Part shown: positions 1 through 64,000 of the stretch, piece by piece
How positions within the stretch are numbered: the stretch's first letter is position 1
Layout of the letters: each line of letters opens with the position of its first letter
Source of the DNA: Cryomorphaceae bacterium
GTDB taxonomy: Bacteria > Bacteroidota > Bacteroidia > Flavobacteriales > Schleiferiaceae
NCBI GenBank assembly: GCA_024639785.1
Contig: JAHEGI010000002.1
Span: 155,803 to 219,802, forward strand
Direction: 5' to 3'
Length of the DNA: 64,000 nt
Made by a program: the position numbers and the translations under genes
The notes under the pieces: model-generated
Databases searched by the model: none
Told to the model about the DNA's origin: nothing
Seen by the model: only the letters and a program-made list of their open reading frames with translations

Positions 1-1224
1 CGCTCTGGTATCTATGGCAATTATGCCTATCATGCGCAGCTTTCAGAGAATTCAGCATTGAGCATGGGGGTAGGGCTAGGCTACGTAAATAACGCCTTTG
101 ACATGGCGTCTGTTCGCGTGAAGAACGAAGGTGACCCCTTCTTGTTCCCTGCAAATCAGAACGGAACGCTTGACATGACGTTAGGTGTGAATTTGCGTGT
201 GGCAGACTTCAACCTTGGCCTCAGTGTGCCTCAGTTACTCAATCCAACCATCACCTACAGTAACAACTACGATGGACCGGTAGCGTATCATTTGATTCGT
301 CATTACGTGGCTCGCACCCAATATGACATCAATATCCAGAAAGACCGCATGGTCCTTTCTCCCATGGTCACGGTACGTGCAGCCGCCTTTGTCAAGCCGC
401 AAGTCGACGCGGGCTTGTTGTTTGACATGAAAGAGTATGGCTACCTCGGTGCTATGTATCGCTCGAATTATGCTGCAACGATCAATGCGGGGGTGCATTT
501 GACTCCCGTGCTTTCTTTGGGCTATGCCCATGAGTTTAGCACCAATACCTATGCGTCTTATTTGGGTATGTCTAATGAGTTTATTCTATCCTACAAGTTT
601 GGTGACAACAACCGCAATGAGCGCATGGAAGCGGAAATCAAGCGTCTCAAAGACAAGCAACGCCAATCTAGCCAAGAGACTGAGAAACTTCTGAATGAGC
701 GATTCGAAGAGTTCAAAGAGGAACTTGGCGCAGCGCAAGTGGCCGAATTGGAAAAGCAAAAAGAAGCGTGGAAAACAGAAGGCTTGCAACTCCAAGAGGC
801 AGGTGCTCAAAATGGTGGCTTGCGTGGAAACCAAAATAGCAACCAAGGCGGAGGCAACAACGATGGCTTTGCTGATGGGGGCTCTTGGGATCAAGGTTCT
901 TCGTCGATGAATAATGGTGGGGCCATCAACAATGAAGGAGCCATCAAAGGTTACCGCAATGATGAATACGCCAACAACGTAGCACCAGGATCACCAGGCT
1001 ACTATGTAACCGCGGGTGTTTATGGCGAAGCAGTCAATGCGGAGCGCATGGCGAGCAGCCTATCCAAAAAAGGAATTACGGCCAAAGTCTTCCGTGACAA
1101 CCGCAACAACATGTACTATGTGTACTTGCTCAAATTCCGCAACTATGAGGGAGCGGATCGTGCGAAGAGTTCAGGCCTAAATGGTCAGTACTCAGGTAAA
1201 CTATGGATCAAGGTGGTTGAGTAA
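1..1224 (+). CDS. PorP/SprF-family outer-membrane protein with SPOR domain (5' truncated by window)
   Basis: The reading frame is open from base 1, so the start lies upstream; an in-frame ATG at 58 is internal because the residues before it (GNYAYHAQ...) already fit the family. Of 407 visible residues, the first ~195 form a PorP/SprF-like beta-barrel region, followed by a charged coiled coil (~200-250), a Gly/Asn-rich linker and a C-terminal SPOR-like domain (~330-407). PorP/SprF proteins are outer-membrane partners of the type IX secretion system; SPOR domains bind denuded peptidoglycan, so this protein probably links the outer membrane to the wall. Its stop overlaps the start of the next gene by one base (TAATG), implying coupled expression with that probable type IX cargo. 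The family call is firm; which secretion event it serves is inference. Confidence 0.85.
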   Translation, partial: RSGIYGNYAYHAQLSENSALSMGVGLGYVNNAFDMASVRVKNEGDPFLFPANQNGTLDMTLGVNLRVADFNLGLSVPQLLNPTITYSNNYDGPVAYHLIRHYVARTQYDINIQKDRMVLSPMVTVRAAAFVKPQVDAGLLFDMKEYGYLGAMYRSNYAATINAGVHLTPVLSLGYAHEFSTNTYASYLGMSNEFILSYKFGDNNRNERMEAEIKRLKDKQRQSSQETEKLLNERFEEFKEELGAAQVAELEKQKEAWKTEGLQLQEAGAQNGGLRGNQNSNQGGGNNDGFADGGSWDQGSSSMNNGGAINNEGAIKGYRNDEYANNVAPGSPGYYVTAGVYGEAVNAERMASSLSKKGITAKVFRDNRNNMYYVYLLKFRNYEGADRAKSSGLNGQYSGKLWIKVVE

Positions 1225-3125
1225 TGGGTAGACTCTTAACCATTATTGCCCTGGGTTTCGGCCTCTTGTGGACCAGTCAAAACGCTCAAGCAGCGCATTT
1301 GGTTGGTGGAGAGATCACCTATACCTGCAATGGGAGCAATAACTACACCATCAAGCTACGTGTGTACCGCGATTGCAATAGTGGCGGAGCGCAGTTTGAC
1401 AATACTGTGACGTTCACCATTTTTGACAACACCGGGGCTCAGCTCTATAACCCGACGGTAAACAAGGGGACGACCATCAATGTCCCCGCGGGAACGGGAA
1501 ATCCGTGTCTGACGACGCCACCGAATATTTGTACGGAATACGCGGATTACGTCCATACCATGACGTTGCCAGCGCGCGTAGGCGGCTACACTATTTCGTA
1601 TCAGCGTTGTTGCCGGAATGCGACAATTTCAAATATCGCAGCGAGTGGCAAGGGCAATACCTACACTGTGCAGATACCTTCTATGGATAACTGCAATAGT
1701 TCTCCGGAATTCACCACTGTCCCGCCGATTGTATTGTGCCTGAATGATTTTCAAAACATCAATTCCTCGGCGACAGATGCTGATGGCGATTCGCTCTATT
1801 ATGAGTTCTGCGACATCCTCAATGGAGGTTCTAGTGGCAATGCCTCTCCAAATCCGGCGGCAGCTCCACCCTACGCGGTAATTCCTTTTATCGCGCCTCA
1901 AACGAGCATCAGCCCTATTCCCGGGAATCCTGCATTGAATATTGATCCCAATACGGGATACATCACGGGTGTCGCGAATACCACCGGCCAGTTCGTAGTG
2001 GGCATCTGTGTGAGTGAATACCGTAATGGAGTGTTCCAGTCCACCGTGCGACGGGATTATCAGTTCAACATCACGAATTGCGTTAGCAATGTAGTGGCGG
2101 ACATGCTTACACAAATCGAAAAGCCGAGCCTCCTATGCGGAGGGCGAACGATGCCATTCCAGGCTCAGACCGGTGGAGCGATTTCCTATTACTGGGACTT
2201 CGGAGACACCACAACGACTCAGGATACGAGTTCATCACCTTCACCATCTTGGACGTATCCGGACACAGGTGAATACATCGTGATGCTGGTGATTAACCCA
2301 GGTTTGGTTTGCACGGATACAGTGTACGAGAGCTTCCATATCTACGATGCGCCAGATTATGTCATCCAGTACGATGGCCAAAGCTGTTTTGAAGCGCAGG
2401 ACATAACCTTCTATGCGAGCGGCTCTACGCCGAGTGATGCCACGTTCTCATGGGATTTTGGCAGCCTAGCCAATGTCTTTGGGGCCACGGGGGATACCGT
2501 GCAACATGTGAGTTGGTCACAACCCGGCAAGTACCCCGTACGCCTCATTGTTTCCTCCCAGACCTGTCCAGATACTACGTTTGATACGATGAATGTAGTG
2601 CAATGGTCGCTGCCTGTGTTCGCAGGGAATGATACGGTGATCGCTCGCGGAGATACGGCCTATTTGAACGTCACATCGGGGGCTTCGTATCGCTGGTTTG
2701 CGGACAAGCCAGCTTATTTCAATAATTATCGCCAGCAAGACCCGCAGGCTTGGACTTATCAAGATTCGACCACTTTCTATGCCATTGTTACGAATTCGGT
2801 GGGTTGTCAAGGCATTGATACTGTCTTTGTGTATTACCTCCCGGATCAAACCTTGCCGGACTTGTCCAATGTCCAAAATGCGATGACGCCCAATGGGGAT
2901 GGCATGAATGATGTGCTAGATCTATCTGAAGTCACCTTTGGGGATCAATGTACTCTCCGCGTACTCAATCGTTGGGGCGGTCAAGTATACCAACAAGACA
3001 ATTATGACGACACCTGGGGTGGCACGAATGTCAATGGGAACCCATTGCCCCCTGGAACGTATTACATTTTATTGCATTGTGACAAGGAACTCCGCTATGG
3101 GGGACCGGTCACGATTGTGCGCTAA
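1224..3125 (+). CDS. Secreted PKD-domain protein with type IX (type B) sorting domain
   Basis: 633 residues. A Sec signal peptide (cleavage near AQAA, ~23) is followed by the AHLVGGEITY opening common in Bacteroidota adhesin-like proteins, a Cys-containing N-terminal region, PKD-like Ig folds (YYWDFGD ~325; FSWDFGS ~410) and a gliding-motility-associated C-terminal domain (TPNGDGMND ~555, then RWGGQVY and GTYYILLHC). That last domain is the type B signal for export by the type IX system, and such cargos typically need a PorP/SprF partner, which is the overlapping upstream gene. Probably a cell-surface structural or adhesive protein; no catalytic motif seen. Transcription likely ends at the hairpin just downstream. 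Confidence 0.88.
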   Translation: MGRLLTIIALGFGLLWTSQNAQAAHLVGGEITYTCNGSNNYTIKLRVYRDCNSGGAQFDNTVTFTIFDNTGAQLYNPTVNKGTTINVPAGTGNPCLTTPPNICTEYADYVHTMTLPARVGGYTISYQRCCRNATISNIAASGKGNTYTVQIPSMDNCNSSPEFTTVPPIVLCLNDFQNINSSATDADGDSLYYEFCDILNGGSSGNASPNPAAAPPYAVIPFIAPQTSISPIPGNPALNIDPNTGYITGVANTTGQFVVGICVSEYRNGVFQSTVRRDYQFNITNCVSNVVADMLTQIEKPSLLCGGRTMPFQAQTGGAISYYWDFGDTTTTQDTSSSPSPSWTYPDTGEYIVMLVINPGLVCTDTVYESFHIYDAPDYVIQYDGQSCFEAQDITFYASGSTPSDATFSWDFGSLANVFGATGDTVQHVSWSQPGKYPVRLIVSSQTCPDTTFDTMNVVQWSLPVFAGNDTVIARGDTAYLNVTSGASYRWFADKPAYFNNYRQQDPQAWTYQDSTTFYAIVTNSVGCQGIDTVFVYYLPDQTLPDLSNVQNAMTPNGDGMNDVLDLSEVTFGDQCTLRVLNRWGGQVYQQDNYDDTWGGTNVNGNPLPPGTYYILLHCDKELRYGGPVTIVR

Positions 3126-3154
3126 GCCTGATATAGGCCCCAAGAAATCAAACA

Positions 3155-3188
3155 AAAAACCCGGTCGTTTCGACTGGGTTTTTTTTGC
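3155..3188. terminator. Bidirectional intrinsic terminator between the PKD gene and dnaJ
   Basis: An AACCCGGTCG / CGACTGGGTT hairpin with a short TTT loop has a T-run on the + side and an A-run on the other side that reads as T on the - strand. It sits between convergent genes and can end transcription both ways. Confidence 0.85.
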
Positions 3189-3220
3189 TTTAGCTCTCCT
3201 GAATCGGGGCGGCATGTGTT

Positions 3221-4333
3221 CTATTGAAACATGTCTTTAACCCGGTCAAAAAAGCCCTTATCCGTCTTTCCAGGGCTGGGTTGGAAATGGGCACTCGCTT
3301 GGAGTTTTTCGAGCATTTCTTTTTCCTCGCCACTGATGGACTTTGGAGTCCATACCGAAACGTGCACGAGCAAATCCCCCGTACCATAGCCTTCAACGCT
3401 AGGTAAGCCTTTGCCTTTGAGGCGAAGCGTTTTACCACTCTGAGTACCTGCTTCGATCTTCATACGCGCCTTTCCTTGGACCGTTGGGATTTCGGCTGTG
3501 GTGCCAAGCGCGACATCAGGAAAAGAGAGGTATAAGTCATAGTGTAGATTCTGCCCCTCCCGCACGAGTTCGGGATGCGCCTCTTCTTCGATGCTAACAA
3601 TCAAATCGCCTGCAGGGCCTCCCACGGGTCCGTGGTTGCCTTTTCCTCCAACGCGGAGCTGCATGCCATCTTGAACTCCCGCGGGAATTTTGACACTGAC
3701 CACCTCTTCTAGACGCTCTAGTCCATCGGCTCCCACTCCGTCAGGCCGCTTATCAATCATTTGACCAGAACCATTACAGCCATGGCAAGCAGATGCCGTT
3801 CGCATTTGGCCCAAAATGGTATTCTGAACCCGGGTGATTTGACCTGAGCCATTACACACGGTACATGTTTTGAATGTCAATCCTTCGGCAGGTACCGCTC
3901 GGCGAATTTTAATCTTCTTTTCGACTCCTCCAACGATATCCTCCAAGGTGAGTTTGACACGGACGCGAAGATTGGCTCCACGGGCAGCGCCGCCTCGGCC
4001 ACCACCTCCACCAAAGCCGCCAAAACCTCCACCGCCAAAGATGTCGCCGAAGTGGCTAAAAATGTCATCCATGTTCATCCCACCGCCAAAACCGCCACCA
4101 CCACCGGGACCAAATGCTTGGTGTCCGAATTGATCGTATTTCTGTTTTTTCTCGGGGTTTGAAAGTACCTCGTACGCTTCAGCGGCTTCTTTGAACTTGT
4201 CTTCCGCAGCAGCGTCCCCCGGGTTTTTATCCGGATGGTATTGAATCGCCAATTTGCGGTAGGCCTTTTTGATTTCTTCAGCCGAGGCTGATTTAGTCAC
4301 GCCTAGTATTTCATAATAATCACGCTTTGCCAT
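3221..4333 (-). CDS. dnaJ: Chaperone DnaJ (Hsp40) lacking zinc centre I
   Basis: 370 residues, co-chaperone that delivers unfolded clients to DnaK and stimulates its ATPase. J domain 1-70 with HPD at 33-35; Gly/Phe-rich linker ~75-118; zinc region; C-terminal substrate-binding domains. Only two of the four CxxCxGxG motifs remain (157-164 and 183-190); the places of motifs I and IV hold no cysteines, so one zinc centre (I+IV) is missing and the other (II+III) is intact, a state I recall from Flavobacteriia. The ATG at 4333 was chosen because it gives the canonical MAKRDYYE start; an upstream in-frame ATG would run into grpE. One base after the grpE stop, so co-transcribed. Confidence 0.97.
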
Positions 4334-4334
4334 C

Positions 4335-4886
4335 TCATGCGGGGGATTGGTCCGCAACTACCACCTTGGCATAGCGAATGATTTTTTCTCCAAGGCTGTA
4401 GCCTTTTTCAATTTGATCGATCACCTTGCCTGCCATCTCTGGACTTGGCGCGGGTATGTTGGTGATGGCTTCCATGGTCTCCACGTCGAACACTTGACCG
4501 ATACTAGATTCCATCTCCTTCAGGCCTTCGGATTTGAGCGTGTGCATGAGTTTAGTATAGATCAACTCCATGCCGACGCGTTCGGGGGAATCGCTTGCGA
4601 TATTTTTCAGAGCGCGCTCAAAGTCATCCACAATGGGCAGGATGGCTTTCAGCACTTTTTCATTGGCCGTGGCCATGAGGTCCAAGCGCTCACGGGCATT
4701 TCTGCGACGGAAATTCTCAAACTCGGCGTAAAGACGCAGGTTCTGATCCTTTAACTCCTGAACGATTTCTTCGTGGCTTTGAGGCGCTTCCTCGGTGGCC
4801 TCTTGCTCAGGACTTACGGGGCCCGCTGATTGCTCAGTTTCAGTTTCGGGAACCTCGGTTTCGTGCTTTTTGGAATCTTTTGCCAT
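4335..4886 (-). CDS. grpE: GrpE, nucleotide exchange factor for DnaK
   Basis: 183 residues. Acidic, low-complexity N-terminus (~1-45), a long helix (~45-90, [12 protein letters not shown]) and a C-terminal beta domain with the family signature near the end ([19 protein letters not shown]). Cytoplasmic dimer that releases ADP from DnaK. First gene of a grpE-dnaJ pair separated by 1 nt; dnaK is not in the window. A long inverted repeat lies 35-74 bases upstream of the start and is the likely control site. Confidence 0.97.
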
Positions 4887-4920
4887 GGTATGATGTAACT
4901 ATAGTCCCCCTAAAAGCAAA

Positions 4921-4960
4921 CAATCTGCCAAACTGAAACAGGTGTCAGATTGGCAGATTG
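4921..4960 (-). promoter_or_regulatory. Inverted repeat in the grpE-dnaJ upstream region (candidate heat-shock operator)
   Basis: An 11-bp perfect inverted repeat (CAATCTGCCAA at 4921-4931, TTGGCAGATTG at 4950-4960) surrounds 18 bases that themselves contain CTG...CAG. One arm includes the symmetric motif TGNCA-nnn-TGNCA (TGTCAGATTGGCA). The location upstream of a chaperone operon suggests an operator or activator site; a transcribed stem-loop or a terminator for the gene behind it is possible, but there is no T-run. Confidence 0.55.
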
Positions 4961-5010
4961 CGAACCTTTTGGCGCATGACAGCGCCTCGGCTAGGTCGTT
5001 TTGTCGGGCT

Positions 5011-5559
5011 TTACTTAAGAAGAGACTTCAAAGCCGCTTCGAGCTGAGCGCCGCGTAGTCCTTTGGCAATCACTTTTCCATTGCCGTCCAGAAGGAAGGT
5101 CATGGGAATCGCGTTCACTCCATACAACGCAGCCCCTTGAGCCCGCCAGCCGCGTAGATCACTCACGTGACTACTCCAAACGAGCCCGTCCTTTTCAATC
5201 GCTTGAACCCAACGATCCTTGGCTTGGTCCAAACTGACAGAATAAATCTCAAAGCCTTTACCAGCCGTGTATTTCTTGTCCTTGTACTCATTGTAAATAC
5301 GAACCACATTGGGGTTCTCCATGCGGCATGGACCACACCATGAAGCCCAGAAATCAATCAGGACCACTTTTCCGCGCAAGTCGCTCAACTTCACTACATC
5401 CCCGTTTGGATTAGGGAAGGCCATCTCAGGAGCTTGATCACCGACATTGATGTTGGCTAATTGCAGATCAGAAGAGGGGCGCATGCTTTCCGTGGCTGGC
5501 CGGCTAGCGGTCCAAACCAAAGCACTAGCGAGAAGAAGGGTAAAAACAGAGTATTTCAT
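5011..5559 (-). CDS. Secreted/periplasmic TlpA-like thioredoxin-fold protein
   Basis: 182 residues from the ATG at 5559, chosen because it opens a clear signal peptide (MKYSVFTLLLASALVW); the longer frame overlaps murA. A thioredoxin/AhpC-TSA fold follows, with the redox motif WCGPC at 74-78 and the cis-proline loop (AIPMTF) near 152. The family transfers reducing power to periplasmic disulfides or cytochrome c maturation clients. It lies 13 nt behind murA and may be the last gene of the uvrD-DUF4290-murA run. The specific client is unknown. Confidence 0.85.
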   Translation of the reverse strand: MKYSVFTLLLASALVWTASRPATESMRPSSDLQLANINVGDQAPEMAFPNPNGDVVKLSDLRGKVVLIDFWASWCGPCRMENPNVVRIYNEYKDKKYTAGKGFEIYSVSLDQAKDRWVQAIEKDGLVWSSHVSDLRGWRAQGAALYGVNAIPMTFLLDGNGKVIAKGLRGAQLEAALKSLLK

Positions 5560-5572
5560 AGTGGGGTACAAG

Positions 5573-6889
5573 TTAGGCTGAAATGCGTTCAATTTGGGCA
5601 CCAAGCGCGCGAAGACGTTCGTCAATGCGCTCATACCCGCGATCTATTTGCTCGATGTTGTGAATGGTGCTCGTGCCCTCCGCGGAGAGTGCAGCAATCA
5701 ATAAGGCGATACCTGCACGAATATCCGGTGAGGTCATCGTGGTGGCACGCAAAGGCACTTTGCGGTCAAGCCCGATGACCGTGGCGCGGTGCGGGTCACA
5801 CAAGATGATTTGGGCCCCCATATCAATGAGTTTGTCCACAAAGAAGAGGCGGCTTTCAAACATCTTTTGGTGGATGAGTACCGAGCCCTTTGCCTGTGTG
5901 GCGGTCACAAGTACGATACTCAACAAATCCGGGGTGAAGCCGGGCCAAGGAGCGTCGGCCACGGTAACCATGGAGCCATCCAGATAGGCACCAATTTCAT
6001 ACGACTCTTGCGCAGGAATGTGAATGTCGTCCCCTTGAATATCCAATTGAATGCCCAATTTCTTGAATACCTCCGGAATGACTCCCAAATGAGCCACCCC
6101 TGCATTCTTGATGGTCAAGGCGCTCCGCGTCATTGCGGCGAGACCAATCCATGAACCAATTTCAATCATGTCCGGTAAGCAACGATGCTCCGTGCCTCCG
6201 AGGCGCTCCACGCCATGAATCGTCAAGAGGTTGGAGCCGATCCCTTCAATATTTGCACCCATGCGGACGAGCATGCTGCACAGCTGTTGTAGATACGGTT
6301 CGCAGGCAGCGTTGTAGATCGTGGTGGTGCCTGGGGTGAGGACAGCAGCCATTACAATATTGGCAGTTCCGGTGACGGAGGCTTCGTCCAAAAGCATGTA
6401 GGCCCCTTGAAGTCCGCCCGCGGGAGTTTCCACTCCGTAGAAATGCGAATTCTCTTCGTATTTGAATTCAGCCCCGAGTTTCATGAAACCCAAAAAGTGG
6501 GTATCTAGGCGGCGACGACCAATCTTATCGCCCCCTGGCTTGGGAATATATCCCTTTCCGAATCGGGCCAAAAGTGGACCCACCAGCATGATAGAGCCGC
6601 GGAGGGATGCCCCTTTTTTCTTGTAGGTGTCCGAAAAAAGAAAGTTGACATCAACCTCCTTCGCACAGAAGCTATAATCGCCATGCCCATGCTTGGTCAC
6701 TGCGACGCCAAAGTCTCCCAAAATCTCGATCAACTTGTTCACGTCGACGATATCCGGAATATTAGAAACGCGAACGGTCTCTTCCGTTAACAATACGGCG
6801 CAGAGGATCTGCAAAACTTCGTTTTTGGCCCCTTGCGGATGCACATCGCCTTGGAGGCGAAGTCCCCCTTTGATTTTAAAACTTGACAC
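5573..6889 (-). CDS. murA: UDP-N-acetylglucosamine 1-carboxyvinyltransferase
   Basis: 438 residues, first committed step of peptidoglycan synthesis: transfers enolpyruvate from PEP to UDP-GlcNAc in the cytoplasm. EPSP-synthase fold in two repeats; the substrate residues K22-N23 (GAKNEV) are present. The active-site loop reads GGDKIGRRR, with Asp at 121 where enterobacterial MurA has the Cys that fosfomycin alkylates. Start MSSFKIKGG fits the family. It follows DUF4290 by 12 nt, a Bacteroidota arrangement. Confidence 0.97.
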   Translation of the reverse strand: MSSFKIKGGLRLQGDVHPQGAKNEVLQILCAVLLTEETVRVSNIPDIVDVNKLIEILGDFGVAVTKHGHGDYSFCAKEVDVNFLFSDTYKKKGASLRGSIMLVGPLLARFGKGYIPKPGGDKIGRRRLDTHFLGFMKLGAEFKYEENSHFYGVETPAGGLQGAYMLLDEASVTGTANIVMAAVLTPGTTTIYNAACEPYLQQLCSMLVRMGANIEGIGSNLLTIHGVERLGGTEHRCLPDMIEIGSWIGLAAMTRSALTIKNAGVAHLGVIPEVFKKLGIQLDIQGDDIHIPAQESYEIGAYLDGSMVTVADAPWPGFTPDLLSIVLVTATQAKGSVLIHQKMFESRLFFVDKLIDMGAQIILCDPHRATVIGLDRKVPLRATTMTSPDIRAGIALLIAALSAEGTSTIHNIEQIDRGYERIDERLRALGAQIERISA

Positions 6890-6901
6890 AGGAACTAGGG
6901 A

Positions 6902-7564
6902 TTATTTGCGTTTAAAATTGGTCTTCCGTTTGAAGTTGGGCTTCGCCTTTTTCTTCGTGCGGGTATGCAAGGGGGCGTTTTGAGAGACTACTCCGCGATT
7001 TACTGAGAGGGTCGATTTCTCTTGGCCCAAGCGGCCTGCAGACAGGGTGCGCAATTCCGCATAAATAACGGCATCATCCACATTGTCCTTATTCCAAGAC
7101 AGGTAGGCGCGCTTCATCTGATTGGCAATGTCCAATTCCATTGCATCGCGCTCTTCGGAAGCATCCATGGCGGATACCGTAGAGATAAGATTCTGCAAAA
7201 TATTGCCGTAATAGCGGTGACTCCGACTCTTCTGAGGGTAGGGGACAGCGTCCGGCTTTCCACTCAACTTCTCTCGAGTTGGCGTAGGATACGGACAGTC
7301 TACATCCAGCTCAAAATTGGACATCACGAAGAGATGGTCCCACAATTTGTGCCGGTAATCTGGATTGTCCCGCAATCCCGGGTTCAGGTTGCCGATGACA
7401 TCAATAATACTATTGGCCACCTTGGTCCGGTGTTCACGGTCTGGAAGGGTAATGCAGTATTCAATCATGGACTGCACGTGGCGCCCATATTCGGGCATAC
7501 GCAAGTCCTCCCGGTCCGTGTTATAGTCCAATGCCAATGCGGCAATTTGAGATGTTTCAATCAT
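6902..7564 (-). CDS. DUF4290 family protein
   Basis: 220 residues, predicted cytoplasmic. The N-terminal ~180 residues match the Bacteroidota-specific DUF4290 family (LDYNTDREDLRMPEYGRHV near the start, PGLRDNPDYRHKLWDHLFVM ~60-80, then YPTPTRE). The tail (~195-220) is strongly basic (KKKAKPNFKRK...), which suggests nucleic-acid or ribosome contact but proves nothing. Its start overlaps the uvrD stop by 4 bases and murA follows after 12 nt; this linkage to wall synthesis recurs in the phylum. No function is known to me. Confidence 0.85.
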   Translation of the reverse strand: MIETSQIAALALDYNTDREDLRMPEYGRHVQSMIEYCITLPDREHRTKVANSIIDVIGNLNPGLRDNPDYRHKLWDHLFVMSNFELDVDCPYPTPTREKLSGKPDAVPYPQKSRSHRYYGNILQNLISTVSAMDASEERDAMELDIANQMKRAYLSWNKDNVDDAVIYAELRTLSAGRLGQEKSTLSVNRGVVSQNAPLHTRTKKKAKPNFKRKTNFKRK

Positions 7565-9915
7565 GATAGTAGCTGCAATTTAGCAAACTTGAGGAGCAAT
7601 TTTTTCTCTCCAGCGTTATCAAATACAATAGTGGCTTTTCGCTCGGTGCCATCCCCGGTTAATTCGGTCACTTTCCCGATGCCAAATCGGTCATGAACCA
7701 CCCGCAATCCAACCGCTAAGTCCAAGTCTAAAGCGTGCTGGCTATTTCCAGAAGAGGCCGCTGCTTGCTGCAAGGGTTTTAAGGCAGTAGGTCGGCGAAA
7801 GCGGACTGGAGCAGGAGGGGGAGAGCTCGGTCGTTCCGCCGGCTTCGCAGGGCGAGCTGAGCTCCGCACACCGCTGCGCTGCCGCCCCGAAGGTACATCA
7901 AAGGCATCACGCAATTCTTGGGGTACAGAATAGCTCGGCTGAAACTCAGGAACATGGATTTCTAAGTGCGCCTCGTCCAATTCTTCCAGGAAGCGACTAG
8001 GTTCGCAGTCGATCAGTTTTCCCCAGCGATATCGGACATGGGCATAGGTCAAAAAGGCCCGCTTTTCTGCCCGGGTCAGCGCCACGTAAAATAGACGACG
8101 CTCCTCTTCCAAGTCCGACCTCGATCCCATGGACATCATAGAAGGAAATAAATTCTCCTCCATGCCGACCACAAAGACGGCGGGAAATTCCAAGCCCTTC
8201 GCCAAATGAATGGTCATGAGGTTCACTTTTGGGCGGTCATCGTCGTCGGGGCGATCAGCATCCGTCAAAAGGGCCACATCTTGCAAGAAGGCGCCTAAAC
8301 TGGGATCGCCATCTTCCACCTGCTGTTGTTGCTCCACAAAATCTTTTATCCCGTTCAGCAATTCTTGAACGTTTTCATAGCGGGAAATGCCTTCTGGTGT
8401 TTTGTCATCTGAGAGCATCTTAATCAAGCCGCTACTTCGGGCAATATGCTCTACGACATCAAAGGCATCCTTTTGCTCCGCAATGATTTGGTAGGACTTT
8501 ACGAGATCAATGAATGCCAAAAGTCGCTCCTGCGTAGGCTTGTTGATGTTGACATTCCATTCCCCGGCATGCGCTGCGGCATCCCAAAGACTCGCATTGC
8601 GCTCATTGGCAGCGATCGTCAAACGGGCAAGCGTCGTATCACCAATCCCCCGCGCAGGCAAGTTGATTACACGGCGAAACGCTTCCTCGTCCTTTGGATT
8701 GACCGTTAGGCGCACATACGCCATGAGATCTTTGACTTCTTTGCGCTGATAAAATGAAAGGCCGCCAAAAATCCGATACGGAATGTTCCTTCGACGGAAA
8801 GCATCTTCAAAAGCGCGTGATTGCGCATTCGTGCGGTACAAAATGGCAAACTGATCATGCGGCATGTGCTCGCGCATATTCAATTCCCATATCGTCTGGG
8901 CTACGTAATTGCCCTCATCGGCATCAGAAACACTTTTGTGGACCACAATGCGCTCGCCTTTTGGGTTTTCAGTCCAAACATTTTTCTCCAATTGATCTTG
9001 ATTGTGCTTGATGAGCGAATTTGCGGCCTCCACAATGCACTGACTGCTCCGGTAGTTTTGTTCCAATTTGAACAGCTTCGCGTCCGAATAATCTTTTTGG
9101 AAATTGAGAATGTTTCGAATATTGGCCCCGCGGAAGGCATAAATACTCTGTGCATCATCCCCCACCACACAGAGGTTCTCAAAGCGGGAGGCGAGGGCTT
9201 TGACAATCAGATATTGCGAGTGGTTCGTATCCTGGTACTCGTCCACCAAGATATACTTGAAGCGCTCTTGGTAGCGAGCGAGTGCCTCGGGAAACTTAAT
9301 AAAGAGCTCATTCGTTTTGAGGAGCAAGTCATCAAAGTCCATGGCCCCAGCGCGGAAGCACTTTTCCATGTAGGCGGCGTACAGTTCCCCTAGTTTGGGC
9401 ATCCGCGCCGAAGCATCCGCTTCCTGCAGGTCGGCGCGGCTTTGGTACGCTTTGGGGGTGATCAAATTGTTCTTATAGGATGAGATTCGGCCAGCGACCC
9501 CCTTCACTTTATAAATATCCTTATCCAAATCCCTCTCCTTGATCAGCCCTGCAATCACTTTTTGTGCGTCTTCGCTGTCGTAGATGGTATAATTGGAAGG
9601 GTAGCCCAGGCGATGGCCCTCAATCCGAAGGATGCGCGCGAAAACCGAGTGAAAGGTTCCCATCCATAAATTCTTGGCTTCTGTACCGCCCAAAAGCGCC
9701 TCAATACGCCCCTTCATTTCTCGAGCCGCCTTGTTGGTGAAGGTGAGGGAGAGGATGTTAAATGGATCGACGCCTTTCTCCATGAGGTAGGCAATTCGAT
9801 ACGTCAGTACCCGGGTCTTTCCTGACCCCGCACCAGCAATGACCATAACAGGACCCTCCGTCTGTTGGACAGCTTGCTGTTGGACCGAATTGAGGGCGGA
9901 TAAATAACTGGACAT
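7561..9915 (-). CDS. uvrD: UvrD/PcrA-type superfamily 1 DNA helicase
   Basis: 784 residues. All SF1A motifs are visible: Walker A AGAGSGKT (~27-34), Walker B VDEYQDT, motif III GDDAQSIYAFRGA, motif IV QNYRSS, motif V TIHLAKGLEF (here Leu where SxKGLE is common) and motif VI VALTRA. The C-terminal ~50 residues form the Tudor-like domain (VVHDRFGIGKV) that in PcrA contacts RNA polymerase. It acts 3'-5' in nucleotide-excision and mismatch repair and in clearing stalled complexes. First gene of the operon that continues into DUF4290 and murA; a TACCTTTG box lies 10 nt upstream. Confidence 0.95.
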   Translation of the reverse strand: MSSYLSALNSVQQQAVQQTEGPVMVIAGAGSGKTRVLTYRIAYLMEKGVDPFNILSLTFTNKAAREMKGRIEALLGGTEAKNLWMGTFHSVFARILRIEGHRLGYPSNYTIYDSEDAQKVIAGLIKERDLDKDIYKVKGVAGRISSYKNNLITPKAYQSRADLQEADASARMPKLGELYAAYMEKCFRAGAMDFDDLLLKTNELFIKFPEALARYQERFKYILVDEYQDTNHSQYLIVKALASRFENLCVVGDDAQSIYAFRGANIRNILNFQKDYSDAKLFKLEQNYRSSQCIVEAANSLIKHNQDQLEKNVWTENPKGERIVVHKSVSDADEGNYVAQTIWELNMREHMPHDQFAILYRTNAQSRAFEDAFRRRNIPYRIFGGLSFYQRKEVKDLMAYVRLTVNPKDEEAFRRVINLPARGIGDTTLARLTIAANERNASLWDAAAHAGEWNVNINKPTQERLLAFIDLVKSYQIIAEQKDAFDVVEHIARSSGLIKMLSDDKTPEGISRYENVQELLNGIKDFVEQQQQVEDGDPSLGAFLQDVALLTDADRPDDDDRPKVNLMTIHLAKGLEFPAVFVVGMEENLFPSMMSMGSRSDLEEERRLFYVALTRAEKRAFLTYAHVRYRWGKLIDCEPSRFLEELDEAHLEIHVPEFQPSYSVPQELRDAFDVPSGRQRSGVRSSARPAKPAERPSSPPPAPVRFRRPTALKPLQQAAASSGNSQHALDLDLAVGLRVVHDRFGIGKVTELTGDGTERKATIVFDNAGEKKLLLKFAKLQLLS

Positions 9916-9925
9916 GGAAGGGTTC

Positions 9926-9933
9926 CAAAGGTA
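9926..9933 (-). promoter_or_regulatory. Bacteroidota -7 box for uvrD (TACCTTTG)
   Basis: Exact match on the - strand to TAnnTTTG, ending 10 nt before the uvrD ATG, which predicts a leader of only a few nucleotides. Confidence 0.6.
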
Positions 9934-9985
9934 GCGTTTGGCGATGCGATGAAAAAGTTTGAAAACTGCAATAAAATCAGAATGA

Positions 9986-10012
9986 TTGGTAGGGAAAAAA
10001 GGTCTACATTTG
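9986..10012 (+). promoter_or_regulatory. Promoter of the ribosomal superoperon (TTG ... TACATTTG)
   Basis: A TACATTTG -7 box at 10005-10012 with a TTG at 9986-9988, 16 bases between them. The sequence continues GCAGTCC, the same initial stretch found at the rpsA promoter. The only good promoter seen ahead of the 30-gene block. Confidence 0.75.
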
Positions 10013-10016
10013 CAGT

Positions 10017-10033
10017 CCCCTAAAAACTAGGGG
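10017..10033 (+). promoter_or_regulatory. 5'-terminal hairpin in the rpsL leader
   Basis: CCCCTA / TAGGGG around a 5-base loop, starting about 5 nt after the -7 box, so it would form at the very 5' end of the superoperon mRNA. It may stabilise the transcript or act in leader control; there is no T-run, so not a terminator. Confidence 0.5.
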
Positions 10034-10075
10034 TGTATATTATTGTAGCGACGACAACCAACACAATTAACAAGA

Positions 10076-10456
10076 ATGCCTACCATTCAGCAGCTCGTCC
10101 GTAAGGGCCGAGTCAAATTAGAAAAGAAGAGCAAGTCAGCAGCGCTGGACTCTTGCCCTCAACGCCGCGGCGTGTGTACGCGGGTTTACACAACTACTCC
10201 TAAGAAGCCGAATTCCGCGATGCGTAAGGTTGCCCGTGTGCGCCTAACCAACGGGAATGAAGTCAACGCCTACATCGGCGGAGAAGGTCACAACCTTCAG
10301 GAACACTCCATCGTGCTTGTGCGCGGCGGCCGTGTGAAAGACTTGCCAGGTGTCCGTTACCACATCGTTCGTGGTGCCTTGGATACCGCCGGTGTGAATG
10401 GTCGCATGCAGCGCCGTTCGAAGTATGGTGCAAAACGACCCAAAGTCAAAAAATAA
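10076..10456 (+). CDS. rpsL: Ribosomal protein uS12
   Basis: 126 residues; decoding-centre protein of the 30S subunit. The [10 protein letters not shown] and GGRVKDLPG loops are intact; Lys43 and Lys88, whose substitution gives streptomycin resistance in E. coli, are the sensitive type, and Asp89 (the RimO methylthiolation position) is present. First gene of the merged str-S10-spc-alpha cluster; 63 nt of leader after the -7 box and no Shine-Dalgarno sequence. Confidence 0.99.
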
Positions 10457-10465
10457 TAGGAAACC

Positions 10466-10936
10466 ATGAGAAAGACGCGTGCTAAGAAGCGCCCCCTATT
10501 ACCGGATCCACGTTTCAACGATCCCTTGGTAACCCGCTTCGTGAACAATTTGATGTACGACGGCAAGAAGTCGACGGCCTATGCCATCTTCTACGAAGCA
10601 ATCGACCTCGTTTCTGAAAAGTCTGGCGAAGCCAACGGTTTAGAGCAGTGGAAGACGGCTTTGACCAATGTAATGCCTCATGTGGAAGTTCGTAGCCGCC
10701 GTGTAGGTGGTTCTACGTTCCAGATTCCTCAACAAATCCGCCCAGAGCGCAAAATCTCCATGGCGATGAAATGGATGATTGGATATGCGCGTGGTCGCAA
10801 TGAAAAGAGCATGGCTGCAAAGCTTGCTGGTGAAATCATGGCAGCTGCCAAGGAAGAAGGTGCTGCAGTGAAGAAGCGTATGGACGTTCACAAAATGGCT
10901 GAGGCGAACAAAGCCTTCTCACATTTCCGTTTCTAA
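10466..10936 (+). CDS. rpsG: Ribosomal protein uS7
   Basis: 156 residues, the usual length. Binds the 3' major domain of 16S rRNA and nucleates 30S head assembly; the conserved [14 protein letters not shown] beta-hairpin (~77-90) that reaches the E site is present. 9 nt after rpsL. In E. coli S7 represses the str operon; whether that holds here is not visible. Confidence 0.99.
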
Positions 10937-10947
10937 AAAAAGATATC

Positions 10948-13077
10948 ATGTCTAAGCGCGATTTAAAATTCACACGAAACATTGGTATCATGGCCCACAT
11001 CGATGCGGGCAAAACGACTACCACTGAGCGTATTCTTTATTACACTGGAGTTAGCCACAAGATTGGTGAAGTTCACGACGGTGCTGCGACCATGGACTGG
11101 ATGGTTCAGGAGCAGGAGCGCGGAATCACCATTACCTCTGCGGCAACTACATGTTTCTGGCGCTTCCCTACCAACCAAGGTAAGGATGTGGCGAACACCC
11201 AAGAATACAAGATCAATATCATCGACACCCCTGGACACGTTGACTTTACGGTTGAAGTGGAGCGCTCACTGCGTGTATTGGACGGTGCCGTTGCATTGCT
11301 TTGCGCCGTAGGTGGCGTTCAGCCTCAGACGGAGACCGTATGGCGTCAAGCAACGAAGTACAACGTGCCTCGTATCGCTTTCGTCAACAAAATGGACCGT
11401 ACCGGCGCTGATTTCTTTAATGTAGTTCGCCAAATCGACGAGAAGTTGAAAGGCAACCCGATTCCTCTTCAAGTACCTATTGGTGCGGAGACAGAATTCC
11501 AAGGTGTTGTTGACTTGTTGGACAATGAAGCCATCATTTGGGACGATGCTACTCAGGGCATGACCTACAAAGTGATCGATATTCCTGCTGACCTGGTAGA
11601 CACCGTGGCAGAATACCGTGAAAAGTTGGTTGAGGCCGTAGCAGAATTCGATGATAACTTGTTGGAGAAGTTCTTTGACAATCCTGACAGCATCACGCGT
11701 GAGGAATTGGTTGATGCCATCCGCAAGGCGACCATCGCTCAAAAAATCACTCCAGTTCTTTGTGGCTCTGCCTTCAAGAACAAGGGAGTACAGACCATGT
11801 TGGATGCGGTGATGTCTTACATGCCTTCTCCAGTAGATGTGGAAGCCATCACAGGTACAAACCCTGACACTGAGCAAGAAGAAGTCCGCAAGCCTGACCC
11901 AGAAGAGCCGTTTTCGGCTTTGGCGTTCAAGATTGCTACAGATCCTTTCGTAGGTCGTTTGTGTTTCTTCCGCGTATACTCTGGAAAGATTGACGCCGGT
12001 TCGTACACCAAGAACATGCGTACGGGCAATAAGGAGCGTATTTCTCGCATCTTCCAAATGCACTCCAATAAGCAGAACCCCATCGAGATGATCGAGGCGG
12101 GCGACATTGGCGCAGGCGTTGGATTTAAGGACATCCGTACGGGTGACACCTTATGTGACGAAAAGCGTCCTATCGTATTGGAATCTATGAGCTTCCCCGA
12201 GCCTGTAATCGGTTTGGCAGTTGAGCCTAAGACCCAAGCAGACGTAGATAAGTTGGGTATGGCCTTGGCTAAGTTGGCTGAGGAGGATCCCACCTTCCGT
12301 GTACACACAGACGAAGAGACGGGCCAAACGGTTATCTCTGGTATGGGTGAATTGCACTTGGAAATCATCGTGGATCGCTTGAAGCGTGAGTTCAAGGTGG
12401 AGTGTAACCAGGGTGCACCTCAAGTTCAATACAAAGAGGCACTTACCCAGGCATACAATCACCGTGAGGTGTACAAGAAGCAAACAGGTGGTCGCGGTAA
12501 GTTCGCGGACATTGTCTTCAGCATCGGTCCTGCCGACGAAGACTTTACTGGTCAACTTCAGTTTGACAATCAGATCAAGGGTGGTAACATCCCTCGTGAA
12601 TTTGTCCCTGCGGTAGAAAAAGGCTTCAAGGATGCCATGAACAATGGTCCTTTGGCAGGATATGCCATTGACACCATGAAGGTGACCTTGACGGACGGTT
12701 CTTTCCACCCGGTGGATTCGGACTCCTTGTCTTTCGAATTGGCTGCAAAAATTGGCTTCCGTGAGGCAGGCAAGAAGGCACGTCCAGTGATTTTAGAGCC
12801 TATGATGAAGATGGAGGTCGTGATGCCTGAGTCTTCGATGGGTGACGTCGTCGGTGACTTGAACAAGCGCCGCGGTATCGTTGAAGGTATGGATACGAAG
12901 GACGGAGATTCTGTGGTTCGTGCCAAAGTGCCTTTGAGTGAAATGTTTGGATATGTAACCACTTTGCGTACGATCACTTCAGGTCGTGGTAGCTCCTCCA
13001 TGGAGTTTAGCCACTATGCTGAGACGCCTTCTAGCATTGCTGAAGCGGTGATCGAGAAAGTTAAGGGTAGCAAATAA
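10948..13077 (+). CDS. fusA: Elongation factor G
   Basis: 709 residues; translocase GTPase. G1 AHIDAGKT at 16-23, G2 region [11 protein letters not shown]3 DTPGHVDF, G4 NKMD, then domains II-V. It lies 11 nt after rpsG and is followed directly by rpsJ: tuf is absent from this str operon, as I recall for Bacteroidota. Codon use is that of a highly expressed gene. Confidence 0.98.
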
Positions 13078-13091
13078 GTCTTTTTCAAGTT

Positions 13092-13397
13092 ATGAGCCAG
13101 AAAATTCGCATCAAACTCAAGTCGTATGACCACATGCTCGTCGACAAGAGTGCAGAGAAAATCGTGAAAACAGTGAAGAGCACTGGGGCGGTTGTTAACG
13201 GTCCCATTCCCCTTCCTACGAACAAGCGTATCTACACGGTACTGCGTTCTCCACACGTAAACAAGAAAGCCCGTGAGCAGTTTGAGTTATCAAGCTACAA
13301 GCGTTTGTTGGACATCTACTCGTCTTCGAGCAAGACGATCGATGCCTTGATGAAGCTGGAACTTCCCAGCGGTGTTGAAGTAGAAATCAAAGTTTAA
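13092..13397 (+). CDS. rpsJ: Ribosomal protein uS10
   Basis: 101 residues, normal size ([14 protein letters not shown] start). 30S head protein and binding partner of NusB in antitermination complexes. Starts the S10 part of the cluster, 14 nt after fusA with no promoter-like break. Confidence 0.99.
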
Positions 13398-13415
13398 TCA
13401 ATTCCAATTGAAATC

Positions 13416-14030
13416 ATGCCTGGACTAATTGGCAAGAAAATCGGAATGACCAGCATCTTCGACGCGGATGGTAAAAACCAGCCGTGTACGGTCATCGAAT
13501 TGGGACCCTGTGTGGTTACCCAATTGAAAACAGAAGATGTCGATGGTTACGCAGCCGTGCAGATCGGATTTGGGGATCAAAAGAACCCTGTCCAAGCTGC
13601 CGCCGGCCATGCCAACAAGGCGAATACCACCGCCAAGAAGAAATATGTCGAATTCAAAGATTTCGCTGAAGGCGCAGTAAGCCTTGGAGATGTCTTGACG
13701 GTCGAGATGTTTGAAGAAGGTGAGTTCGTGGATATCGTTGGAACGACAAAAGGTAAGGGCTTCCAAGGGGTTGTTCGTCGCCACGGCTTCGCTGGGGTAG
13801 GACAAAGCACCCACGGTCAGCACAACCGTCTCCGCGCACCAGGTTCTATCGGTGCTGGTTCAGATCCCTCACGTGTATTCAAAGGCACCCGCATGGGTGG
13901 CCGAATGGGTGTAGATCGTGTGAAGATCCAGAACCTTCAAGTTTTGAAAATTGACACAGAGCAGAATTTGCTAGTGGTGAAGGGGTCAGTCCCCGGAGCA
14001 AAGCAGTCGCTCGTAATTGTTGAGAAATAA
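13416..14030 (+). CDS. rplC: Ribosomal protein uL3
   Basis: 204 residues. Early-assembly 50S protein; the loop approaching the peptidyl-transferase centre ([18 protein letters not shown], ~129-146) contains the Gln that PrmB methylates in other bacteria. Start [11 protein letters not shown] is canonical. Stop overlaps the rplD start by 1 base (TAATG). Confidence 0.99.
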
Positions 14031-14662
14031 TGGAATTGCGCATTGTCAATCAACTGGGTGAAGACACAGGTCGCAAGGCGATCCTGAGTGATGACGTTTT
14101 CGGCATCGAGCCCAATGAGCACGCCATGTATTTGGACGTGAAGCAGTACTTGGCCAATCAGCGTCAGGGTACACACAAGGCGAAGGAGCGTGCCGAGATT
14201 TCTCGCACGACCAAGAAGCTTCACAAGCAGAAAGGTACCGGTGGCGCACGTCACGGTAGCATGAAGTCGCCTTTGTATCGTGGTGGTGGTCGTGTCTTTG
14301 GACCGGTTCCTCACGAATATGGCTTCAAACTAAATAAAAAGTTAAAGACTTTAGCCCGTAAATCAGCCTTCTCATCCTTGTTAAAGGAGGAGCAAGTGAT
14401 TGTGGTTGAGAACCTTAGCTTCGAAGCACCAAAGACTAAGCAGTACCTCCAGGTATTGCAGGCCCTGGGGCTCAGCGGAAAGAAATCCACTGTAGTGTTG
14501 GCTGAGGCAGATAAAAATGTATATTTGTCCTCCCGCAATTTTGAGGGGTCAAATGTTGTAACTGCTTCAGAACTAAATACTTATTCAATTTTGAACGGTG
14601 GCACGTTGATCCTGACAGAGGGCTCAATTGAGAAAATTCAAACGGCATTAACTACGAAATAA
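14030..14662 (+). CDS. rplD: Ribosomal protein uL4
   Basis: 210 residues. Lines the exit tunnel with its basic loop (KLHKQKGTGGARHGS, ~64-78). In E. coli it is also the autogenous regulator of the S10 operon; no comparable leader is seen here. Coupled to both neighbours by 1-base overlaps. The second half is richer in A/T codons than neighbouring genes. Confidence 0.99.
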   Translation: MELRIVNQLGEDTGRKAILSDDVFGIEPNEHAMYLDVKQYLANQRQGTHKAKERAEISRTTKKLHKQKGTGGARHGSMKSPLYRGGGRVFGPVPHEYGFKLNKKLKTLARKSAFSSLLKEEQVIVVENLSFEAPKTKQYLQVLQALGLSGKKSTVVLAEADKNVYLSSRNFEGSNVVTASELNTYSILNGGTLILTEGSIEKIQTALTTK

Positions 14663-14955
14663 TGGAAAGCATTCTGATTCGTCCCGTCATCACGGAGAAG
14701 GCCTCAGCCAGCGCTGAGGAGCGGAATCGCTACACCTTCGTCGTAGATAAGAAAGCCAATAAGGTTGAAATTAAAAAGGCCGTAGAGGCTGCGTACAACG
14801 TGAACGTGGAAAACGTTCGCACCATTATCGTTCCTGCTAAGCACATTGTGCGTTACACGAAAGCAGGCATGTTGGAAGGCAAGAAGTCTTCTTTCAAAAA
14901 GGCGATTGTGGATGTGCGTTCTGGTGAATCCATCGACATCTACGGTAATCTCTAA
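14662..14955 (+). CDS. rplW: Ribosomal protein uL23
   Basis: 97 residues ([15 protein letters not shown]). Sits at the tunnel exit and is the docking site for trigger factor and SRP. Overlaps the rplD stop by 1 base; 5 nt before rplB. Confidence 0.99.
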
Positions 14956-14960
14956 GCATC

Positions 14961-15785
14961 ATGGGCGTACGTAAACTAAAAGCAATCACTCCGGGTCAGC
15001 GTTTTCGCTCCGTGAATGATTATGCTGCGATCACAGCCACAGCTCCTGAGAAGTCTTTGACGGCTCCTAAGAAGCGCAGCGGCGGTCGCAACAACACGGG
15101 TAAAATGACCATGCGATACATGGGTGGCGGTGCAAAGCAGCGCTATCGTATTGTGGATTTCAAGCGTGAAAAGTTTGGCATCCCCGCAACGGTTAAAACA
15201 ATTGAATACGATCCCAACCGTTCTGCATTCATCGCTTTGGTGGTGTACGCAGATGGTGAGAAGCGTTATATCATTGCTCCGAATGGCCTGAAGGTGGATC
15301 AAACCATCGTTTCAGGAACAGGATCAGCTCCAGAAGTAGGAAACTGCATGAAGTTGTCTGAACTTCCATTGGGTACCATCATCCACAACATTGAACTTCG
15401 CCCAGGTCAGGGTGGCATTATCGCACGCTCTGCGGGTGCTTTTGCTCAGTTGGCTGCACGTGACGGAAAGTATGCCACCTTGAAGATGCCTTCAGGGGAG
15501 ACGCGTATGATTCTTGTGGAATGCATGGCAACGGTAGGCGTTGTATCGAACAGCGACCACCAGCAGGTGGAAAGCGGTAAGGCCGGACGTAGCCGTTGGT
15601 TAGGTCGTCGTCCCCGCACGCGTGGTGTAGCTATGAACCCGGTCGATCACCCAATGGGTGGTGGTGAAGGTCGTTCATCAGGTGGACACCCACGTTCACG
15701 CAATGGAATTCCTGCGAAGGGATACAAGACGCGTACGCCGAAGAAGGCAAGCAACCGCTACATCATTGAAAAACGCAAGAAATAA
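14961..15785 (+). CDS. rplB: Ribosomal protein uL2
   Basis: 274 residues. Essential for subunit joining and peptidyl transfer; the C-terminal [15 protein letters not shown] motif with its conserved His is intact (~223-237). Normal length; 3 nt before rpsS. Confidence 0.99.
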
Positions 15786-15788
15786 GCG

Positions 15789-16067
15789 ATGGCACGTTCA
15801 CTAAAAAAAGGACCCTACATCCATTACAAGCTTGAGAAGCGTGTCATGGAGAATGTAGAAGCTGGCAAGAAGACTGTGGTAAAGACCTGGTCTCGCGCTT
15901 CCATGATCAGCCCCGATTTCGTCGGACAAACTATCGCCGTACATAACGGTAAGACATTTATTCCTGTTTTCGTAACAGAGAATATGGTCGGCCACAAGCT
16001 CGGTGAATTCGCCCCAACACGAACATTCCGCGGTCACGCTGGAAAGAAGGATAAGGGTAAACGATAA
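15789..16067 (+). CDS. rpsS: Ribosomal protein uS19
   Basis: 92 residues ([11 protein letters not shown]). Head protein next to S13, contacting the A-site tRNA through its C-terminal tail ([12 protein letters not shown]). Standard in size and position between L2 and L22. Confidence 0.99.
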
Positions 16068-16073
16068 GAAGCC

Positions 16074-16505
16074 ATGGGAAAACGTAAACATCTATCGGCA
16101 GAAGCTATGAAAGAAGCCCGCAAGAGCGTGGCCATGGCTAAATTGAATAACTGCCCCACTTCTCCACGTAAAATGCGCCTTGTGGCGGACATGGTTCGTG
16201 GTATGGAAGTGTCCAAAGCTCTCTATGTGTTGAAGCACAGCGGCAAGGAAGCATCGATCCGTTTGGAGAAATTGCTCCTTTCTGCGCTCAGCAACTGGCA
16301 ATCCAAAAACGAAGGCGCTTCTATGGACGAAGCGAACTTGATTGTTCAAACGATCAACGTAGATGGCGGCCGCATGTTGAAGCGTGTTCAGCCGGCTCCT
16401 CAAGGACGTGCTCACCGTGTGCGCAAGCGTTCAAACCACGTAACACTGGTGGTAGGCGAAGCACATGTAGCTCCTGAAGTAACCGAAGTAAACGAAGCTA
16501 AATAA
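16074..16505 (+). CDS. rplV: Ribosomal protein uL22
   Basis: 143 residues, ~30 more than E. coli because of N- and C-terminal additions (acidic end EVTEVNEAK). The tunnel-lining hairpin is seen as [19 protein letters not shown] (~103-121). Overlaps the rpsC start by 1 base. Confidence 0.98.
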
Positions 16506-17245
16506 TGGGACAAAAAGCAAATCCTATCGGCAATCGCCTCGGTTTCATCCGCGGTTGGGACTCTCAGTGGTACGGTGGCCGTAACTACGGTGACAAAATC
16601 GCTGAAGATGCAGCTATTCGTAAATACCTCTACGCACGTCTTTCACGTGCGAACGTATCTCGCATCATCATTGAGCGTACGCTTAAGTTGGTAACGGTTA
16701 CGATCGCTACGGCTCGTCCAGGTGTGATCATCGGTAAAGGCGGTACAGAAGTAGACAAGCTTCGTGAGGAGCTCAAGAAGTTGACTAAGAAAGACGTTCA
16801 AATCAACATCCACGAAATCAAGCGTCCTGAGTTGGATGCGAAGTTGGTGGCTGATTCAATTGCACGTCAAATCGAAGGTCGTATCTCTTTCCGCCGCGCC
16901 GTGAAAATGTCCATGGGTTCTACCATGCGCATGGGTGCTGAAGGAATTAAAGTCCAGTTGAGCGGTCGATTGAACGGAGCGGAGATCGCGCGTTCTGAGA
17001 AGTTCAAAGAAGGACGTACTCCCCTCCACACATTCCGTGCGGACATCGATTACCATATCTCTGAAGCGCATACGACCTATGGCCGTATCGGTATCAAAGT
17101 TTGGATCATGAAGGGAGAAGTTTACGGCAAGCGTGACTTGACCAATGTTTTGGGTGCATCAAAGCGTCCAAATGCTACTGGCCCTGGTGCAGGTGCACCT
17201 GGTCGTGGTCCAGCTCGTCGCCGTCCTAACAATCGCAAAGCCTAA
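16505..17245 (+). CDS. rpsC: Ribosomal protein uS3
   Basis: 246 residues. Type II KH domain with VIIGKGG (~76-82) and a C-terminal S3 domain; forms the mRNA entry helicase with S4 and S5. The tail (~218-246) is a Gly/Pro/Arg-rich extension likely to be disordered. Confidence 0.99.
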
Positions 17246-17259
17246 TTCGGAGTTAGATC

Positions 17260-17682
17260 ATGTTACAGCCGAAAAGAACCAAATACCGCAAGACTTTTAA
17301 AGGTAAAATGAAGGGCGTAGCCCAACGTGGTGCCACACTAGCTTTCGGTTCCTATGGCATCAAATCTCTCGAAGAGGTTTGGATGACCGCTCGCCAAATT
17401 GAAGCCGCTCGTATTGCCGCTACACGTTACATGAAGCGTGAGGGCCAGTTGTGGATCCGTGTGTTCCCAGACAAGCCTATCACGAAGAAGCCGTTGGAAG
17501 TACGTATGGGTAAGGGTAAAGGTGGTGTAGAATACTACGCAGCCGTAATTCGCCCAGGCCGCATGTTGTTTGAATTAGATGGAGTACCCGAGGATATCGC
17601 GGTAGAAGCATTGCGCCTCGCTGCGCAGAAGCTACCTGTGAAGACAAAGTTGGTTACCCGTCGTGATTTGGTAAAAGCCTAA
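17260..17682 (+). CDS. rplP: Ribosomal protein uL16
   Basis: 140 residues ([16 protein letters not shown]). Organises the A-site tRNA elbow region of the 50S; the conserved [15 protein letters not shown] stretch (~82-96) is present. 12 nt before rpmC. Confidence 0.99.
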
Positions 17683-17694
17683 TTCCTGAGCGCC

Positions 17695-17886
17695 ATGAAA
17701 ATGAAAGAAATTCAAAACCTGTCTCAGGAAGAATTGATGAACCAATTGACATCTGTCAAGAAGGAATTGGCTGATATGCAGCGCAAGCACCGCATCAGCC
17801 CTATGGAGAACCCTATGGTGATCCAGGCAACGCGCAAAGTCGTGGCACGCTTGTCCACGGAAGTCACTAACCGTCAAGGCAAATAA
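17695..17886 (+). CDS. rpmC: Ribosomal protein uL29
   Basis: 63 residues, two long helices (IQNLSQEELMNQL..., KHRISPMENP). Exit-tunnel rim protein next to L23. Confidence 0.98.
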   Translation: MKMKEIQNLSQEELMNQLTSVKKELADMQRKHRISPMENPMVIQATRKVVARLSTEVTNRQGK

Positions 17887-17895
17887 TTGAGGTCG

Positions 17896-18156
17896 ATGGA
17901 AAATCAACGCAACCTCCGCAAAGAGCGAACTGGTGTAGTCACTAGTTCAGCAATGGACAAAACGGTCACTGTGAGCGTTTCTCGTCGTGTGAAGCACGCC
18001 AAGTATGGCAAATTCATCACATTTTCGAAGAAGTTTCACGCCCATGATGAGACCAACGATTGCAACAAAGGCGACACCGTTCGCATCATGGAGACTCGTC
18101 CCATGAGCAAAACCAAAGTTTGGCGCGTCGTAGAAATTATCGAAAGAGCTAAGTAA
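17896..18156 (+). CDS. rpsQ: Ribosomal protein uS17
   Basis: 86 residues from the ATG at 17896; an in-frame TTG nine bases earlier is less likely. OB fold with the family core [16 protein letters not shown]. Primary 16S rRNA 5'-domain binder. Confidence 0.98.
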
Positions 18157-18158
18157 AG

Positions 18159-18527
18159 ATGTTACAAACAGAATCACGTCTCCGCGTTGCGGACAATACG
18201 GGTGCCAAAGAGGTTTTGGTCATTCGTGTATTGGGTGGTACACGCCGTCGATATGCCTCCGTGGGCGACAAAATTGTCGTAACCATCAAGGAAGCAGCGC
18301 CTGCGGGTACAGCAAAGAAGGGCACCGTCTCTAAAGCGGTTGTCGTTCGTACCAAGAAAGAAGTACGCCGTCCTGACGGTTCCTACATCCGCTTTGATGA
18401 CAACGCTTGTGTGTTGCTCGGTGCAAACGGCGAAATGCGCGGCACGCGTGTTTTTGGCCCAGTAGCTCGTGAGTTGCGTGACAAGCAGTACATGAAGATT
18501 GTTTCCTTGGCACCTGAAGTGCTTTAA
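18159..18527 (+). CDS. rplN: Ribosomal protein uL14
   Basis: 122 residues ([18 protein letters not shown]). Forms intersubunit bridges and the RsfS site. Begins the spc part of the cluster with only 2 nt after rpsQ, so there is no operon break. Confidence 0.99.
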
Positions 18528-18540
18528 GAATCTGAATACA

Positions 18541-18861
18541 ATGGCAAAGTTTCATATCAAAACAGGAGACACGGTGATGATCATTGCCGGTACTTCCAAA
18601 GGAAATTCGGGCCGCGTGGTTCGCGTTATCCCTAAGCAGCAACGCGCTGTGGTGGAAGGAGTCAATATGATCACCAAGCATCTCAAGCCCACGGCGAGCA
18701 ATCCCCAAGGAGGCATCGAAAAAATGGAAGCACCAATCCACATTTCAAACTTGATGGTGATGGACGCAGCGGGTATCCCCACGCGTACTCGTCGTGAAGT
18801 TGGTGAGAAAGGTCAAACCGTCCGCATTTCCGTTAAATCTGGTAAACCCCTTGCGAAATAA
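18541..18861 (+). CDS. rplX: Ribosomal protein uL24
   Basis: 106 residues from the ATG at 18541 ([10 protein letters not shown]); a longer in-frame start would overlap rplN. KOW motif near the N-terminus ([19 protein letters not shown]). Assembly initiator of the 50S. Stop overlaps rplE by 1 base. Confidence 0.98.
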
Positions 18862-19400
18862 TGGAGCCTAAACTGAAGACAGACTTTCACAGCAAGGTAG
18901 TCCCTGCATTGAAGGAGCAGTTTGCTTACACGAACGACATGCAAGTTCCACGCTTGCAGAAAATCGTTTTGAGCCAAGGTATTGGAGCAGCTGTGGCGGA
19001 TAAGAAGTTGGTAGACAATGCAGTGGAGGAAATGACCATCATTGCGGGACAGCGTGCTGTACCTACCAAATCGAAAAAAGACATCTCAAACTTCAAGTTG
19101 CGTAAAGGCATGCCCGTTGGAGCACGCGTTACGTTGCGCGGTGAGCGTATGTACGACTTCATGGAGCGCCTTTTGGTATCGGCTCTTCCTCGTATCCGCG
19201 ATTTCCAGGGAGTAAAGGAAGGCTTTGATGGCCGTGGCAATTTCACCATGGGGATCACTGAACAAATCATCTTCCCAGAGATCGAAATCGACAAAGTAAA
19301 TCGCATTGCGGGTATGGACATCACGTTCGTTACCTCTGCGAATACGGACAAGGAGTGCAAAGCGCTTCTCCAGGAATTCGGAATGCCTTTCAAAAAATAA
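18861..19400 (+). CDS. rplE: Ribosomal protein uL5
   Basis: 179 residues; binds 5S rRNA and forms the B1b bridge to S13. Signature [20 protein letters not shown] (~64-83) present. Coupled to rplX by TAATG. Confidence 0.99.
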
Positions 19401-19403
19401 GTC

Positions 19404-19673
19404 ATGGCCAAAGAATCAATGAAGGCGCGTGAGCGCAAACGTGAAGCGCTGGTAGCGAAATATGCCGCCAAGCGTGAAGCTCTGAAAGAAGCAGGCGACT
19501 ACGAAGGTTTGCAGAAGCTTCCCAAGAATGCATCTCCTGTGCGTCTGCACAACCGTTGCAAATTGACGGGTCGTCCCCGTGGTTACATGCGCCAGTTTGG
19601 CCTGTCCCGCGTAACGTTCCGTGAAATGGCCTTGAATGGAATGATTCCAGGTGTTAAGAAGAGCAGCTGGTAA
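19404..19673 (+). CDS. rpsN: Ribosomal protein uS14, zinc-free type
   Basis: 89 residues, the long C-minus form: the only Cys lies in [12 protein letters not shown] (~50), and the CxxC pairs of the short zinc form are absent. 30S head protein. Located between L5 and S8 as usual. Confidence 0.98.
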
Positions 19674-19693
19674 TCCTCTGAATTGTAAAGAAC

Positions 19694-20092
19694 ATGTATA
19701 CAGATCCAATTGCAGATTTCCTGACTCGCATCCGCAACGGCGCTAAAGCCGGCCATGCAGTCGTCGAAGTGCCTTCAAGCAATATGAAGGTGGAAATCGC
19801 CCGTCTTTTGCAAGACCAAGGCTATATCGCCAGCTACAAAGTAGACCAAGATGGTCCTCAGGGAACCCTTAAGGTGGCTTTGAAGTATGAAAAATCTTCT
19901 AAGCGCCCTGTGATTCGCGGTATCGACCGTGCTTCACGTCCAGGTTTGCGCAACTATAAATCAGCAACAACACTTCCCCGTGTAAAGAACGGTTTGGGTG
20001 TCGCTTTAGTCAGCACGTCGCAAGGCATGATGACCGATAAGGACGCTCGTTCTAAGAACATCGGTGGAGAGGTTATCTGCTACGTTTACTAA
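19694..20092 (+). CDS. rpsH: Ribosomal protein uS8
   Basis: 132 residues ([16 protein letters not shown]). Central-domain 16S binder; in E. coli it represses the spc operon. The C-terminal half holds the family core [19 protein letters not shown]. Confidence 0.99.
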
Positions 20093-20101
20093 ATCGACGA
20101 T

Positions 20102-20653
20102 ATGTCACGTATAGGTAAATCCCCCATCACGATTCCTGCCGGTGTAACCATCACGGTAGAGAACTCTGTGGTCACGGTAAAAGGAAGCAAGGGTACGCTT
20201 ACCCAGGTGGTTCCTACCGAGATCGGTATTGAAATTGAAGACAACGTGTTGACTGTTACACGTCCTTCAGATTCTAAGCCTCACCGCGCTGCGCACGGCT
20301 TGTACCGTTCTTTGATCAACAACATGGTAGTTGGAGTTTCAGAAGGCTTCTTGAAGCGTTTGGAATTAGTTGGTGTCGGTTTCCGCGCCAGCAACCAAGG
20401 TCAAATTCTTGATTTGTCTTTGGGCTTCTCCCACACTATTACGATGCAACTTCCCAATGAAGTAGTGGTCAACACGATCAGCGAAAAGGGTAAGAATCCA
20501 ATCATCGAGCTGTCTTCTTTTGACAAGCAGTTGGTAGGTATGGTTGCTTCGAAGATTCGTGCATTCCGCAAGCCTGAGCCGTACAAAGGAAAAGGTGTTC
20601 GTTATGTTGGTGAAATCGTTCGCAAGAAGGCTGGTAAGTCTGGAGGCAAATAA
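20102..20653 (+). CDS. rplF: Ribosomal protein uL6
   Basis: 183 residues, two related domains; C-terminal signature PEPYKGKGVRYVGE (~158-171). Near the factor-binding site of the 50S. Confidence 0.99.
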   Translation: MSRIGKSPITIPAGVTITVENSVVTVKGSKGTLTQVVPTEIGIEIEDNVLTVTRPSDSKPHRAAHGLYRSLINNMVVGVSEGFLKRLELVGVGFRASNQGQILDLSLGFSHTITMQLPNEVVVNTISEKGKNPIIELSSFDKQLVGMVASKIRAFRKPEPYKGKGVRYVGEIVRKKAGKSGGK

Positions 20654-20666
20654 TCCATAAGAGATC

Positions 20667-21023
20667 ATGGCAACGAAAGAAATAACCCGTAGAGACCGCA
20701 TCCACTTGCGTATTCGCAAAGTGGTCAAAGGAACGGCAACCTGCCCACGCTTGGCGGTATACCGCAGCAGCAAAGAAATCTATGCTCAGTTGGTGAACGA
20801 CGAGAATGGAACAACCCTAGCAATGGTATCCTCTTTGTCCAAAAACGGAGAGTCCTTAGCTGGAAGCAAAACAGAGCAAGCAGCTCAGGTTGGTAAGAAA
20901 ATGGCCGAAGTCGCAAAGGCTAAAGGCATCGAATCTGTCGCATTTGACCGTGGAGGGTACCTCTATCACGGACGTGTGAAGGCGTTGGCCGATGGAGCAC
21001 GTGAAGGCGGACTGAAATTCTGA
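20667..21023 (+). CDS. rplR: Ribosomal protein uL18
   Basis: 118 residues; 5S rRNA binder with basic N-terminus ([11 protein letters not shown]) and the conserved end [20 protein letters not shown]. Confidence 0.99.
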
Positions 21024-21031
21024 TTGTAGAG

Positions 21032-21550
21032 ATGAAAGAGATTACCTCAAAGAAAGTTAAGCCTAGCGGCTTGGAGCTGGTGGACCGCCTCGTAGGGGTT
21101 CAGCGTGTAACCAAAGTAACCAAAGGTGGTCGTGCCTTCGGATTCACAGCGATCGTAGTTGTGGGTGACGAGCACGGAATCGGTGGCTATGGTCTAGGTA
21201 AGAGCAAGGAAGTATCCGAGGCAGTAACCAAGGGTATCGAAGATGCTAAGAAGAATTTGTATCGCTTCCCGATCGTGAAAGGATCTATTCCACACGAGCA
21301 AGATGGCAAATTCGGTGGAGCACGCGTTTTCTTGCGTCCTGCTTCTTCCGGTACCGGTGTTATCGCTGGTGGTGCAATGCGTCACGTATTGGAGAGCGTG
21401 GGTATCCACGACGTTTTGGCTAAGTCCAAAGGTTCATCGAACCCTCACAACTTGGTAAAGGCGACATTCATGGCCCTTCACCAGTTGCGCGATGCAAAGC
21501 AAGTAGCTCGTACCCGTGGGGTAGAGGTTTCTAAAGTGTTTAACGGCTGA
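21032..21550 (+). CDS. rpsE: Ribosomal protein uS5
   Basis: 172 residues. Double-stranded-RNA-like N-terminal domain ([21 protein letters not shown], split ~30-50) and a C-terminal S5 domain ([15 protein letters not shown]). Decoding fidelity and mRNA entry helicase. Confidence 0.99.
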
Positions 21551-21560
21551 TCCATCTATC

Positions 21561-21743
21561 ATGGCACGTATTAAGATTACTCAAGTTCGCAGCATCATCA
21601 ATCGCCCTCCCAACCAGAAGGCCACTATGGTGGCTTTGGGATTGCGCAAGATGAACCAAAGCGTGGAGCACGAGAACACTCCGCAAATCGCGGGTATGGT
21701 TCGCACCGTGAACCACCTCGTTCAAGTTGAAGAAGTTAAATAA
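21561..21743 (+). CDS. rpmD: Ribosomal protein uL30
   Basis: 60 residues (MARIKITQVRSIINRP). Small 50S protein; standard length and place between S5 and L15. Confidence 0.98.
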   Translation: MARIKITQVRSIINRPPNQKATMVALGLRKMNQSVEHENTPQIAGMVRTVNHLVQVEEVK

Positions 21744-21752
21744 GTAGAAGCT

Positions 21753-22199
21753 ATGTCACTTCACAATATTAAACCCGCCGCTGGATCTACGTTTACCAAG
21801 AAGCGTCTTGGCCGTGGAGAAGGTAGTGGTTCCGCAGGCACGGCTGGCCGTGGTCACAAAGGACAAAAGTCTCGTTCTGGCTACAGCAAGAAGATTGGTT
21901 TTGAAGGCGGTCAAATGCCCCTTCAGCGTCGTGTGCCGAAGTTTGGTTTCACGAACCCAAATCGTGTGGAATACCGCGCTATCAACTTGGATATCCTCCA
22001 AGCTTTGGTAGACGATAAGAAGGTTACTGAAATCAATTTTGACGTATTGATGCAAAACGGTCTCGCCGGAAAGCATGATTTGGTCAAGGTGTTAGGTCGT
22101 GGCACGCTTACGGCTGCGATTAAAGTTTCCGCTCACAAATTCAGTGCATCCGCATCTGCAGCGATTGAAGCCGCAGGTGGTTCAGTAGAAACCCTCTAA
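21753..22199 (+). CDS. rplO: Ribosomal protein uL15
   Basis: 148 residues. Gly/Arg/Lys-rich extended N-terminus ([20 protein letters not shown]) reaching into 23S rRNA, then a globular C-terminal domain. Precedes secY by 10 nt, coupling ribosome and translocon supply. Confidence 0.99.
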
Positions 22200-22209
22200 G
22201 GATCCAGCT

Positions 22210-23541
22210 ATGAAGCGATTTATCCAAACCCTCCAAAACATTTGGCGCATTGCCGAGCTGCGTGAGAAGCTTCTCATGACAGCAGGACTGCTCTTGGTGT
22301 ATCGTTTGGGTTCGAATGTGGTCCTTCCTGGAATTGATCCTGAATCCCTCGGTCAACTCAAAAACCAATCTTCTGAAGGTTTGGTGGGCTTGATTAACGC
22401 CTTCTCCGGAGGTGCGTTTGCCAACGCTTCTGTTTTGGCCTTGGGTATCATGCCGTATATCTCTGCTTCGATTGTAATTCAGTTAGCAGGGTTGGCCGTT
22501 CCAAGCATTCAAAAAATGCAAAAGGAAGGGGAGTCTGGTCGTCGCAAGTTGAATCAGATCACCCGCTACTTGACCATCTTAATTGTGGCAGCGCAGGCCC
22601 CAGGCTACATTACCAACTTGCTCATGCAAGGGGTGACCGTGACAATGCCCATGCCAACCTTCTGGTTTGCTTCTTGGACCGTCATCATTGCGGGTACCAT
22701 CTTTGCCATGTGGCTCGGTGAGCGCATCACTGAGAAAGGTATCGGAAACGGAATCTCTTTGTTGATCATGATCGGTATCGTGGCCACATTGCCACAGGCT
22801 TTCTTCCAAGAATTAGTCACACAACTCAGCCCTGCTGGGGGTGGCTGGATTAAGTTCTTGCTCGAGCTCGTAGCTATCTACCTCGTATTCCTCTTCGCCA
22901 TCGCGATAACGCAAGCGGTACGCCAAATTCCTTTGGAGTATGCCAAGCGGGTAGCGGGTGGAAGCAGCAAAACGATTGGACGTAGCTACTTGCCCATCCG
23001 AGTGAATGCATCCGGTGTCATGCCGATCATTTTCGCTCAGGCGTTAATGTTCATTCCTTTAACCGTGGTTCAATACACGGGGCTAGAAGGGGCAGGTGCC
23101 ACGTGGATGGTAGATGTTTTTGGAGATATTCAAGGCTTCTGGTACAACTTCGTGTTTGCCATGTTGATTTTGGTCTTCACCTACTTCTACACGGCCATCC
23201 AGATCAATACGACCCAAATTGCGGATGATCTCAAGCGCAACGGAGGCTTTATCCCAGGCATCAAGCCAGGGGAAGCAACAGGCAGCTACATTGATGATGT
23301 ATTGGCCAAGATCACGTTGCCCGGAGCCATCTTGCTCGCAGCCATTGCCATTTTGCCATCTATCGCGATGACGGCTGGTATGAACATGCAGTGGGCTCAG
23401 TTCTACGGAGGTACCTCTCTGTTGATTATCGTAGGTGTTGTCCTCGACACCTTGATGCAAGTTGAAAGTTATTTGTTGAATAGCCACTACGACGGTCTCA
23501 TGGACGGAGGTCGTTTGTCGGGCAGAAACAACGCGTTTTGA
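22210..23541 (+). CDS. secY: Sec translocon channel SecY
   Basis: 443 residues, ten predicted membrane helices; hydrophobic segments begin at ~22 and continue to ~425. Plug region after TM1 (VVLPGIDP) and the TM2 segment ([22 protein letters not shown]) match the family. Forms the inner-membrane export pore with SecE and SecG, needed upstream of all type IX cargo in this organism. One nucleotide before infA. Confidence 0.99.
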
Positions 23542-23542
23542 T

Positions 23543-23758
23543 ATGGCGAAACAAGGCGGAATAACTCAAGACGGCACCATCACCGAAAACCTCTCCAACG
23601 CGATGTTTCGTGTTGAATTGGAAAACGGCCACGTGGTGACGGCACATATCTCAGGTAAGATGCGTATGCACTACATCAAGCTTCTTCCTGGGGACCGTGT
23701 GAAACTGGAGTTGTCTCCGTATGATTTGTCCAAGGCACGTATTACCTACCGTTATTAA
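23543..23758 (+). CDS. infA: Translation initiation factor IF-1
   Basis: 71 residues, OB fold with the family segments [16 protein letters not shown] and [15 protein letters not shown]. Blocks the A site during initiation. Directly behind secY and ahead of rpmJ. Confidence 0.99.
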
Positions 23759-23780
23759 AAGATTTGTTTAGAAACACACC

Positions 23781-23897
23781 ATGAAAGTTCGAGCATCACT
23801 TAAAAAGCGTAGCGCTGATTGCAAGATTGTCCGTCGCAAGGGCCGCTTGTATATCATCAACAAGAAGAATCCGAAGTTGAAGCAACGACAAGGTTAA
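23781..23897 (+). CDS. rpmJ: Ribosomal protein bL36, zinc-free type
   Basis: 38 codons from the ATG at 23781 to TAA at 23895. Starts [15 protein letters not shown] and ends NPKLKQRQG. Of the four zinc ligands of the C-plus form only Cys14 remains; positions 11, 27 and 33 are Ser, Asn and Leu, so it should not bind zinc. Located between infA and rpsM as expected. Confidence 0.97.
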
Positions 23898-23915
23898 ACC
23901 CATTAGACGAAAGAA

Positions 23916-24293
23916 ATGGCGAGAATTGCTGGCATAGACCTCCCGAAAAACAAGCGTGGAGAAATTGGTCTGACCTATATCTACGGAATTGGTCGTTCCC
24001 GTTCGCGTGAAATCCTCACGGCGGCTGGAGTTGATTTTAACATCAAAGTTCAAGATTGGACGGATGATCAACTACAGGAAATCCGTAACTGGATCACGGA
24101 CAATGTAAAAGTGGAAGGGGAACTTCGTTCCGAAACCCAAATGAACATCAAGCGATTGATGGATATCGGATGCCAGCGCGGTATTCGGCACCGTCTTGGT
24201 CTGCCCCTTCGTGGTCAGCGTACCAAGAATAACTCACGCACTCGTAAGGGTAAGCGTAAGACGGTTGCAAACAAGAAAAAGGTAACGAAATAA
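23916..24293 (+). CDS. rpsM: Ribosomal protein uS13
   Basis: 125 residues ([19 protein letters not shown]). 30S head protein contacting tRNA and L5; helix-two-turn-helix region and a basic tail ([15 protein letters not shown]). Confidence 0.99.
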
Positions 24294-24303
24294 TCCATAA
24301 CTG

Positions 24304-24702
24304 ATGGCTAAGTCTACCAAGTCTACAAAGACGACGAAAAAGCGCAAGGTTAAAGTGGAAGCAGTGGGTGAAGCTCACGTAACCTCCACGTTTAACAACA
24401 TCATCATTGCTTTGACCAACACGCAGGGTCAAGTCATTTCTTGGTCCTCAGCGGGCAAGATGGGCTTCCGCGGTTCTAAAAAGAACACTCCGTACGCTGC
24501 TCAGATGGCAGCTGAAAACGCAGCAGGCGTAGCCGTAGAGGCAGGTTTGCGCAAAGTGAAAGTGTATGTCAAGGGTCCAGGTAACGGTCGCGAGTCTGCG
24601 ATCCGTAGCTTGAACAACTCAGGCATCGAAGTCACTGAAATTGTGGACATCACTCCGATTCCCCACAATGGTTGCCGTCCACCTAAGCGCCGTCGCGTAT
24701 AA
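24304..24702 (+). CDS. rpsK: Ribosomal protein uS11
   Basis: 132 residues; Lys/Thr-rich N-terminus, then the core ([20 protein letters not shown]) and C-terminal [13 protein letters not shown]. Platform protein near the E-site mRNA. Confidence 0.99.
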
Positions 24703-24722
24703 TTTTTAATTGACAGAAAGAA

Positions 24723-25331
24723 ATGGCACGTTATAGAGGTCCCCTTACGAAGATTGCCCGCCGCTTTGGTGAGCCCATTTTTGGCCCGGATCGCGCACTT
24801 GAAAAGCGCAATTACCCTCCAGGACAACATGGTTTCCAACGCAAGCGTGGTAAGAAATCAGAATACTCTGTTCAATTAGCTGAAAAGCAAAAGGCGAAGT
24901 ATACCTACGGAATTTTGGAGCGTCAGTTCCGCATTTTGTTTGATCGCGCATCCCGCTCAAAGGGCGTTACCGGTGAGGTTTTGCTCCAGTTGTGTGAGAG
25001 CCGTTTGGACAACGTAGTCTACCGCATGGGCATTGCACCTACACGTCGTGGTGCCCGTCAATTGGTAGGTCACCGTCACATCACGGTGAATGGCGATGTA
25101 TTGAACATCCCTTCGTATCAAGTAAAGCCCGGAGACGTTGTTTCCGTGCGTGAGAAGTCCAAAACCCTCGAGGTTATCACAGCAGCATTGTCTGGTGGCG
25201 GTTCTAACCAATATGGTTGGGTCACCTGGAATGATGCGACCATGACAGGAACTTTTGATAGCGTGCCTTCACGTGACATGATTCCTGAGAACATTAAGGA
25301 GCAACTGATTGTCGAACTCTACTCGAAATAA
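24723..25331 (+). CDS. rpsD: Ribosomal protein uS4, zinc-free type
   Basis: 202 residues. N-terminal domain without the zinc-binding Cys cluster of the C-plus form (one Cys in total, in [11 protein letters not shown]), then an S4 RNA-binding domain ([12 protein letters not shown]). 16S assembly initiator and mRNA helicase. Confidence 0.99.
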
Positions 25332-25334
25332 GCT

Positions 25335-26327
25335 ATGGCCATCCTTCAATTCCAAAAGCCTGAAAAGGTTATCGTTAATACCACTACGGATACACACGGG
25401 CAGTTTGAATTTCGCCCGTTGGAGCCGGGATATGGCTTGACTGTAGGAAACGCTCTGCGTCGTGTATTGCTTAACTCTTTAGAGGGTTTTGCTTTCACCT
25501 CTGTGCGCATCTCGGGCGTTGAGCATGAATTCTCTACCATCAAAGGGGTAGTAGAAGACGTGACCGAAATCGTTCTGAACTTGAAGCAGGTGCGTTTGAA
25601 GCGCCAAATTGACTCTGCCGATGCGGAAACAGTAAAGGTGAGCTTGACGGGCAAGGACCAATTGACTGCAGGTGACTTGGGTGCCTTCATGGCAAACTAC
25701 CAGGTATTGAACCCGGATATGGTTATCTGCCACATGGACGCTTCGGTGAAGTTTGAAATGGAGTTGAGCATCGAAAAAGGCCGAGGATATGTCCCAGCCG
25801 AAGAAAACAAAAAGGTAGATGCCGTTTTGGGCACTATCGCTTTGGATGCCATCTACACGCCCATCAAGAATGTAAACTACAGCATCGAAAACTTCCGTGT
25901 GGAGCAAAAGACCGACTTCGAGAAGTTGATCTTGGAAATCCAAACAGACGGTAGCATTGCACCTCAGGATGCATTGACCGATGCTGCTCAAATTTTAATT
26001 CAGCACTTCTTGCTCTTCACGGACGAGCGCATGATTCCAGATTCGGAGCCTGTGCAAGAAGTTGAGAGCTATGACGAAGAGGTAATGGAAATGCGCAAGC
26101 TTCTCCTCAAGCCATTGACTGAATTGGAACTCAGTGTTCGCGCTTTGAACTGCTTGAAAGCAGCCGAAGTTGAGACGGTAGCCGACTTAGTGTCTTACAC
26201 GAAAGCCGACTTGATGAAGTTCCGCAACTTTGGTAAGAAGTCATTGACCGAATTGGAAGATTTGGTTGCTCACTTGGGTCTTTCCTTCGGAATGGACACC
26301 ACCAAATACAAACTGGATAAGGAATAA
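25335..26327 (+). CDS. rpoA: RNA polymerase alpha subunit
   Basis: 330 residues. N-terminal dimerisation/assembly domain ~1-230 ([16 protein letters not shown]), flexible linker, C-terminal domain ~250-320 ([19 protein letters not shown], then [12 protein letters not shown]) that contacts UP elements and activators. Between S4 and L17 as in the classical alpha operon. Confidence 0.99.
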
Positions 26328-26333
26328 TTTGCA

Positions 26334-26864
26334 ATGAGACACGGCAAGAAATTTAATCACTTGGGCCGCACGGCTTCGCACCGCAAAGCGATGTTAAGCA
26401 ATATGGCGAGCTCTTTGATTACCCATAAGCGCATCAACACCACGGTAGCTAAGGCGAAAGAATTGAAGAAATTCGTTGAGCCTTTGGTGACCCGCTCTAA
26501 AGTAGATAGCACGCACAACCGTCGTATGGTATTTAGCTACCTGCAAGACAAGTATGCGGTGACAGAGCTTTTCCGCGAAGTTGCGGTGAAAGTTGGTGAT
26601 CGTCCTGGTGGCTACACTCGGATCATCAAGACGGGCAATCGTCTAGGTGACAATGCAGAAATGTGTATGATCGAATTAGTTGACTTCAACGACATCTACG
26701 GCAACGAGAAGAAAGAAGTGAAGAAGACGACCCGTCGTAGCAAGAAAGCAGTAGCTCCTGCCGCAGAAGCGGTCGTAGTTGAGGCTCCTGTAGCAGTGGT
26801 GGAGGAAACTCCAGAGGCGGCAGCAGAAGCTCCAGCGGAAAACAACGAAAACGAAGCAGAATAA
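26334..26864 (+). CDS. rplQ: Ribosomal protein bL17 with acidic C-terminal extension
   Basis: 176 residues. The first ~120 are the normal L17 fold ([20 protein letters not shown]). The last ~50 start with a basic patch ([10 protein letters not shown]) and then become Ala/Val/Glu-rich, resembling the N-terminal extension of S1 in this window. Last gene of the superoperon; a terminator follows. Confidence 0.98.
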
Positions 26865-26897
26865 TCAAGCGCACGCGTGAAATCTCTGCTAACTTGC

Positions 26898-26928
26898 AAA
26901 GGATAAGGGTTTCCCTTATCCTTTTTTT
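26898..26928 (+). terminator. Terminator of the ribosomal superoperon
   Basis: Perfect 9-bp stem GGATAAGGG / CCCTTATCC, loop TTT, followed by a run of seven T. Ends 25 bases before the carA start, leaving carA either its own promoter inside this short gap region or readthrough. Confidence 0.9.
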
Positions 26929-26952
26929 ATGTCTAGTCCTAAGCAATTGTAA

Positions 26953-28044
26953 ATGAGTTCAAAAGCCTTTGTTCTACTTCAGGATGGATCCGTATTCTAC
27001 GGCCGTTCAACGGGTCTAAATGGGACTGCTTCGGGTGAAATTTGTTTCAATACGGGAATGACGGGATACCAAGAGATTTTCACGGACCCAAGTTACCGTG
27101 GTCAAATCATGGTAACGGCAACCGCCCACATTGGAAATTATGGGGTTTCGGAGGAGGAGTCGGAGAGTCTACACGTGCAGATTTCAGGGTTGATTGTTCG
27201 CAATTTCAGCGAAATCCAAACGCGCCCTCGAGCCAAAGGCAAAACGCTTGCGGATTTCTTTGCTGAGCAAAACATCGTCGCTATTGCGGATGTCGATACC
27301 CGCGCTTTAGTGCGGCATATTCGCGACAATGGGGCAATGAATGCCGTGATTAGTACGGAGGTGGAGCGCATGGAGGAACTCAAGGAGGAACTCAAGGCTA
27401 CGCCAAGCATGGAAGGTTTAGAGCTCTGCTCTGTGGTGAGTTCCAAAGAGGTCTATCGCTACGGGTCGCCCGAGGCTAAATTCAAAGTTGCCGCGCTCGA
27501 CTTAGGTATTAAAAAGAACATTTTACGTTGCCTTGCAGCCGCAGGTTGTGAAGTGACGGTCTATCCCTATGACACCCCATTTGAAGCTATGGCTGCCTCG
27601 GGATCCGACGGATACTTCTTGTCCAATGGTCCAGGGGATCCAGCGGCGTCACCAAAGGTGATTGAAGTGGCGAAGGCGATGATCGAATCAGGCAAGCCCA
27701 CATTTGGAATTTGCTTGGGCCATCAGATGATCGCACTTGCCTCCGGCTTGAAGACCTATAAGATGCACAATGGTCATCGGGGGATCAATCACCCGGTCAA
27801 AAATTTGAAAACTGGAAAAGGGGAGATTACCTCCCAGAACCATGGTTTCGCGGTTTCAATGGACGATGTGGAAGCACATCCAAACATTGAATTGACGCAC
27901 GTTCATCTTAATGATGGGACGGTCGCGGGCCTCCGTCGCATGGATGCCCCCGTTTTTTCGGTGCAATACCATCCGGAAGCGTCGCCGGGCCCCCATGATT
28001 CGCGCTACTTATTTGATGATTTTGTTTCCTTAATGAACGCTTAA
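26953..28044 (+). CDS. carA: Carbamoyl-phosphate synthase small (glutaminase) subunit
   Basis: 363 residues. N-terminal CPSase_sm_chain domain (~1-140) and C-terminal class I glutamine amidotransferase with the nucleophile in FGICLGHQ (~250) and catalytic His/Glu in QYHPEASPGP. Supplies ammonia from glutamine for carbamoyl phosphate (arginine and pyrimidines). carB is not adjacent. First gene after the ribosomal block and 11 nt before eno. Confidence 0.97.
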   Translation: MSSKAFVLLQDGSVFYGRSTGLNGTASGEICFNTGMTGYQEIFTDPSYRGQIMVTATAHIGNYGVSEEESESLHVQISGLIVRNFSEIQTRPRAKGKTLADFFAEQNIVAIADVDTRALVRHIRDNGAMNAVISTEVERMEELKEELKATPSMEGLELCSVVSSKEVYRYGSPEAKFKVAALDLGIKKNILRCLAAAGCEVTVYPYDTPFEAMAASGSDGYFLSNGPGDPAASPKVIEVAKAMIESGKPTFGICLGHQMIALASGLKTYKMHNGHRGINHPVKNLKTGKGEITSQNHGFAVSMDDVEAHPNIELTHVHLNDGTVAGLRRMDAPVFSVQYHPEASPGPHDSRYLFDDFVSLMNA

Positions 28045-28052
28045 TTTTTTAG

Positions 28053-29336
<1,284 letters not shown>

Positions 29337-29346
29337 CCCTACCCTG

Positions 29347-30651
29347 ATGGATCGTATCAAAGAACATTTTCAAATTAAAATCCCCACTGCGCAAGCTGAA
29401 ATCAAAGCCTTTTTGGCCGAGCATGGGGACGAAGTCCTAGGCAATATCACGGTGGGTCAGATTTATCAAGGGATGCGTGGAATGCCTGCCTTGATCTGTG
29501 AAACGAGTAAGCTTGATGCGGAAGAAGGAATTCGCTTTCGGGGCTACAGCATTCCTGAGTTGCAGAAGCTACTTCCTGCCTATCCTGGGGGGGCAGAACC
29601 GCTTCCGGAAGGTTTGTTCTACCTCATTTTAATGAATGAATTGCCCACGGACGATGAAGTGCGTCGGGTGAGCAATAACTGGGCTCGTCGGGCAATTGTG
29701 CCTCCGCACGTTTTCAAGACGATTGATGCCCTCCCTAGCCATACGCATCCCATGACCCAATTTGTGGTGGGCATCATGGCATTGCGCACCGAGAGCGAGT
29801 TTGCTAAGGCCTATGCGAATGGGGTATCTAAGTCGGAATACTGGGAAACCACGTATGAAGATGCGATGAACCTTATTGCACGTTTGCCCCGCGTGGCAGC
29901 CTATATCTATCGACGGGCATACAAGAACGGGGAGCACATTGAGCCAGATACCAAGTTGGATTGGGCGGGCAATTTTGCCCACATGTTGGGATATGACAAC
30001 GAAGAGTTCCGTGAATTGATGCGCTTGTACATGACCATCCACTCGGATCACGAGGGGGGTAACGTTTCGGCGCATACCGTGCACTTAGTCGGATCGGCGC
30101 TTTCGGATGCCTATCAAAGTTTTGCCGCAGGCATGAATGGCTTGGCTGGGCCTTTGCATGGCTTGGCGAATCAAGAGGTCATCAAATGGACCCTCGAGAT
30201 GAAAGAAGCTATTGGCTCCGAGACCCCAAGTAAAGAGGAGATTGCCAACTATTGTCAAGAGACCTTGGCGGGAGGTAAGGTGATCCCCGGATTTGGTCAT
30301 GCGGTCTTGCGCAAAACGGATCCGCGCTATACCGCGCAGCGCGAGTTTGCGATGAAGCACATGCCAGAAGATCCCTTGTTTCAAGTGATTTCCAATATCT
30401 ATGAGGTGGTTCCTGGCATTCTGGAGTCTACCGGCAAAGTGAAAAATCCATGGCCAAATGTCGATGCACATTCGGGTCAACTGCTCATGCACTACGGTTT
30501 GGTGGAATACGATTTTTACACCGTCCTCTTTGGCGTGTCTCGTGCGATCGGTACGTTGACTAATTTGATTTGGGATCGTGCCTTGGCTATGCCTTTGGAG
30601 CGCCCCGGTTCGACGACGACAGAATTGCTTAAAAAGCGCTTCGAAAACTAG
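29347..30651 (+). CDS. gltA: Citrate synthase, mitochondrial-like type
   Basis: 434 residues; condenses acetyl-CoA with oxaloacetate at TCA entry. Catalytic His in [12 protein letters not shown] (~270) and [13 protein letters not shown] (~317), catalytic Asp in VDAHSGQLL (~375). The stretch from MLGYDNEEF to HGLANQEV, with [16 protein letters not shown]-type sequence (here [10 protein letters not shown]), is that of mitochondrial (type I dimeric) citrate synthase rather than the hexameric type of E. coli. Ends just before the rpsA promoter/terminator region. Confidence 0.95.
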
Positions 30652-30682
30652 GGAAAGCCTAGTGTGAATCAATAATTTACCT

Positions 30683-30690
30683 TATTTTTG
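30683..30690 (+). promoter_or_regulatory. Promoter -7 box for rpsA (TATTTTTG)
   Basis: Exact TAnnTTTG match followed by CAGTCC, the same TTTGCAGTCC sequence as at the rpsL promoter. It overlaps the left arm of the hairpin that follows. Confidence 0.65.
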
Positions 30691-30744
30691 CAGTCCTTTT
30701 TGGAAAGCGTTTTTGCAGGCGCCCAAAAGGACTGCTTTTTTTTT
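30690..30744 (+). terminator. Terminator-like hairpin in the gltA-rpsA gap
   Basis: 11-bp perfect stem (GCAGTCCTTTT at 30690-30700 with AAAAGGACTGC at 30725-30735), a 24-base loop and nine T. For readthrough from gltA it is a full terminator; for transcripts starting at the rpsA promoter the left arm would be shortened at its 5' end. Confidence 0.75.
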
Positions 30745-30776
30745 ATCCCTTTCGTTGGGCGCTGAAGCCTGCAAAA
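30711..30776 (+). promoter_or_regulatory. Candidate rpsA leader structure (loop-to-downstream pairing)
   Basis: Loop bases 30711-30719 pair with CCTGCAAAA at 30768-30776 (9 bp), and 30720-30724 with GGGCG at 30757-30761 (5 bp). Because 30711-30724 is in the loop of the terminator-like hairpin, the second helix either makes a pseudoknot with it or competes with it. All elements lie before the rpsA ATG at 30803. Confidence 0.5.
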
Positions 30777-30802
30777 CCAACGAAATACAAGCATTTAAGC
30801 GC

Positions 30803-32815
30803 ATGGCCAAATCGACCAAGCCTGAAGTTCAAGCCGAAGAGCTTGAAACCCCTGAAACGACTTCCGAAGTAACAGAAACCCCTGCAGTAGAGGCTGAAGC
30901 CGCTGTAGTAGAGGAGGCTGTCGTAGAAGAAGCACCCGCCAAAGAAAAGAAAGCACCTAAGCGTGCTACCAAAAAAGAGGTGGTTGTTGAAGTCACCGAC
31001 GAAGAAGAAGGAGACGACGAAGAGCTCGTTTTAGAAGCCGATGAAGAGGACGCTCCATTTGATTGGGACGCCTATGAGTCGGGTAGCAAAGAAAAATCTG
31101 AAGCCGCTTTGGCCATGGAGAAGATGTACGAGGATACCCTCGTCACCTCTGTGGAGCACCAAGTTGTGAGCGGAAAGGTGGTAAGTCTCTCAGATCGTGA
31201 CGTTATCATTGATATCGGCTCGAAATCTGAAGGGGTAGTTTCTTTGAATGAATTCCGATACAATCCTGATTTAAAGGAAGGCGATAGCGTCGAAGTATTG
31301 GTAGACAAGCAGGAAGACAAATTGGGCCAATTGGTTCTGTCACACCGCAAAGCTCGCTCTATCAAGGCTTGGGATCGCGTGAATGAAGCATTTGATGCGG
31401 AAGAGATCGTTCAAGGTTACGTGAAGTGCCGCACGAAAGGTGGTATGATCGTAGACGTGTTCGGTTTGGAGGCCTTCTTGCCAGGTTCACAAATTGATGT
31501 GAAGCCCATCCGCGACTACGATATCTACGTAGACAAGACGATGGAATTCAAAATTGTTAAAATCAACCACGAGTTCAAGAATGTTGTGGTCTCTCACAAA
31601 GCCCTCATTGAGGCTGATTTGGAAGAGCAGAAGCGCAAGATCATTGGTCAGCTCGAAAAGGGTCAAGTACTCGAGGGCGTGGTCAAGAATATCACCAGCT
31701 ATGGTGTATTCATCGACTTGGGCGGCGTAGACGGTTTGGTGCACATCACTGACTTGTCTTGGAGCCGTATCAACCACCCATCTGAAGTGGTTGAGCTCGA
31801 TCAGAAGATCAATGTGGTTATCCTTGACTTTGATGAGGCTAAGACTCGTATCCAATTGGGTCTTAAGCAATTGTTCCCCCACCCATGGGATGCATTGGAT
31901 GCAGCTATTGCAGCCGGTGACAAAATCAAGGGTAAGGTGGTTGTCCTCGCTGACTATGGTGCCTTCGTAGAGGTGGCTCCTGGTGTAGAGGGTTTGATTC
32001 ACGTATCTGAAATGAGCTGGGGATCACACCTCCGTTCAGCCAATGATTTCTACAAGGCGGGTGACGAAGTCGAAGCCGTTGTATTGAGCATTGACCGCGA
32101 AGAGCGCAAGATGTCCTTGGGTGTCAAGCAAATGACTCCAGACCCATGGTCTGAGATCACGAGCAAGTATCCTGTTGGCTCTAGCCATTCGGGCAAGGTG
32201 CGCAACTTCACCAACTTCGGTGTATTCCTTGAGTTGGAAGAAGGCATCGACGGATTAGTGCACATTTCTGACCTTTCTTGGACGAAGAAAGTGAAGCATC
32301 CTTCGGAGTTTACCTCGGTAGGTGCTGAGCTTGAAGTTCAAGTGTTGGACATCGATGTAGAAAACCGTCGATTGAGCCTAGGCCACAAGCAGGTTTCTGA
32401 GAATCCTTGGGACAGCTATGCCTCTGTATTTGGAGAAGGAAGCACGCACACCGGTGAGGTGAAGACGGCGGCGGACAAAGGCTTCAATATTTGGTTTGCG
32501 GATCAAGAACTTGAGGCTTATTGCCCAGCGCGTCATGCCGCGAAGGAAGATGGCTCTAGCCTCGCCGTAGGTGAGCAGATGGAGTTTGTAGTGATTGAAT
32601 TCAATCGCGACAACCGTCGTATCCTCGTTTCACACACCCAAACGTTCAAGCAAGTAGCCGACAGCAATGAAGGTGGAAGCAAGAAAGGCAAGGGCGGAGG
32701 TAACAAAGGCGGTTCTGCTGCAGTGAATGCAGTGAACTCAGCCGTTGAGAAGACCACCTTGGGTGATTTGGACAGCTTGGCTCGTCTGAAGGAAGAAATG
32801 GAAAGCAACGAGTAA
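30803..32815 (+). CDS. rpsA: Ribosomal protein bS1
   Basis: 670 residues from the ATG at 30803 (MAKSTKPEVQ); the frame is open further upstream but that stretch overlaps the leader hairpin. The N-terminal ~115 residues are an acidic Ala/Val/Glu-rich extension, then six S1/OB repeats (approximately 120-190, 205-265, 285-355, 370-440, 455-525, 540-610) and a Gly/Lys/Asn-rich tail. Repeats 3-5 are the most canonical (GVFIDLGGVDGLVHITDLSW-type). S1 captures mRNA on the 30S, important where Shine-Dalgarno pairing is not used. Confidence 0.96.
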   Translation: MAKSTKPEVQAEELETPETTSEVTETPAVEAEAAVVEEAVVEEAPAKEKKAPKRATKKEVVVEVTDEEEGDDEELVLEADEEDAPFDWDAYESGSKEKSEAALAMEKMYEDTLVTSVEHQVVSGKVVSLSDRDVIIDIGSKSEGVVSLNEFRYNPDLKEGDSVEVLVDKQEDKLGQLVLSHRKARSIKAWDRVNEAFDAEEIVQGYVKCRTKGGMIVDVFGLEAFLPGSQIDVKPIRDYDIYVDKTMEFKIVKINHEFKNVVVSHKALIEADLEEQKRKIIGQLEKGQVLEGVVKNITSYGVFIDLGGVDGLVHITDLSWSRINHPSEVVELDQKINVVILDFDEAKTRIQLGLKQLFPHPWDALDAAIAAGDKIKGKVVVLADYGAFVEVAPGVEGLIHVSEMSWGSHLRSANDFYKAGDEVEAVVLSIDREERKMSLGVKQMTPDPWSEITSKYPVGSSHSGKVRNFTNFGVFLELEEGIDGLVHISDLSWTKKVKHPSEFTSVGAELEVQVLDIDVENRRLSLGHKQVSENPWDSYASVFGEGSTHTGEVKTAADKGFNIWFADQELEAYCPARHAAKEDGSSLAVGEQMEFVVIEFNRDNRRILVSHTQTFKQVADSNEGGSKKGKGGGNKGGSAAVNAVNSAVEKTTLGDLDSLARLKEEMESNE

Positions 32816-32838
32816 TCGTTTCATTTTTGAACAATTCC

Positions 32839-32870
32839 AAAGGGCTGCCCAAATGGGTGGCCCTTTTTTT
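32839..32870 (+). terminator. rpsA terminator
   Basis: AAGGGCTGCCC / GGGTGGCCCTT stem (two G-T pairs), loop AAAT, then seven T. Confidence 0.85.
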
Positions 32871-32881
32871 ATCTTCAAGCT

Positions 32882-33979
32882 ATGATAACATGCCAAAATC
32901 TATGTGAGGCGCTCGAGCGTTGGGCTCCGCTGGAATTTCAAGCCGATTACGACAATTCAGGACTTCTTGTTGGGGATCCAGCGATGGAAGTGCATGGAGT
33001 CTTGGTCGCCTTGGATGTGACGGAGGAGGTCATTGAGGAGGCCGTGAAAAAGGGATGCAATTTCGTTTTGACCCACCATCCGATCATCTTTAAAGGATTA
33101 AAGAAACTCACGGGTCGAACAGAGGTGGAGCGCTGTGTTATGGCTGCTTTGCGTCACAATATCGCGCTCTATGCAGCCCATACAAATTTGGATAGTATCG
33201 AGGGGGGCGTGAGCCATGCACTTGCGAAAGCCCTAGGGATGAACGATCTCCAAATCCTGGCGCCACGGGAGAATCTACTCTACACGCTGACGGTGCATAC
33301 GCCTACCGCCGCTGCTCCAAGGGTAGCTGAAGCCCTATTTGCTGCTGGAGCTGGCCAAATTGGCCACTATGACGAATGCCATTTTCAAATGGAAGGAATG
33401 GGGACATTTCGTCCGCTTCCAGGCGCTCAGCCCGCGGAGGGCGAGCTTGGGGAGCGCAGTCTGGTGAAGGAACAAATGCAGCGGTTTGTGGTGTCTCAAG
33501 AACATCGCGCTGCGGTCCAAAAGGCCCTCGAATTTAGCCATCCATATGAAGTGGTAGCGCACAGTTGGGCATCGATGGAAAACCATCGCTCCGATGTAGG
33601 GTATGGGGTTGTCGGGAACTTGGATCAAGCCATGCCCTGGGCATCTTTTGTCAAGCATGTGAAGGAGGTGCTTGGCCTTCGGGCGATTCGGCACAGTCCA
33701 GTCGTTGCAGCGGAGGTGAAACGTGTGGCTTTATGTGGCGGTGCCGGGGTGGATTTGTTGCCCCGTGCCATAGGCTCAGGAGCCCAGGCCTACATCACAG
33801 CTGACATTAGTTATCATCGCTATTTTGAGGCCAAAGGGGCCTTAGTTATGATGGATGTGGGGCATTGGGAAAGTGAACAGTTCACAATCGAATTATTAGC
33901 CGATTACATTCGGCGGAAATTCCCTAATTTTGCCGTCCTTACGACCACGTCGTTAACCAATCCCATGATCACTGTTTGA
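32882..33979 (+). CDS. Nif3-like dinuclear metal centre protein (DUF34)
   Basis: 365 residues. N- and C-terminal halves of the NIF3 fold hold the metal ligands (THHPIIF with His65/His66 and HTNLDS ~100; MDVGHWESE near 325), and a PII-like insert (~130-230) separates them as in the long form of the family. A widely conserved toroidal hexamer, sometimes annotated as GTP cyclohydrolase I type 2 although the reaction is not established. One nt before the next gene, so a two-gene unit. Confidence 0.92.
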   Translation: MITCQNLCEALERWAPLEFQADYDNSGLLVGDPAMEVHGVLVALDVTEEVIEEAVKKGCNFVLTHHPIIFKGLKKLTGRTEVERCVMAALRHNIALYAAHTNLDSIEGGVSHALAKALGMNDLQILAPRENLLYTLTVHTPTAAAPRVAEALFAAGAGQIGHYDECHFQMEGMGTFRPLPGAQPAEGELGERSLVKEQMQRFVVSQEHRAAVQKALEFSHPYEVVAHSWASMENHRSDVGYGVVGNLDQAMPWASFVKHVKEVLGLRAIRHSPVVAAEVKRVALCGGAGVDLLPRAIGSGAQAYITADISYHRYFEAKGALVMMDVGHWESEQFTIELLADYIRRKFPNFAVLTTTSLTNPMITV

Positions 33980-33980
33980 T

Positions 33981-34778
33981 ATGGCTAAAAAGACCAGCAC
34001 AGCGGCTCCGGCCACAGTAGAAGATAAGCTCCGCGCTTTGTACAACTTGCAAATCGTCGATCGTCGTATCGATGAAATCCGCAATCTACGCGGAGAGTTG
34101 CCTTTGGAGGTTCAAGACCTGGAGGATGAAATCGCCGGTTTGGAAACGCGTTTTGCGCGCATCCAAGAAGAAGTTACCTCGGCAAAAACGGAGATCAAGG
34201 GCCACAAGCAATTGATCAAAGGCTGCCAAGAGAAAATCAGCAAGTACGAAGAGCAGCAGAAAAACGTGCGGAACAACCGTGAGTTTGATGCAATTGCCAA
34301 AGAAATTGAATTCCAGGAGTTGGAGATTCAATTGGCGGAAAAGCACATCCGCGAATTCGAAGCGACCGTAGAAACTCGTGGGGCAGTCGTCACCTCGGTG
34401 GAAGAAAAATTGACTGAGCGCAAGAACCACCTAGAGTTCAAGCAAGGCGAATTAGAGACCATCATTAAAGAGACAGAAAAGGAAGAGGCCGTTCTTTTGC
34501 AACGATCTACTGACTTATCAGAGAACCTTGGTGATGAGCGTTTGCTCAGCGCCTATCAGCGCATTCGTGGCAAAGTAAACAATGGCCTGGCTGTCGTGAG
34601 CATCGAGCGTGGTGCTTCAGCAGGGTCGTACTTTACCATCCCACCTCAGCGTCAAATGGAAATCGCTCAGCGCAAGAAAATCATGATTGACGAGCATTCA
34701 GGCCGCATCTTGGTGGATCCCACCTTGGCGCGCGAAGAAGAAGAGAAAATGGCTGCAGAGTTGGCTGTTCTCGCTTAA
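33981..34778 (+). CDS. DUF164 coiled-coil protein with degenerate zinc ribbon
   Basis: 265 residues. Long coiled coil (~20-185), then the usually Zn-binding C-terminal module. The scaffold is clear (TIPPQRQMEI, EHSGRILVDP), but the four Cys ligands are gone: the first pair is replaced in GASAGSY and the second in DEHSG. Family members are proposed nucleic-acid or protein-tethering factors; function unknown. In Bacteroidota it often follows the Nif3-like gene. Confidence 0.88.
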   Translation: MAKKTSTAAPATVEDKLRALYNLQIVDRRIDEIRNLRGELPLEVQDLEDEIAGLETRFARIQEEVTSAKTEIKGHKQLIKGCQEKISKYEEQQKNVRNNREFDAIAKEIEFQELEIQLAEKHIREFEATVETRGAVVTSVEEKLTERKNHLEFKQGELETIIKETEKEEAVLLQRSTDLSENLGDERLLSAYQRIRGKVNNGLAVVSIERGASAGSYFTIPPQRQMEIAQRKKIMIDEHSGRILVDPTLAREEEEKMAAELAVLA

Positions 34779-34799
34779 TCATCCAATCTTATTTAAAGA

Positions 34800-34831
34800 C
34801 AAAAGCCGCCCAGTGGGCGGCTTTTTTTTTT
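34800..34831. terminator. Terminator between the DUF164 gene and the convergent methyltransferase gene
   Basis: AAAGCCGCCC / GGGCGGCTTT stem with an AGT loop and a ten-base T-run on the + strand; the - strand has a shorter, interrupted T-run. Confidence 0.9.
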
Positions 34832-34862
34832 CTGACGTTGGTCTATGTTTGTCCGGAACCGC

Positions 34863-35627
34863 TTAGACGGGTTTATGGCAGACGTAAAGGGGTTCATCCG
34901 TGGGGAGTCGGTAGCGATCTACCTCGGAGGCAGAAAGGCGATTGAAGAGTTCAACGACTTCAACCCGAAATCCGGCTGCAGCCAAACGTTCGGGATAATC
35001 TGCACCGTATAGGCGAACATGATCATATTGTAAGAACCGACGTTCTCGCTCAGCGGGATCTGTAATGCTTGGATCCTCATCTGTCTTTTCAATTCCAGGC
35101 ACCCAGGGCACTTGAAAAATCCCCCATCCGCCGGGCTTCATGACGCGAAACAATTCACGCAGGCATTGGGCATCATCTTGGACATGCTCCAAAACATGGT
35201 TGCAGAAAATCACGTCAAACTGATTGGATTCCAACGGGATTTCATGTAAGTCAAAGTGCATATCTGCCAATGGGGACTCAATGTCTGCCGTGAGGACTGT
35301 TAGATTGCTTTGCTTTTTGAACCGAAAATGGAAACACTGCTCTGGGGCAATGTGCAAGAGTTTCTGTGGGGCAGAAAAGAAGTTGGTATACCGCTGGAGG
35401 TAGAGGTAGAGTAATCGATGACGTTCCAAGGAATTGGTGCCTGGACTGAGGGCATTTTCTCGAATACGCCCCCCATAACCATAGGGCAAGAACTTGCGGT
35501 AACTGCGGCCATCAATCGGATCTGTAAAGCGTGAACCCGCGAAGAGAATGGGGCCAATGAGGCGCACCACGGAGCTCAAGCGTATCAGCCATGGCCTAGG
35601 AATGCGTTTGAGTGCCCAGCGGATCAT
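34863..35627 (-). CDS. Class I SAM-dependent methyltransferase
   Basis: 254 residues. Rossmann methyltransferase: motif I is degenerate (LLHIAPEQC ~90), the acidic strand-2 residue is in LTADIES, and motifs IV-VI are clear (FDVIFCNHVLEHV ~138-150; RVMKPGGWGIFQV). Substrate unknown; such proteins near wall or surface genes often modify lipids, quinones or glycans. The start overlaps the map stop by 4 bases, so it is the last gene of a gpmI-map unit. Confidence 0.85.
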   Translation of the reverse strand: MIRWALKRIPRPWLIRLSSVVRLIGPILFAGSRFTDPIDGRSYRKFLPYGYGGRIRENALSPGTNSLERHRLLYLYLQRYTNFFSAPQKLLHIAPEQCFHFRFKKQSNLTVLTADIESPLADMHFDLHEIPLESNQFDVIFCNHVLEHVQDDAQCLRELFRVMKPGGWGIFQVPWVPGIEKTDEDPSITDPAERERRFLQYDHVRLYGADYPERLAAAGFRVEVVELFNRLSASEVDRYRLPTDEPLYVCHKPV

Positions 35628-36421
35628 GCGAATACAGGATCTTGCTTGGGCAGGCCCAAGGCGTCATAGATATAGTCAAACGTGCTCAATATGACCGGAC
35701 GTCCATCCACCAGGGCCACATCATGTTCAAAATGGGCTGAAGGCTTTTTATCGCCAGTAATAATAGACCAGCCATCATTGAGTTGGCGAACGCGATGGGT
35801 GCCCATATTAATCATTGGCTCGATGGCGAGGACCATGCCGTCTTGAAGTAGTTTGCCGTTTCCTCGCTTTCCGTAGTTTGGAACTTGCGGATCCTCATGG
35901 AGCTTTTTGCCTAAGCCATGGCCCACTAATTCCCGCACTACGCCAAAGCCCGCCGCTTCACAATGGCGTTGGATGGCATAGCCAATGTCGCCAATGCGAT
36001 TCCCTCGTTTCATGGCTTCGATTCCCACATAGAGCGAAGCCTTGGTCACATCAAGTAACTTTTGGACCGCAGGGTCAATCTCCCCCACCGCAAACGTATA
36101 CGCGTGGTCTCCGTAATACTCATCGTAGAGCACCCCGCAGTCAATGGATATGATATCCCCTTCCTCCAGTGGAACATCCTTTGGGATTCCATGGACGACC
36201 TGTTCATTGACGGAGGTACAGAGGCTATTGGGGAAGCCATACATGCCTAAGAAGCCAGGAATGCCCCCCATGTCGCGAATAAAAGCCTCTGCCAATTGGT
36301 CTAAGCGCAGCGGAGTGACCCCAGGCTTTACCTCCGCAGCAAGCATGCCCAAGGTTTTCGAAACCATAAGGGCGCTGGTTCGCATGCGTTCAATTTCCTC
36401 CGCGTTCTTGAGTATGATCAT
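35624..36421 (-). CDS. map: Type I methionine aminopeptidase
   Basis: 265 residues from the ATG at 36421, which gives the canonical MIILKNAEEIERMR start and a 4-base ATGA overlap with the gpmI stop; a longer frame to 36691 is antisense-free but lies in gpmI. Metal ligands are visible: DCGVLYDEYYGD (two Asp), GHGLGKKLHEDP (His), AIEPMI (Glu), EHDVAL (Glu). Removes initiator Met from nascent proteins. Confidence 0.97.
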   Translation of the reverse strand: MIILKNAEEIERMRTSALMVSKTLGMLAAEVKPGVTPLRLDQLAEAFIRDMGGIPGFLGMYGFPNSLCTSVNEQVVHGIPKDVPLEEGDIISIDCGVLYDEYYGDHAYTFAVGEIDPAVQKLLDVTKASLYVGIEAMKRGNRIGDIGYAIQRHCEAAGFGVVRELVGHGLGKKLHEDPQVPNYGKRGNGKLLQDGMVLAIEPMINMGTHRVRQLNDGWSIITGDKKPSAHFEHDVALVDGRPVILSTFDYIYDALGLPKQDPVFA

Positions 36422-37929
36422 CGGAGAAGACTTTTTCCGGTCATGGCATCGGGTTTTGGGATGCCCATCCAAGCCAAAATGCTCGGGGCAACATCCCCAA
36501 GTACGCCAGAATTTAAATGAACTTGACTCAAATCTTCCGCACTCACCAAATGGAAGGGGACCGGTTGGGTGGTATGCGCTGTGTGAGGACTTCCATCCGG
36601 GTTTTTCATGCAATCGGCATTGCCATGATCGGCCAAGATGAAGAAGCTGTATCCATGCTTTAATCCGGCTTCTACAATGGCTTGACTGCATTGATCCACG
36701 GTTTCGACCGCTTTAATGGCGGCTTCGAGACTCCCGGTGTGGCCAACCATATCGGGATTGGCAAAATTCAAACAAACAAAGTCACAGCTTTCGGCTTCCA
36801 ACTCGGGGATGATGGCATCGCGAATGTCGAAGGCGGACATCTCCGGTTGTAAATCATAGGTGGCCACTTTGGGTGACGGACATAGTAGTCGTCGTTCCCC
36901 TTGGAAGGGCTCTTCGCGACCTCCACTAAAAAAGAACGTGACGTGCGGATATTTCTCCGTTTCAGCAATGCGAATTTGTCTTTGTCCAGCTTGTTCTAGG
37001 ACCTCGCCCATGGTGTCTGAAAGATTGTCTTTCTCAAAAATGGATCGGACCCCACGGAACGTCTTATCGTAGTTCGTCAACGTATAGAAATCCGTTGCGA
37101 TGGGTTCCATGCCAAATTCCGAAAATGCTTCTTGGCTTAAAACTTGCGTTAATTCTCGCCCGCGATCTGTTCGATAGTTGAAGAAGAGTACCACATCGCC
37201 AGGCTGGATTTTGGCGTCGTCTAAGATGATCGGTTCAATAAACTCATCGCTCTGCCCTTGGGCATAGGCAGAGGCCACGGCGTCGGACGCGCTGCCTTGG
37301 AAGGTAGCCCCTTTTCCATGGACCAAGGCGTCGTAGGCTTTCTTGACGCGTTCCCAACGTTTGTCTCGATCCATGGCATAGTAGCGACCGACGATGCTCG
37401 CTATGCGCCCAGTGGTTTGAGCCATGTGAGCCTCCACTTCGGAGAGGTAGGTTTGTCCGCCTTGCGGATCGGTATCACGCCCATCCGTAAAGGCGTGCAG
37501 GGCGACATCCTCGAGCCCAGCCTCGTGAAACAGCGAAAGCAAGCCCTTCAGGTGAGCGATATGGCTGTGGACTCCTCCGTCTGAGACCAACCCCAAGAGG
37601 TGCAAGCGTTTACCTTTTGCCGATGCCAGCAAATCGAGGAAGACTGCGTTTTGAAGTAGGCTTTTTTCTTCGATGGCCAAGTCGATTTTTACTAAATCTT
37701 GGTAGACTACTCTTCCTGCGCCCAGGTTCATATGACCCACTTCTGAATTGCCCATTTGGCCTTCCGGCAGACCCACGGCACGGCCTGAGGCTTCCAATTG
37801 GGCTGTTGGGTAGCGATCTAGGCCATCAACAAAGGGGGTGTGGCCTAGGTCCACTGCTGAAACCTCGGGATTGGCCGCAATACCCCAACCATCCAAGATC
37901 ATTAAAACAGCTTTTTTCGTAGCACTCAT
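36418..37929 (-). CDS. gpmI: 2,3-bisphosphoglycerate-independent phosphoglycerate mutase
   Basis: 503 residues from the ATG at 37929 (MSATKKAVLMILDGWG); an ATG three codons earlier is inside the promoter-proximal gap. Alkaline-phosphatase fold with the phospho-Ser in GNSEVGHMNLGAGR (~60) and metal sites DGRDTDP and ADHGNAD. Interconverts 3- and 2-phosphoglycerate, the step before enolase. A TACCTTTG box ends 6 nt before this ATG. First gene of gpmI-map-methyltransferase. Confidence 0.97.
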   Translation of the reverse strand: MSATKKAVLMILDGWGIAANPEVSAVDLGHTPFVDGLDRYPTAQLEASGRAVGLPEGQMGNSEVGHMNLGAGRVVYQDLVKIDLAIEEKSLLQNAVFLDLLASAKGKRLHLLGLVSDGGVHSHIAHLKGLLSLFHEAGLEDVALHAFTDGRDTDPQGGQTYLSEVEAHMAQTTGRIASIVGRYYAMDRDKRWERVKKAYDALVHGKGATFQGSASDAVASAYAQGQSDEFIEPIILDDAKIQPGDVVLFFNYRTDRGRELTQVLSQEAFSEFGMEPIATDFYTLTNYDKTFRGVRSIFEKDNLSDTMGEVLEQAGQRQIRIAETEKYPHVTFFFSGGREEPFQGERRLLCPSPKVATYDLQPEMSAFDIRDAIIPELEAESCDFVCLNFANPDMVGHTGSLEAAIKAVETVDQCSQAIVEAGLKHGYSFFILADHGNADCMKNPDGSPHTAHTTQPVPFHLVSAEDLSQVHLNSGVLGDVAPSILAWMGIPKPDAMTGKSLLR

Positions 37930-37935
37930 AGGCTG

Positions 37936-37943
37936 CAAAGGTA
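37936..37943 (-). promoter_or_regulatory. -7 box for gpmI (TACCTTTG)
   Basis: Exact TAnnTTTG on the - strand with 6 nt between the box and the ATG, predicting a leaderless or nearly leaderless mRNA. Confidence 0.6.
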
Positions 37944-37962
37944 CTTTATTTGGACGGGTTAC

Positions 37963-38667
37963 TCAGATAGCTAAGGCGCCGGAAGACACTTCGGCCGGGG
38001 CTTTTCCAGCTTCAAAAAGGCGAGCGGTGAGGGATCCGTGTAAGGTCACATTGTCTCCGCGGACTTCAAGCCACGAACCTTCACGCAGACCAAGTACGGG
38101 TTGCGAATTAAAGTGATGGAATTCACGAATGCGTGTTTCCCGTGTTTCACCCATGTGGGTAGTGCCCTCCATTGGATCCAAATAATGGGGATTGAGGTTA
38201 AACGGAATCCATCCAAAAGCGTCAAACTGGGGCGGATACACAATGGGCATATCGTTGGTGGTGCCCACAGTGAGGCCAGCGACATTGCTGCCCGCACTCG
38301 AACCCATGTAGGGCATGCCCGCTTTAACGGCCTCGTCGATGGCTGCAAAGGCACCTGACTCAATCAAGGTTTTCAGCAGGACAAAGGTGTTTCCGCCGCC
38401 AATAAATACGCCACGGGCATCGGCTAAGGCTTCAGTCGGAGATGCATAGGTATGCATGCCGCGCATGGGGATGCCTTCTGCTTCAAAGGCCTTCGTCGCA
38501 TGCGCAGTGTAATCGTCCCAGCTCATGCCTCCCGGGCGTGCATAGGGCACAAACAGAACGGAGCCAGAGCCCTCGGCGAAATGCGCCGTCCAAGCGTCTT
38601 TGTAGTAGCTCAAGTAGGGGTGGCCATGCACGGTAGAGGTGGAGGCCAGCAAGAGGTTCAGGCTCAT
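37963..38667 (-). CDS. pepE: Peptidase S51, dipeptidase E-like
   Basis: 234 residues. Class I glutamine-amidotransferase-like fold with the nucleophile Ser124 in GSSAGSN, the oxyanion-region IGGGNTF (~89-95) and the His/acid region NPHYLDP. PepE hydrolyses Asp-X dipeptides in the cytoplasm. Start overlaps the upstream gene's stop by 4 bases; last gene of the lgt operon. Confidence 0.9.
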   Translation of the reverse strand: MSLNLLLASTSTVHGHPYLSYYKDAWTAHFAEGSGSVLFVPYARPGGMSWDDYTAHATKAFEAEGIPMRGMHTYASPTEALADARGVFIGGGNTFVLLKTLIESGAFAAIDEAVKAGMPYMGSSAGSNVAGLTVGTTNDMPIVYPPQFDAFGWIPFNLNPHYLDPMEGTTHMGETRETRIREFHHFNSQPVLGLREGSWLEVRGDNVTLHGSLTARLFEAGKAPAEVSSGALAI

Positions 38668-40016
38668 CGCTTGGACTTTTTGCGCTTCTTGGCTTCGTTG
38701 GAGACGGATTTTTCCGCAGCAATTGGATCACGTGTACGCTCAACTTCATGGCAAAACGCACTGTAGACCGAATTTACACCGTCTACTTGCTGGGTCCAAA
38801 CCATATGAACGCCCACGATTCCCGCAGATATGCCGTTGTAGTCGCCAAAGAAGGATGCGGGAGTGGGTTGAAAGGCCTCGGCCAAGGCGTGGTGATTCCA
38901 GGTTTCGCCCCCGTCCGTACTCGTACTGTGGTAGGCTTGTGTGGTCCAATTCACGGTGTCCTGCTGTCCATAGGCAATCACGTGGAGAGCGTTGCCTCGC
39001 GCGGTGTCGACGGTAAACCAGGGCATAAAGTGGTGCACCACGCCTTCTGGGCGCGGAAGAATGTGCTTGCGGGACCAGTAGCGGCCGCGGTTGTCCGAGT
39101 ATTGGTAGGCCACCCAGGTGCTATCGCCGTCCTGTTCACCAAAGACCAGGTGCAAGCGGCCGCTTTGGTCGTACATGGAAACGGGCATTCCATTGGCGCG
39201 GCCAAAGCCAGGGATTTCGTGGGCCCAGCCCCCGCGTTGGGAGGCAAAGGCGACCTCGTGCGCAAACCACGTGGCCGCGCCATCGTCGTCCGAACGGTTG
39301 AACCACAACGTGTCGTTGACGCTCCAAATGACCGATACACCACCCAGTGGGTCGACCGCTGGAACGGCCCCTTCGGTCGTTTCGTCGTCATCGATGCAAT
39401 CGCCCTCGTGGGCAGAGATGGTTACTGCAGGCGACCAGGTGACGCCGCGGTCCTCGGATTGGGAATAGCGGATGCGTGAACGATAGACGCTGCGGTCCGC
39501 TTCGCCGTACTTGTCAAATTCCGTCCAGGAGACGTGTAAGGTATTGGTGTTGGGATCCACGGAGATGCCCTCCTTGTCTTGGTCCTTGGGAGGGTTGAAA
39601 CCTATGCCGCTTCCGTCGCTCCAGGTTTTTCCATGGTCGTCGCTCCATTGGATGACAATGCGGTCCAGCCAATCCCCTTCTTGGTGGGCTTTTCCGCTGG
39701 GGTTGGCCAAATGCAAGAAGTAGACCCGACCCGCGTTGTCGTACTGCAAAATGGGGTCGCCGTACACGCCGTAGGAGGAGGTTAAGGTGGAATGCGTCCA
39801 GTCAGCCGACGAGGGAAATTCATTGGCGTGTACCTGGTCCAAGACGGAACCTGCAACCACATGAAAGCTGTTTGGATCTGCAGCCACACTGGGTTCGCAG
39901 GCCCATTCGTGCGGGCGGTTTTGGGTGCTAATCACGTCCACCTTGTACGCGATTGTGTTCTGAGCGCTCAGGGCGGTGCTAGCCATGAGGAGCGCAAGGG
40001 CGAGGGGATTTTTCAT
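38664..40016 (-). CDS. Secreted Asp-box (BNR/sialidase-like) beta-propeller protein
   Basis: 450 residues. Signal peptide (ALLMASTALSAQ, cleavage ~18). At least four Asp boxes (SDDHGKTW, SEDRGVTW, SDNRGRYW, STDGGETW) spaced across the chain mark a sialidase-type propeller. I do not see a clear sialidase FRIP motif or arginine triad, so enzymatic activity is unproven. The C-terminus is basic (KKRKKSKR) with no type IX sorting domain. Overlaps both neighbours by 4 bases (ATGA). Confidence 0.8.
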   Translation of the reverse strand: MKNPLALALLMASTALSAQNTIAYKVDVISTQNRPHEWACEPSVAADPNSFHVVAGSVLDQVHANEFPSSADWTHSTLTSSYGVYGDPILQYDNAGRVYFLHLANPSGKAHQEGDWLDRIVIQWSDDHGKTWSDGSGIGFNPPKDQDKEGISVDPNTNTLHVSWTEFDKYGEADRSVYRSRIRYSQSEDRGVTWSPAVTISAHEGDCIDDDETTEGAVPAVDPLGGVSVIWSVNDTLWFNRSDDDGAATWFAHEVAFASQRGGWAHEIPGFGRANGMPVSMYDQSGRLHLVFGEQDGDSTWVAYQYSDNRGRYWSRKHILPRPEGVVHHFMPWFTVDTARGNALHVIAYGQQDTVNWTTQAYHSTSTDGGETWNHHALAEAFQPTPASFFGDYNGISAGIVGVHMVWTQQVDGVNSVYSAFCHEVERTRDPIAAEKSVSNEAKKRKKSKR

Positions 40017-40546
40017 AGTCGATTCCAGGTCCAGTTCATTCCAGGGGTAATGCCCACTTGCGCACAGGTGCCTGCGGGCAGTTCTAATACGAGCTGGGCC
40101 GGCCCTTCGGAAGGAAGCGGCGTCTCGTTAAAGGGTTGGGCGTTAGCTTGAATGCTCACCACTTGGCCCGCAGCCGAAATGTAGACGATGTCTAGACCGA
40201 CGTAGGTGTTCTTCATCCAAAAGCTCTGCATACGCTCTTCGGGCATAAGAAAGAGCATGCCCATATCGGGGTCCATGTGCTTGCGCCACATCATGCCTTG
40301 CTGGACTTCGCGCTCTGATTCTGCCAGTTCCAAGCGGTAGGTGGCTACTGTATCCGTGCCGTTGACAAAGGCGCCCTGTCCTTCTAAGGTGAAGGGAGGT
40401 TCGTAGGTTTCGGCGATGTTTTGCACTTGGGGCTTTGAGGAGGTGCCACTGCCTGTGAAGGCGGGTGCGATTTGGACATATAAAAATCCAATCAACGCAA
40501 GTCCTAATAGGATGGTGCCTGCCGTTCTAACAAAAGATCGCTTCAT
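40013..40546 (-). CDS. DUF192 family protein, membrane-anchored
   Basis: 177 residues: one N-terminal membrane segment or signal anchor (~8-28), then a periplasmic DUF192 domain (~55-177) with QQGMMWRKHMDPDMGMLF and WMKNTYVGLDIVYI. DUF192 is widespread and of unknown function. Overlaps lgt by 4 bases upstream and the Asp-box gene by 4 bases downstream. Confidence 0.9.
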   Translation of the reverse strand: MKRSFVRTAGTILLGLALIGFLYVQIAPAFTGSGTSSKPQVQNIAETYEPPFTLEGQGAFVNGTDTVATYRLELAESEREVQQGMMWRKHMDPDMGMLFLMPEERMQSFWMKNTYVGLDIVYISAAGQVVSIQANAQPFNETPLPSEGPAQLVLELPAGTCAQVGITPGMNWTWNRL

Positions 40547-41610
40547 GACTTGGACGTTCGGAAGGAGTTAAACAAGAGGTATAAACCCGCTATGACCAGG
40601 GGAATGCTGAGCCATTGCCCCATGTTGAGCGTCATACTTGCTTCAAAGGCTTTTTGGTTCGCTTTGAGGAATTCAATCGCGATCCGGAATCCAAAAACCA
40701 AGAGCATGAAGAGGCCAAAAATTCGGCCCTCTGCCTTCAAATGGCCTTTCTCACCTAAGAAAAAGAGGAGGACAAAGATGAGCAGGTAGCCTGCGGACTC
40801 AAAGAGCTGCGAAGGCAGGCGAGGGATACCATAGACGGTGACATGATAGGTGCCCCCTTCCATGGGTTGAACATAGGCGTCTTCCGGGATGTAGAGGTGA
40901 CGGTTGTCTTTCTTTTGCAGATTAAACAGTGGGATGAGATGCACCTCTAGCATGGACTGTAAGGCACCAATCTCCACGTTTTCAGCTGGGGTAATGACCA
41001 AATCATATTGGGGAAGCCAGAGGCTATCGGTCTCCAGGGCGCCATCCATTTGCACAAATTCCAGGTTGGAAACTTGGTCCGAAAAGTATTCCTCCATGTA
41101 ATCTAGCACCGGACGTACATAGACGGTTTCCACCGAACTGTTTGCCGGTTCGCCGTATATCTCCGAGTTGGTGAAGTTGCCGAGGCGGATCAAGGCTCCT
41201 GCAAGGGCTACGGTGATGACAACGCGGTCCATCAGCCACAAAAACGAATGACCGAGATCCTTTTTGAACTTTTGGCTGAAGTAATACAGGGTAAGGGGAA
41301 TGATGACAGCAGCTCCGTGTGAGGCCAAACCACCCTTCCAGGGCATGAATATTTCGGCCACGTGCTGCTTGTAATAGGCCCAATCATAGAAGAAAACATG
41401 GCCTAATCGCGCCCCAATAATGGTCGCAACAACCGTGTAAATAAGCAGGTTATCTAGTACCTCCTGGGAGACCCCTTCCTTCTGAAAGTAGCGGCGCATG
41501 AGATAGAAGCCGAGCAAAAAGCCCGCAAAAAAGAGCACTTGGTAGTAGCGCAAGAATAGGGGGCCGAGTTCCAGTCCGCGTTCCGCGGCCCACGTGAGGG
41601 TTAGTAGCAT
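40543..41610 (-). CDS. lgt: Prolipoprotein diacylglyceryl transferase with soluble insert
   Basis: 355 residues versus ~290 in E. coli. Seven predicted membrane helices, the catalytic-region His in GLASHGA (~95-101), the lipid-binding RLGNFTNSEIYGEPA (~142-156) and LPSQLFES (~257). The extra ~95 residues (~160-253) lie between these last two motifs, predicted on the periplasmic side. Attaches diacylglycerol to lipobox Cys, the first step of lipoprotein maturation. A TACCTTCG box ends 4 nt before the ATG. First gene of an operon with DUF192, an Asp-box protein and pepE. Confidence 0.93.
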   Translation of the reverse strand: MLLTLTWAAERGLELGPLFLRYYQVLFFAGFLLGFYLMRRYFQKEGVSQEVLDNLLIYTVVATIIGARLGHVFFYDWAYYKQHVAEIFMPWKGGLASHGAAVIIPLTLYYFSQKFKKDLGHSFLWLMDRVVITVALAGALIRLGNFTNSEIYGEPANSSVETVYVRPVLDYMEEYFSDQVSNLEFVQMDGALETDSLWLPQYDLVITPAENVEIGALQSMLEVHLIPLFNLQKKDNRHLYIPEDAYVQPMEGGTYHVTVYGIPRLPSQLFESAGYLLIFVLLFFLGEKGHLKAEGRIFGLFMLLVFGFRIAIEFLKANQKAFEASMTLNMGQWLSIPLVIAGLYLLFNSFRTSKS

Positions 41611-41614
41611 AAAA

Positions 41615-41622
41615 CGAAGGTA
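41615..41622 (-). promoter_or_regulatory. -7-like box for lgt (TACCTTCG)
   Basis: One mismatch to TAnnTTTG; 4 nt from the lgt ATG. It lies in the 48-base gap after yidD. Confidence 0.45.
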
Positions 41623-41658
41623 GCGAAGTCAAGCCAACCACTTAGTGACTTAAGGCGC

Positions 41659-41910
41659 TTAATTCTCGATTTTACTTCGCTTTGGAACGGGGTCAAATCC
41701 GTGGCTTCCCCATGGGTGGCATCGGCCAATTCGTCGCATGGCCATCCACCCGCCACGCAAGGGTCCCCACTCTTGGACCGCCTCGCTCGCATAGCTCGAA
41801 CAGGTGGGCGTATGCCGACAGGAGGGAGGGGTAAAGGGCGAAATGAGGTATTTGTAGATCCCAATGAGGAGCAAGAAGGGTAGGCCTAGAATCCAGCTCA
41901 GGAGCTTCAT
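41659..41910 (-). CDS. yidD: YidD, membrane protein insertion efficiency factor
   Basis: 83 residues. N-terminal hydrophobic/amphipathic helix, then the DUF37 signature [18 protein letters not shown] and [16 protein letters not shown]. Assists YidC-dependent insertion. Start overlaps the cysS stop by 1 base (TAATG), so it is the end of folE-cysS-yidD. Confidence 0.95.
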
Positions 41911-43394
41911 TATTGAATCGTATAGGAGCTGCCCTCTGCGCCGTCTTTGATCTGAATGCCGCCGGCCGCTAATAGATCGCGGATGGCATCGCTTGCGGCC
42001 CAGTCTTTCTGCTCGCGGGCCTTCCGACGCGCATCCAGCACAATGGCCATCGCTGCATCCAAGGCTTTCTGTGAAGAAGCCCCTGCCGTCCCGCTAGCTG
42101 CATCGGCCTGCAAGCCAAGCACGACGAATATCCATGCCTCGAGGTGGCCCAAAAGCGCTGCAGCCCCAGCTTGGCCCAAATGAGCTGGATCGTTTTGGTC
42201 TGCTTGAATGGCTTTCACCGCATCAAAAAGATGGGCAATCAGTATCGGACTATTGAAATCATTATTCATCGCCTCCAGGCAACGATTTTGCCAGGCTTGA
42301 ACATCAAATTGACCTTCCTTCGGACCTTGTTTCGCACGCTGGCTCAGAGTTTTGAACGCATTCATGAGGCGCTGATGTCCTTTTTCCGCTGCCTGTAAGG
42401 CCTCGTCTGAGAAGTCCAATACGGAACGATACTGGGCTTGGTGTATGAAAAAGCGCGCCACGGAAGCGGAATAGGCCTTGCTTAAATGGGGAGAGTCTCC
42501 GCTCAGTAGTTCTTCCGGAAGCAAGGTGTTGCCCGTGCTCTTAGACATGCGCTTGCCATTGAGCGTAAGCATGTTGGCATGCATCCAATAGCGCGCCCCG
42601 CCGTGATGGTGGGCCCCTTTGTTTTGGGCAATTTCACATTCATGGTGTGGGAACTTAAGGTCCATACCGCCCCCATGAATATCAAACTCTTCGCCTAAAT
42701 ACTTTGTACTCATTGCCGAGCACTCCAAGTGCCAGCCTGGAAAGCCCTCTCCCCATGGGCTAGCCCATCGCATGATATGGGCGTCAGAGGCTTTTTTCCA
42801 AAGGGCGAAATCTAAGGGAGAGCGTTTGTCACTTTGTCCGTCTAAGTCCCGACTGCCGGACATCATTTCTTCCGTATTACGGCCGGACAATTCGCCATAT
42901 GGATGCGTTTGACTGTAGGCTTCCACATCAAAATACACGGAGCCATTTGCTTCATAGGCCCACCCATTGGAGAGCAGTTGCTGCGTCATCGCAATTTGTT
43001 CCACGATGTGCCCCGTTGCGGTAGGTTCAATAGAAGGCGGGAGTGCGTTGAAGGCCCGCATCACATCGTGAAAGTTGACCGTATACTTTTGGACCACTTC
43101 CATGGGCTCAATCTGCTCCAATTTGGCGCGTTTCGCGACCTTGTCTTCTCCCTCATCGGCATCATCGACCAAATGTCCCGCATCCGTAATATTGCGGACA
43201 TACCGGACTTTGAAGCCCCGGTACTGAAGGTATCGGAAGATTAAATCAAAGGACAGGAAGGTGCGGACATTCCCCAAATGCACATGGCTGTACACGGTCG
43301 GGCCACAGACATACATGCCAACACGGCCCGCTTGAAGGGGTTCAAACGTGCGCAAGGCGCCTTGGTGGCTGTCATAAATCTGTATTCCGCTCAT
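41910..43394 (-). CDS. cysS: Cysteinyl-tRNA synthetase
   Basis: 494 residues. HIGH-type motif HLGN at 39-42, KMSKS as KRMSKSTG (~270), and the catalytic zinc ligands retained (Cys30 in YVCGPT, Cys in WHLECSAM, His/Glu in PHHECEIAQ). Class I catalytic core followed by a DALR anticodon-binding region. 3 nt after folE, 1-base overlap with yidD. Confidence 0.97.
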
Positions 43395-43397
43395 GGT

Positions 43398-44069
43398 TTA
43401 GTCCCCAAATTCGGTTTTTAATTGGACGTAGGAAAGAAAATCGTGTTTTAATTGCTCTTCTTGGGCAAATCGACCTCCATATTCCGCCGTTACGGTACTT
43501 GAATCAATGTCTCGAATACCACGGGCGTTCACGCACAGGTGTTTTGCATCAATCATCACAGCCACATCGGGTGTGCCCAAGGCCTCCTGAAGGGCTGCCG
43601 TAATCTGACGCGTTAAGCGCTCTTGCACTTGAGGACGCTTGGCATAGTAGTCCACAATGCGATTCATTTTACTCAATCCAATGACTCGGTCTTGAGAAAG
43701 GTAGGCAATATGGGCGCGGCCAACAATGGGTAGTAAGTGGTGCTCGCATGTAGAGTAGACCACGATATTCTTTTCGACGAGCATTTCGCCGTATTTGTAG
43801 CTGTTTTCAAAGGTGCCCAGCGCCGGCTTCTTGGATGGATTCAGTCCGCCAAAAGCCTCCTGAACATACATCTTGGCCACGCGCCGAGGGGTGCCCTTTA
43901 GGCTGTCATCTTCGAGGTCCATACCCAGAGTTTCAAGGATGCCTTGAACGTGGGTTTGAATGCGTGCAATTTTCTCTTCGTCTGTGAGGGCAAAGGCATC
44001 AGGACGCAAAGGGGTATCCAATGCGCCTCCGTGGTGATCGACCTCGTCGATGGGCTCCTGTGAATTCAT
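43398..44069 (-). CDS. folE: GTP cyclohydrolase I
   Basis: 223 residues from the ATG at 44069; the frame remains open upstream but that part overlaps the divergent ketosynthase gene. Zinc ligands Cys108 and His111 (TCEHHLLPI) and Cys179 (KHLCVNARG) are intact. First step of folate/tetrahydropterin synthesis. Variable N-terminus (~1-30), core thereafter. A TACTTTTG box lies 5 nt before the ATG. First gene of folE-cysS-yidD. Confidence 0.96.
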   Translation of the reverse strand: MNSQEPIDEVDHHGGALDTPLRPDAFALTDEEKIARIQTHVQGILETLGMDLEDDSLKGTPRRVAKMYVQEAFGGLNPSKKPALGTFENSYKYGEMLVEKNIVVYSTCEHHLLPIVGRAHIAYLSQDRVIGLSKMNRIVDYYAKRPQVQERLTRQITAALQEALGTPDVAVMIDAKHLCVNARGIRDIDSSTVTAEYGGRFAQEEQLKHDFLSYVQLKTEFGD

Positions 44070-44074
44070 GGCGG

Positions 44075-44082
44075 CAAAAGTA
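44075..44082 (-). promoter_or_regulatory. -7 box for folE (TACTTTTG)
   Basis: Exact TAnnTTTG on the - strand, 5 nt before the folE ATG; mirrors the box for the divergent ketosynthase. Confidence 0.6.
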
Positions 44083-44105
44083 CGGCCCATCTCATCAAAA
44101 AGGGG

Positions 44106-44113
44106 TACTTTTG
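44106..44113 (+). promoter_or_regulatory. -7 box for the ketosynthase III gene (TACTTTTG)
   Basis: Exact TAnnTTTG on the + strand, 5 nt before the ATG. The two divergent boxes are separated by 23 bases, so polymerases cannot occupy both at once. Confidence 0.6.
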
Positions 44114-44118
44114 CGCCC

Positions 44119-45195
44119 ATGAAACCAGCCATTGTTATCACCGGAACGGGCTCAGTAGTCCCGGACATGGTCATCCCCAATAGCGCTTTCTTGGACCGCA
44201 CCTTCATGGATGAGGACGGAAGCCTGTTTCCTAATTCAAACGAAGTGATCATCGAAAAGTTTCAGAACATCACTGAAATTGCCGAGCGTCGCTATGCCCG
44301 TCCAGACCAGACTTCTAAAGATCTTGGTGCGATAGCAGGCCAGCGCGCCTTGGAAGATGCCGGTTGGAATGCGGACGATTTAGACCTTTTAATCGTTGGC
44401 CAAAATTTTGGTGATATCGAGCATGGTTCTCGCGTGATGGAGCAGATGCCCAGCATCGCCTCTCGGGTGAAGCATGAAATGGGGATTGAAAACCCGAATG
44501 TGGTGGCTTTTGACGTCCTCGCGGGCTGTCCTGGATGGATCCAAGGGGTGATTGTGGCGGAAGCCTACCTCCGTGGGGGTATGGCAAAACGCGCTTTGGT
44601 CATTGGTTGTGAGACCCTTTCTCGCATCGTGGATGTGCACGATCGCGACTCAATGATTTTTTCGGATGGTGCCGGAGCGGCATGTTTTGAACTTCAAGAG
44701 GTGGAAGAAGGTGGCGCTGGAATCCTCGGACGATCCGCTGTTTCTTACACGAAAAATGAAGCCTACTTCCTTAAATCCAATCCATCGAATAATCCCGTAT
44801 TGGATCGCGGGGAGCGATTGATCAAAATGAAGGGTCGTAAGATTTATGAATTCGCCATCCGGAATGTACCCGATGCAATGAAAGCCGCGTTGGACGATGC
44901 TGGAGTTCACCTTTCGGAAGTCAAGAAGATTTTCATGCACCAAGCCAATGCCAAGTTGGACCATGCGGTTGGAGAGCGCTTATTCAAGCTTTACGGGATG
45001 AAGGCAGATTTGGATGCTGTGATGCCGATGTCTATCCAATGGATGGGGAATAGCTCCGTGGCTACGGTGCCCACCTTGTTTGACATGGTTCGTCAGGAAA
45101 ACTACCAGGGACACCAAGTGAGCCCGGGCGACATCGTACTTTTTGCTTCCGTTGGCGCTGGAATGAATATCAACGCCTTCGTTTACCGGATGTAA
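44119..45195 (+). CDS. 3-oxoacyl-ACP synthase III (FabH-like)
   Basis: 358 residues from the ATG at 44119 (MKPAIVITGTGS); the longer in-frame start lies in folE. Thiolase fold with the complete KAS III triad: Cys137 (LAGCPGW), His274 (FMHQANAK), Asn311 (WMGNSSV). Starts fatty-acid or related acyl chains by condensing acyl-CoA with malonyl-ACP. Longer than E. coli FabH (317) and with a divergent N-terminal region, so it may be a paralogue with a special acyl substrate. Single-gene unit ending at a terminator. Confidence 0.88.
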   Translation: MKPAIVITGTGSVVPDMVIPNSAFLDRTFMDEDGSLFPNSNEVIIEKFQNITEIAERRYARPDQTSKDLGAIAGQRALEDAGWNADDLDLLIVGQNFGDIEHGSRVMEQMPSIASRVKHEMGIENPNVVAFDVLAGCPGWIQGVIVAEAYLRGGMAKRALVIGCETLSRIVDVHDRDSMIFSDGAGAACFELQEVEEGGAGILGRSAVSYTKNEAYFLKSNPSNNPVLDRGERLIKMKGRKIYEFAIRNVPDAMKAALDDAGVHLSEVKKIFMHQANAKLDHAVGERLFKLYGMKADLDAVMPMSIQWMGNSSVATVPTLFDMVRQENYQGHQVSPGDIVLFASVGAGMNINAFVYRM

Positions 45196-45218
45196 ACGTT
45201 TAGCCATCGATAAATACC

Positions 45219-45250
45219 AAAAAAGGCGCCCCGCAGGGCGCCTTTTTTTT
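45219..45250. terminator. Bidirectional terminator between convergent genes
   Basis: AAAAAAGGCGCCC / GGGCGCCTTTTTT stem around a CGCA-type loop, T-rich on both strands; serves the ketosynthase gene (+) and the propeller gene (-). Confidence 0.9.
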
Positions 45251-45289
45251 GTTGGGCGCGCGGTTTGGCGCGCCCATGATGGACCAGGT

Positions 45290-48200
45290 TTATGGCAAAG
45301 GTTTCTCCAAGCCACCACGCACGTAGGGTGCGCCGTCCTTGATGCTTCGCGTTTCCAGTGCTTTCAATTTAGACTGAAGGGCGAGAAGCTCCTTTTCCAA
45401 AGCGGGTAAAGCAGCCTCTACATAGTCAAGTTGGGCACGCATCGTGCCGGTGACCTCGCTTCTCATCCCATACGAACCCCAGGTCGCCGTAGATAGGCGA
45501 TCACCTAGGCCTGGAAGGGCTTCAAACTCACGCTTGCTCAAAGAAGCATCCCCATTGAGCACAATGTTCATGGCTTCGAGGGCCGTTTGTACGGAGAGCA
45601 CACTCTGAACATCCGCAGGATTGGCGGATGGGGTATACTTCAAAGCTTCATACAAGTCTTTGGCGAGTGATACCGTCTCGCGGTAGGTCATTTCAAATCG
45701 GTCATACCGACGGCTAGCCGCATTCACGCGTTCTTGGAAGGCGAGTAATGTGCCATCGGTCGAGGGCAACGTGAGGTTATTCAAATGCTTGACTTCAAAT
45801 GTTTTTACGGAGGTCAAGGTATCAAACGAACCCTGTGCAAAGCCCACCAGCTGAGCGCTGTATGTTCCCGGAGCAACCAAATAGGCGCCGCGTCGAGGCG
45901 CATCTTGTCGCGCTACTTTGCCATCCCACGTGAAGCGAGTGATTCCGCTGCTGTAAGAGCGCACGATGCGACGGATGGGTTGTCCTCCGGCGTCCCGGAT
46001 AACCACCAAGAGGTAAGGATCCACCTCGTTGTCTTCCGCGCGCATGGCAGCAGCCGTCGGGTAGGTGATGGCATCGGGGTTTTTCTTCTCCTCCGCCTGG
46101 CGTTTAGCCTTCAGCGTCTTGGGCGCTTCTTTAATATGGTAGGTGAGCGCCACCCCAACCTCGGGATTGCTCGCCATGAAGTATTCGGCACCCATGAATC
46201 CAGGAGGTCCGTACCCAATGGGGCTTGCCTCGTGGTAGAGTAGGCCCGGCTTCACGTCAAAGATGTGGGCGTCCTTGTCTGTGACCTTGGCGCTGAATTC
46301 GCGCAAGGGGCTATAGTCGTCCAAAACGTAGAACCCACGTCCAAAGGTGGCAATGACCAAATCGTTTTCGCGGCGCTGCACATCAATGTCGCGCACAGCG
46401 ACCGTGGGCAATCCGCTACCTAATTTCTTCCACGTGCCGCCACCGGTCGTGGAGTAGTAGATGCCGAATTCCGTACCCGCAAACAAGAGGTTGGGGTCTT
46501 TGTGGTCTTGGGCGATGCTGTAGACAGAACCGCGTTCGGGCAAGTCACCCGTGATGCTTTCCCAAGTTTTGCCTTTGTTCTTCGAAACCAAAACATAGGG
46601 TTTGAAATCGCCATTCTTGTGGTTGTTAAAAGCTGCATAGACCACGTTGGCGTCGTGCAAAGAGGCTTTAAGATCGTTCACATACGTGTTGGCTGGGACG
46701 CCCGGGAATTTGTCCACTTTGCGCCATGCGCCACCGTCGTTTTCGCTGATTTGGACCAATCCGTCGTCTGTACCAACGTAAAGTAGCCCTTTGGCTACCG
46801 GGGATTCGTGCAAGGCTACGATATTACCATAAATCGTCGTGCTCTGGTTTTTCGCAATCGCGTCCATGCTCCAGACTTTGCCCATCACGGGCAGGGCGTT
46901 GCGGTCGATTTGGCGCGTTAGATCGCCCGAAATAGCCGTCCAATTATTTCCGCGATCCGTGCTCTTAAACAGCTTATTTGCCGCGAAGTAGAGTGTTTTA
47001 TTATTGTGTGGGCTGATGAGCAATGGGGCATCCCAGTTCCATCGGTAGGCCTTTTCACCGGGACCCTCGATGGGCTTGATGGGCACACCCTCGCCGCTCT
47101 GGCGGTCGTAACGCTGCAGCCAGCCGTACTGGGCCTGCGCGTAGACGATATTCGGGTTGATAGGATCTACTTGAGACTCAAATCCATCTCCTGTTTGTGT
47201 GACGTACCAATCGCTGTTGACGATGCCGCGGTCGTTGATGGTTCGGCTCGGGCCGCCCAAGGAGAAGTTGTCCTGGGTGCCGCCATACACATTGTAAAAG
47301 GGTGTCGCATTGTCCACCGCCACGCGGTAAAACTGCGTTACGGGCAGGTTGGACTTGAAGTGCCAGCTACTTGCGTGGTCCCAGGTTTCGTAGAGGCCTC
47401 CGTCACAGCCTAGCACCAAGTGCTTGGGGTTGGTGGGATCGATCCAAGCGACGTGGTTGTCCACGTGTTTGCCGCGTTCGCCGAGGCCTTTGAAGGTCTT
47501 GCCCCCGTCTTCGGACCATTGGGCATAAGTGTCCATGGAGTAGACGACATCGACGTCGTGAGGGCTCGCGAAGAGCTCCACGTAGTAGTTTCCGCTGGTC
47601 GCATGGTCGCTTTGCTTCTTAAAGCTAGCACCGCGGTCCGAACTTCGGTACAAGCCATGCCCCTCTACCATGCAATAAATAACATCCGGATTTACAGGGG
47701 ATAGGGCGAGCGCAAAACGCCCTTTATCTCCGTTAGGCAAGCCACTTTTAAGTTCATTCCACGTTTCCCCTCCGTCTTCGGATTTGTAGAGGCCACTTTC
47801 GGGACCACCTGAAATGTAGGTCCAGACGTGACGACGACGTTGATGTGCTGTGGCATACAAGACCTTTGGATTGCGTGGGTCGACATGAACTTCATTGAAC
47901 CCTGTGTTTTCCGACACGTTGAGGACGCGACGCCAGTTTTGACCGCCGTCGGTGGTTTTATAGATGCCACGGTCGCCGCCCGGACTCCAGACAGGGCCAT
48001 AGGCAGCTACCCAAACGATGTTTGAATTGCTCGGATGTACCGCTATCATGCCGATGTGCTCTGAGTTCTTAAGTCCCATATTGGTCCATGAACGCCCGCC
48101 GTCTTGAGAGCGGTAGATTCCGTCACCATAGGCGACAGAGCGTTGATTGTTATTCTCGCCCGAGCCAACCCAAACCGTGTTGGGATTGCTTCCGTCGATG

Positions 48201-48460
48201 GTCACGCAGCCAATCGAATAGGAGCCTTCACCGTCAAAAACAGGCTCAAAGCTGAGGCCGTGATTTTCCGTGAGCCAAACGCCACCCGCTGCGGTAGCCA
48301 CGACCCACCGATCTGGATTACTTGGATCCACCGCCAAATCAGCGACCCGACCGGAGGTTACCGCTGGTCCAATGGAACGCCACTTGAGCGCACTCGTGCT
48401 CTGAGCGACTAATGAGAGGCTCGTGACCAAGGTCAGAGCCAAATAGGTATACTTCTTCAT
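45290..48460 (-). CDS. Large secreted VPS10/BNR-type beta-propeller protein
   Basis: 1056 residues. Signal peptide (LTLVTSLSLVAQ). Residues ~25-740 carry about nine Asp-box repeats (RSQDGGRSW, KTTDGGQNW, KSEDGGETW, KSTDRGNNW and degenerate copies), typical of sortilin-like ten-blade or tandem propellers; a beta-sandwich-like segment follows (~750-900) and a helical C-terminus (~920-1045). Bacteroidota encode many such exported proteins, often called glycosyl hydrolases by similarity although catalytic residues are not evident. No type IX sorting domain is visible at the C-terminus. 24 nt after the porin-like gene, so probably its operon partner. Confidence 0.85.
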   Translation of the reverse strand: MKKYTYLALTLVTSLSLVAQSTSALKWRSIGPAVTSGRVADLAVDPSNPDRWVVATAAGGVWLTENHGLSFEPVFDGEGSYSIGCVTIDGSNPNTVWVGSGENNNQRSVAYGDGIYRSQDGGRSWTNMGLKNSEHIGMIAVHPSNSNIVWVAAYGPVWSPGGDRGIYKTTDGGQNWRRVLNVSENTGFNEVHVDPRNPKVLYATAHQRRRHVWTYISGGPESGLYKSEDGGETWNELKSGLPNGDKGRFALALSPVNPDVIYCMVEGHGLYRSSDRGASFKKQSDHATSGNYYVELFASPHDVDVVYSMDTYAQWSEDGGKTFKGLGERGKHVDNHVAWIDPTNPKHLVLGCDGGLYETWDHASSWHFKSNLPVTQFYRVAVDNATPFYNVYGGTQDNFSLGGPSRTINDRGIVNSDWYVTQTGDGFESQVDPINPNIVYAQAQYGWLQRYDRQSGEGVPIKPIEGPGEKAYRWNWDAPLLISPHNNKTLYFAANKLFKSTDRGNNWTAISGDLTRQIDRNALPVMGKVWSMDAIAKNQSTTIYGNIVALHESPVAKGLLYVGTDDGLVQISENDGGAWRKVDKFPGVPANTYVNDLKASLHDANVVYAAFNNHKNGDFKPYVLVSKNKGKTWESITGDLPERGSVYSIAQDHKDPNLLFAGTEFGIYYSTTGGGTWKKLGSGLPTVAVRDIDVQRRENDLVIATFGRGFYVLDDYSPLREFSAKVTDKDAHIFDVKPGLLYHEASPIGYGPPGFMGAEYFMASNPEVGVALTYHIKEAPKTLKAKRQAEEKKNPDAITYPTAAAMRAEDNEVDPYLLVVIRDAGGQPIRRIVRSYSSGITRFTWDGKVARQDAPRRGAYLVAPGTYSAQLVGFAQGSFDTLTSVKTFEVKHLNNLTLPSTDGTLLAFQERVNAASRRYDRFEMTYRETVSLAKDLYEALKYTPSANPADVQSVLSVQTALEAMNIVLNGDASLSKREFEALPGLGDRLSTATWGSYGMRSEVTGTMRAQLDYVEAALPALEKELLALQSKLKALETRSIKDGAPYVRGGLEKPLP

Positions 48461-48484
48461 GTCCCTAAATTAGGGCAGAAGGAC

Positions 48485-49867
48485 TTAAATCAATCGCAAG
48501 GAATAGGTCGCTACGAGTGAAATAGAGGAACTGGGAAGTAAGAGGGTCTCCCCGCTGAGAGGATGAATGATTTGGCCCGAGCGAAATTGTCCGACTAAAG
48601 CCAGATCAAAGAACCATTCATTGCCACGCAGGCCCCAGCCTGTGGATAGCTGATGGTAGCCGGAATGCTCTTTGAATCTACTGGCTTTCGTGGATAGACG
48701 ATAGCCTGCCCGAAAGGACTGGGCATCTTGTCGCCATTCAGTTCCAACCCGTAGATCGTGACTGCCTTTCAGTTCACTTCCAATTTCTTGACCAATCGGT
48801 AAGAATTCGATGGGAGCGTAGATTGGATTGACTGGTGCCCCCGTATAGCGGTACTCTGCGGAGACAAACCCTTGACTTTGTATCACCTGAGCTATCCCAA
48901 GACCCGCCGTGGAAGGTTGAACCGTGCGAAAAGATTCGTCTTGGTAGAGCTCAAAGTCATCCACGCCAACATTCGCTGGATTTGCGGGGTTGTCGTAAAT
49001 CCGATATCGGTAATACCAGTTGCTGCTTAAGAGGGTAGATCCCGTCCAAAATGCGGAAATCCGAGTCGATTCTCCCAATTTCGCCAACATCCCCAAGCGA
49101 ATACGGAAACCTCCGCTTCGAAGGCTGTCCTGTTGCCGTGAATAGATGTTGAGTAGGTAGCCATCTTGGGCGTAGGGATATTCCAAAATACTCAGCTTCT
49201 CACTGCTGCGGAGGTTCAGATATTCTACCCCAGCACCCATGGAAATGTTCTCGGTCCGCACGGCGATACTTCCCTGCGTTTGACTCATCTTTTGATCGCG
49301 CTCCAAATACAAGGATTGTACATCCGGTGTCCCGGTCAATAGGGGATACAGGGTTAGCCCGTCATATTCTAAAACATAGGCTTGATACGCGGCATATGGT
49401 CCATAAAGGCCTTGTTGAAAACAGTCGGTTGGACTTAGGTTACCTGCCTGAGCGAGCCATGCATCGACTTGTGAAACACTTGGATTGTAGGTGTCTTTCG
49501 ACCAATTAAAGGGTTGGAATCGGCTTGTGCGGCTATCTAAACTGATGGCCAAGACAGATTCATCCGTCATTTGGATGACGGATCCCCAATGGAAAGCAGG
49601 TAGCTGCGCCTGGGTGATGAAGGTGCTTTGATCCAAGCCAAGTAGGCCTGTTAGGCTGATTTCACTGGCTCGATACGTCGCTGCCGTAGCGGGATTGTCC
49701 AAAATAGCCGACGGATCATTTCCTAAAGACGATAAAGCGCCTCCCGTGGCCATGTACCGTGCGGTTCCTGCCCATGGACTGGAGAGGGCGCTACTGAAGT
49801 GCCAGAGACTTTGGCCCTGACCTGTGAAGCTCAGCGCACAGGCGGTGAAGAAAAGAAGCTTTTTCAT
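48485..49867 (-). CDS. OmpP1/FadL-like outer-membrane beta-barrel protein
   Basis: 460 residues. Signal peptide ([19 protein letters not shown]). The N-terminal hatch-like segment (AGTARYMATGGALSSLGNDPSAILDNPA, split ~33-60) matches Bacteroidota OmpP1/FadL-type transporters, followed by alternating aromatic beta strands and a C-terminal strand ending in YSLRLI. Such barrels import hydrophobic compounds; substrate unknown. Start overlaps the upstream lipoprotein stop by 4 bases. Confidence 0.75.
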   Translation of the reverse strand: MKKLLFFTACALSFTGQGQSLWHFSSALSSPWAGTARYMATGGALSSLGNDPSAILDNPATAATYRASEISLTGLLGLDQSTFITQAQLPAFHWGSVIQMTDESVLAISLDSRTSRFQPFNWSKDTYNPSVSQVDAWLAQAGNLSPTDCFQQGLYGPYAAYQAYVLEYDGLTLYPLLTGTPDVQSLYLERDQKMSQTQGSIAVRTENISMGAGVEYLNLRSSEKLSILEYPYAQDGYLLNIYSRQQDSLRSGGFRIRLGMLAKLGESTRISAFWTGSTLLSSNWYYRYRIYDNPANPANVGVDDFELYQDESFRTVQPSTAGLGIAQVIQSQGFVSAEYRYTGAPVNPIYAPIEFLPIGQEIGSELKGSHDLRVGTEWRQDAQSFRAGYRLSTKASRFKEHSGYHQLSTGWGLRGNEWFFDLALVGQFRSGQIIHPLSGETLLLPSSSISLVATYSLRLI

Positions 49868-50964
49868 CGGCCTCCACGGCCCCCAGTGGAACGACTTGGC
49901 GCAGGACTACTTGAACGCGCCGGAGCCGAATAGCTTGGGGTCGAGGTTGACCTGGAGGGCTCCGTATACGTGCGGCCTTGGCTGGAACGGCTAGGTTGCT
50001 CGTAGCTGCGTTGAGGTTGAGTTTCGCGTGGGGTACTACGCTGCACATTGGCAGGTTGAGACGTAGTCCTTGGAGTGCGACGCGTTTCCGTTTCGGGTCT
50101 GCGCGTTTGGGGTGCTGCAGGCGCCGTACGCTGACGAGGATTCGCGTAATGAATGGTGCCACTTGGCGTGCGTCCTACTTCGTCGCGGCTGGGCTTGCTG
50201 CCATGGGTTTCTACGTTTCGAATAGGCATCACTTGGATTCCTTCGCGGGTCATGCGATCGCTTTTACCTTCTTCAAGGGTTCCAGGGCGTTCGGCTGTCC
50301 GACCAGCCACGTTTTCAACCCGGGGTTTGCGGGTTGCAGAACCCCCGGCGAGATTCATTCGGCGCATGGAAATATTGCTCGATACGGGTTGATTGGTTGT
50401 GCCGCCAGAGGAAGGTGTGGAACCCGTCATACCGCCCCAGGGGTTGTATCCTCCATATCCGTAACCACCATATCCATAGCCACCGTATCCATAGCCACCG
50501 TATCCTGGATAGCCATATCCTGGGTAGCCAAAGTTCCCATACCCGTATGGGTAACCATACCCGCCGTATGGCATCATGTAGGGATTGAAACCATATGGAT
50601 TCATTCCATAAGGCATCATATAGGGACTATTGAACCCGTAATAGTAGGAGGGATAGAATTGAAGTCTTGGATTATTCCAACGACGGTATTGTGGGCGATA
50701 AGAGAAGTACGGACTCGCATAGGGCCCGTTAAAAGTGTAGAAGGCATCGTTGTAACCGTCGTCGTAGCCATCGTTGTAGCCGTCGTCTCCGAAGTAGGTG
50801 TACCCTTGGCTTCCCGAAAGGTGATTGGAGCCATAACTCGCTGTCACGGGATAAGGGTCCCAAGAGTAAATGCCGTCGTCATAGTCTGCTAAGCTTCGAC
50901 GATCTACAGTGCTGCATGACGACAAAGCGGCAAGTGCTAAAAAGGGTAAGATGAAGTAGCGCAT
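49864..50964 (-). CDS. Tyr/Gly-rich lipoprotein
   Basis: 366 residues. Lipobox LAALSSC with Cys at ~17 after a short signal peptide. Residues ~60-180 are extraordinarily rich in Tyr, Gly, Pro, Asn and Met, ending in tandem GYGGYGY-type repeats; ~180-366 are basic, Ser/Thr/Arg/Pro-rich and likely disordered. I recognise no domain. The N-terminal part recalls surface or cell-wall-associated proteins with low-complexity aromatic tracts. First gene of a unit with an OmpP1-like barrel and the large propeller protein. Confidence 0.75.
50453..50509. repeat. 15-bp tandem repeat inside the lipoprotein gene
   Basis: Nearly four copies of a 15-base unit (CATATCCATAGCCAC and variants) encoding five-residue GYGGY repeats on the - strand. 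Copy number may vary by slippage without shifting the frame. Confidence 0.75.
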
Positions 50965-50970
50965 ACGAAG

Positions 50971-50978
50971 TACCTTTG
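50971..50978 (+). promoter_or_regulatory. -7 box for proS (TACCTTTG)
   Basis: Exact TAnnTTTG, 41 nt before the proS ATG, in the 55-base divergent gap with the lipoprotein gene. Confidence 0.6.
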
Positions 50979-51019
50979 AGGTTAGACTTACTTACAGGGT
51001 ACAAAACTCATACCAATCT

Positions 51020-52492
51020 ATGGCAAAGAATCTCACCACGCGCGACAAAGACTACAGCCGATGGTACAATGATCTGGTTGTCCAGGCCGATTTAGCGGAC
51101 AATTCAGGGGTCCGTGGATGCATGGTAATTAAACCCCATGGCTATGCGATTTGGGAAAAAATTCAAGCGGAATTAGATTTTAGATTTAAAGAAACGGGGC
51201 ATGTCAATGCCTATTTCCCACTCTTTATTCCAAAGAGCTATTTCTCCAAAGAAGCTGCTCACGTGGATGGATTTGCCAAAGAATGTGCGGTGGTCACCCA
51301 CTACCGTCTGAAGAATAATCCAGACGGTCCAGGGATTGTGGTGGACGAGGATGCTAAATTGGAAGAAGAGCTGATTGTTCGCCCAACTTCCGAGACCATC
51401 ATTTGGGATACCTACCGGAATTGGGTGCAGTCGTATCGCGATTTGCCCATATTAGTCAACCAGTGGGCCAATGTGGTTCGTTGGGAAATGCGGACGCGAC
51501 TCTTTTTGCGCACGGCAGAGTTTTTATGGCAAGAAGGACATACCGCCCACGCAACCGAAATGGAAGCCATTGCAGAAGCCGTTCAAATGCTCCATGTCTA
51601 CGGAGATTTCGTAGAGGAATACATGGCCATCCCGGTGATCCGTGGGGTTAAATCAGCGAATGAGCGCTTTGCGGGCGCCCTCGAAACCTATTGCATTGAA
51701 GCCTTGATGCAAGATGGCAAGGCCTTGCAGGCGGGGACATCGCACTTTTTGGGCCAAAATTTTGCCAAAGCCTTCGACGTCAAGTTTCAAGACAAGGATG
51801 GTGAAGTAAAGCATGTTTGGGCCACATCATGGGGCGTTTCTACCCGACTTATGGGTGCTTTGATCATGACCCATTCGGACGATCATGGGTTGGTGCTTCC
51901 TCCCAAATTGGCGCCAATCCAAGTGGTGATCGTGCCCATTTACCGAGGGGAAGAAGAATTACAGGCGATTGATGAGGTAGCCAATGCGTTGGTTGCAGAT
52001 TTCAAGCAGCTGGGTATTCGCGTCAAATATGACCACCGGGACACCTACAAGCCGGGTTGGAAGTTCAATGAATATGAATTGAAAGGGGTACCCGTTCGGA
52101 TTGCCATTGGACCAAAAGACTTAGAGAAGGGCACGGCCGAAATTGCGCGTAGAGATACGTTGACGAAATCCTATCTGCCCATGGAAGGTCTGGCTTCTGA
52201 AGTTTCGGCTATGTTGGATGTGATCCAGGTAGAACTTTTCGAACGCGCCAAAGCCCATCGGGACGCCAACATCCATTCCGCCAACACATGGGAGGAATTT
52301 ACCGCCGCATTAGATCGAGGCGGATTCGTCTCAGCGCATTGGGATGGTAGTCCAGAAACAGAAGACCAAATCAAGGACAAGACGAAGGCGACCATTCGTT
52401 GCATTCCGCTCGATAATCCTTTGGAAGAAGGTCAGTGTATTCTCACAGGAAAACCCTCCACCCAACGCGTGTTGTTTGCCCGCGCCTACTAA
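51020..52492 (+). CDS. proS: Prolyl-tRNA synthetase, archaeal/eukaryotic-like short type
   Basis: 490 residues without the editing insertion of the long bacterial form. Class II motifs: motif 2 [26 protein letters not shown] (split ~154-180), motif 3 near [15 protein letters not shown]-terminal anticodon-binding and zinc-like domain. Charges tRNA-Pro. This type is common in Bacteroidota. Followed after 3 nt by an uncharacterised gene. Confidence 0.96.
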
Positions 52493-52495
52493 GCG

Positions 52496-53158
52496 ATGTC
52501 TAGAAAAGGGGATATTCTTCATGTGCTTGCCACGAAGTCAAGCAATAAGCAGCTGGTGCACCGAAATGCTCTGGCGACCTTCGCTGAGCTAAAAGCGCTG
52601 CTGCGCGATACGGCAAGCGAACTCAATAGTCAAATTTGTGCTATCGACCATTCCGTCGTGGTCGAGTTTGTGGATCGGGGTGAATTTGAAGTAGAAATTC
52701 GCTTTTCTGGGGATTCACTCATTTTTCAGGTCCATAGCAATGCGTTCGTGTTGCCTGAAGATCATCCTTTGCGTCAAACCGACTATTTCAAGTCGGATGC
52801 TAAACGGGCTTTTTTTGGACTCATTCATGTGTACAATTTCCTTTCGGACTCTTTTAAAATGCGCCGAATGAATGATGCAGGAATGCTCCTAAGTCGTTTC
52901 TTCATCAATGGCGAAGGGCATTATATGGCCGAAGGAATCGGTCGTCTTGGCATTCCGTTCACGGAAAGCGAATGCTCTAAAGAAGTGATGCAGAGCTGGG
53001 TAGAACATGCGATGCTGCAGGCCATGGATATGGATCTCGTCGTGGCACCCTTTAATGAAATCCATGAAATCTCTGTCATGGAGTTGGAAGGCTTGCGTGA
53101 GGAGTTGCGCCAGCGCACAAGCAAGCGCTTGGGCTACCGTCCAAGCGGAGGTCGGTGA
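52496..53158 (+). CDS. Conserved protein of unknown function
   Basis: 220 residues, no signal peptide or membrane segment, so cytoplasmic. Mixed alpha/beta: an N-terminal helix (~25-45), beta strands with alternating charged residues (VVVEFVDRGEFEVEIRF ~58-74), central region FFGLIHVYNFLSDSFKMRRMNDAGMLLSRFF (split ~105-140) and a helical C-terminus with a basic end. I do not recognise the family. 3 nt after proS and upstream of tRNA-Glu and rpsT, so it sits among translation genes. Confidence 0.7.
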   Translation: MSRKGDILHVLATKSSNKQLVHRNALATFAELKALLRDTASELNSQICAIDHSVVVEFVDRGEFEVEIRFSGDSLIFQVHSNAFVLPEDHPLRQTDYFKSDAKRAFFGLIHVYNFLSDSFKMRRMNDAGMLLSRFFINGEGHYMAEGIGRLGIPFTESECSKEVMQSWVEHAMLQAMDMDLVVAPFNEIHEISVMELEGLREELRQRTSKRLGYRPSGGR

Positions 53159-53217
53159 GTGCCGGATATTCTCTGAAAATTATCCGTTTCGGAGAATGAA
53201 GAATTAGAAAATTGTCA

Positions 53218-53225
53218 TACATTTG
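53218..53225 (+). promoter_or_regulatory. -7 box for tRNA-Glu (TACATTTG)
   Basis: Exact TAnnTTTG followed by CACTCCC, 17 nt before the mature tRNA 5' end. Confidence 0.75.
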
Positions 53226-53242
53226 CACTCCCAAAACCTATT

Positions 53243-53316
53243 GGCCCGTTCGTCTAGCGGTTTAGGACATCTCCCTTTCACGGAGAAGATCACGGGTTCG
53301 AATCCCGTACGGGTCA
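53243..53316 (+). tRNA. tRNA-Glu (anticodon TTC)
   Basis: 74 nt cloverleaf: acceptor GGCCCGT pairs with ACGGGTC (one G-T), anticodon stem TCTCC/GGAGA with loop CTTTCAC, T-arm CGGGTTCGAATCCCG, discriminator A. CCA is not encoded. Reads GAA and GAG. Confidence 0.98.
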
Positions 53317-53354
53317 CAATTTTTGAACGAATAAAAACTTTGAATTAAGTACTT

Positions 53355-53609
53355 ATGGCTAACCACAAATCCTCTCTGAAGCGCATCCGCCAGACGCAGA
53401 AGAAGCGTTTGCACAACCGTTTCTACCACAAGACGACCCGTAACGCGGTTCGCATCTTGCGCGCGCTATCAGACGCGAAAGAAGCGGCAACACAACTTCC
53501 TGTGGTGAGCGCCATGTTGGATAAGTTGGCCAAGCGCAACATCATTCACAAAAACAAAGCAGCGAACTTGAAATCAAGCCTCGCCAAGCACGTAAACGGT
53601 CTGTCTTAA
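53355..53609 (+). CDS. rpsT: Ribosomal protein bS20
   Basis: 84 residues, Lys/Arg-rich three-helix bundle ([21 protein letters not shown]). Binds the 5' domain and 3' minor domain of 16S rRNA. Probably expressed from the tRNA-Glu promoter, ending at a strong terminator. Confidence 0.98.
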
Positions 53610-53631
53610 TCGACGATTGATTTGGTCAAAG

Positions 53632-53656
53632 AAAGCCGCCCTTGGGCGGCTTTTTT
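53632..53656 (+). terminator. rpsT terminator
   Basis: AAGCCGCCC / GGGCGGCTT stem with a minimal loop, then a T-run. Confidence 0.9.
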
Positions 53657-53729
53657 GTTTTTTTAAGGTTTTGGATTGGTTTAATACCATTTATACCGAG
53701 CGTTCAACGGCTTGACGATGCGTTGCCCT

Positions 53730-53737
53730 CACTTTTG
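53730..53737 (+). promoter_or_regulatory. -7-like box for radC (CACTTTTG)
   Basis: One mismatch to TAnnTTTG; 4 nt before the radC ATG, after the rpsT terminator. Confidence 0.4.
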
Positions 53738-53741
53738 AGCC

Positions 53742-54446
53742 ATGCCCTCGCACCCTATCTCCCAATGGCCCATCGAAGATCGTCCGCGTGAAAAATGTCT
53801 CCGTAAAGGCGCACGAGAACTGAGCACTACGGAGTGCATCGCTTTGCTGTTCCGTCATGGGCACAAAGGGGAATCAGCCCTATCCCTGGCACAGCGCCTC
53901 TGGCAGGCCCAAGGCGAAGACCTCCAGCGCCTGGCTAGTACCAACCCCGACACCTGGATGCACGTCGCGGGCTTAGGGCCTGCCAAAGCCGCGGCCTTGG
54001 CCGCGGCATTCGAGCTCGGCCGCCGTATGCAAGCGGGGGAGGGCGGGGGACTTCTGCGCAAAACGGTTCGAAGTAGCGGGGATGGGTTTGCGTTGCTGCG
54101 GCCGAAGCTGGAGGCGCTGGATCACGAGGAGTTTTGGGTGATCTACTTGAGTCGCGCACACCAAGTGCTCCAGATGGACTGTATTGGAAAAGGGGGATGG
54201 ACGGGGACGGTGGCGGATTTGCGGGTCTTGTTTCAGCGCGCCCTGGAATTGCGGGCACCTGCCATATTGGTGGCACACAATCACCCGAGTGGTCGATTGC
54301 AGCCGAGCCCAGAGGATCGGGACTTGACGCAACGCATGATACAAGTTGGTCGATTTTTGGATATCGTTCTATTGGATCATCTCATCGTAGGCCGGGGGGA
54401 TTACGTTAGTTTTGCGGATAAGGGTTGGTTGAATGCCAATCCATAA
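53742..54446 (+). CDS. radC: RadC/YicR-family JAB-domain protein
   Basis: 234 residues. N-terminal helix-hairpin-helix-like UPF0758 domain (~1-100) and MPN/JAB metal-binding domain with HNHPSGRLQPSPEDRDLT (~182-199). Long annotated as a DNA repair protein, though a direct repair role has been doubted; some homologues sit on mobile elements. Here it starts a unit whose next gene follows after 5 nt. Confidence 0.93.
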   Translation: MPSHPISQWPIEDRPREKCLRKGARELSTTECIALLFRHGHKGESALSLAQRLWQAQGEDLQRLASTNPDTWMHVAGLGPAKAAALAAAFELGRRMQAGEGGGLLRKTVRSSGDGFALLRPKLEALDHEEFWVIYLSRAHQVLQMDCIGKGGWTGTVADLRVLFQRALELRAPAILVAHNHPSGRLQPSPEDRDLTQRMIQVGRFLDIVLLDHLIVGRGDYVSFADKGWLNANP

Positions 54447-54451
54447 AAAGT

Positions 54452-56713
54452 ATGATTGCACACATCGTTGGCGCCCGCCCCCAATTCATCAAATTGCTAC
54501 CGCTACATCAGGCTTTGGCCAAGCGGGGGGCACCTCAGCGGGTGCTGCATTCGGGGCAACATTGGGAGCCGGGAATGAGCGAGGTGTTCTTTCAAGAATT
54601 TGGCCTGCAACCGGATCACGTCTTAGCATGGTCCGAGGCACATGAAGAAAATGTGATCGCAATGATGGCGATTCTGGATCGCTGGAAGCCGGATACTGTT
54701 GTGGTGTATGGCGACACTTTTTCTACCTGGTGTGCAGCGAGAGCCGCCAAGCGGTTGGGTTTGGCCTTAGCGCATGTCGAAGCCGGCTTGCGGAGTTTCA
54801 ATGCGGCCATGCCTGAAGAGGAGGCCCGAGTGAAAACCGATACGGTGAGTGATTGGCATTTTGTTCCTTCGGCGCGGGCATTGGCCCAATTGCAACGGGA
54901 GGGATTGGATCGCGGACCAGATCACAGTGTGCTCACAGGTGATATCATGGCAGATGCGTTGATGCAACGTAAGCCCGGTGTGTCGACCCCCGGAAGAATA
55001 TTGGTGACGGTGCATCGGAACACCAATGTGGATGACCCTGTCCTTCGGAAGCGAATTGTCGCAGCCATAGCGAAACTGGCTGAGCGCTTTGAAGTGCACT
55101 GGCCTATTCACCCGCGCTTGCGGGCTCATTTGGAGGAAGAAAACCGCCCGAAGCATATTATCTGGCACCCTCCTCTGGGCCGGGAAGCCCTTTTGGCGCA
55201 GCTAGATGCGGCCGAATGGGTAATAACCGATTCAGGAGGTCTGCAAAAAGAAGCCTATTTCTGCCAACGAAACTGCATTGTGCTGCGCAATGAGACGGAA
55301 TGGGTAGAGCTGATGACTTCGGGACATTCCTGGTTAGTCAATCCAGAAGAATATGGGACTGAAGAGGACCTGTGCCGAGGCTTAGAGGAGACCTTGTCTC
55401 GCGCCACATCGACAAATTTCCCCCCAGTGTATGGGGAAGGTGATGCGGCGGATCGCATGGCGAAGGCTCTTTGGGATGAGGGTGCACGACCGGCCAACCG
55501 ATTGATTCTTCGGGGAGAGTCGGGCAATGCACAACTAGAATTTGCGGCAGAGTTGCTACGTCGGGTCACAGGAATTGGCCTCCAATTTTCGCCTGAAGGG
55601 TCGGAATGGCAGCCCGCGTCATGCTGGGATCGCAACTTCACAGAATGGTCAGGAGCGGAGTTGGGTGAAGATGTTTTAGCCAAAGCAGCCTTTTTGGCCT
55701 CGCGTGCGGAGGAGTTTTCTTCCGATCAACGTGATGCGCATGGGCGCTACCTGCCCGAAGCTTCGGTGCAATGGGAGGCCTTACAACGCCAGCCAGAGAT
55801 TCCCATAGGGCATGTGTATTTAGAAACGTTTGTCCAGCGTTTTCGACCGGAATTTCGATTGTCGGATCGCCGGAGACCCGGCCCTACGGTTGTCATTGAC
55901 ATTGATCATCGCTTTGCTTCTCGAGGTTTTTCTCTGGGTCACCGACTAATGGCCTCCTTCCGGAATTTCTTCTTGGGCCGTTGGACTGAACTACGAGCCA
56001 TGTGGTCGGCGACGGATGCCTTTGATGCGGCGGAGACATTTGATGCGTGGATTCGAACGTATGAAACCGTGCGTTGGCAGTTTTTTGCATGGATTGGACC
56101 GGATCGAGGTCCCAAGGACAAGGGCCCTAGTGTTCGTACAAAGCAGGTGGCTGCGGCGCATGCGGACTGGGCGAAACGGTATCCGAGTACGGGTTTGCAC
56201 CCAACCTATGCGCATCACGATGGAGGACAGCAGGCCCTGAAGAGGGAAGTAATGGCGTGGAAGTCCGCGACTTCGCGCATTTTGCAACGCTCACGCTTTC
56301 ATTATTTACGGATGAATATTCCCCACTCTCAAAAACAACTGCATACGGAGGCTGTTCTAGAAGACTGGAGTATGGAATACGCTAAACACGAAGGATATCG
56401 CGCAGGGGTGGCCGTTCCTTTCCCGGCATGGGGAATGGGGCCCAAGGGCGAGGCGATGGATCGAGACGGCATTCCCTTTATAACCTATGTGCCGGTGGCC
56501 TTGATGGATCAAAATATTTTTCACTTGGAATCGGATGAAATCTCGGCGTATTTACACCGGTGGGATGCCGCAGCGAAATCGCATGGTGCTGCACTTGTTC
56601 TTGCCAGTCATTGGCGCTTTTTTGGTCCCCGTGCGGACTTGTTTTCAGAGACAGCCCAATACGCCGCCTGGAAACAAGGCTTGCAAGAGTTTTTAAATCA
56701 GCACGCTTCATGA
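54452..56713 (+). CDS. UDP-GlcNAc 2-epimerase fused to a polysaccharide-deacetylase-like domain
   Basis: 753 residues from the ATG at 54452 (MIAHIVGARPQFIK), 5 nt after radC. Residues 1-343 are a non-hydrolysing UDP-N-acetylglucosamine 2-epimerase (WecB/MnaA): VGARPQ, VVYGDT (Asp88), HVEAGLRS (Glu110), PEE at 121-123, VTVHRN (His188), TDSGGLQKEA (259-268); this makes UDP-ManNAc. Residues ~350-753 match the long Bacteroidota deacetylase-like proteins of the DUF7033 type: FLASRAEEFSSD, DAHGRYLPEAS, then IDIDH (482-486) and HPTYAHHDGG. Usually these are two proteins. Overlaps the FemAB-like gene by ATGA. Probably makes or modifies a surface glycan containing ManNAc-type sugars; the fusion is read directly from one open frame. 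Confidence 0.85.
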   Translation: MIAHIVGARPQFIKLLPLHQALAKRGAPQRVLHSGQHWEPGMSEVFFQEFGLQPDHVLAWSEAHEENVIAMMAILDRWKPDTVVVYGDTFSTWCAARAAKRLGLALAHVEAGLRSFNAAMPEEEARVKTDTVSDWHFVPSARALAQLQREGLDRGPDHSVLTGDIMADALMQRKPGVSTPGRILVTVHRNTNVDDPVLRKRIVAAIAKLAERFEVHWPIHPRLRAHLEEENRPKHIIWHPPLGREALLAQLDAAEWVITDSGGLQKEAYFCQRNCIVLRNETEWVELMTSGHSWLVNPEEYGTEEDLCRGLEETLSRATSTNFPPVYGEGDAADRMAKALWDEGARPANRLILRGESGNAQLEFAAELLRRVTGIGLQFSPEGSEWQPASCWDRNFTEWSGAELGEDVLAKAAFLASRAEEFSSDQRDAHGRYLPEASVQWEALQRQPEIPIGHVYLETFVQRFRPEFRLSDRRRPGPTVVIDIDHRFASRGFSLGHRLMASFRNFFLGRWTELRAMWSATDAFDAAETFDAWIRTYETVRWQFFAWIGPDRGPKDKGPSVRTKQVAAAHADWAKRYPSTGLHPTYAHHDGGQQALKREVMAWKSATSRILQRSRFHYLRMNIPHSQKQLHTEAVLEDWSMEYAKHEGYRAGVAVPFPAWGMGPKGEAMDRDGIPFITYVPVALMDQNIFHLESDEISAYLHRWDAAAKSHGAALVLASHWRFFGPRADLFSETAQYAAWKQGLQEFLNQHAS

Positions 56714-57615
56714 AGTGGGTTGAAGGTACCTGGACTTCGGAAGCCTGGGCGGAGCTCGTGAAGCATTCTCCCTGGGATTTCCCCTATGATCGTGAGGGGT
56801 ATGCAGATGCCCTAGGTCAAAATTGGGCTGCCATGATGGATACGGGCTTTGCTTTGCCTTTGGCCTATCGAAAAAAATGGGGGATGTGGACGGGCTACCT
56901 CCCCTTCGGGATGCAGCAATGGGGCCCAATAGGTCCAAAGAGTGCCTCAACGGCTTCGCTTTGTGCCGCCGTGGAGGCCATTCCAGGTCGATTGACCAAA
57001 GTTGACATCGCTATGCATCGGCCAGAAGATTGGCAACCGCTCTCCTCCCAATGGAAGCGTAAAGGTCTGCGTTTGGAGCGATGGACGGAACAGCCCAATT
57101 ATGTCTTGGACATAGGCGCATCCTACGAACAAGTATATGCAGGGTATAGCAAACAGACGATTCGCAACCTCAAGGCGAGCCAACAAAGTGGGATGACGGT
57201 TTTTGAACATGACACCCCCGATGTGCTTTTACATGCTTTCAAAGCCAATCAGGCGGAACGTTATGCGGTTCCTGCCGGTTTTGAGCCAGCGATTCGGGCT
57301 GCCATGTACCATTTGCTCCATCAGGGTCGCGGTGCACTTTGGTCCGTTTATGGGGAGGGAAATCGCTTTTTAGCCGGTGCCTTTATTGCCTTTGCCGGAA
57401 ATCGGGCGGTCTTGCTTTTTTCCGCGATTTCTGACGAAGGACGTCAACGTCAAGCGATGACTTACCTCCTGAATGAAGTGTTGACCTATGCCTGTGGGCG
57501 TTGGACATGCTTTGATTTTGAGGGAAGTAAATCGCCTGGGCTCGCTCGTTTTTATGCGGGTTTTGGAGCCAAATTGGAGCCCTTCTTGCGATACCAACGT
57601 TGGGCCATACGATGA
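56710..57615 (+). CDS. FemAB/GNAT-like acyltransferase
   Basis: 301 residues from the ATG at 56710, which overlaps the previous stop by 4 bases. Two-lobed GNAT-like fold: YVLDIGASYEQVYAGYSKQTIRNLKAS (~135-160) and, in the second lobe, LAGAFIAFAGNRAVLLFSAISDEGRQRQAMTYLL (split ~222-260) with DFEGSKSPGLARFYAGFGA near the end. FemAB-type enzymes use aminoacyl-tRNA or acyl donors on peptidoglycan or lipid-linked sugars. Placed behind the epimerase/deacetylase fusion, it may acylate the same glycan. Confidence 0.85.
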   Translation: MKWVEGTWTSEAWAELVKHSPWDFPYDREGYADALGQNWAAMMDTGFALPLAYRKKWGMWTGYLPFGMQQWGPIGPKSASTASLCAAVEAIPGRLTKVDIAMHRPEDWQPLSSQWKRKGLRLERWTEQPNYVLDIGASYEQVYAGYSKQTIRNLKASQQSGMTVFEHDTPDVLLHAFKANQAERYAVPAGFEPAIRAAMYHLLHQGRGALWSVYGEGNRFLAGAFIAFAGNRAVLLFSAISDEGRQRQAMTYLLNEVLTYACGRWTCFDFEGSKSPGLARFYAGFGAKLEPFLRYQRWAIR

Positions 57616-58484
57616 CGCTTACTCAGTTAGACTACTTCATCGCTTTGGCGGAACATCGCAATTTTAGCGCGGCGGCAAAAGCCTGTGGGGTCAGTCAGCC
57701 CACCTTAAGTGCGCAATTTCATAAGCTCGAAGAGGAACTCGGGCATACTCTGGTGGATCGCAAGTGTCAGCCTTTAGAACTCAGCTCGATGGGGCAGTCA
57801 TTGCTGGAACAGGCGAAGCGCACCGTCCATAGTGCAGGACAAATTCACCAGATGGTGGATCAATTTGAACATCCATTGACGGGACAACTTCGACTGGGGA
57901 TGGTGGCTCCTTTATCCAAAAAGCTAGGGCCAGGCTGGATTGCCCAATGTCAAAGAACTTTTCCCGCGTTGGATCTTCAGGTATTTGAGGCGAATAGCAC
58001 CGAGTTGCAGCAGATGATGCAGCAAGCGGAACTTGATGCAGCGATTCTTCCCATGGATAGCTGGAAAGGACAGGGTCAAAATTTAGCCTCCTTCGAAGAG
58101 GCATGGTGGGCCCTAGGGCCGGCGATAAACGCCACGCCACCTCCGCTGGCTGATGCGGCATCCTGGGTATTTGGGTCAGAGATGCAAGAGGCTGCGCGGT
58201 ATGCTCTGAGTCAAGGCTACGTGGCACCAGAGTCCAACGTATTCCTGTCGAATTCCGTGGCGAGCCGGGTCGCGGTGGCCGAGCGGCTGGGTAGATGGCT
58301 GCTTATTTCAGAAACAGAACTGGATAGTTTCGGGCTAGCGCTCCAAAAGCGTGCCCAGAAATGGCCAGGGCCACCTCGAACCTTAGGTTGGATTCGGGGA
58401 GTCCATGCCCGAAATCAAGCGCTCCAATCCCGGCTTCTTGCGATGGTTTGCAATGATGCAAGCGAAGGGATGGAGCAGGCCTAG
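57612..58484 (+). CDS. LysR-family transcription regulator
   Basis: 290 residues from the ATG at 57612, overlapping the FemAB-like stop by 4 bases. N-terminal winged helix-turn-helix (FSAAAKACGVSQPTLSAQ ~19-36), linker helix, then a LysR substrate-binding domain. It resembles OxyR-type regulators at the N-terminus but has no Cys pair in the redox positions, so peroxide sensing by disulfide is unlikely. The target could be the preceding glycan genes or the convergent DASS transporter; unknown. Confidence 0.88.
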   Translation: MTLTQLDYFIALAEHRNFSAAAKACGVSQPTLSAQFHKLEEELGHTLVDRKCQPLELSSMGQSLLEQAKRTVHSAGQIHQMVDQFEHPLTGQLRLGMVAPLSKKLGPGWIAQCQRTFPALDLQVFEANSTELQQMMQQAELDAAILPMDSWKGQGQNLASFEEAWWALGPAINATPPPLADAASWVFGSEMQEAARYALSQGYVAPESNVFLSNSVASRVAVAERLGRWLLISETELDSFGLALQKRAQKWPGPPRTLGWIRGVHARNQALQSRLLAMVCNDASEGMEQA

Positions 58485-58496
58485 GGAGGCTTCCTT

Positions 58497-59867
58497 TTAC
58501 AAAAAATAGGCGCAATACAGCCAAATGACCACGGTGGCGCAGAGGTTCATCCAAAACCCTGCCCGCGCCATGTCGGCAATGCGAATCTTACCCGAGGCGA
58601 AAACAATGGCATTGGGTGGGGTCGCCATAGGGAGCATGAAGGCGCAGCTTGCTCCCACCGTTAGCGGTACGGCAAGATGTTCAAAGGGTATTCCCTGAGC
58701 GGCCGAAATGGCCAAGGCGACAGGTAATGTTCCGCTCACAAGGGCCATATTTGAAAATAGCTCGGTGGTCCAGACGCCCAAAATAGTGAAGGCCAAAACC
58801 CATAGACTGGGAGGCCAGCCCTGAAGGGGGGCGTCCGCAAGCGCTTGGAGCCAGCCTGAGGCTTGCATGCCCGCTGCAAGTGACATGCCGCCACCAAAAA
58901 GGAGGAGAATTCCCCATTCGATTTTCTGAGCATCCTCCCAGTGGAGTAGGGGTTTTCGGTCTGCATCGCGAACGATAAAGAGCAGTAATGCCCCGGTGAG
59001 CCCCACCCAGGTATCCGTCAATGCAATGTCCGGAAAGAGGCTCTGAAGCCATGGACGGGACATCCAAGCGAGTGCAGTTGCAGCAAAAATTCCAGCCACA
59101 CGCTTTTCACCGGAGGTCCATGCCGCGGCTTCGGGCCACTGAACATCCCGCAGGTCAACATTGGGCAAGTTTTGACGCAGGAGGGCAAAGGCTAGGATCA
59201 ATAAGATGAAGGCGATGGGGAATATTTGGAGCGACCAGTCAAGAAAATTCACTTCGTTCCCAAGGGCCTGTTGCTGAAATGCGGCATACACCAAGTTGGG
59301 CGGGGTGCCAATGAGTGTACCTAATCCCCCCAGATTCGCTCCCCAGGCCATTCCCAAGAGGATGTTTCGCTCCAACAGCTCGTCCTTACTAGGCAAATGC
59401 CGAATGAGGGACAAGGTTAGGGGAAGCATCATAACGGCTGTAGCGGTATTGCTCATCCATAAGCTCAACAAGAAGGTGGCCACCATCACACCGGCTAGTA
59501 CGCGCTGAGACTGGCTACCAAAGCGTCGCAGTATGGCCAGAGCAAATCGGCGGTGTAGCTGATGGTGTTCCACGCCTCGAGCGAGAAAAAAACCAGCTAA
59601 GAATAAGAAGATGAGTGGGTGTGAATAAGCATTGGCTAGCTCACTCGAGCTCAAAACTCCCATGCCGCCAAAAGTGACTAGGGGCAAGAGGGCCGTGGCG
59701 GCTAAAGGGATCACTTCCGTGAACCACCAAAGGAGCATCCAAGCGGTACTGCCTGCCACGGTGGCTTCTTGACGAGACCATCCCAAGCGTTCCGAAAACA
59801 GAAGGGCTGCAAAAAACAAGATGGGGCCTGTGACCAGGACCGTGGTCTTTCGGATATTTGAACTCAT
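58497..59867 (-). CDS. DASS/SLC13-family anion symporter
   Basis: 456 residues from the ATG at 59867. About 11-13 membrane helices in two inverted repeats with the SNT-type motifs: LWMSNTATAVMMLPL (~135) and TTELFSNMALVSGTLPV (~370), plus IGTPPNLVYAA and MATPPNAIVFASG, the paired hairpin tips. Imports dicarboxylates, sulfate or related anions with Na+. Convergent with the LysR gene (12 bp gap) and divergent from rdgB, whose start codon overlaps its own. Confidence 0.9.
   Translation of the reverse strand: MSSNIRKTTVLVTGPILFFAALLFSERLGWSRQEATVAGSTAWMLLWWFTEVIPLAATALLPLVTFGGMGVLSSSELANAYSHPLIFLFLAGFFLARGVEHHQLHRRFALAILRRFGSQSQRVLAGVMVATFLLSLWMSNTATAVMMLPLTLSLIRHLPSKDELLERNILLGMAWGANLGGLGTLIGTPPNLVYAAFQQQALGNEVNFLDWSLQIFPIAFILLILAFALLRQNLPNVDLRDVQWPEAAAWTSGEKRVAGIFAATALAWMSRPWLQSLFPDIALTDTWVGLTGALLLFIVRDADRKPLLHWEDAQKIEWGILLLFGGGMSLAAGMQASGWLQALADAPLQGWPPSLWVLAFTILGVWTTELFSNMALVSGTLPVALAISAAQGIPFEHLAVPLTVGASCAFMLPMATPPNAIVFASGKIRIADMARAGFWMNLCATVVIWLYCAYFL
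59853..59860 (+). promoter_or_regulatory. -7-like box for rdgB (GATATTTG)
   Basis: One mismatch to TAnnTTTG; 5 nt before the rdgB ATG. It lies inside the DASS coding region because there is no intergenic DNA. Confidence 0.4.
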
Positions 59868-60435
59868 GAAATTGATCTTAGCTACACAGAATCCCAACAA
59901 AGTAAAGGAAATTAAGGCAGCGTTGCCTGCGGACTGGACGGTCACTACGGCGGTGGAAGCAGGAATTCATGAAGAACTTCCAGAAACGGGCGATAGCTTA
60001 GAATTTAATGCCTTGCAAAAGGCGGACTATTTATTTGAAAAATTAGCCGAATCAGCTTTGTCTGATGATTCTGGGTTGGAAGTCAGCGCGCTGAACGGTG
60101 CTCCAGGGGTGTATTCAGCGCGTTTTGGAGGGCCCGAGAAGAAGGATGACGTCAATCGCGCTGCCTTGCTACGTGCCATGGAAGGAGTGGAAGATCGACG
60201 GGCCCGCTTTCGAACCGTTTTAGCCTGGGTTGGCCCCCATGGAAAGACCACCTTTGAAGGGGAAGTATGGGGTCAAATCCTACACGAAGAGCGGGGTAGC
60301 GGAGGATTTGGCTACGACGCCCTGTTCGTTCCAGATGATGGAGATGGCCGAAGCTTTGCGGAAATGAGTTTGGAAGAAAAGAAGTCCATGAGTCATCGCA
60401 GTCGCGCCATGCGCGCTTGGCTGAATGCGCTTTGA
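59866..60435 (+). CDS. rdgB: RdgB/HAM1 non-canonical purine NTP pyrophosphatase
   Basis: 189 residues from the ATG at 59866 (MKLILATQNPNKVKEI, the family start). ITPase signature SDDSGLEVSALNGAPGVYSARFGG (split ~64-87) and the C-terminal GGFGYDALFVP and SHRSRA. Hydrolyses ITP, dITP and XTP to keep them out of nucleic acids. Convergent with rsmD, 12 bases apart. Confidence 0.97.
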   Translation: MKLILATQNPNKVKEIKAALPADWTVTTAVEAGIHEELPETGDSLEFNALQKADYLFEKLAESALSDDSGLEVSALNGAPGVYSARFGGPEKKDDVNRAALLRAMEGVEDRRARFRTVLAWVGPHGKTTFEGEVWGQILHEERGSGGFGYDALFVPDDGDGRSFAEMSLEEKKSMSHRSRAMRAWLNAL

Positions 60436-60447
60436 GTCAACGCTTGT

Positions 60448-61008
60448 TTATTCCGCGATATCTGACGTGGATCCTTGGGCCTCGAGACTGAAGAAGCTCA
60501 TATGCACCGAGCCATAGCGTCGCTGGTCAAAGCACGCGGGATGTTGTTGAAAATCATGGTCCACACTGTGCTCCAAAACGAATAAACCATCTTCATGCAG
60601 ACGTTCAAGGGCCAAAGCAATCAGGTTGGAATAGTCCGGATAGTCGTAAGGGGGATCGGCAAAAATAAAGTCCCAACGATGCATGGTCTTTTTCAAGAAG
60701 CGCTCGGCATCGCCCAGACTAGTTTTTATCGCTCCATAGTTGAGCTGCGTCGCCGTTTTATCAATAAAACGCAAACAGTCTCTAAAACTATCCACCGAGG
60801 TAATGTCTTCGCAGCCGCGGCTTGCCATCTCAAAGCTGATGTTCCCCGTGCCTGCATACAGATCCAGGGCACGGACTTCGGACCAATCGAGATAGTTCTC
60901 TACCACGTTGAACAGGCCTTCCTTGGCCATGTCGGTGGTGGGGCGTACCGGGAGATTTTTGGGAGCAGCAAGGATTTTGCCGCGATTCTTTCCGCGAATA
61001 ATGCGCAT
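60448..61008 (-). CDS. rsmD: 16S rRNA guanine-966 N2-methyltransferase
   Basis: 186 residues. Starts MRIIRGKNRGK; SAM motif I LDLYAGTGNISFE (~49-61) and catalytic DPPY (FADPPYDY ~119). Modifies G966 of 16S rRNA. Start overlaps the DUF3822 stop by 1 base (TAATG). Confidence 0.96.
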   Translation of the reverse strand: MRIIRGKNRGKILAAPKNLPVRPTTDMAKEGLFNVVENYLDWSEVRALDLYAGTGNISFEMASRGCEDITSVDSFRDCLRFIDKTATQLNYGAIKTSLGDAERFLKKTMHRWDFIFADPPYDYPDYSNLIALALERLHEDGLFVLEHSVDHDFQQHPACFDQRRYGSVHMSFFSLEAQGSTSDIAE

Positions 61009-61724
61009 TAGCTTTTTGGGAATAGGACGGTCAAGGCGGACCAGGGATGTGAAGCCGTGCTGTCGAGTTTTTCAATGAATGGGCGCAAAGCTTCCCAGCA
61101 GTCCTCATCCGAATCACCTTCCCAAATCAAGGGAACATGTTGAGCGGGAAGGTTACACTGGTCATAGATGAGCATGCATGCATAGGCAGCGTCATGTGAG
61201 CTGGAAACAGGGAACAAGCTGTGGCTTAAAAGGCGGCCATTTTGAATGGCGGCCACTTCAAGGCGACTCCCTTGACGGTGTACACGCACGGCATCCCGTT
61301 TCGCAAGTGGACTAAGCCAGCGCTGTGCGTTGAGGGCCATGGTTGGAATGCAATGGTCCGCCACACCGTCGGGAAATCGATAGTACAGATCCATTCCGCG
61401 CTCAAGCGCATAGCATTGCCATGATTGACCTTCAGGATCCAATGGGCGAAGCCAGGCTTCGGGCTCATCTACCCAGTCTTTGGGGAACCACGCAGCGAAT
61501 GCTTCTTGACCGAAGGCATGCCAGGCAGAAAATGAAGCACCTGCTTTTTGAATCCAGCGCGCTACTTCTTCATGGGATAATGCGAGGCATGGACCCAGGG
61601 GGCGGCCATCTTCAGCGCGAACAATGGCCAATAAAACAGCATCTGGCCCGTAACTCAATAAAACGACAGAATCCTCCGGAGAGGATTCTGTTTTTGGGAA
61701 AAATGCCCAAGAAGCGGGCCACAT
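61008..61724 (-). CDS. DUF3822 family protein
   Basis: 238 residues from the ATG at 61724 (1 nt after the upstream stop); an ATG 18 bases earlier would overlap it. Soluble, no signal peptide. The family is Bacteroidota-specific and regularly sits beside rsmD; its strand order resembles ASKHA/PilM-like folds to me, but that is inference. Near its 5' end the DNA holds a perfect 11-bp inverted repeat. Confidence 0.8.
   Translation of the reverse strand: MWPASWAFFPKTESSPEDSVVLLSYGPDAVLLAIVRAEDGRPLGPCLALSHEEVARWIQKAGASFSAWHAFGQEAFAAWFPKDWVDEPEAWLRPLDPEGQSWQCYALERGMDLYYRFPDGVADHCIPTMALNAQRWLSPLAKRDAVRVHRQGSRLEVAAIQNGRLLSHSLFPVSSSHDAAYACMLIYDQCNLPAQHVPLIWEGDSDEDCWEALRPFIEKLDSTASHPWSALTVLFPKS
61665..61695 (+). 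other. Terminator-like hairpin within the DUF3822 gene
   Basis: ACAGAATCCTC (61666-61676), loop CGGA, GAGGATTCTGT (61681-61691), followed by T on the + strand, opposite to the gene. It could stop antisense transcription or shape the mRNA. Confidence 0.5.
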
Positions 61725-61725
61725 A

Positions 61726-62364
61726 TTACTTCCAGTTACCACTCAACGTGGGTTCAGTCAAGGAGCCAACGATCAGCGCATCGATGCGCAAATTCTTGAT
61801 GTATGCCTTGTACTGGTTGTAGATGTCACCGAAAAACTTGGTGTTTGGAGCGATGATCTCAAACACCTGAACGCGCACGCCATTTCGGTCAATAAAGCCA
61901 GTGGCCATGCTGAACTCGGAGGTGTCGTTGGTGAAGGGGATATAGCGCAGCGCGGTGGGATCAAATCCTTCCTCAAACAACTCGGGGTTCTTGCGAATCA
62001 ACTTGTCTTTTGCGGAGGTTTGACCAATGATGCGGTAGATGATGGTGTCCTTCAACATGTCTGTCTGGTAGACCTTGTTGTAGGCCATGAATGAAGAGTC
62101 TTTGCGCTCAATGATATTTACTTGGGCATATTCCAAGAATGGAATGAGCTCGTCAAAACTGGCTGCATATTTACCATATTCTGCCTTGAAAGTGAGCTGA
62201 GCCTCGCGCAATTGCTCCAGGCGATGGGTCACCTCTTCATAGCGCTTTTCTTTGATAGCGCTGAATTCGATGGGTTCCATAATGATGCGATATATGCGGA
62301 AAGCGAGGATCACAGAGACCACTCCGAGAGCGATGCGCAAATAAAGAATAGTACGTGCAGTCAT
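61726..62364 (-). CDS. Membrane-anchored, pseudopilin-like protein of unknown function
   Basis: 212 residues from the ATG at 62364 (MTARTILYLRIALG); an in-frame TTG seven codons earlier is less likely. One N-terminal membrane helix (~7-27), then a long charged helix (~40-65, EEVTHRLEQLREAQLTFKAEYGKY) and a beta-rich domain. The anchor-plus-helix layout with YGKYAASFDELIPFL resembles type II pseudopilins, but there is no prepilin cleavage motif. A homologue is familiar to me from the rsmD-DUF3822 locus in other Bacteroidota; function unknown. Confidence 0.75.
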   Translation of the reverse strand: MTARTILYLRIALGVVSVILAFRIYRIIMEPIEFSAIKEKRYEEVTHRLEQLREAQLTFKAEYGKYAASFDELIPFLEYAQVNIIERKDSSFMAYNKVYQTDMLKDTIIYRIIGQTSAKDKLIRKNPELFEEGFDPTALRYIPFTNDTSEFSMATGFIDRNGVRVQVFEIIAPNTKFFGDIYNQYKAYIKNLRIDALIVGSLTEPTLSGNWK

Positions 62365-62424
62365 GATAAAAAGTTTGCGTGCCAAAACTATGAAATTTTA
62401 CCTTGTGCCCTTGCAAGCATCCGT

Positions 62425-63822
62425 GTGAATTCTCAGCCTCTTTTACAAACCCTCCTTGAACGATTTCCTGGAACGCCTACCGCGGACCAGGAAGCGGCCA
62501 TGGAGGCACTGGTTCGCTACCTTTTGGAACCCGCGGATGAACGACTTTTCATCCTCAAGGGTTATGCAGGGACGGGGAAGACCACCCTGATGCGCAGTTT
62601 AGCGTCATCACTCCGAGTGCTCAACATGCGTCCCGTGCTGGCCGCTCCCACGGGGCGTGCAGCCAAAGTCCTTCAGGGTCAAATGAAGCGAAGGGCGTTT
62701 ACGTTACACCGTTTGCTGTATCTCACGGTGAGAGATCCTGCCGGAGGATTCAAGCGGATTAAGCGACCGAATAAGGGCACATTGCAAGTGTTTATCGTGG
62801 ATGAGGCGTCCATGTTGGGCGATACGGGGGAGGCGAGAGAGCTTTTTATGGATTTGCTTCAATTCGTGCAGCAAGGCGAGGATTGTCGGTTAATCCTGGT
62901 CGGAGATGAAGCGCAATTACCTCCTGTGGGTCAGTCTTTCTCGCCAGCTTTGATTCCTCGCCACATTCGCGACCATTATTACTGGAAAATTCGTGGGGCC
63001 GCGCTCTTCGAAGTGATGCGTCAAATGGCTCATTCACAAATTTTATCCAATGCTACGCGGCTTCGATCGAGCCTTTTAGATGCAAATCCTCAGTTTCCAA
63101 CCTTGCAGGTGGGCGCCGAGGTCCGTCGACTCGCGGATGCCAACGAAGTCTTTGAAGCACTTGAAACTGCCTTTGCTGGAGCGGATTCGGATGCGGTAGT
63201 GTTGACCCGATCCAACAAGCGCGCGGTCGCATACAATCGGCAAATTCGGGCCCGCCTACTTTGGCGCGAAGATGTCTTGAATGCTGGCGATGTGGTGATG
63301 GTCGTTCAGAACAATGAACGCTGGATCGACCCGGAAGATTCGGCGGGTTTTATTGCTAATGGCGATTTATTTGAAGTCCTTTCCTGGAGGAATGAAGAGG
63401 AGCGATTTGGTTTGCGTTTTGCCGATGCCAGTCTGCGTTGGCTAGATCGTGAGGAGGCCCCGGAGGTGGAAGCCAAAATTATGTTGGACGCATTGGATGC
63501 CGAATCGGCTCGGCTCCCAGAAGCCAAAATGAAAATTCTCCTCCAAGGCGCACGAGAAGAGGCGTCTCATCTGCCCAAGTCGCAACGTGCGGAGTTTCTC
63601 AGAGAACACCCCTACGTTCAGGCGTTGCAGCTCAAATTCGGCTATGCGCTCACAGGGCATAAAGCTCAAGGGGGGCAGTGGAAAGAGGTTTTTATTGAAT
63701 GGCCTTACGCCCCGGAGGTGGATGATCCTGACTTTATTCGTTGGATGTACACGGCGTTTACACGAGCTCAAGACAAACTTTATTTGATCGGATTTCCGGA
63801 TTCTACCTTTGCCCGCGAATGA
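62425..63822 (+). CDS. RecD/TraA-like SF1B helicase
   Basis: 465 residues from a GTG at 62425 (M-NSQPLLQTLLERFPGTPT); the frame is open far upstream but that part is antisense to the preceding gene, and the next in-frame ATG would remove the N-terminal helix. Walker A KGYAGTGKTTL (~51), Walker B VDEASMLGD, motif III GDEAQLPPVG, and C-terminal UvrD_C_2 motifs ALTGHKAQGGQW and MYTAFTRAQDKLYLI. Probably a 5'-3' DNA helicase in repair or recombination. Overlaps the HAD gene by ATGA. Confidence 0.88.
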   Translation: MNSQPLLQTLLERFPGTPTADQEAAMEALVRYLLEPADERLFILKGYAGTGKTTLMRSLASSLRVLNMRPVLAAPTGRAAKVLQGQMKRRAFTLHRLLYLTVRDPAGGFKRIKRPNKGTLQVFIVDEASMLGDTGEARELFMDLLQFVQQGEDCRLILVGDEAQLPPVGQSFSPALIPRHIRDHYYWKIRGAALFEVMRQMAHSQILSNATRLRSSLLDANPQFPTLQVGAEVRRLADANEVFEALETAFAGADSDAVVLTRSNKRAVAYNRQIRARLLWREDVLNAGDVVMVVQNNERWIDPEDSAGFIANGDLFEVLSWRNEEERFGLRFADASLRWLDREEAPEVEAKIMLDALDAESARLPEAKMKILLQGAREEASHLPKSQRAEFLREHPYVQALQLKFGYALTGHKAQGGQWKEVFIEWPYAPEVDDPDFIRWMYTAFTRAQDKLYLIGFPDSTFARE

Positions 63823-64000
63823 GTTGGCATGTATTTTTTGATCTAGATCGAACCCTTTGGCATCATGAACGCAATGCCGAAGAGGTGCTTCGAGAGTTTT
63901 GCACGGAATTTTCAGCGCTGAAAGACGTAGATCCGGAAGAATTTGCCGCCTCCTACCAGCGAATCAATGACGATTTGTGGGATATCATTCAAGCGGCGGG
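63819..64000 (+). CDS. HAD-family hydrolase, YjjG-like (3' truncated by window)
   Basis: 60 residues visible. Starts MSWHVFFDLDRTLWHHERN: the HAD motif I DxDxT (FDLDRTLW) with the WHHERN continuation characteristic of YjjG-type pyrimidine 5'-nucleotidases, then the helical cap. Such enzymes dephosphorylate non-canonical pyrimidine nucleotides. Starts by 4-base overlap with the helicase stop. The rest lies beyond the window. Confidence 0.8.
   Translation, partial: MSWHVFFDLDRTLWHHERNAEEVLREFCTEFSALKDVDPEEFAASYQRINDDLWDIIQAA

What the first reader, a model, noticed from the sequence alone, without database searches (positions are those of the whole stretch)
55484..56713. Fusion of UDP-GlcNAc 2-epimerase with a long deacetylase-like domain, coupled to a FemAB-like enzyme
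Seen: one uninterrupted frame of 753 codons holds a complete WecB-type epimerase (1-343) and a DUF7033/deacetylase-like region (~350-753); ATGA overlaps join it to a FemAB-like gene and then a LysR gene. These two enzyme types are normally separate. Inference: the fusion would couple formation of UDP-ManNAc with N-deacetylation of the same or a downstream sugar, and the FemAB-like enzyme could acylate the freed amine, giving a three-step modification of a surface glycan.
Basis: partly seen in the sequence, partly recalled or inferred. Interest (0 to 1): 0.6.

Follow-up and report, generated by a model that had tools for sequence, protein, structure and literature searches.

The report
Fused sugar enzyme for protein anchoring
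In one lineage of small Bacteroidota genomes, two enzymes that in other bacteria act on the sugar attaching secreted proteins to the cell surface have become a single protein, encoded right beside the enzyme predicted to add the final amino acid.

Summary
Bases 54452-56713 encode one intact 753-aa protein, a 2-epimerase (1-343) joined to a deacetylase-like domain (~351-753), with ATGA overlaps into a FemAB-like gene and then a LysR gene. Eleven other genomes of the same genus carry the same fused gene (one copy frameshifted). Nine more carry the halves as adjacent genes overlapping by 4 nt; one is cut by a contig end. So it is a real, derived gene fusion, not a sequencing error. The halves match WbpI (UDP-GlcNAc3NAcA 2-epimerase) and VimE (N-deacetylase), and the FemAB-like gene matches VimA, of the Wbp/Vim pathway. 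That pathway makes the sugar linking type IX secretion system (T9SS) cargo to lipopolysaccharide in Porphyromonas and Tannerella. Candidates for WbpA, WbpB, WbpE and WbpD, the PorU sortase and 33 T9SS cargo C-terminal domains occur in the same genome. The deacetylase half has a confident CE4-type model, and its catalytic-type residues are invariant in 48 homologues. Verdict: a new fused variant of a known pathway. Activities and the sugar's identity are inferred.

The parts
54452..56713 (+). wbpI::vimE fusion gene, 753 aa, one open frame
   Evidence: same fused frame in 11 other genomes of the genus, one frameshifted
54452..55480 (+). N-terminal half (residues 1-343): non-hydrolysing UDP-sugar 2-epimerase, WbpI-like; D88 catalytic base, Y86 and W284 the UDP-GlcNAc3NAcA-type positions
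   Evidence: Pfam PF02350; best PDB 8sxv/8sxy 199 bits; structural Z 43 to 8sy0; residues
55502..56713 (+). C-terminal half (residues ~351-753): VimE-like CE4-type N-deacetylase
   Evidence: NCBIfam VimE NF053580 E 1.2e-9, DUF7033, AF2 model pLDDT 95 with CE4 fold Z 14-15
55898..55906 (+). D483-I-D485: putative catalytic base and metal ligand
   Evidence: both Asp invariant in 48/48 homologues
56198..56200 (+). H583, putative metal ligand
   Evidence: invariant 48/48
56294..56302 (+). R615-x-H617, putative active-site motif
   Evidence: both invariant 48/48
56609..56611 (+). H720, putative catalytic acid
   Evidence: invariant 48/48
56710..57615 (+). VimA-like FemAB/GNAT-fold acyltransferase, 301 aa, ATGA overlap with the fusion gene
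   Evidence: Pfam Acetyltransf_6; 26% identity over 170 aa, E 2e-11, to the FemAB-like gene beside a bona fide vimE in L149
57612..58484 (+). LysR-type regulator, ATGA overlap with the vimA-like gene
   Evidence: Pfam HTH_1 and LysR_substrate; conserved position in the genus and in sister genera
53742..54446 (+). radC, conserved upstream neighbour, ends 5 nt before the fusion gene

Best explanation
The gene encodes a cytoplasmic WbpI-VimE fusion that most likely carries out two consecutive late steps of the Wbp/Vim linking-sugar pathway. WbpA, WbpB, WbpE and WbpD would make UDP-2,3-diacetamido-2,3-dideoxyglucuronate (UDP-GlcNAc3NAcA). The N-terminal half would epimerise C2 to the manno form, and the C-terminal CE4-type half would remove the 2-N-acetyl group. 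The adjacent VimA-like enzyme would then put an amino acid on the freed amine. The product would be the sugar to which the PorU sortase joins T9SS cargo C-termini. Shown: the fusion, its conservation, the family of each half, conserved active-site-type residues, and co-occurrence with pathway, sortase and cargo genes. Inferred: the enzymatic activities, the order of steps, the manno configuration, the amino acid, and the final acceptor.
For: The only VimE-type match in NCBIfam is to the second half. The epimerase half is closest in sequence (199 bits) and in fold (Z 43.4, 2.1 A) to the UDP-GlcNAc3NAcA 2-epimerase of Thermus, and has the diagnostic Trp and Tyr. The VimE half gives a pLDDT 95 model with CE4 deacetylase neighbours such as ArnD and chitin deacetylases, and D483, D485, H583, H617 and H720 are invariant in 48 homologues. 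The FemAB-like protein is homologous to the VimA candidate in a bcp-recA-vimA-vimE cluster. The same genome holds a WbpE (best PDB hit WbpE), a WbpB candidate (best hits 3q2i/3q2k, known to me as WlbA), a WbpD candidate (best hit 3mqg, known to me as WlbB), a WbpA-type dehydrogenase, PorU (1097 bits) and 33 T9SS C-terminal domains over the cut-off. No asparagine-synthase family gene passes its cut-off, as in T. forsythia, whose linking sugar is an unamidated mannuronic acid (PMC7468200). Sister species have wbpI-vimE-vimA as separate overlapping genes in the same order. The genome has only one epimerase match.
Against: The VimE half scores far below the NCBIfam VimE equivalog cut-off (37 versus 440 bits). 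One of three published specificity positions is not met: Leu15 stands where the Thermus enzyme has Ala18. Identity to the reference VimA is low (26%), and the FemAB Pfam model is below its cut-off. The wbp genes are scattered over the genome, not clustered. No activity, sugar structure or cargo modification has been measured in this group.
Confidence: 0.74

Rival explanations
1. One reading: a WecB-type UDP-GlcNAc to UDP-ManNAc epimerase fused to a glycan deacetylase, serving a general surface polysaccharide.
For: The epimerase half belongs to the Epimerase_2 family and matches the wecB model at 182 bits; Leu15 is the UDP-GlcNAc-enzyme state.
Against: Below the wecB cut-off of 210 bits. Trp284 replaces the arginine conserved in UDP-GlcNAc enzymes. 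Nearest solved structure is a UDP-GlcNAc3NAcA enzyme in sequence and fold. VimE- and VimA-like partners and wbpA/B/D/E candidates are in the genome.
Confidence: 0.07
2. Same Wbp/Vim-like chemistry, but the aminoacylated diaminouronic acid goes into an O-antigen or exopolysaccharide rather than linking T9SS cargo.
For: Veith et al. report vimA/vimE homologues with full wbp clusters in Vibrio, Aeromonas and Pseudomonas, which belong to other systems (PMC7468200); the wbp genes here are not near T9SS genes.
Against: PorU and 33 T9SS C-terminal domains are in the same genome.
Confidence: 0.14
3. The deacetylase half is catalytically dead and only scaffolds the epimerase or VimA.
For: The VimE half is divergent (roughly 17-32% identity to split homologues outside its own clade).
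Against: All metal-site-type and catalytic-type residues are invariant in 48 homologues, including every fused copy examined.
Confidence: 0.03
4. The fusion is an assembly or sequencing artefact.
For: The genome is a draft of 22 contigs.
Against: Eleven other genomes carry the same fused frame at 41-79% identity, one with a later frameshift, several recovered independently under different public project names.
Confidence: 0.01

Closest known systems
Wbp/Vim linking-sugar pathway of Tannerella forsythia and Porphyromonas gingivalis (Veith et al. 2020, PMC7468200)
   Same: Same enzyme types: Wbp enzymes, predicted WbpI-type epimerase (T. forsythia), VimE deacetylase, VimA aminoacyl-transferring enzyme; T9SS with PorU present; no asparagine-synthase family gene over cut-off, as reported for T. 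forsythia.
   Different: WbpI and VimE are one polypeptide; vimA lies downstream behind an ATGA overlap next to radC and a LysR gene rather than recA; sequences are highly divergent; no biochemistry in this lineage.
UDP-2,3-diacetamido-2,3-dideoxyglucuronate 2-epimerase of Thermus thermophilus HB27 (PDB 8sxy, PMC10622841)
   Same: Fold (Z 43), catalytic Asp, Trp307 and Tyr96 equivalents.
   Different: Leu15 instead of Ala18; carries a C-terminal deacetylase domain.
CE4 carbohydrate esterases (ArnD 8t0j, chitin deacetylases 5z34, M. smegmatis deacetylase 3rxz)
   Same: Deacetylase fold with conserved Asp/His set.
   Different: 10-17% identity; distinct motifs (D-x-D, H-P-x-Y, R-x-H) and an N-terminal DUF7033 segment.
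FemAB-type aminoacyl transferases / VimA
   Same: Acetyltransf_6 domain and homology to the FemAB-like gene of a vim cluster.
   Different: FemAB Pfam model below cut-off; donor and amino acid unknown.

Membership tests
Non-hydrolysing UDP-sugar 2-epimerase (PF02350) | Epimerase_2 domain with the conserved catalytic residues | tested here: met
   239 bits versus cut-off 30.6; D88, E110, E123, H188 and others conserved in 71/71 rows
WecB (TIGR00236) | Score above the curated equivalog cut-off of 210 bits | tested here: not met
   182.1 bits
WbpI-type UDP-GlcNAc3NAcA 2-epimerase | Trp in place of the C3'-binding arginine (Trp307 of T. thermophilus) | tested here: met
   W284
WbpI-type UDP-GlcNAc3NAcA 2-epimerase | Tyr in place of His/Gln near C6' (Tyr96) | tested here: met
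   Y86
WbpI-type UDP-GlcNAc3NAcA 2-epimerase | Small residue Ala18 | tested here: not met
   Leu15; Leu in 53 of 71 rows of the alignment, which counts some loci twice
WbpI-type UDP-GlcNAc3NAcA 2-epimerase | Activity on UDP-GlcNAc3NAcA | not testable with these tools
   needs an enzyme assay
VimE (NCBIfam NF053580 equivalog) | Score above the curated cut-off of 440 bits | tested here: not met
   37.3 bits; only 1 of 395 Bacteroidota genomes passes
VimE superfamily (DUF7033 plus CE4-type domain) | DUF7033 domain, shared invariant residues, CE4-type fold | tested here: met
VimA | FemAB/GNAT-like protein encoded with vimE | tested here: met
VimA | Transfers an amino acid to the deacetylated amine | not testable with these tools
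   needs an assay or mass spectrometry
Wbp/Vim pathway | wbpA, wbpB, wbpE and wbpD-type genes in the genome | tested here: met
   identified by nearest solved structures, WbpA and WbpB the least specific
T9SS with PorU-mediated cargo attachment | PorU sortase and cargo C-terminal domains | tested here: met
   PorU 1097 bits; 33 TIGR04183 matches over cut-off

The most novel reading that the evidence does not exclude
The fusion is a channelling device: epimerisation, which is reversible and needs UDP-GlcNAc as activator in the Thermus enzyme, is pulled forward by hydrolytic deacetylation within one protein. This would fix WbpI as the step directly before VimE in making a manno-type linking sugar, possibly bearing an amino acid other than the published Ser or Gly.
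Probability: 0.35. Interest if true: 0.5.

Novelty: new variant of a known kind. Interest (0 to 1): 0.42.

Why it matters
Veith et al. state that the position and specificity of WbpI in the linking-sugar pathway are unknown (PMC7468200). A lineage that fused WbpI to VimE, in the order wbpI-vimE-vimA, argues that the two enzymes act in succession on the same nucleotide sugar, and offers one soluble protein to test it with. It also suggests that this type of linking-sugar pathway reaches well beyond the two oral species in which it was worked out: VimE relatives occur in 112 of 395 Bacteroidota genomes sampled.

Tried and rejected
Sequencing error at the junction: rejected by 11 other genomes with the fused frame. 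Fusion across the whole order: not seen; among 396 genomes of the order, long fused frames appear only in this genus, but the search listed only E <= 1e-60, so weaker ones could be missed. A second long VimE frame (G117, 901 aa, L150) carries no epimerase: its first ~530 residues match no Pfam family. Independent second fusion in G042 (long branch): the tree needs one change, but support for one fused side is only 70/64, so a second event is not excluded. G044 could not be scored because its contig ends inside the vimE tail. WbpS (amidotransferase): no Asn_synthase match over cut-off in the genome. Literature: no paper held describes this fusion; a search for 2-epimerase + polysaccharide deacetylase + fused + FemAB found none, and the searches tried are few.

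Full report
What is there. The window's strand + holds one open frame from ATG 54452 to TGA 56713, 753 codons. Residue 345 begins at 55484, so the finding's coordinates mark the second half. Downstream, the stop codon overlaps the ATG of a 301-aa FemAB-like gene (56710-57615), whose stop overlaps the ATG of a LysR-type gene (57612-58484). Upstream, radC ends 5 nt before the fusion gene. The window lies in a 1.82 Mb, 22-contig genome. Named public records with close relatives of the fusion are labelled Schleiferiaceae, Cryomorphaceae or Flavobacteriales MAGs.

The fusion is real and lineage-specific. Of 22 genomes of the genus, 12 (this one included) carry the two domains in one gene; in one of these, G053, a frameshift breaks the gene in its second half. 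Nine carry adjacent wbpI-like and vimE-like genes, and one (G044) is cut by a contig end inside the vimE tail. In the split genomes wbpI ends in ATGA, GTGA or a near variant that is also the start of vimE. In sister genera the genes are separate but in the same neighbourhood, radC-wbpI-vimE-vimA-LysR. A tree of six neighbouring genes needs a single change between split and fused, though the branch uniting the fused side has weak support (70/64) and G042 sits on a long branch.

First half. Pfam Epimerase_2 matches at 239 bits. The wecB equivalog model gives 182 bits, under its cut-off of 210. The nearest solved structures by sequence (199 bits, against 150 for the next family member) and by fold (Z 43.4, rmsd 2.1 A over 336 residues) are UDP-2,3-diacetamido-2,3-dideoxyglucuronate 2-epimerases of Thermus. 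The paper on that enzyme names three positions that accommodate the bulkier sugar: Trp307 for a conserved Arg, Tyr96 for His/Gln, Ala18 for Leu/Met (PMC10622841). Here they are Trp284, Tyr86 and Leu15: two of three. The catalytic Asp (D88) and other active-site residues are kept. This favours UDP-GlcNAc3NAcA over UDP-GlcNAc as substrate but does not prove it.

Second half. The only NCBIfam deacetylase match is VimE, E 1.2e-9 but 37 bits against a cut-off of 440; DUF7033 passes its cut-off. In 48 homologues from Bacteroidota, including a gene that passes the VimE cut-off by a wide margin (G434, 675 bits), D407, R432, D483, D485, D556, H583, R615, H617, G648, R650, P681, M685 and H720 are invariant. 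AlphaFold2 gives a model of mean pLDDT 95. Its best structural neighbours are CE4 deacetylases: 3rxz Z 14.7, ArnD Z 14.3, chitin deacetylases about 14. From knowledge of CE4 enzymes, the D-x-D pair plus His residues fit a base, metal ligands and an acid; this assignment is an inference, since no coordinates could be measured. The full-length fusion models at pLDDT 94 and pTM 0.93, which suggests a defined packing of the two domains.

The FemAB-like neighbour. It matches Acetyltransf_6 above cut-off and FemAB below. In G434 the order is bcp-recA-FemAB-like-(PIG-L-like)-vimE-two glycosyltransferase-like genes, which I recognise as the vim operon layout known from Porphyromonas gingivalis. The window's protein is 26% identical to that FemAB-like protein over 170 aa (E 2e-11). 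It is therefore VimA-like; the amino acid it would transfer is unknown.

The rest of the pathway. In the same genome I found a WbpE whose best solved relative is WbpE itself, a dehydrogenase nearest 3q2i/3q2k, which I know as WlbA/WbpB enzymes, an acetyltransferase nearest 3mqg, which I know as WlbB, the WbpD counterpart, and a WbpA-type nucleotide-sugar dehydrogenase. They are scattered over contigs C7, C17 and C20. PorU is present at 1097 bits, with 33 T9SS C-terminal domains over the cut-off. No Asn_synthase domain passes its cut-off, in line with T. forsythia, where the sugar stays a uronic acid.

How it most likely works. Veith et al. deduced that T9SS cargo is joined to 2-N-seryl,3-N-acetylglucuronamide in P. 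gingivalis and 2-N-glycyl,3-N-acetylmannuronic acid in T. forsythia, with VimE removing the C-2 acetyl and VimA adding the amino acid, and left WbpI's position open (PMC7468200). The fusion and the gene order wbpI-vimE-vimA suggest that here UDP-GlcNAc3NAcA is epimerised, then deacetylated, then aminoacylated. Coupling a reversible epimerisation to a hydrolysis would pull it forward; this benefit is my inference. None of the activities has been measured in this lineage.

Judgement. The enzymes and the pathway are known; the fused form, as far as the few searches of held papers show, is not described. I rate it a new variant of a known kind.

Noticed in passing
L150 (G117:C1:220000-233000), 6317-9022 (-): A 901-aa frame with a VimE-type domain at 536-872 and about 530 N-terminal residues with no Pfam match: a different, unidentified VimE fusion.
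   Followed up: partly
L149 (G434:C56), 8190-8825 (-): A PIG-L-like deacetylase frame (recognised by eye, no domain search) sits between the vimA and vimE genes in the one genome whose VimE passes the NCBIfam cut-off.
   Followed up: no
L089 9985-10386 (-); gaps in L091 3087-3431 and L092 1412-1785: In sister genera there is a gap of 345-413 nt between wbpI and vimE; in G030 it holds a 133-aa frame without any NCBIfam match. It is absent in the window's genus.
   Followed up: partly
L181 (G053:C297) 771-3067: The fused gene is broken by a frameshift in its second half in this low-coverage MAG.
   Followed up: no
window 53742-54446 and related loci: radC is next to or near vimE in several Bacteroidota families, with or without wbpI between them, for no obvious functional reason.
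   Followed up: no
L083 (own genome C7:76001-96000), 2051-3784 and 8890-10071: bcp and recA, the neighbours of vimA in the Porphyromonas-type operon, lie about 5 kb from the wbpE candidate in the window's own genome; may be coincidence.
   Followed up: no
window 53243-53317: The only tRNA gene found in the window, tRNA-Glu (ttc), lies between the 220-aa gene and radC.
   Followed up: no
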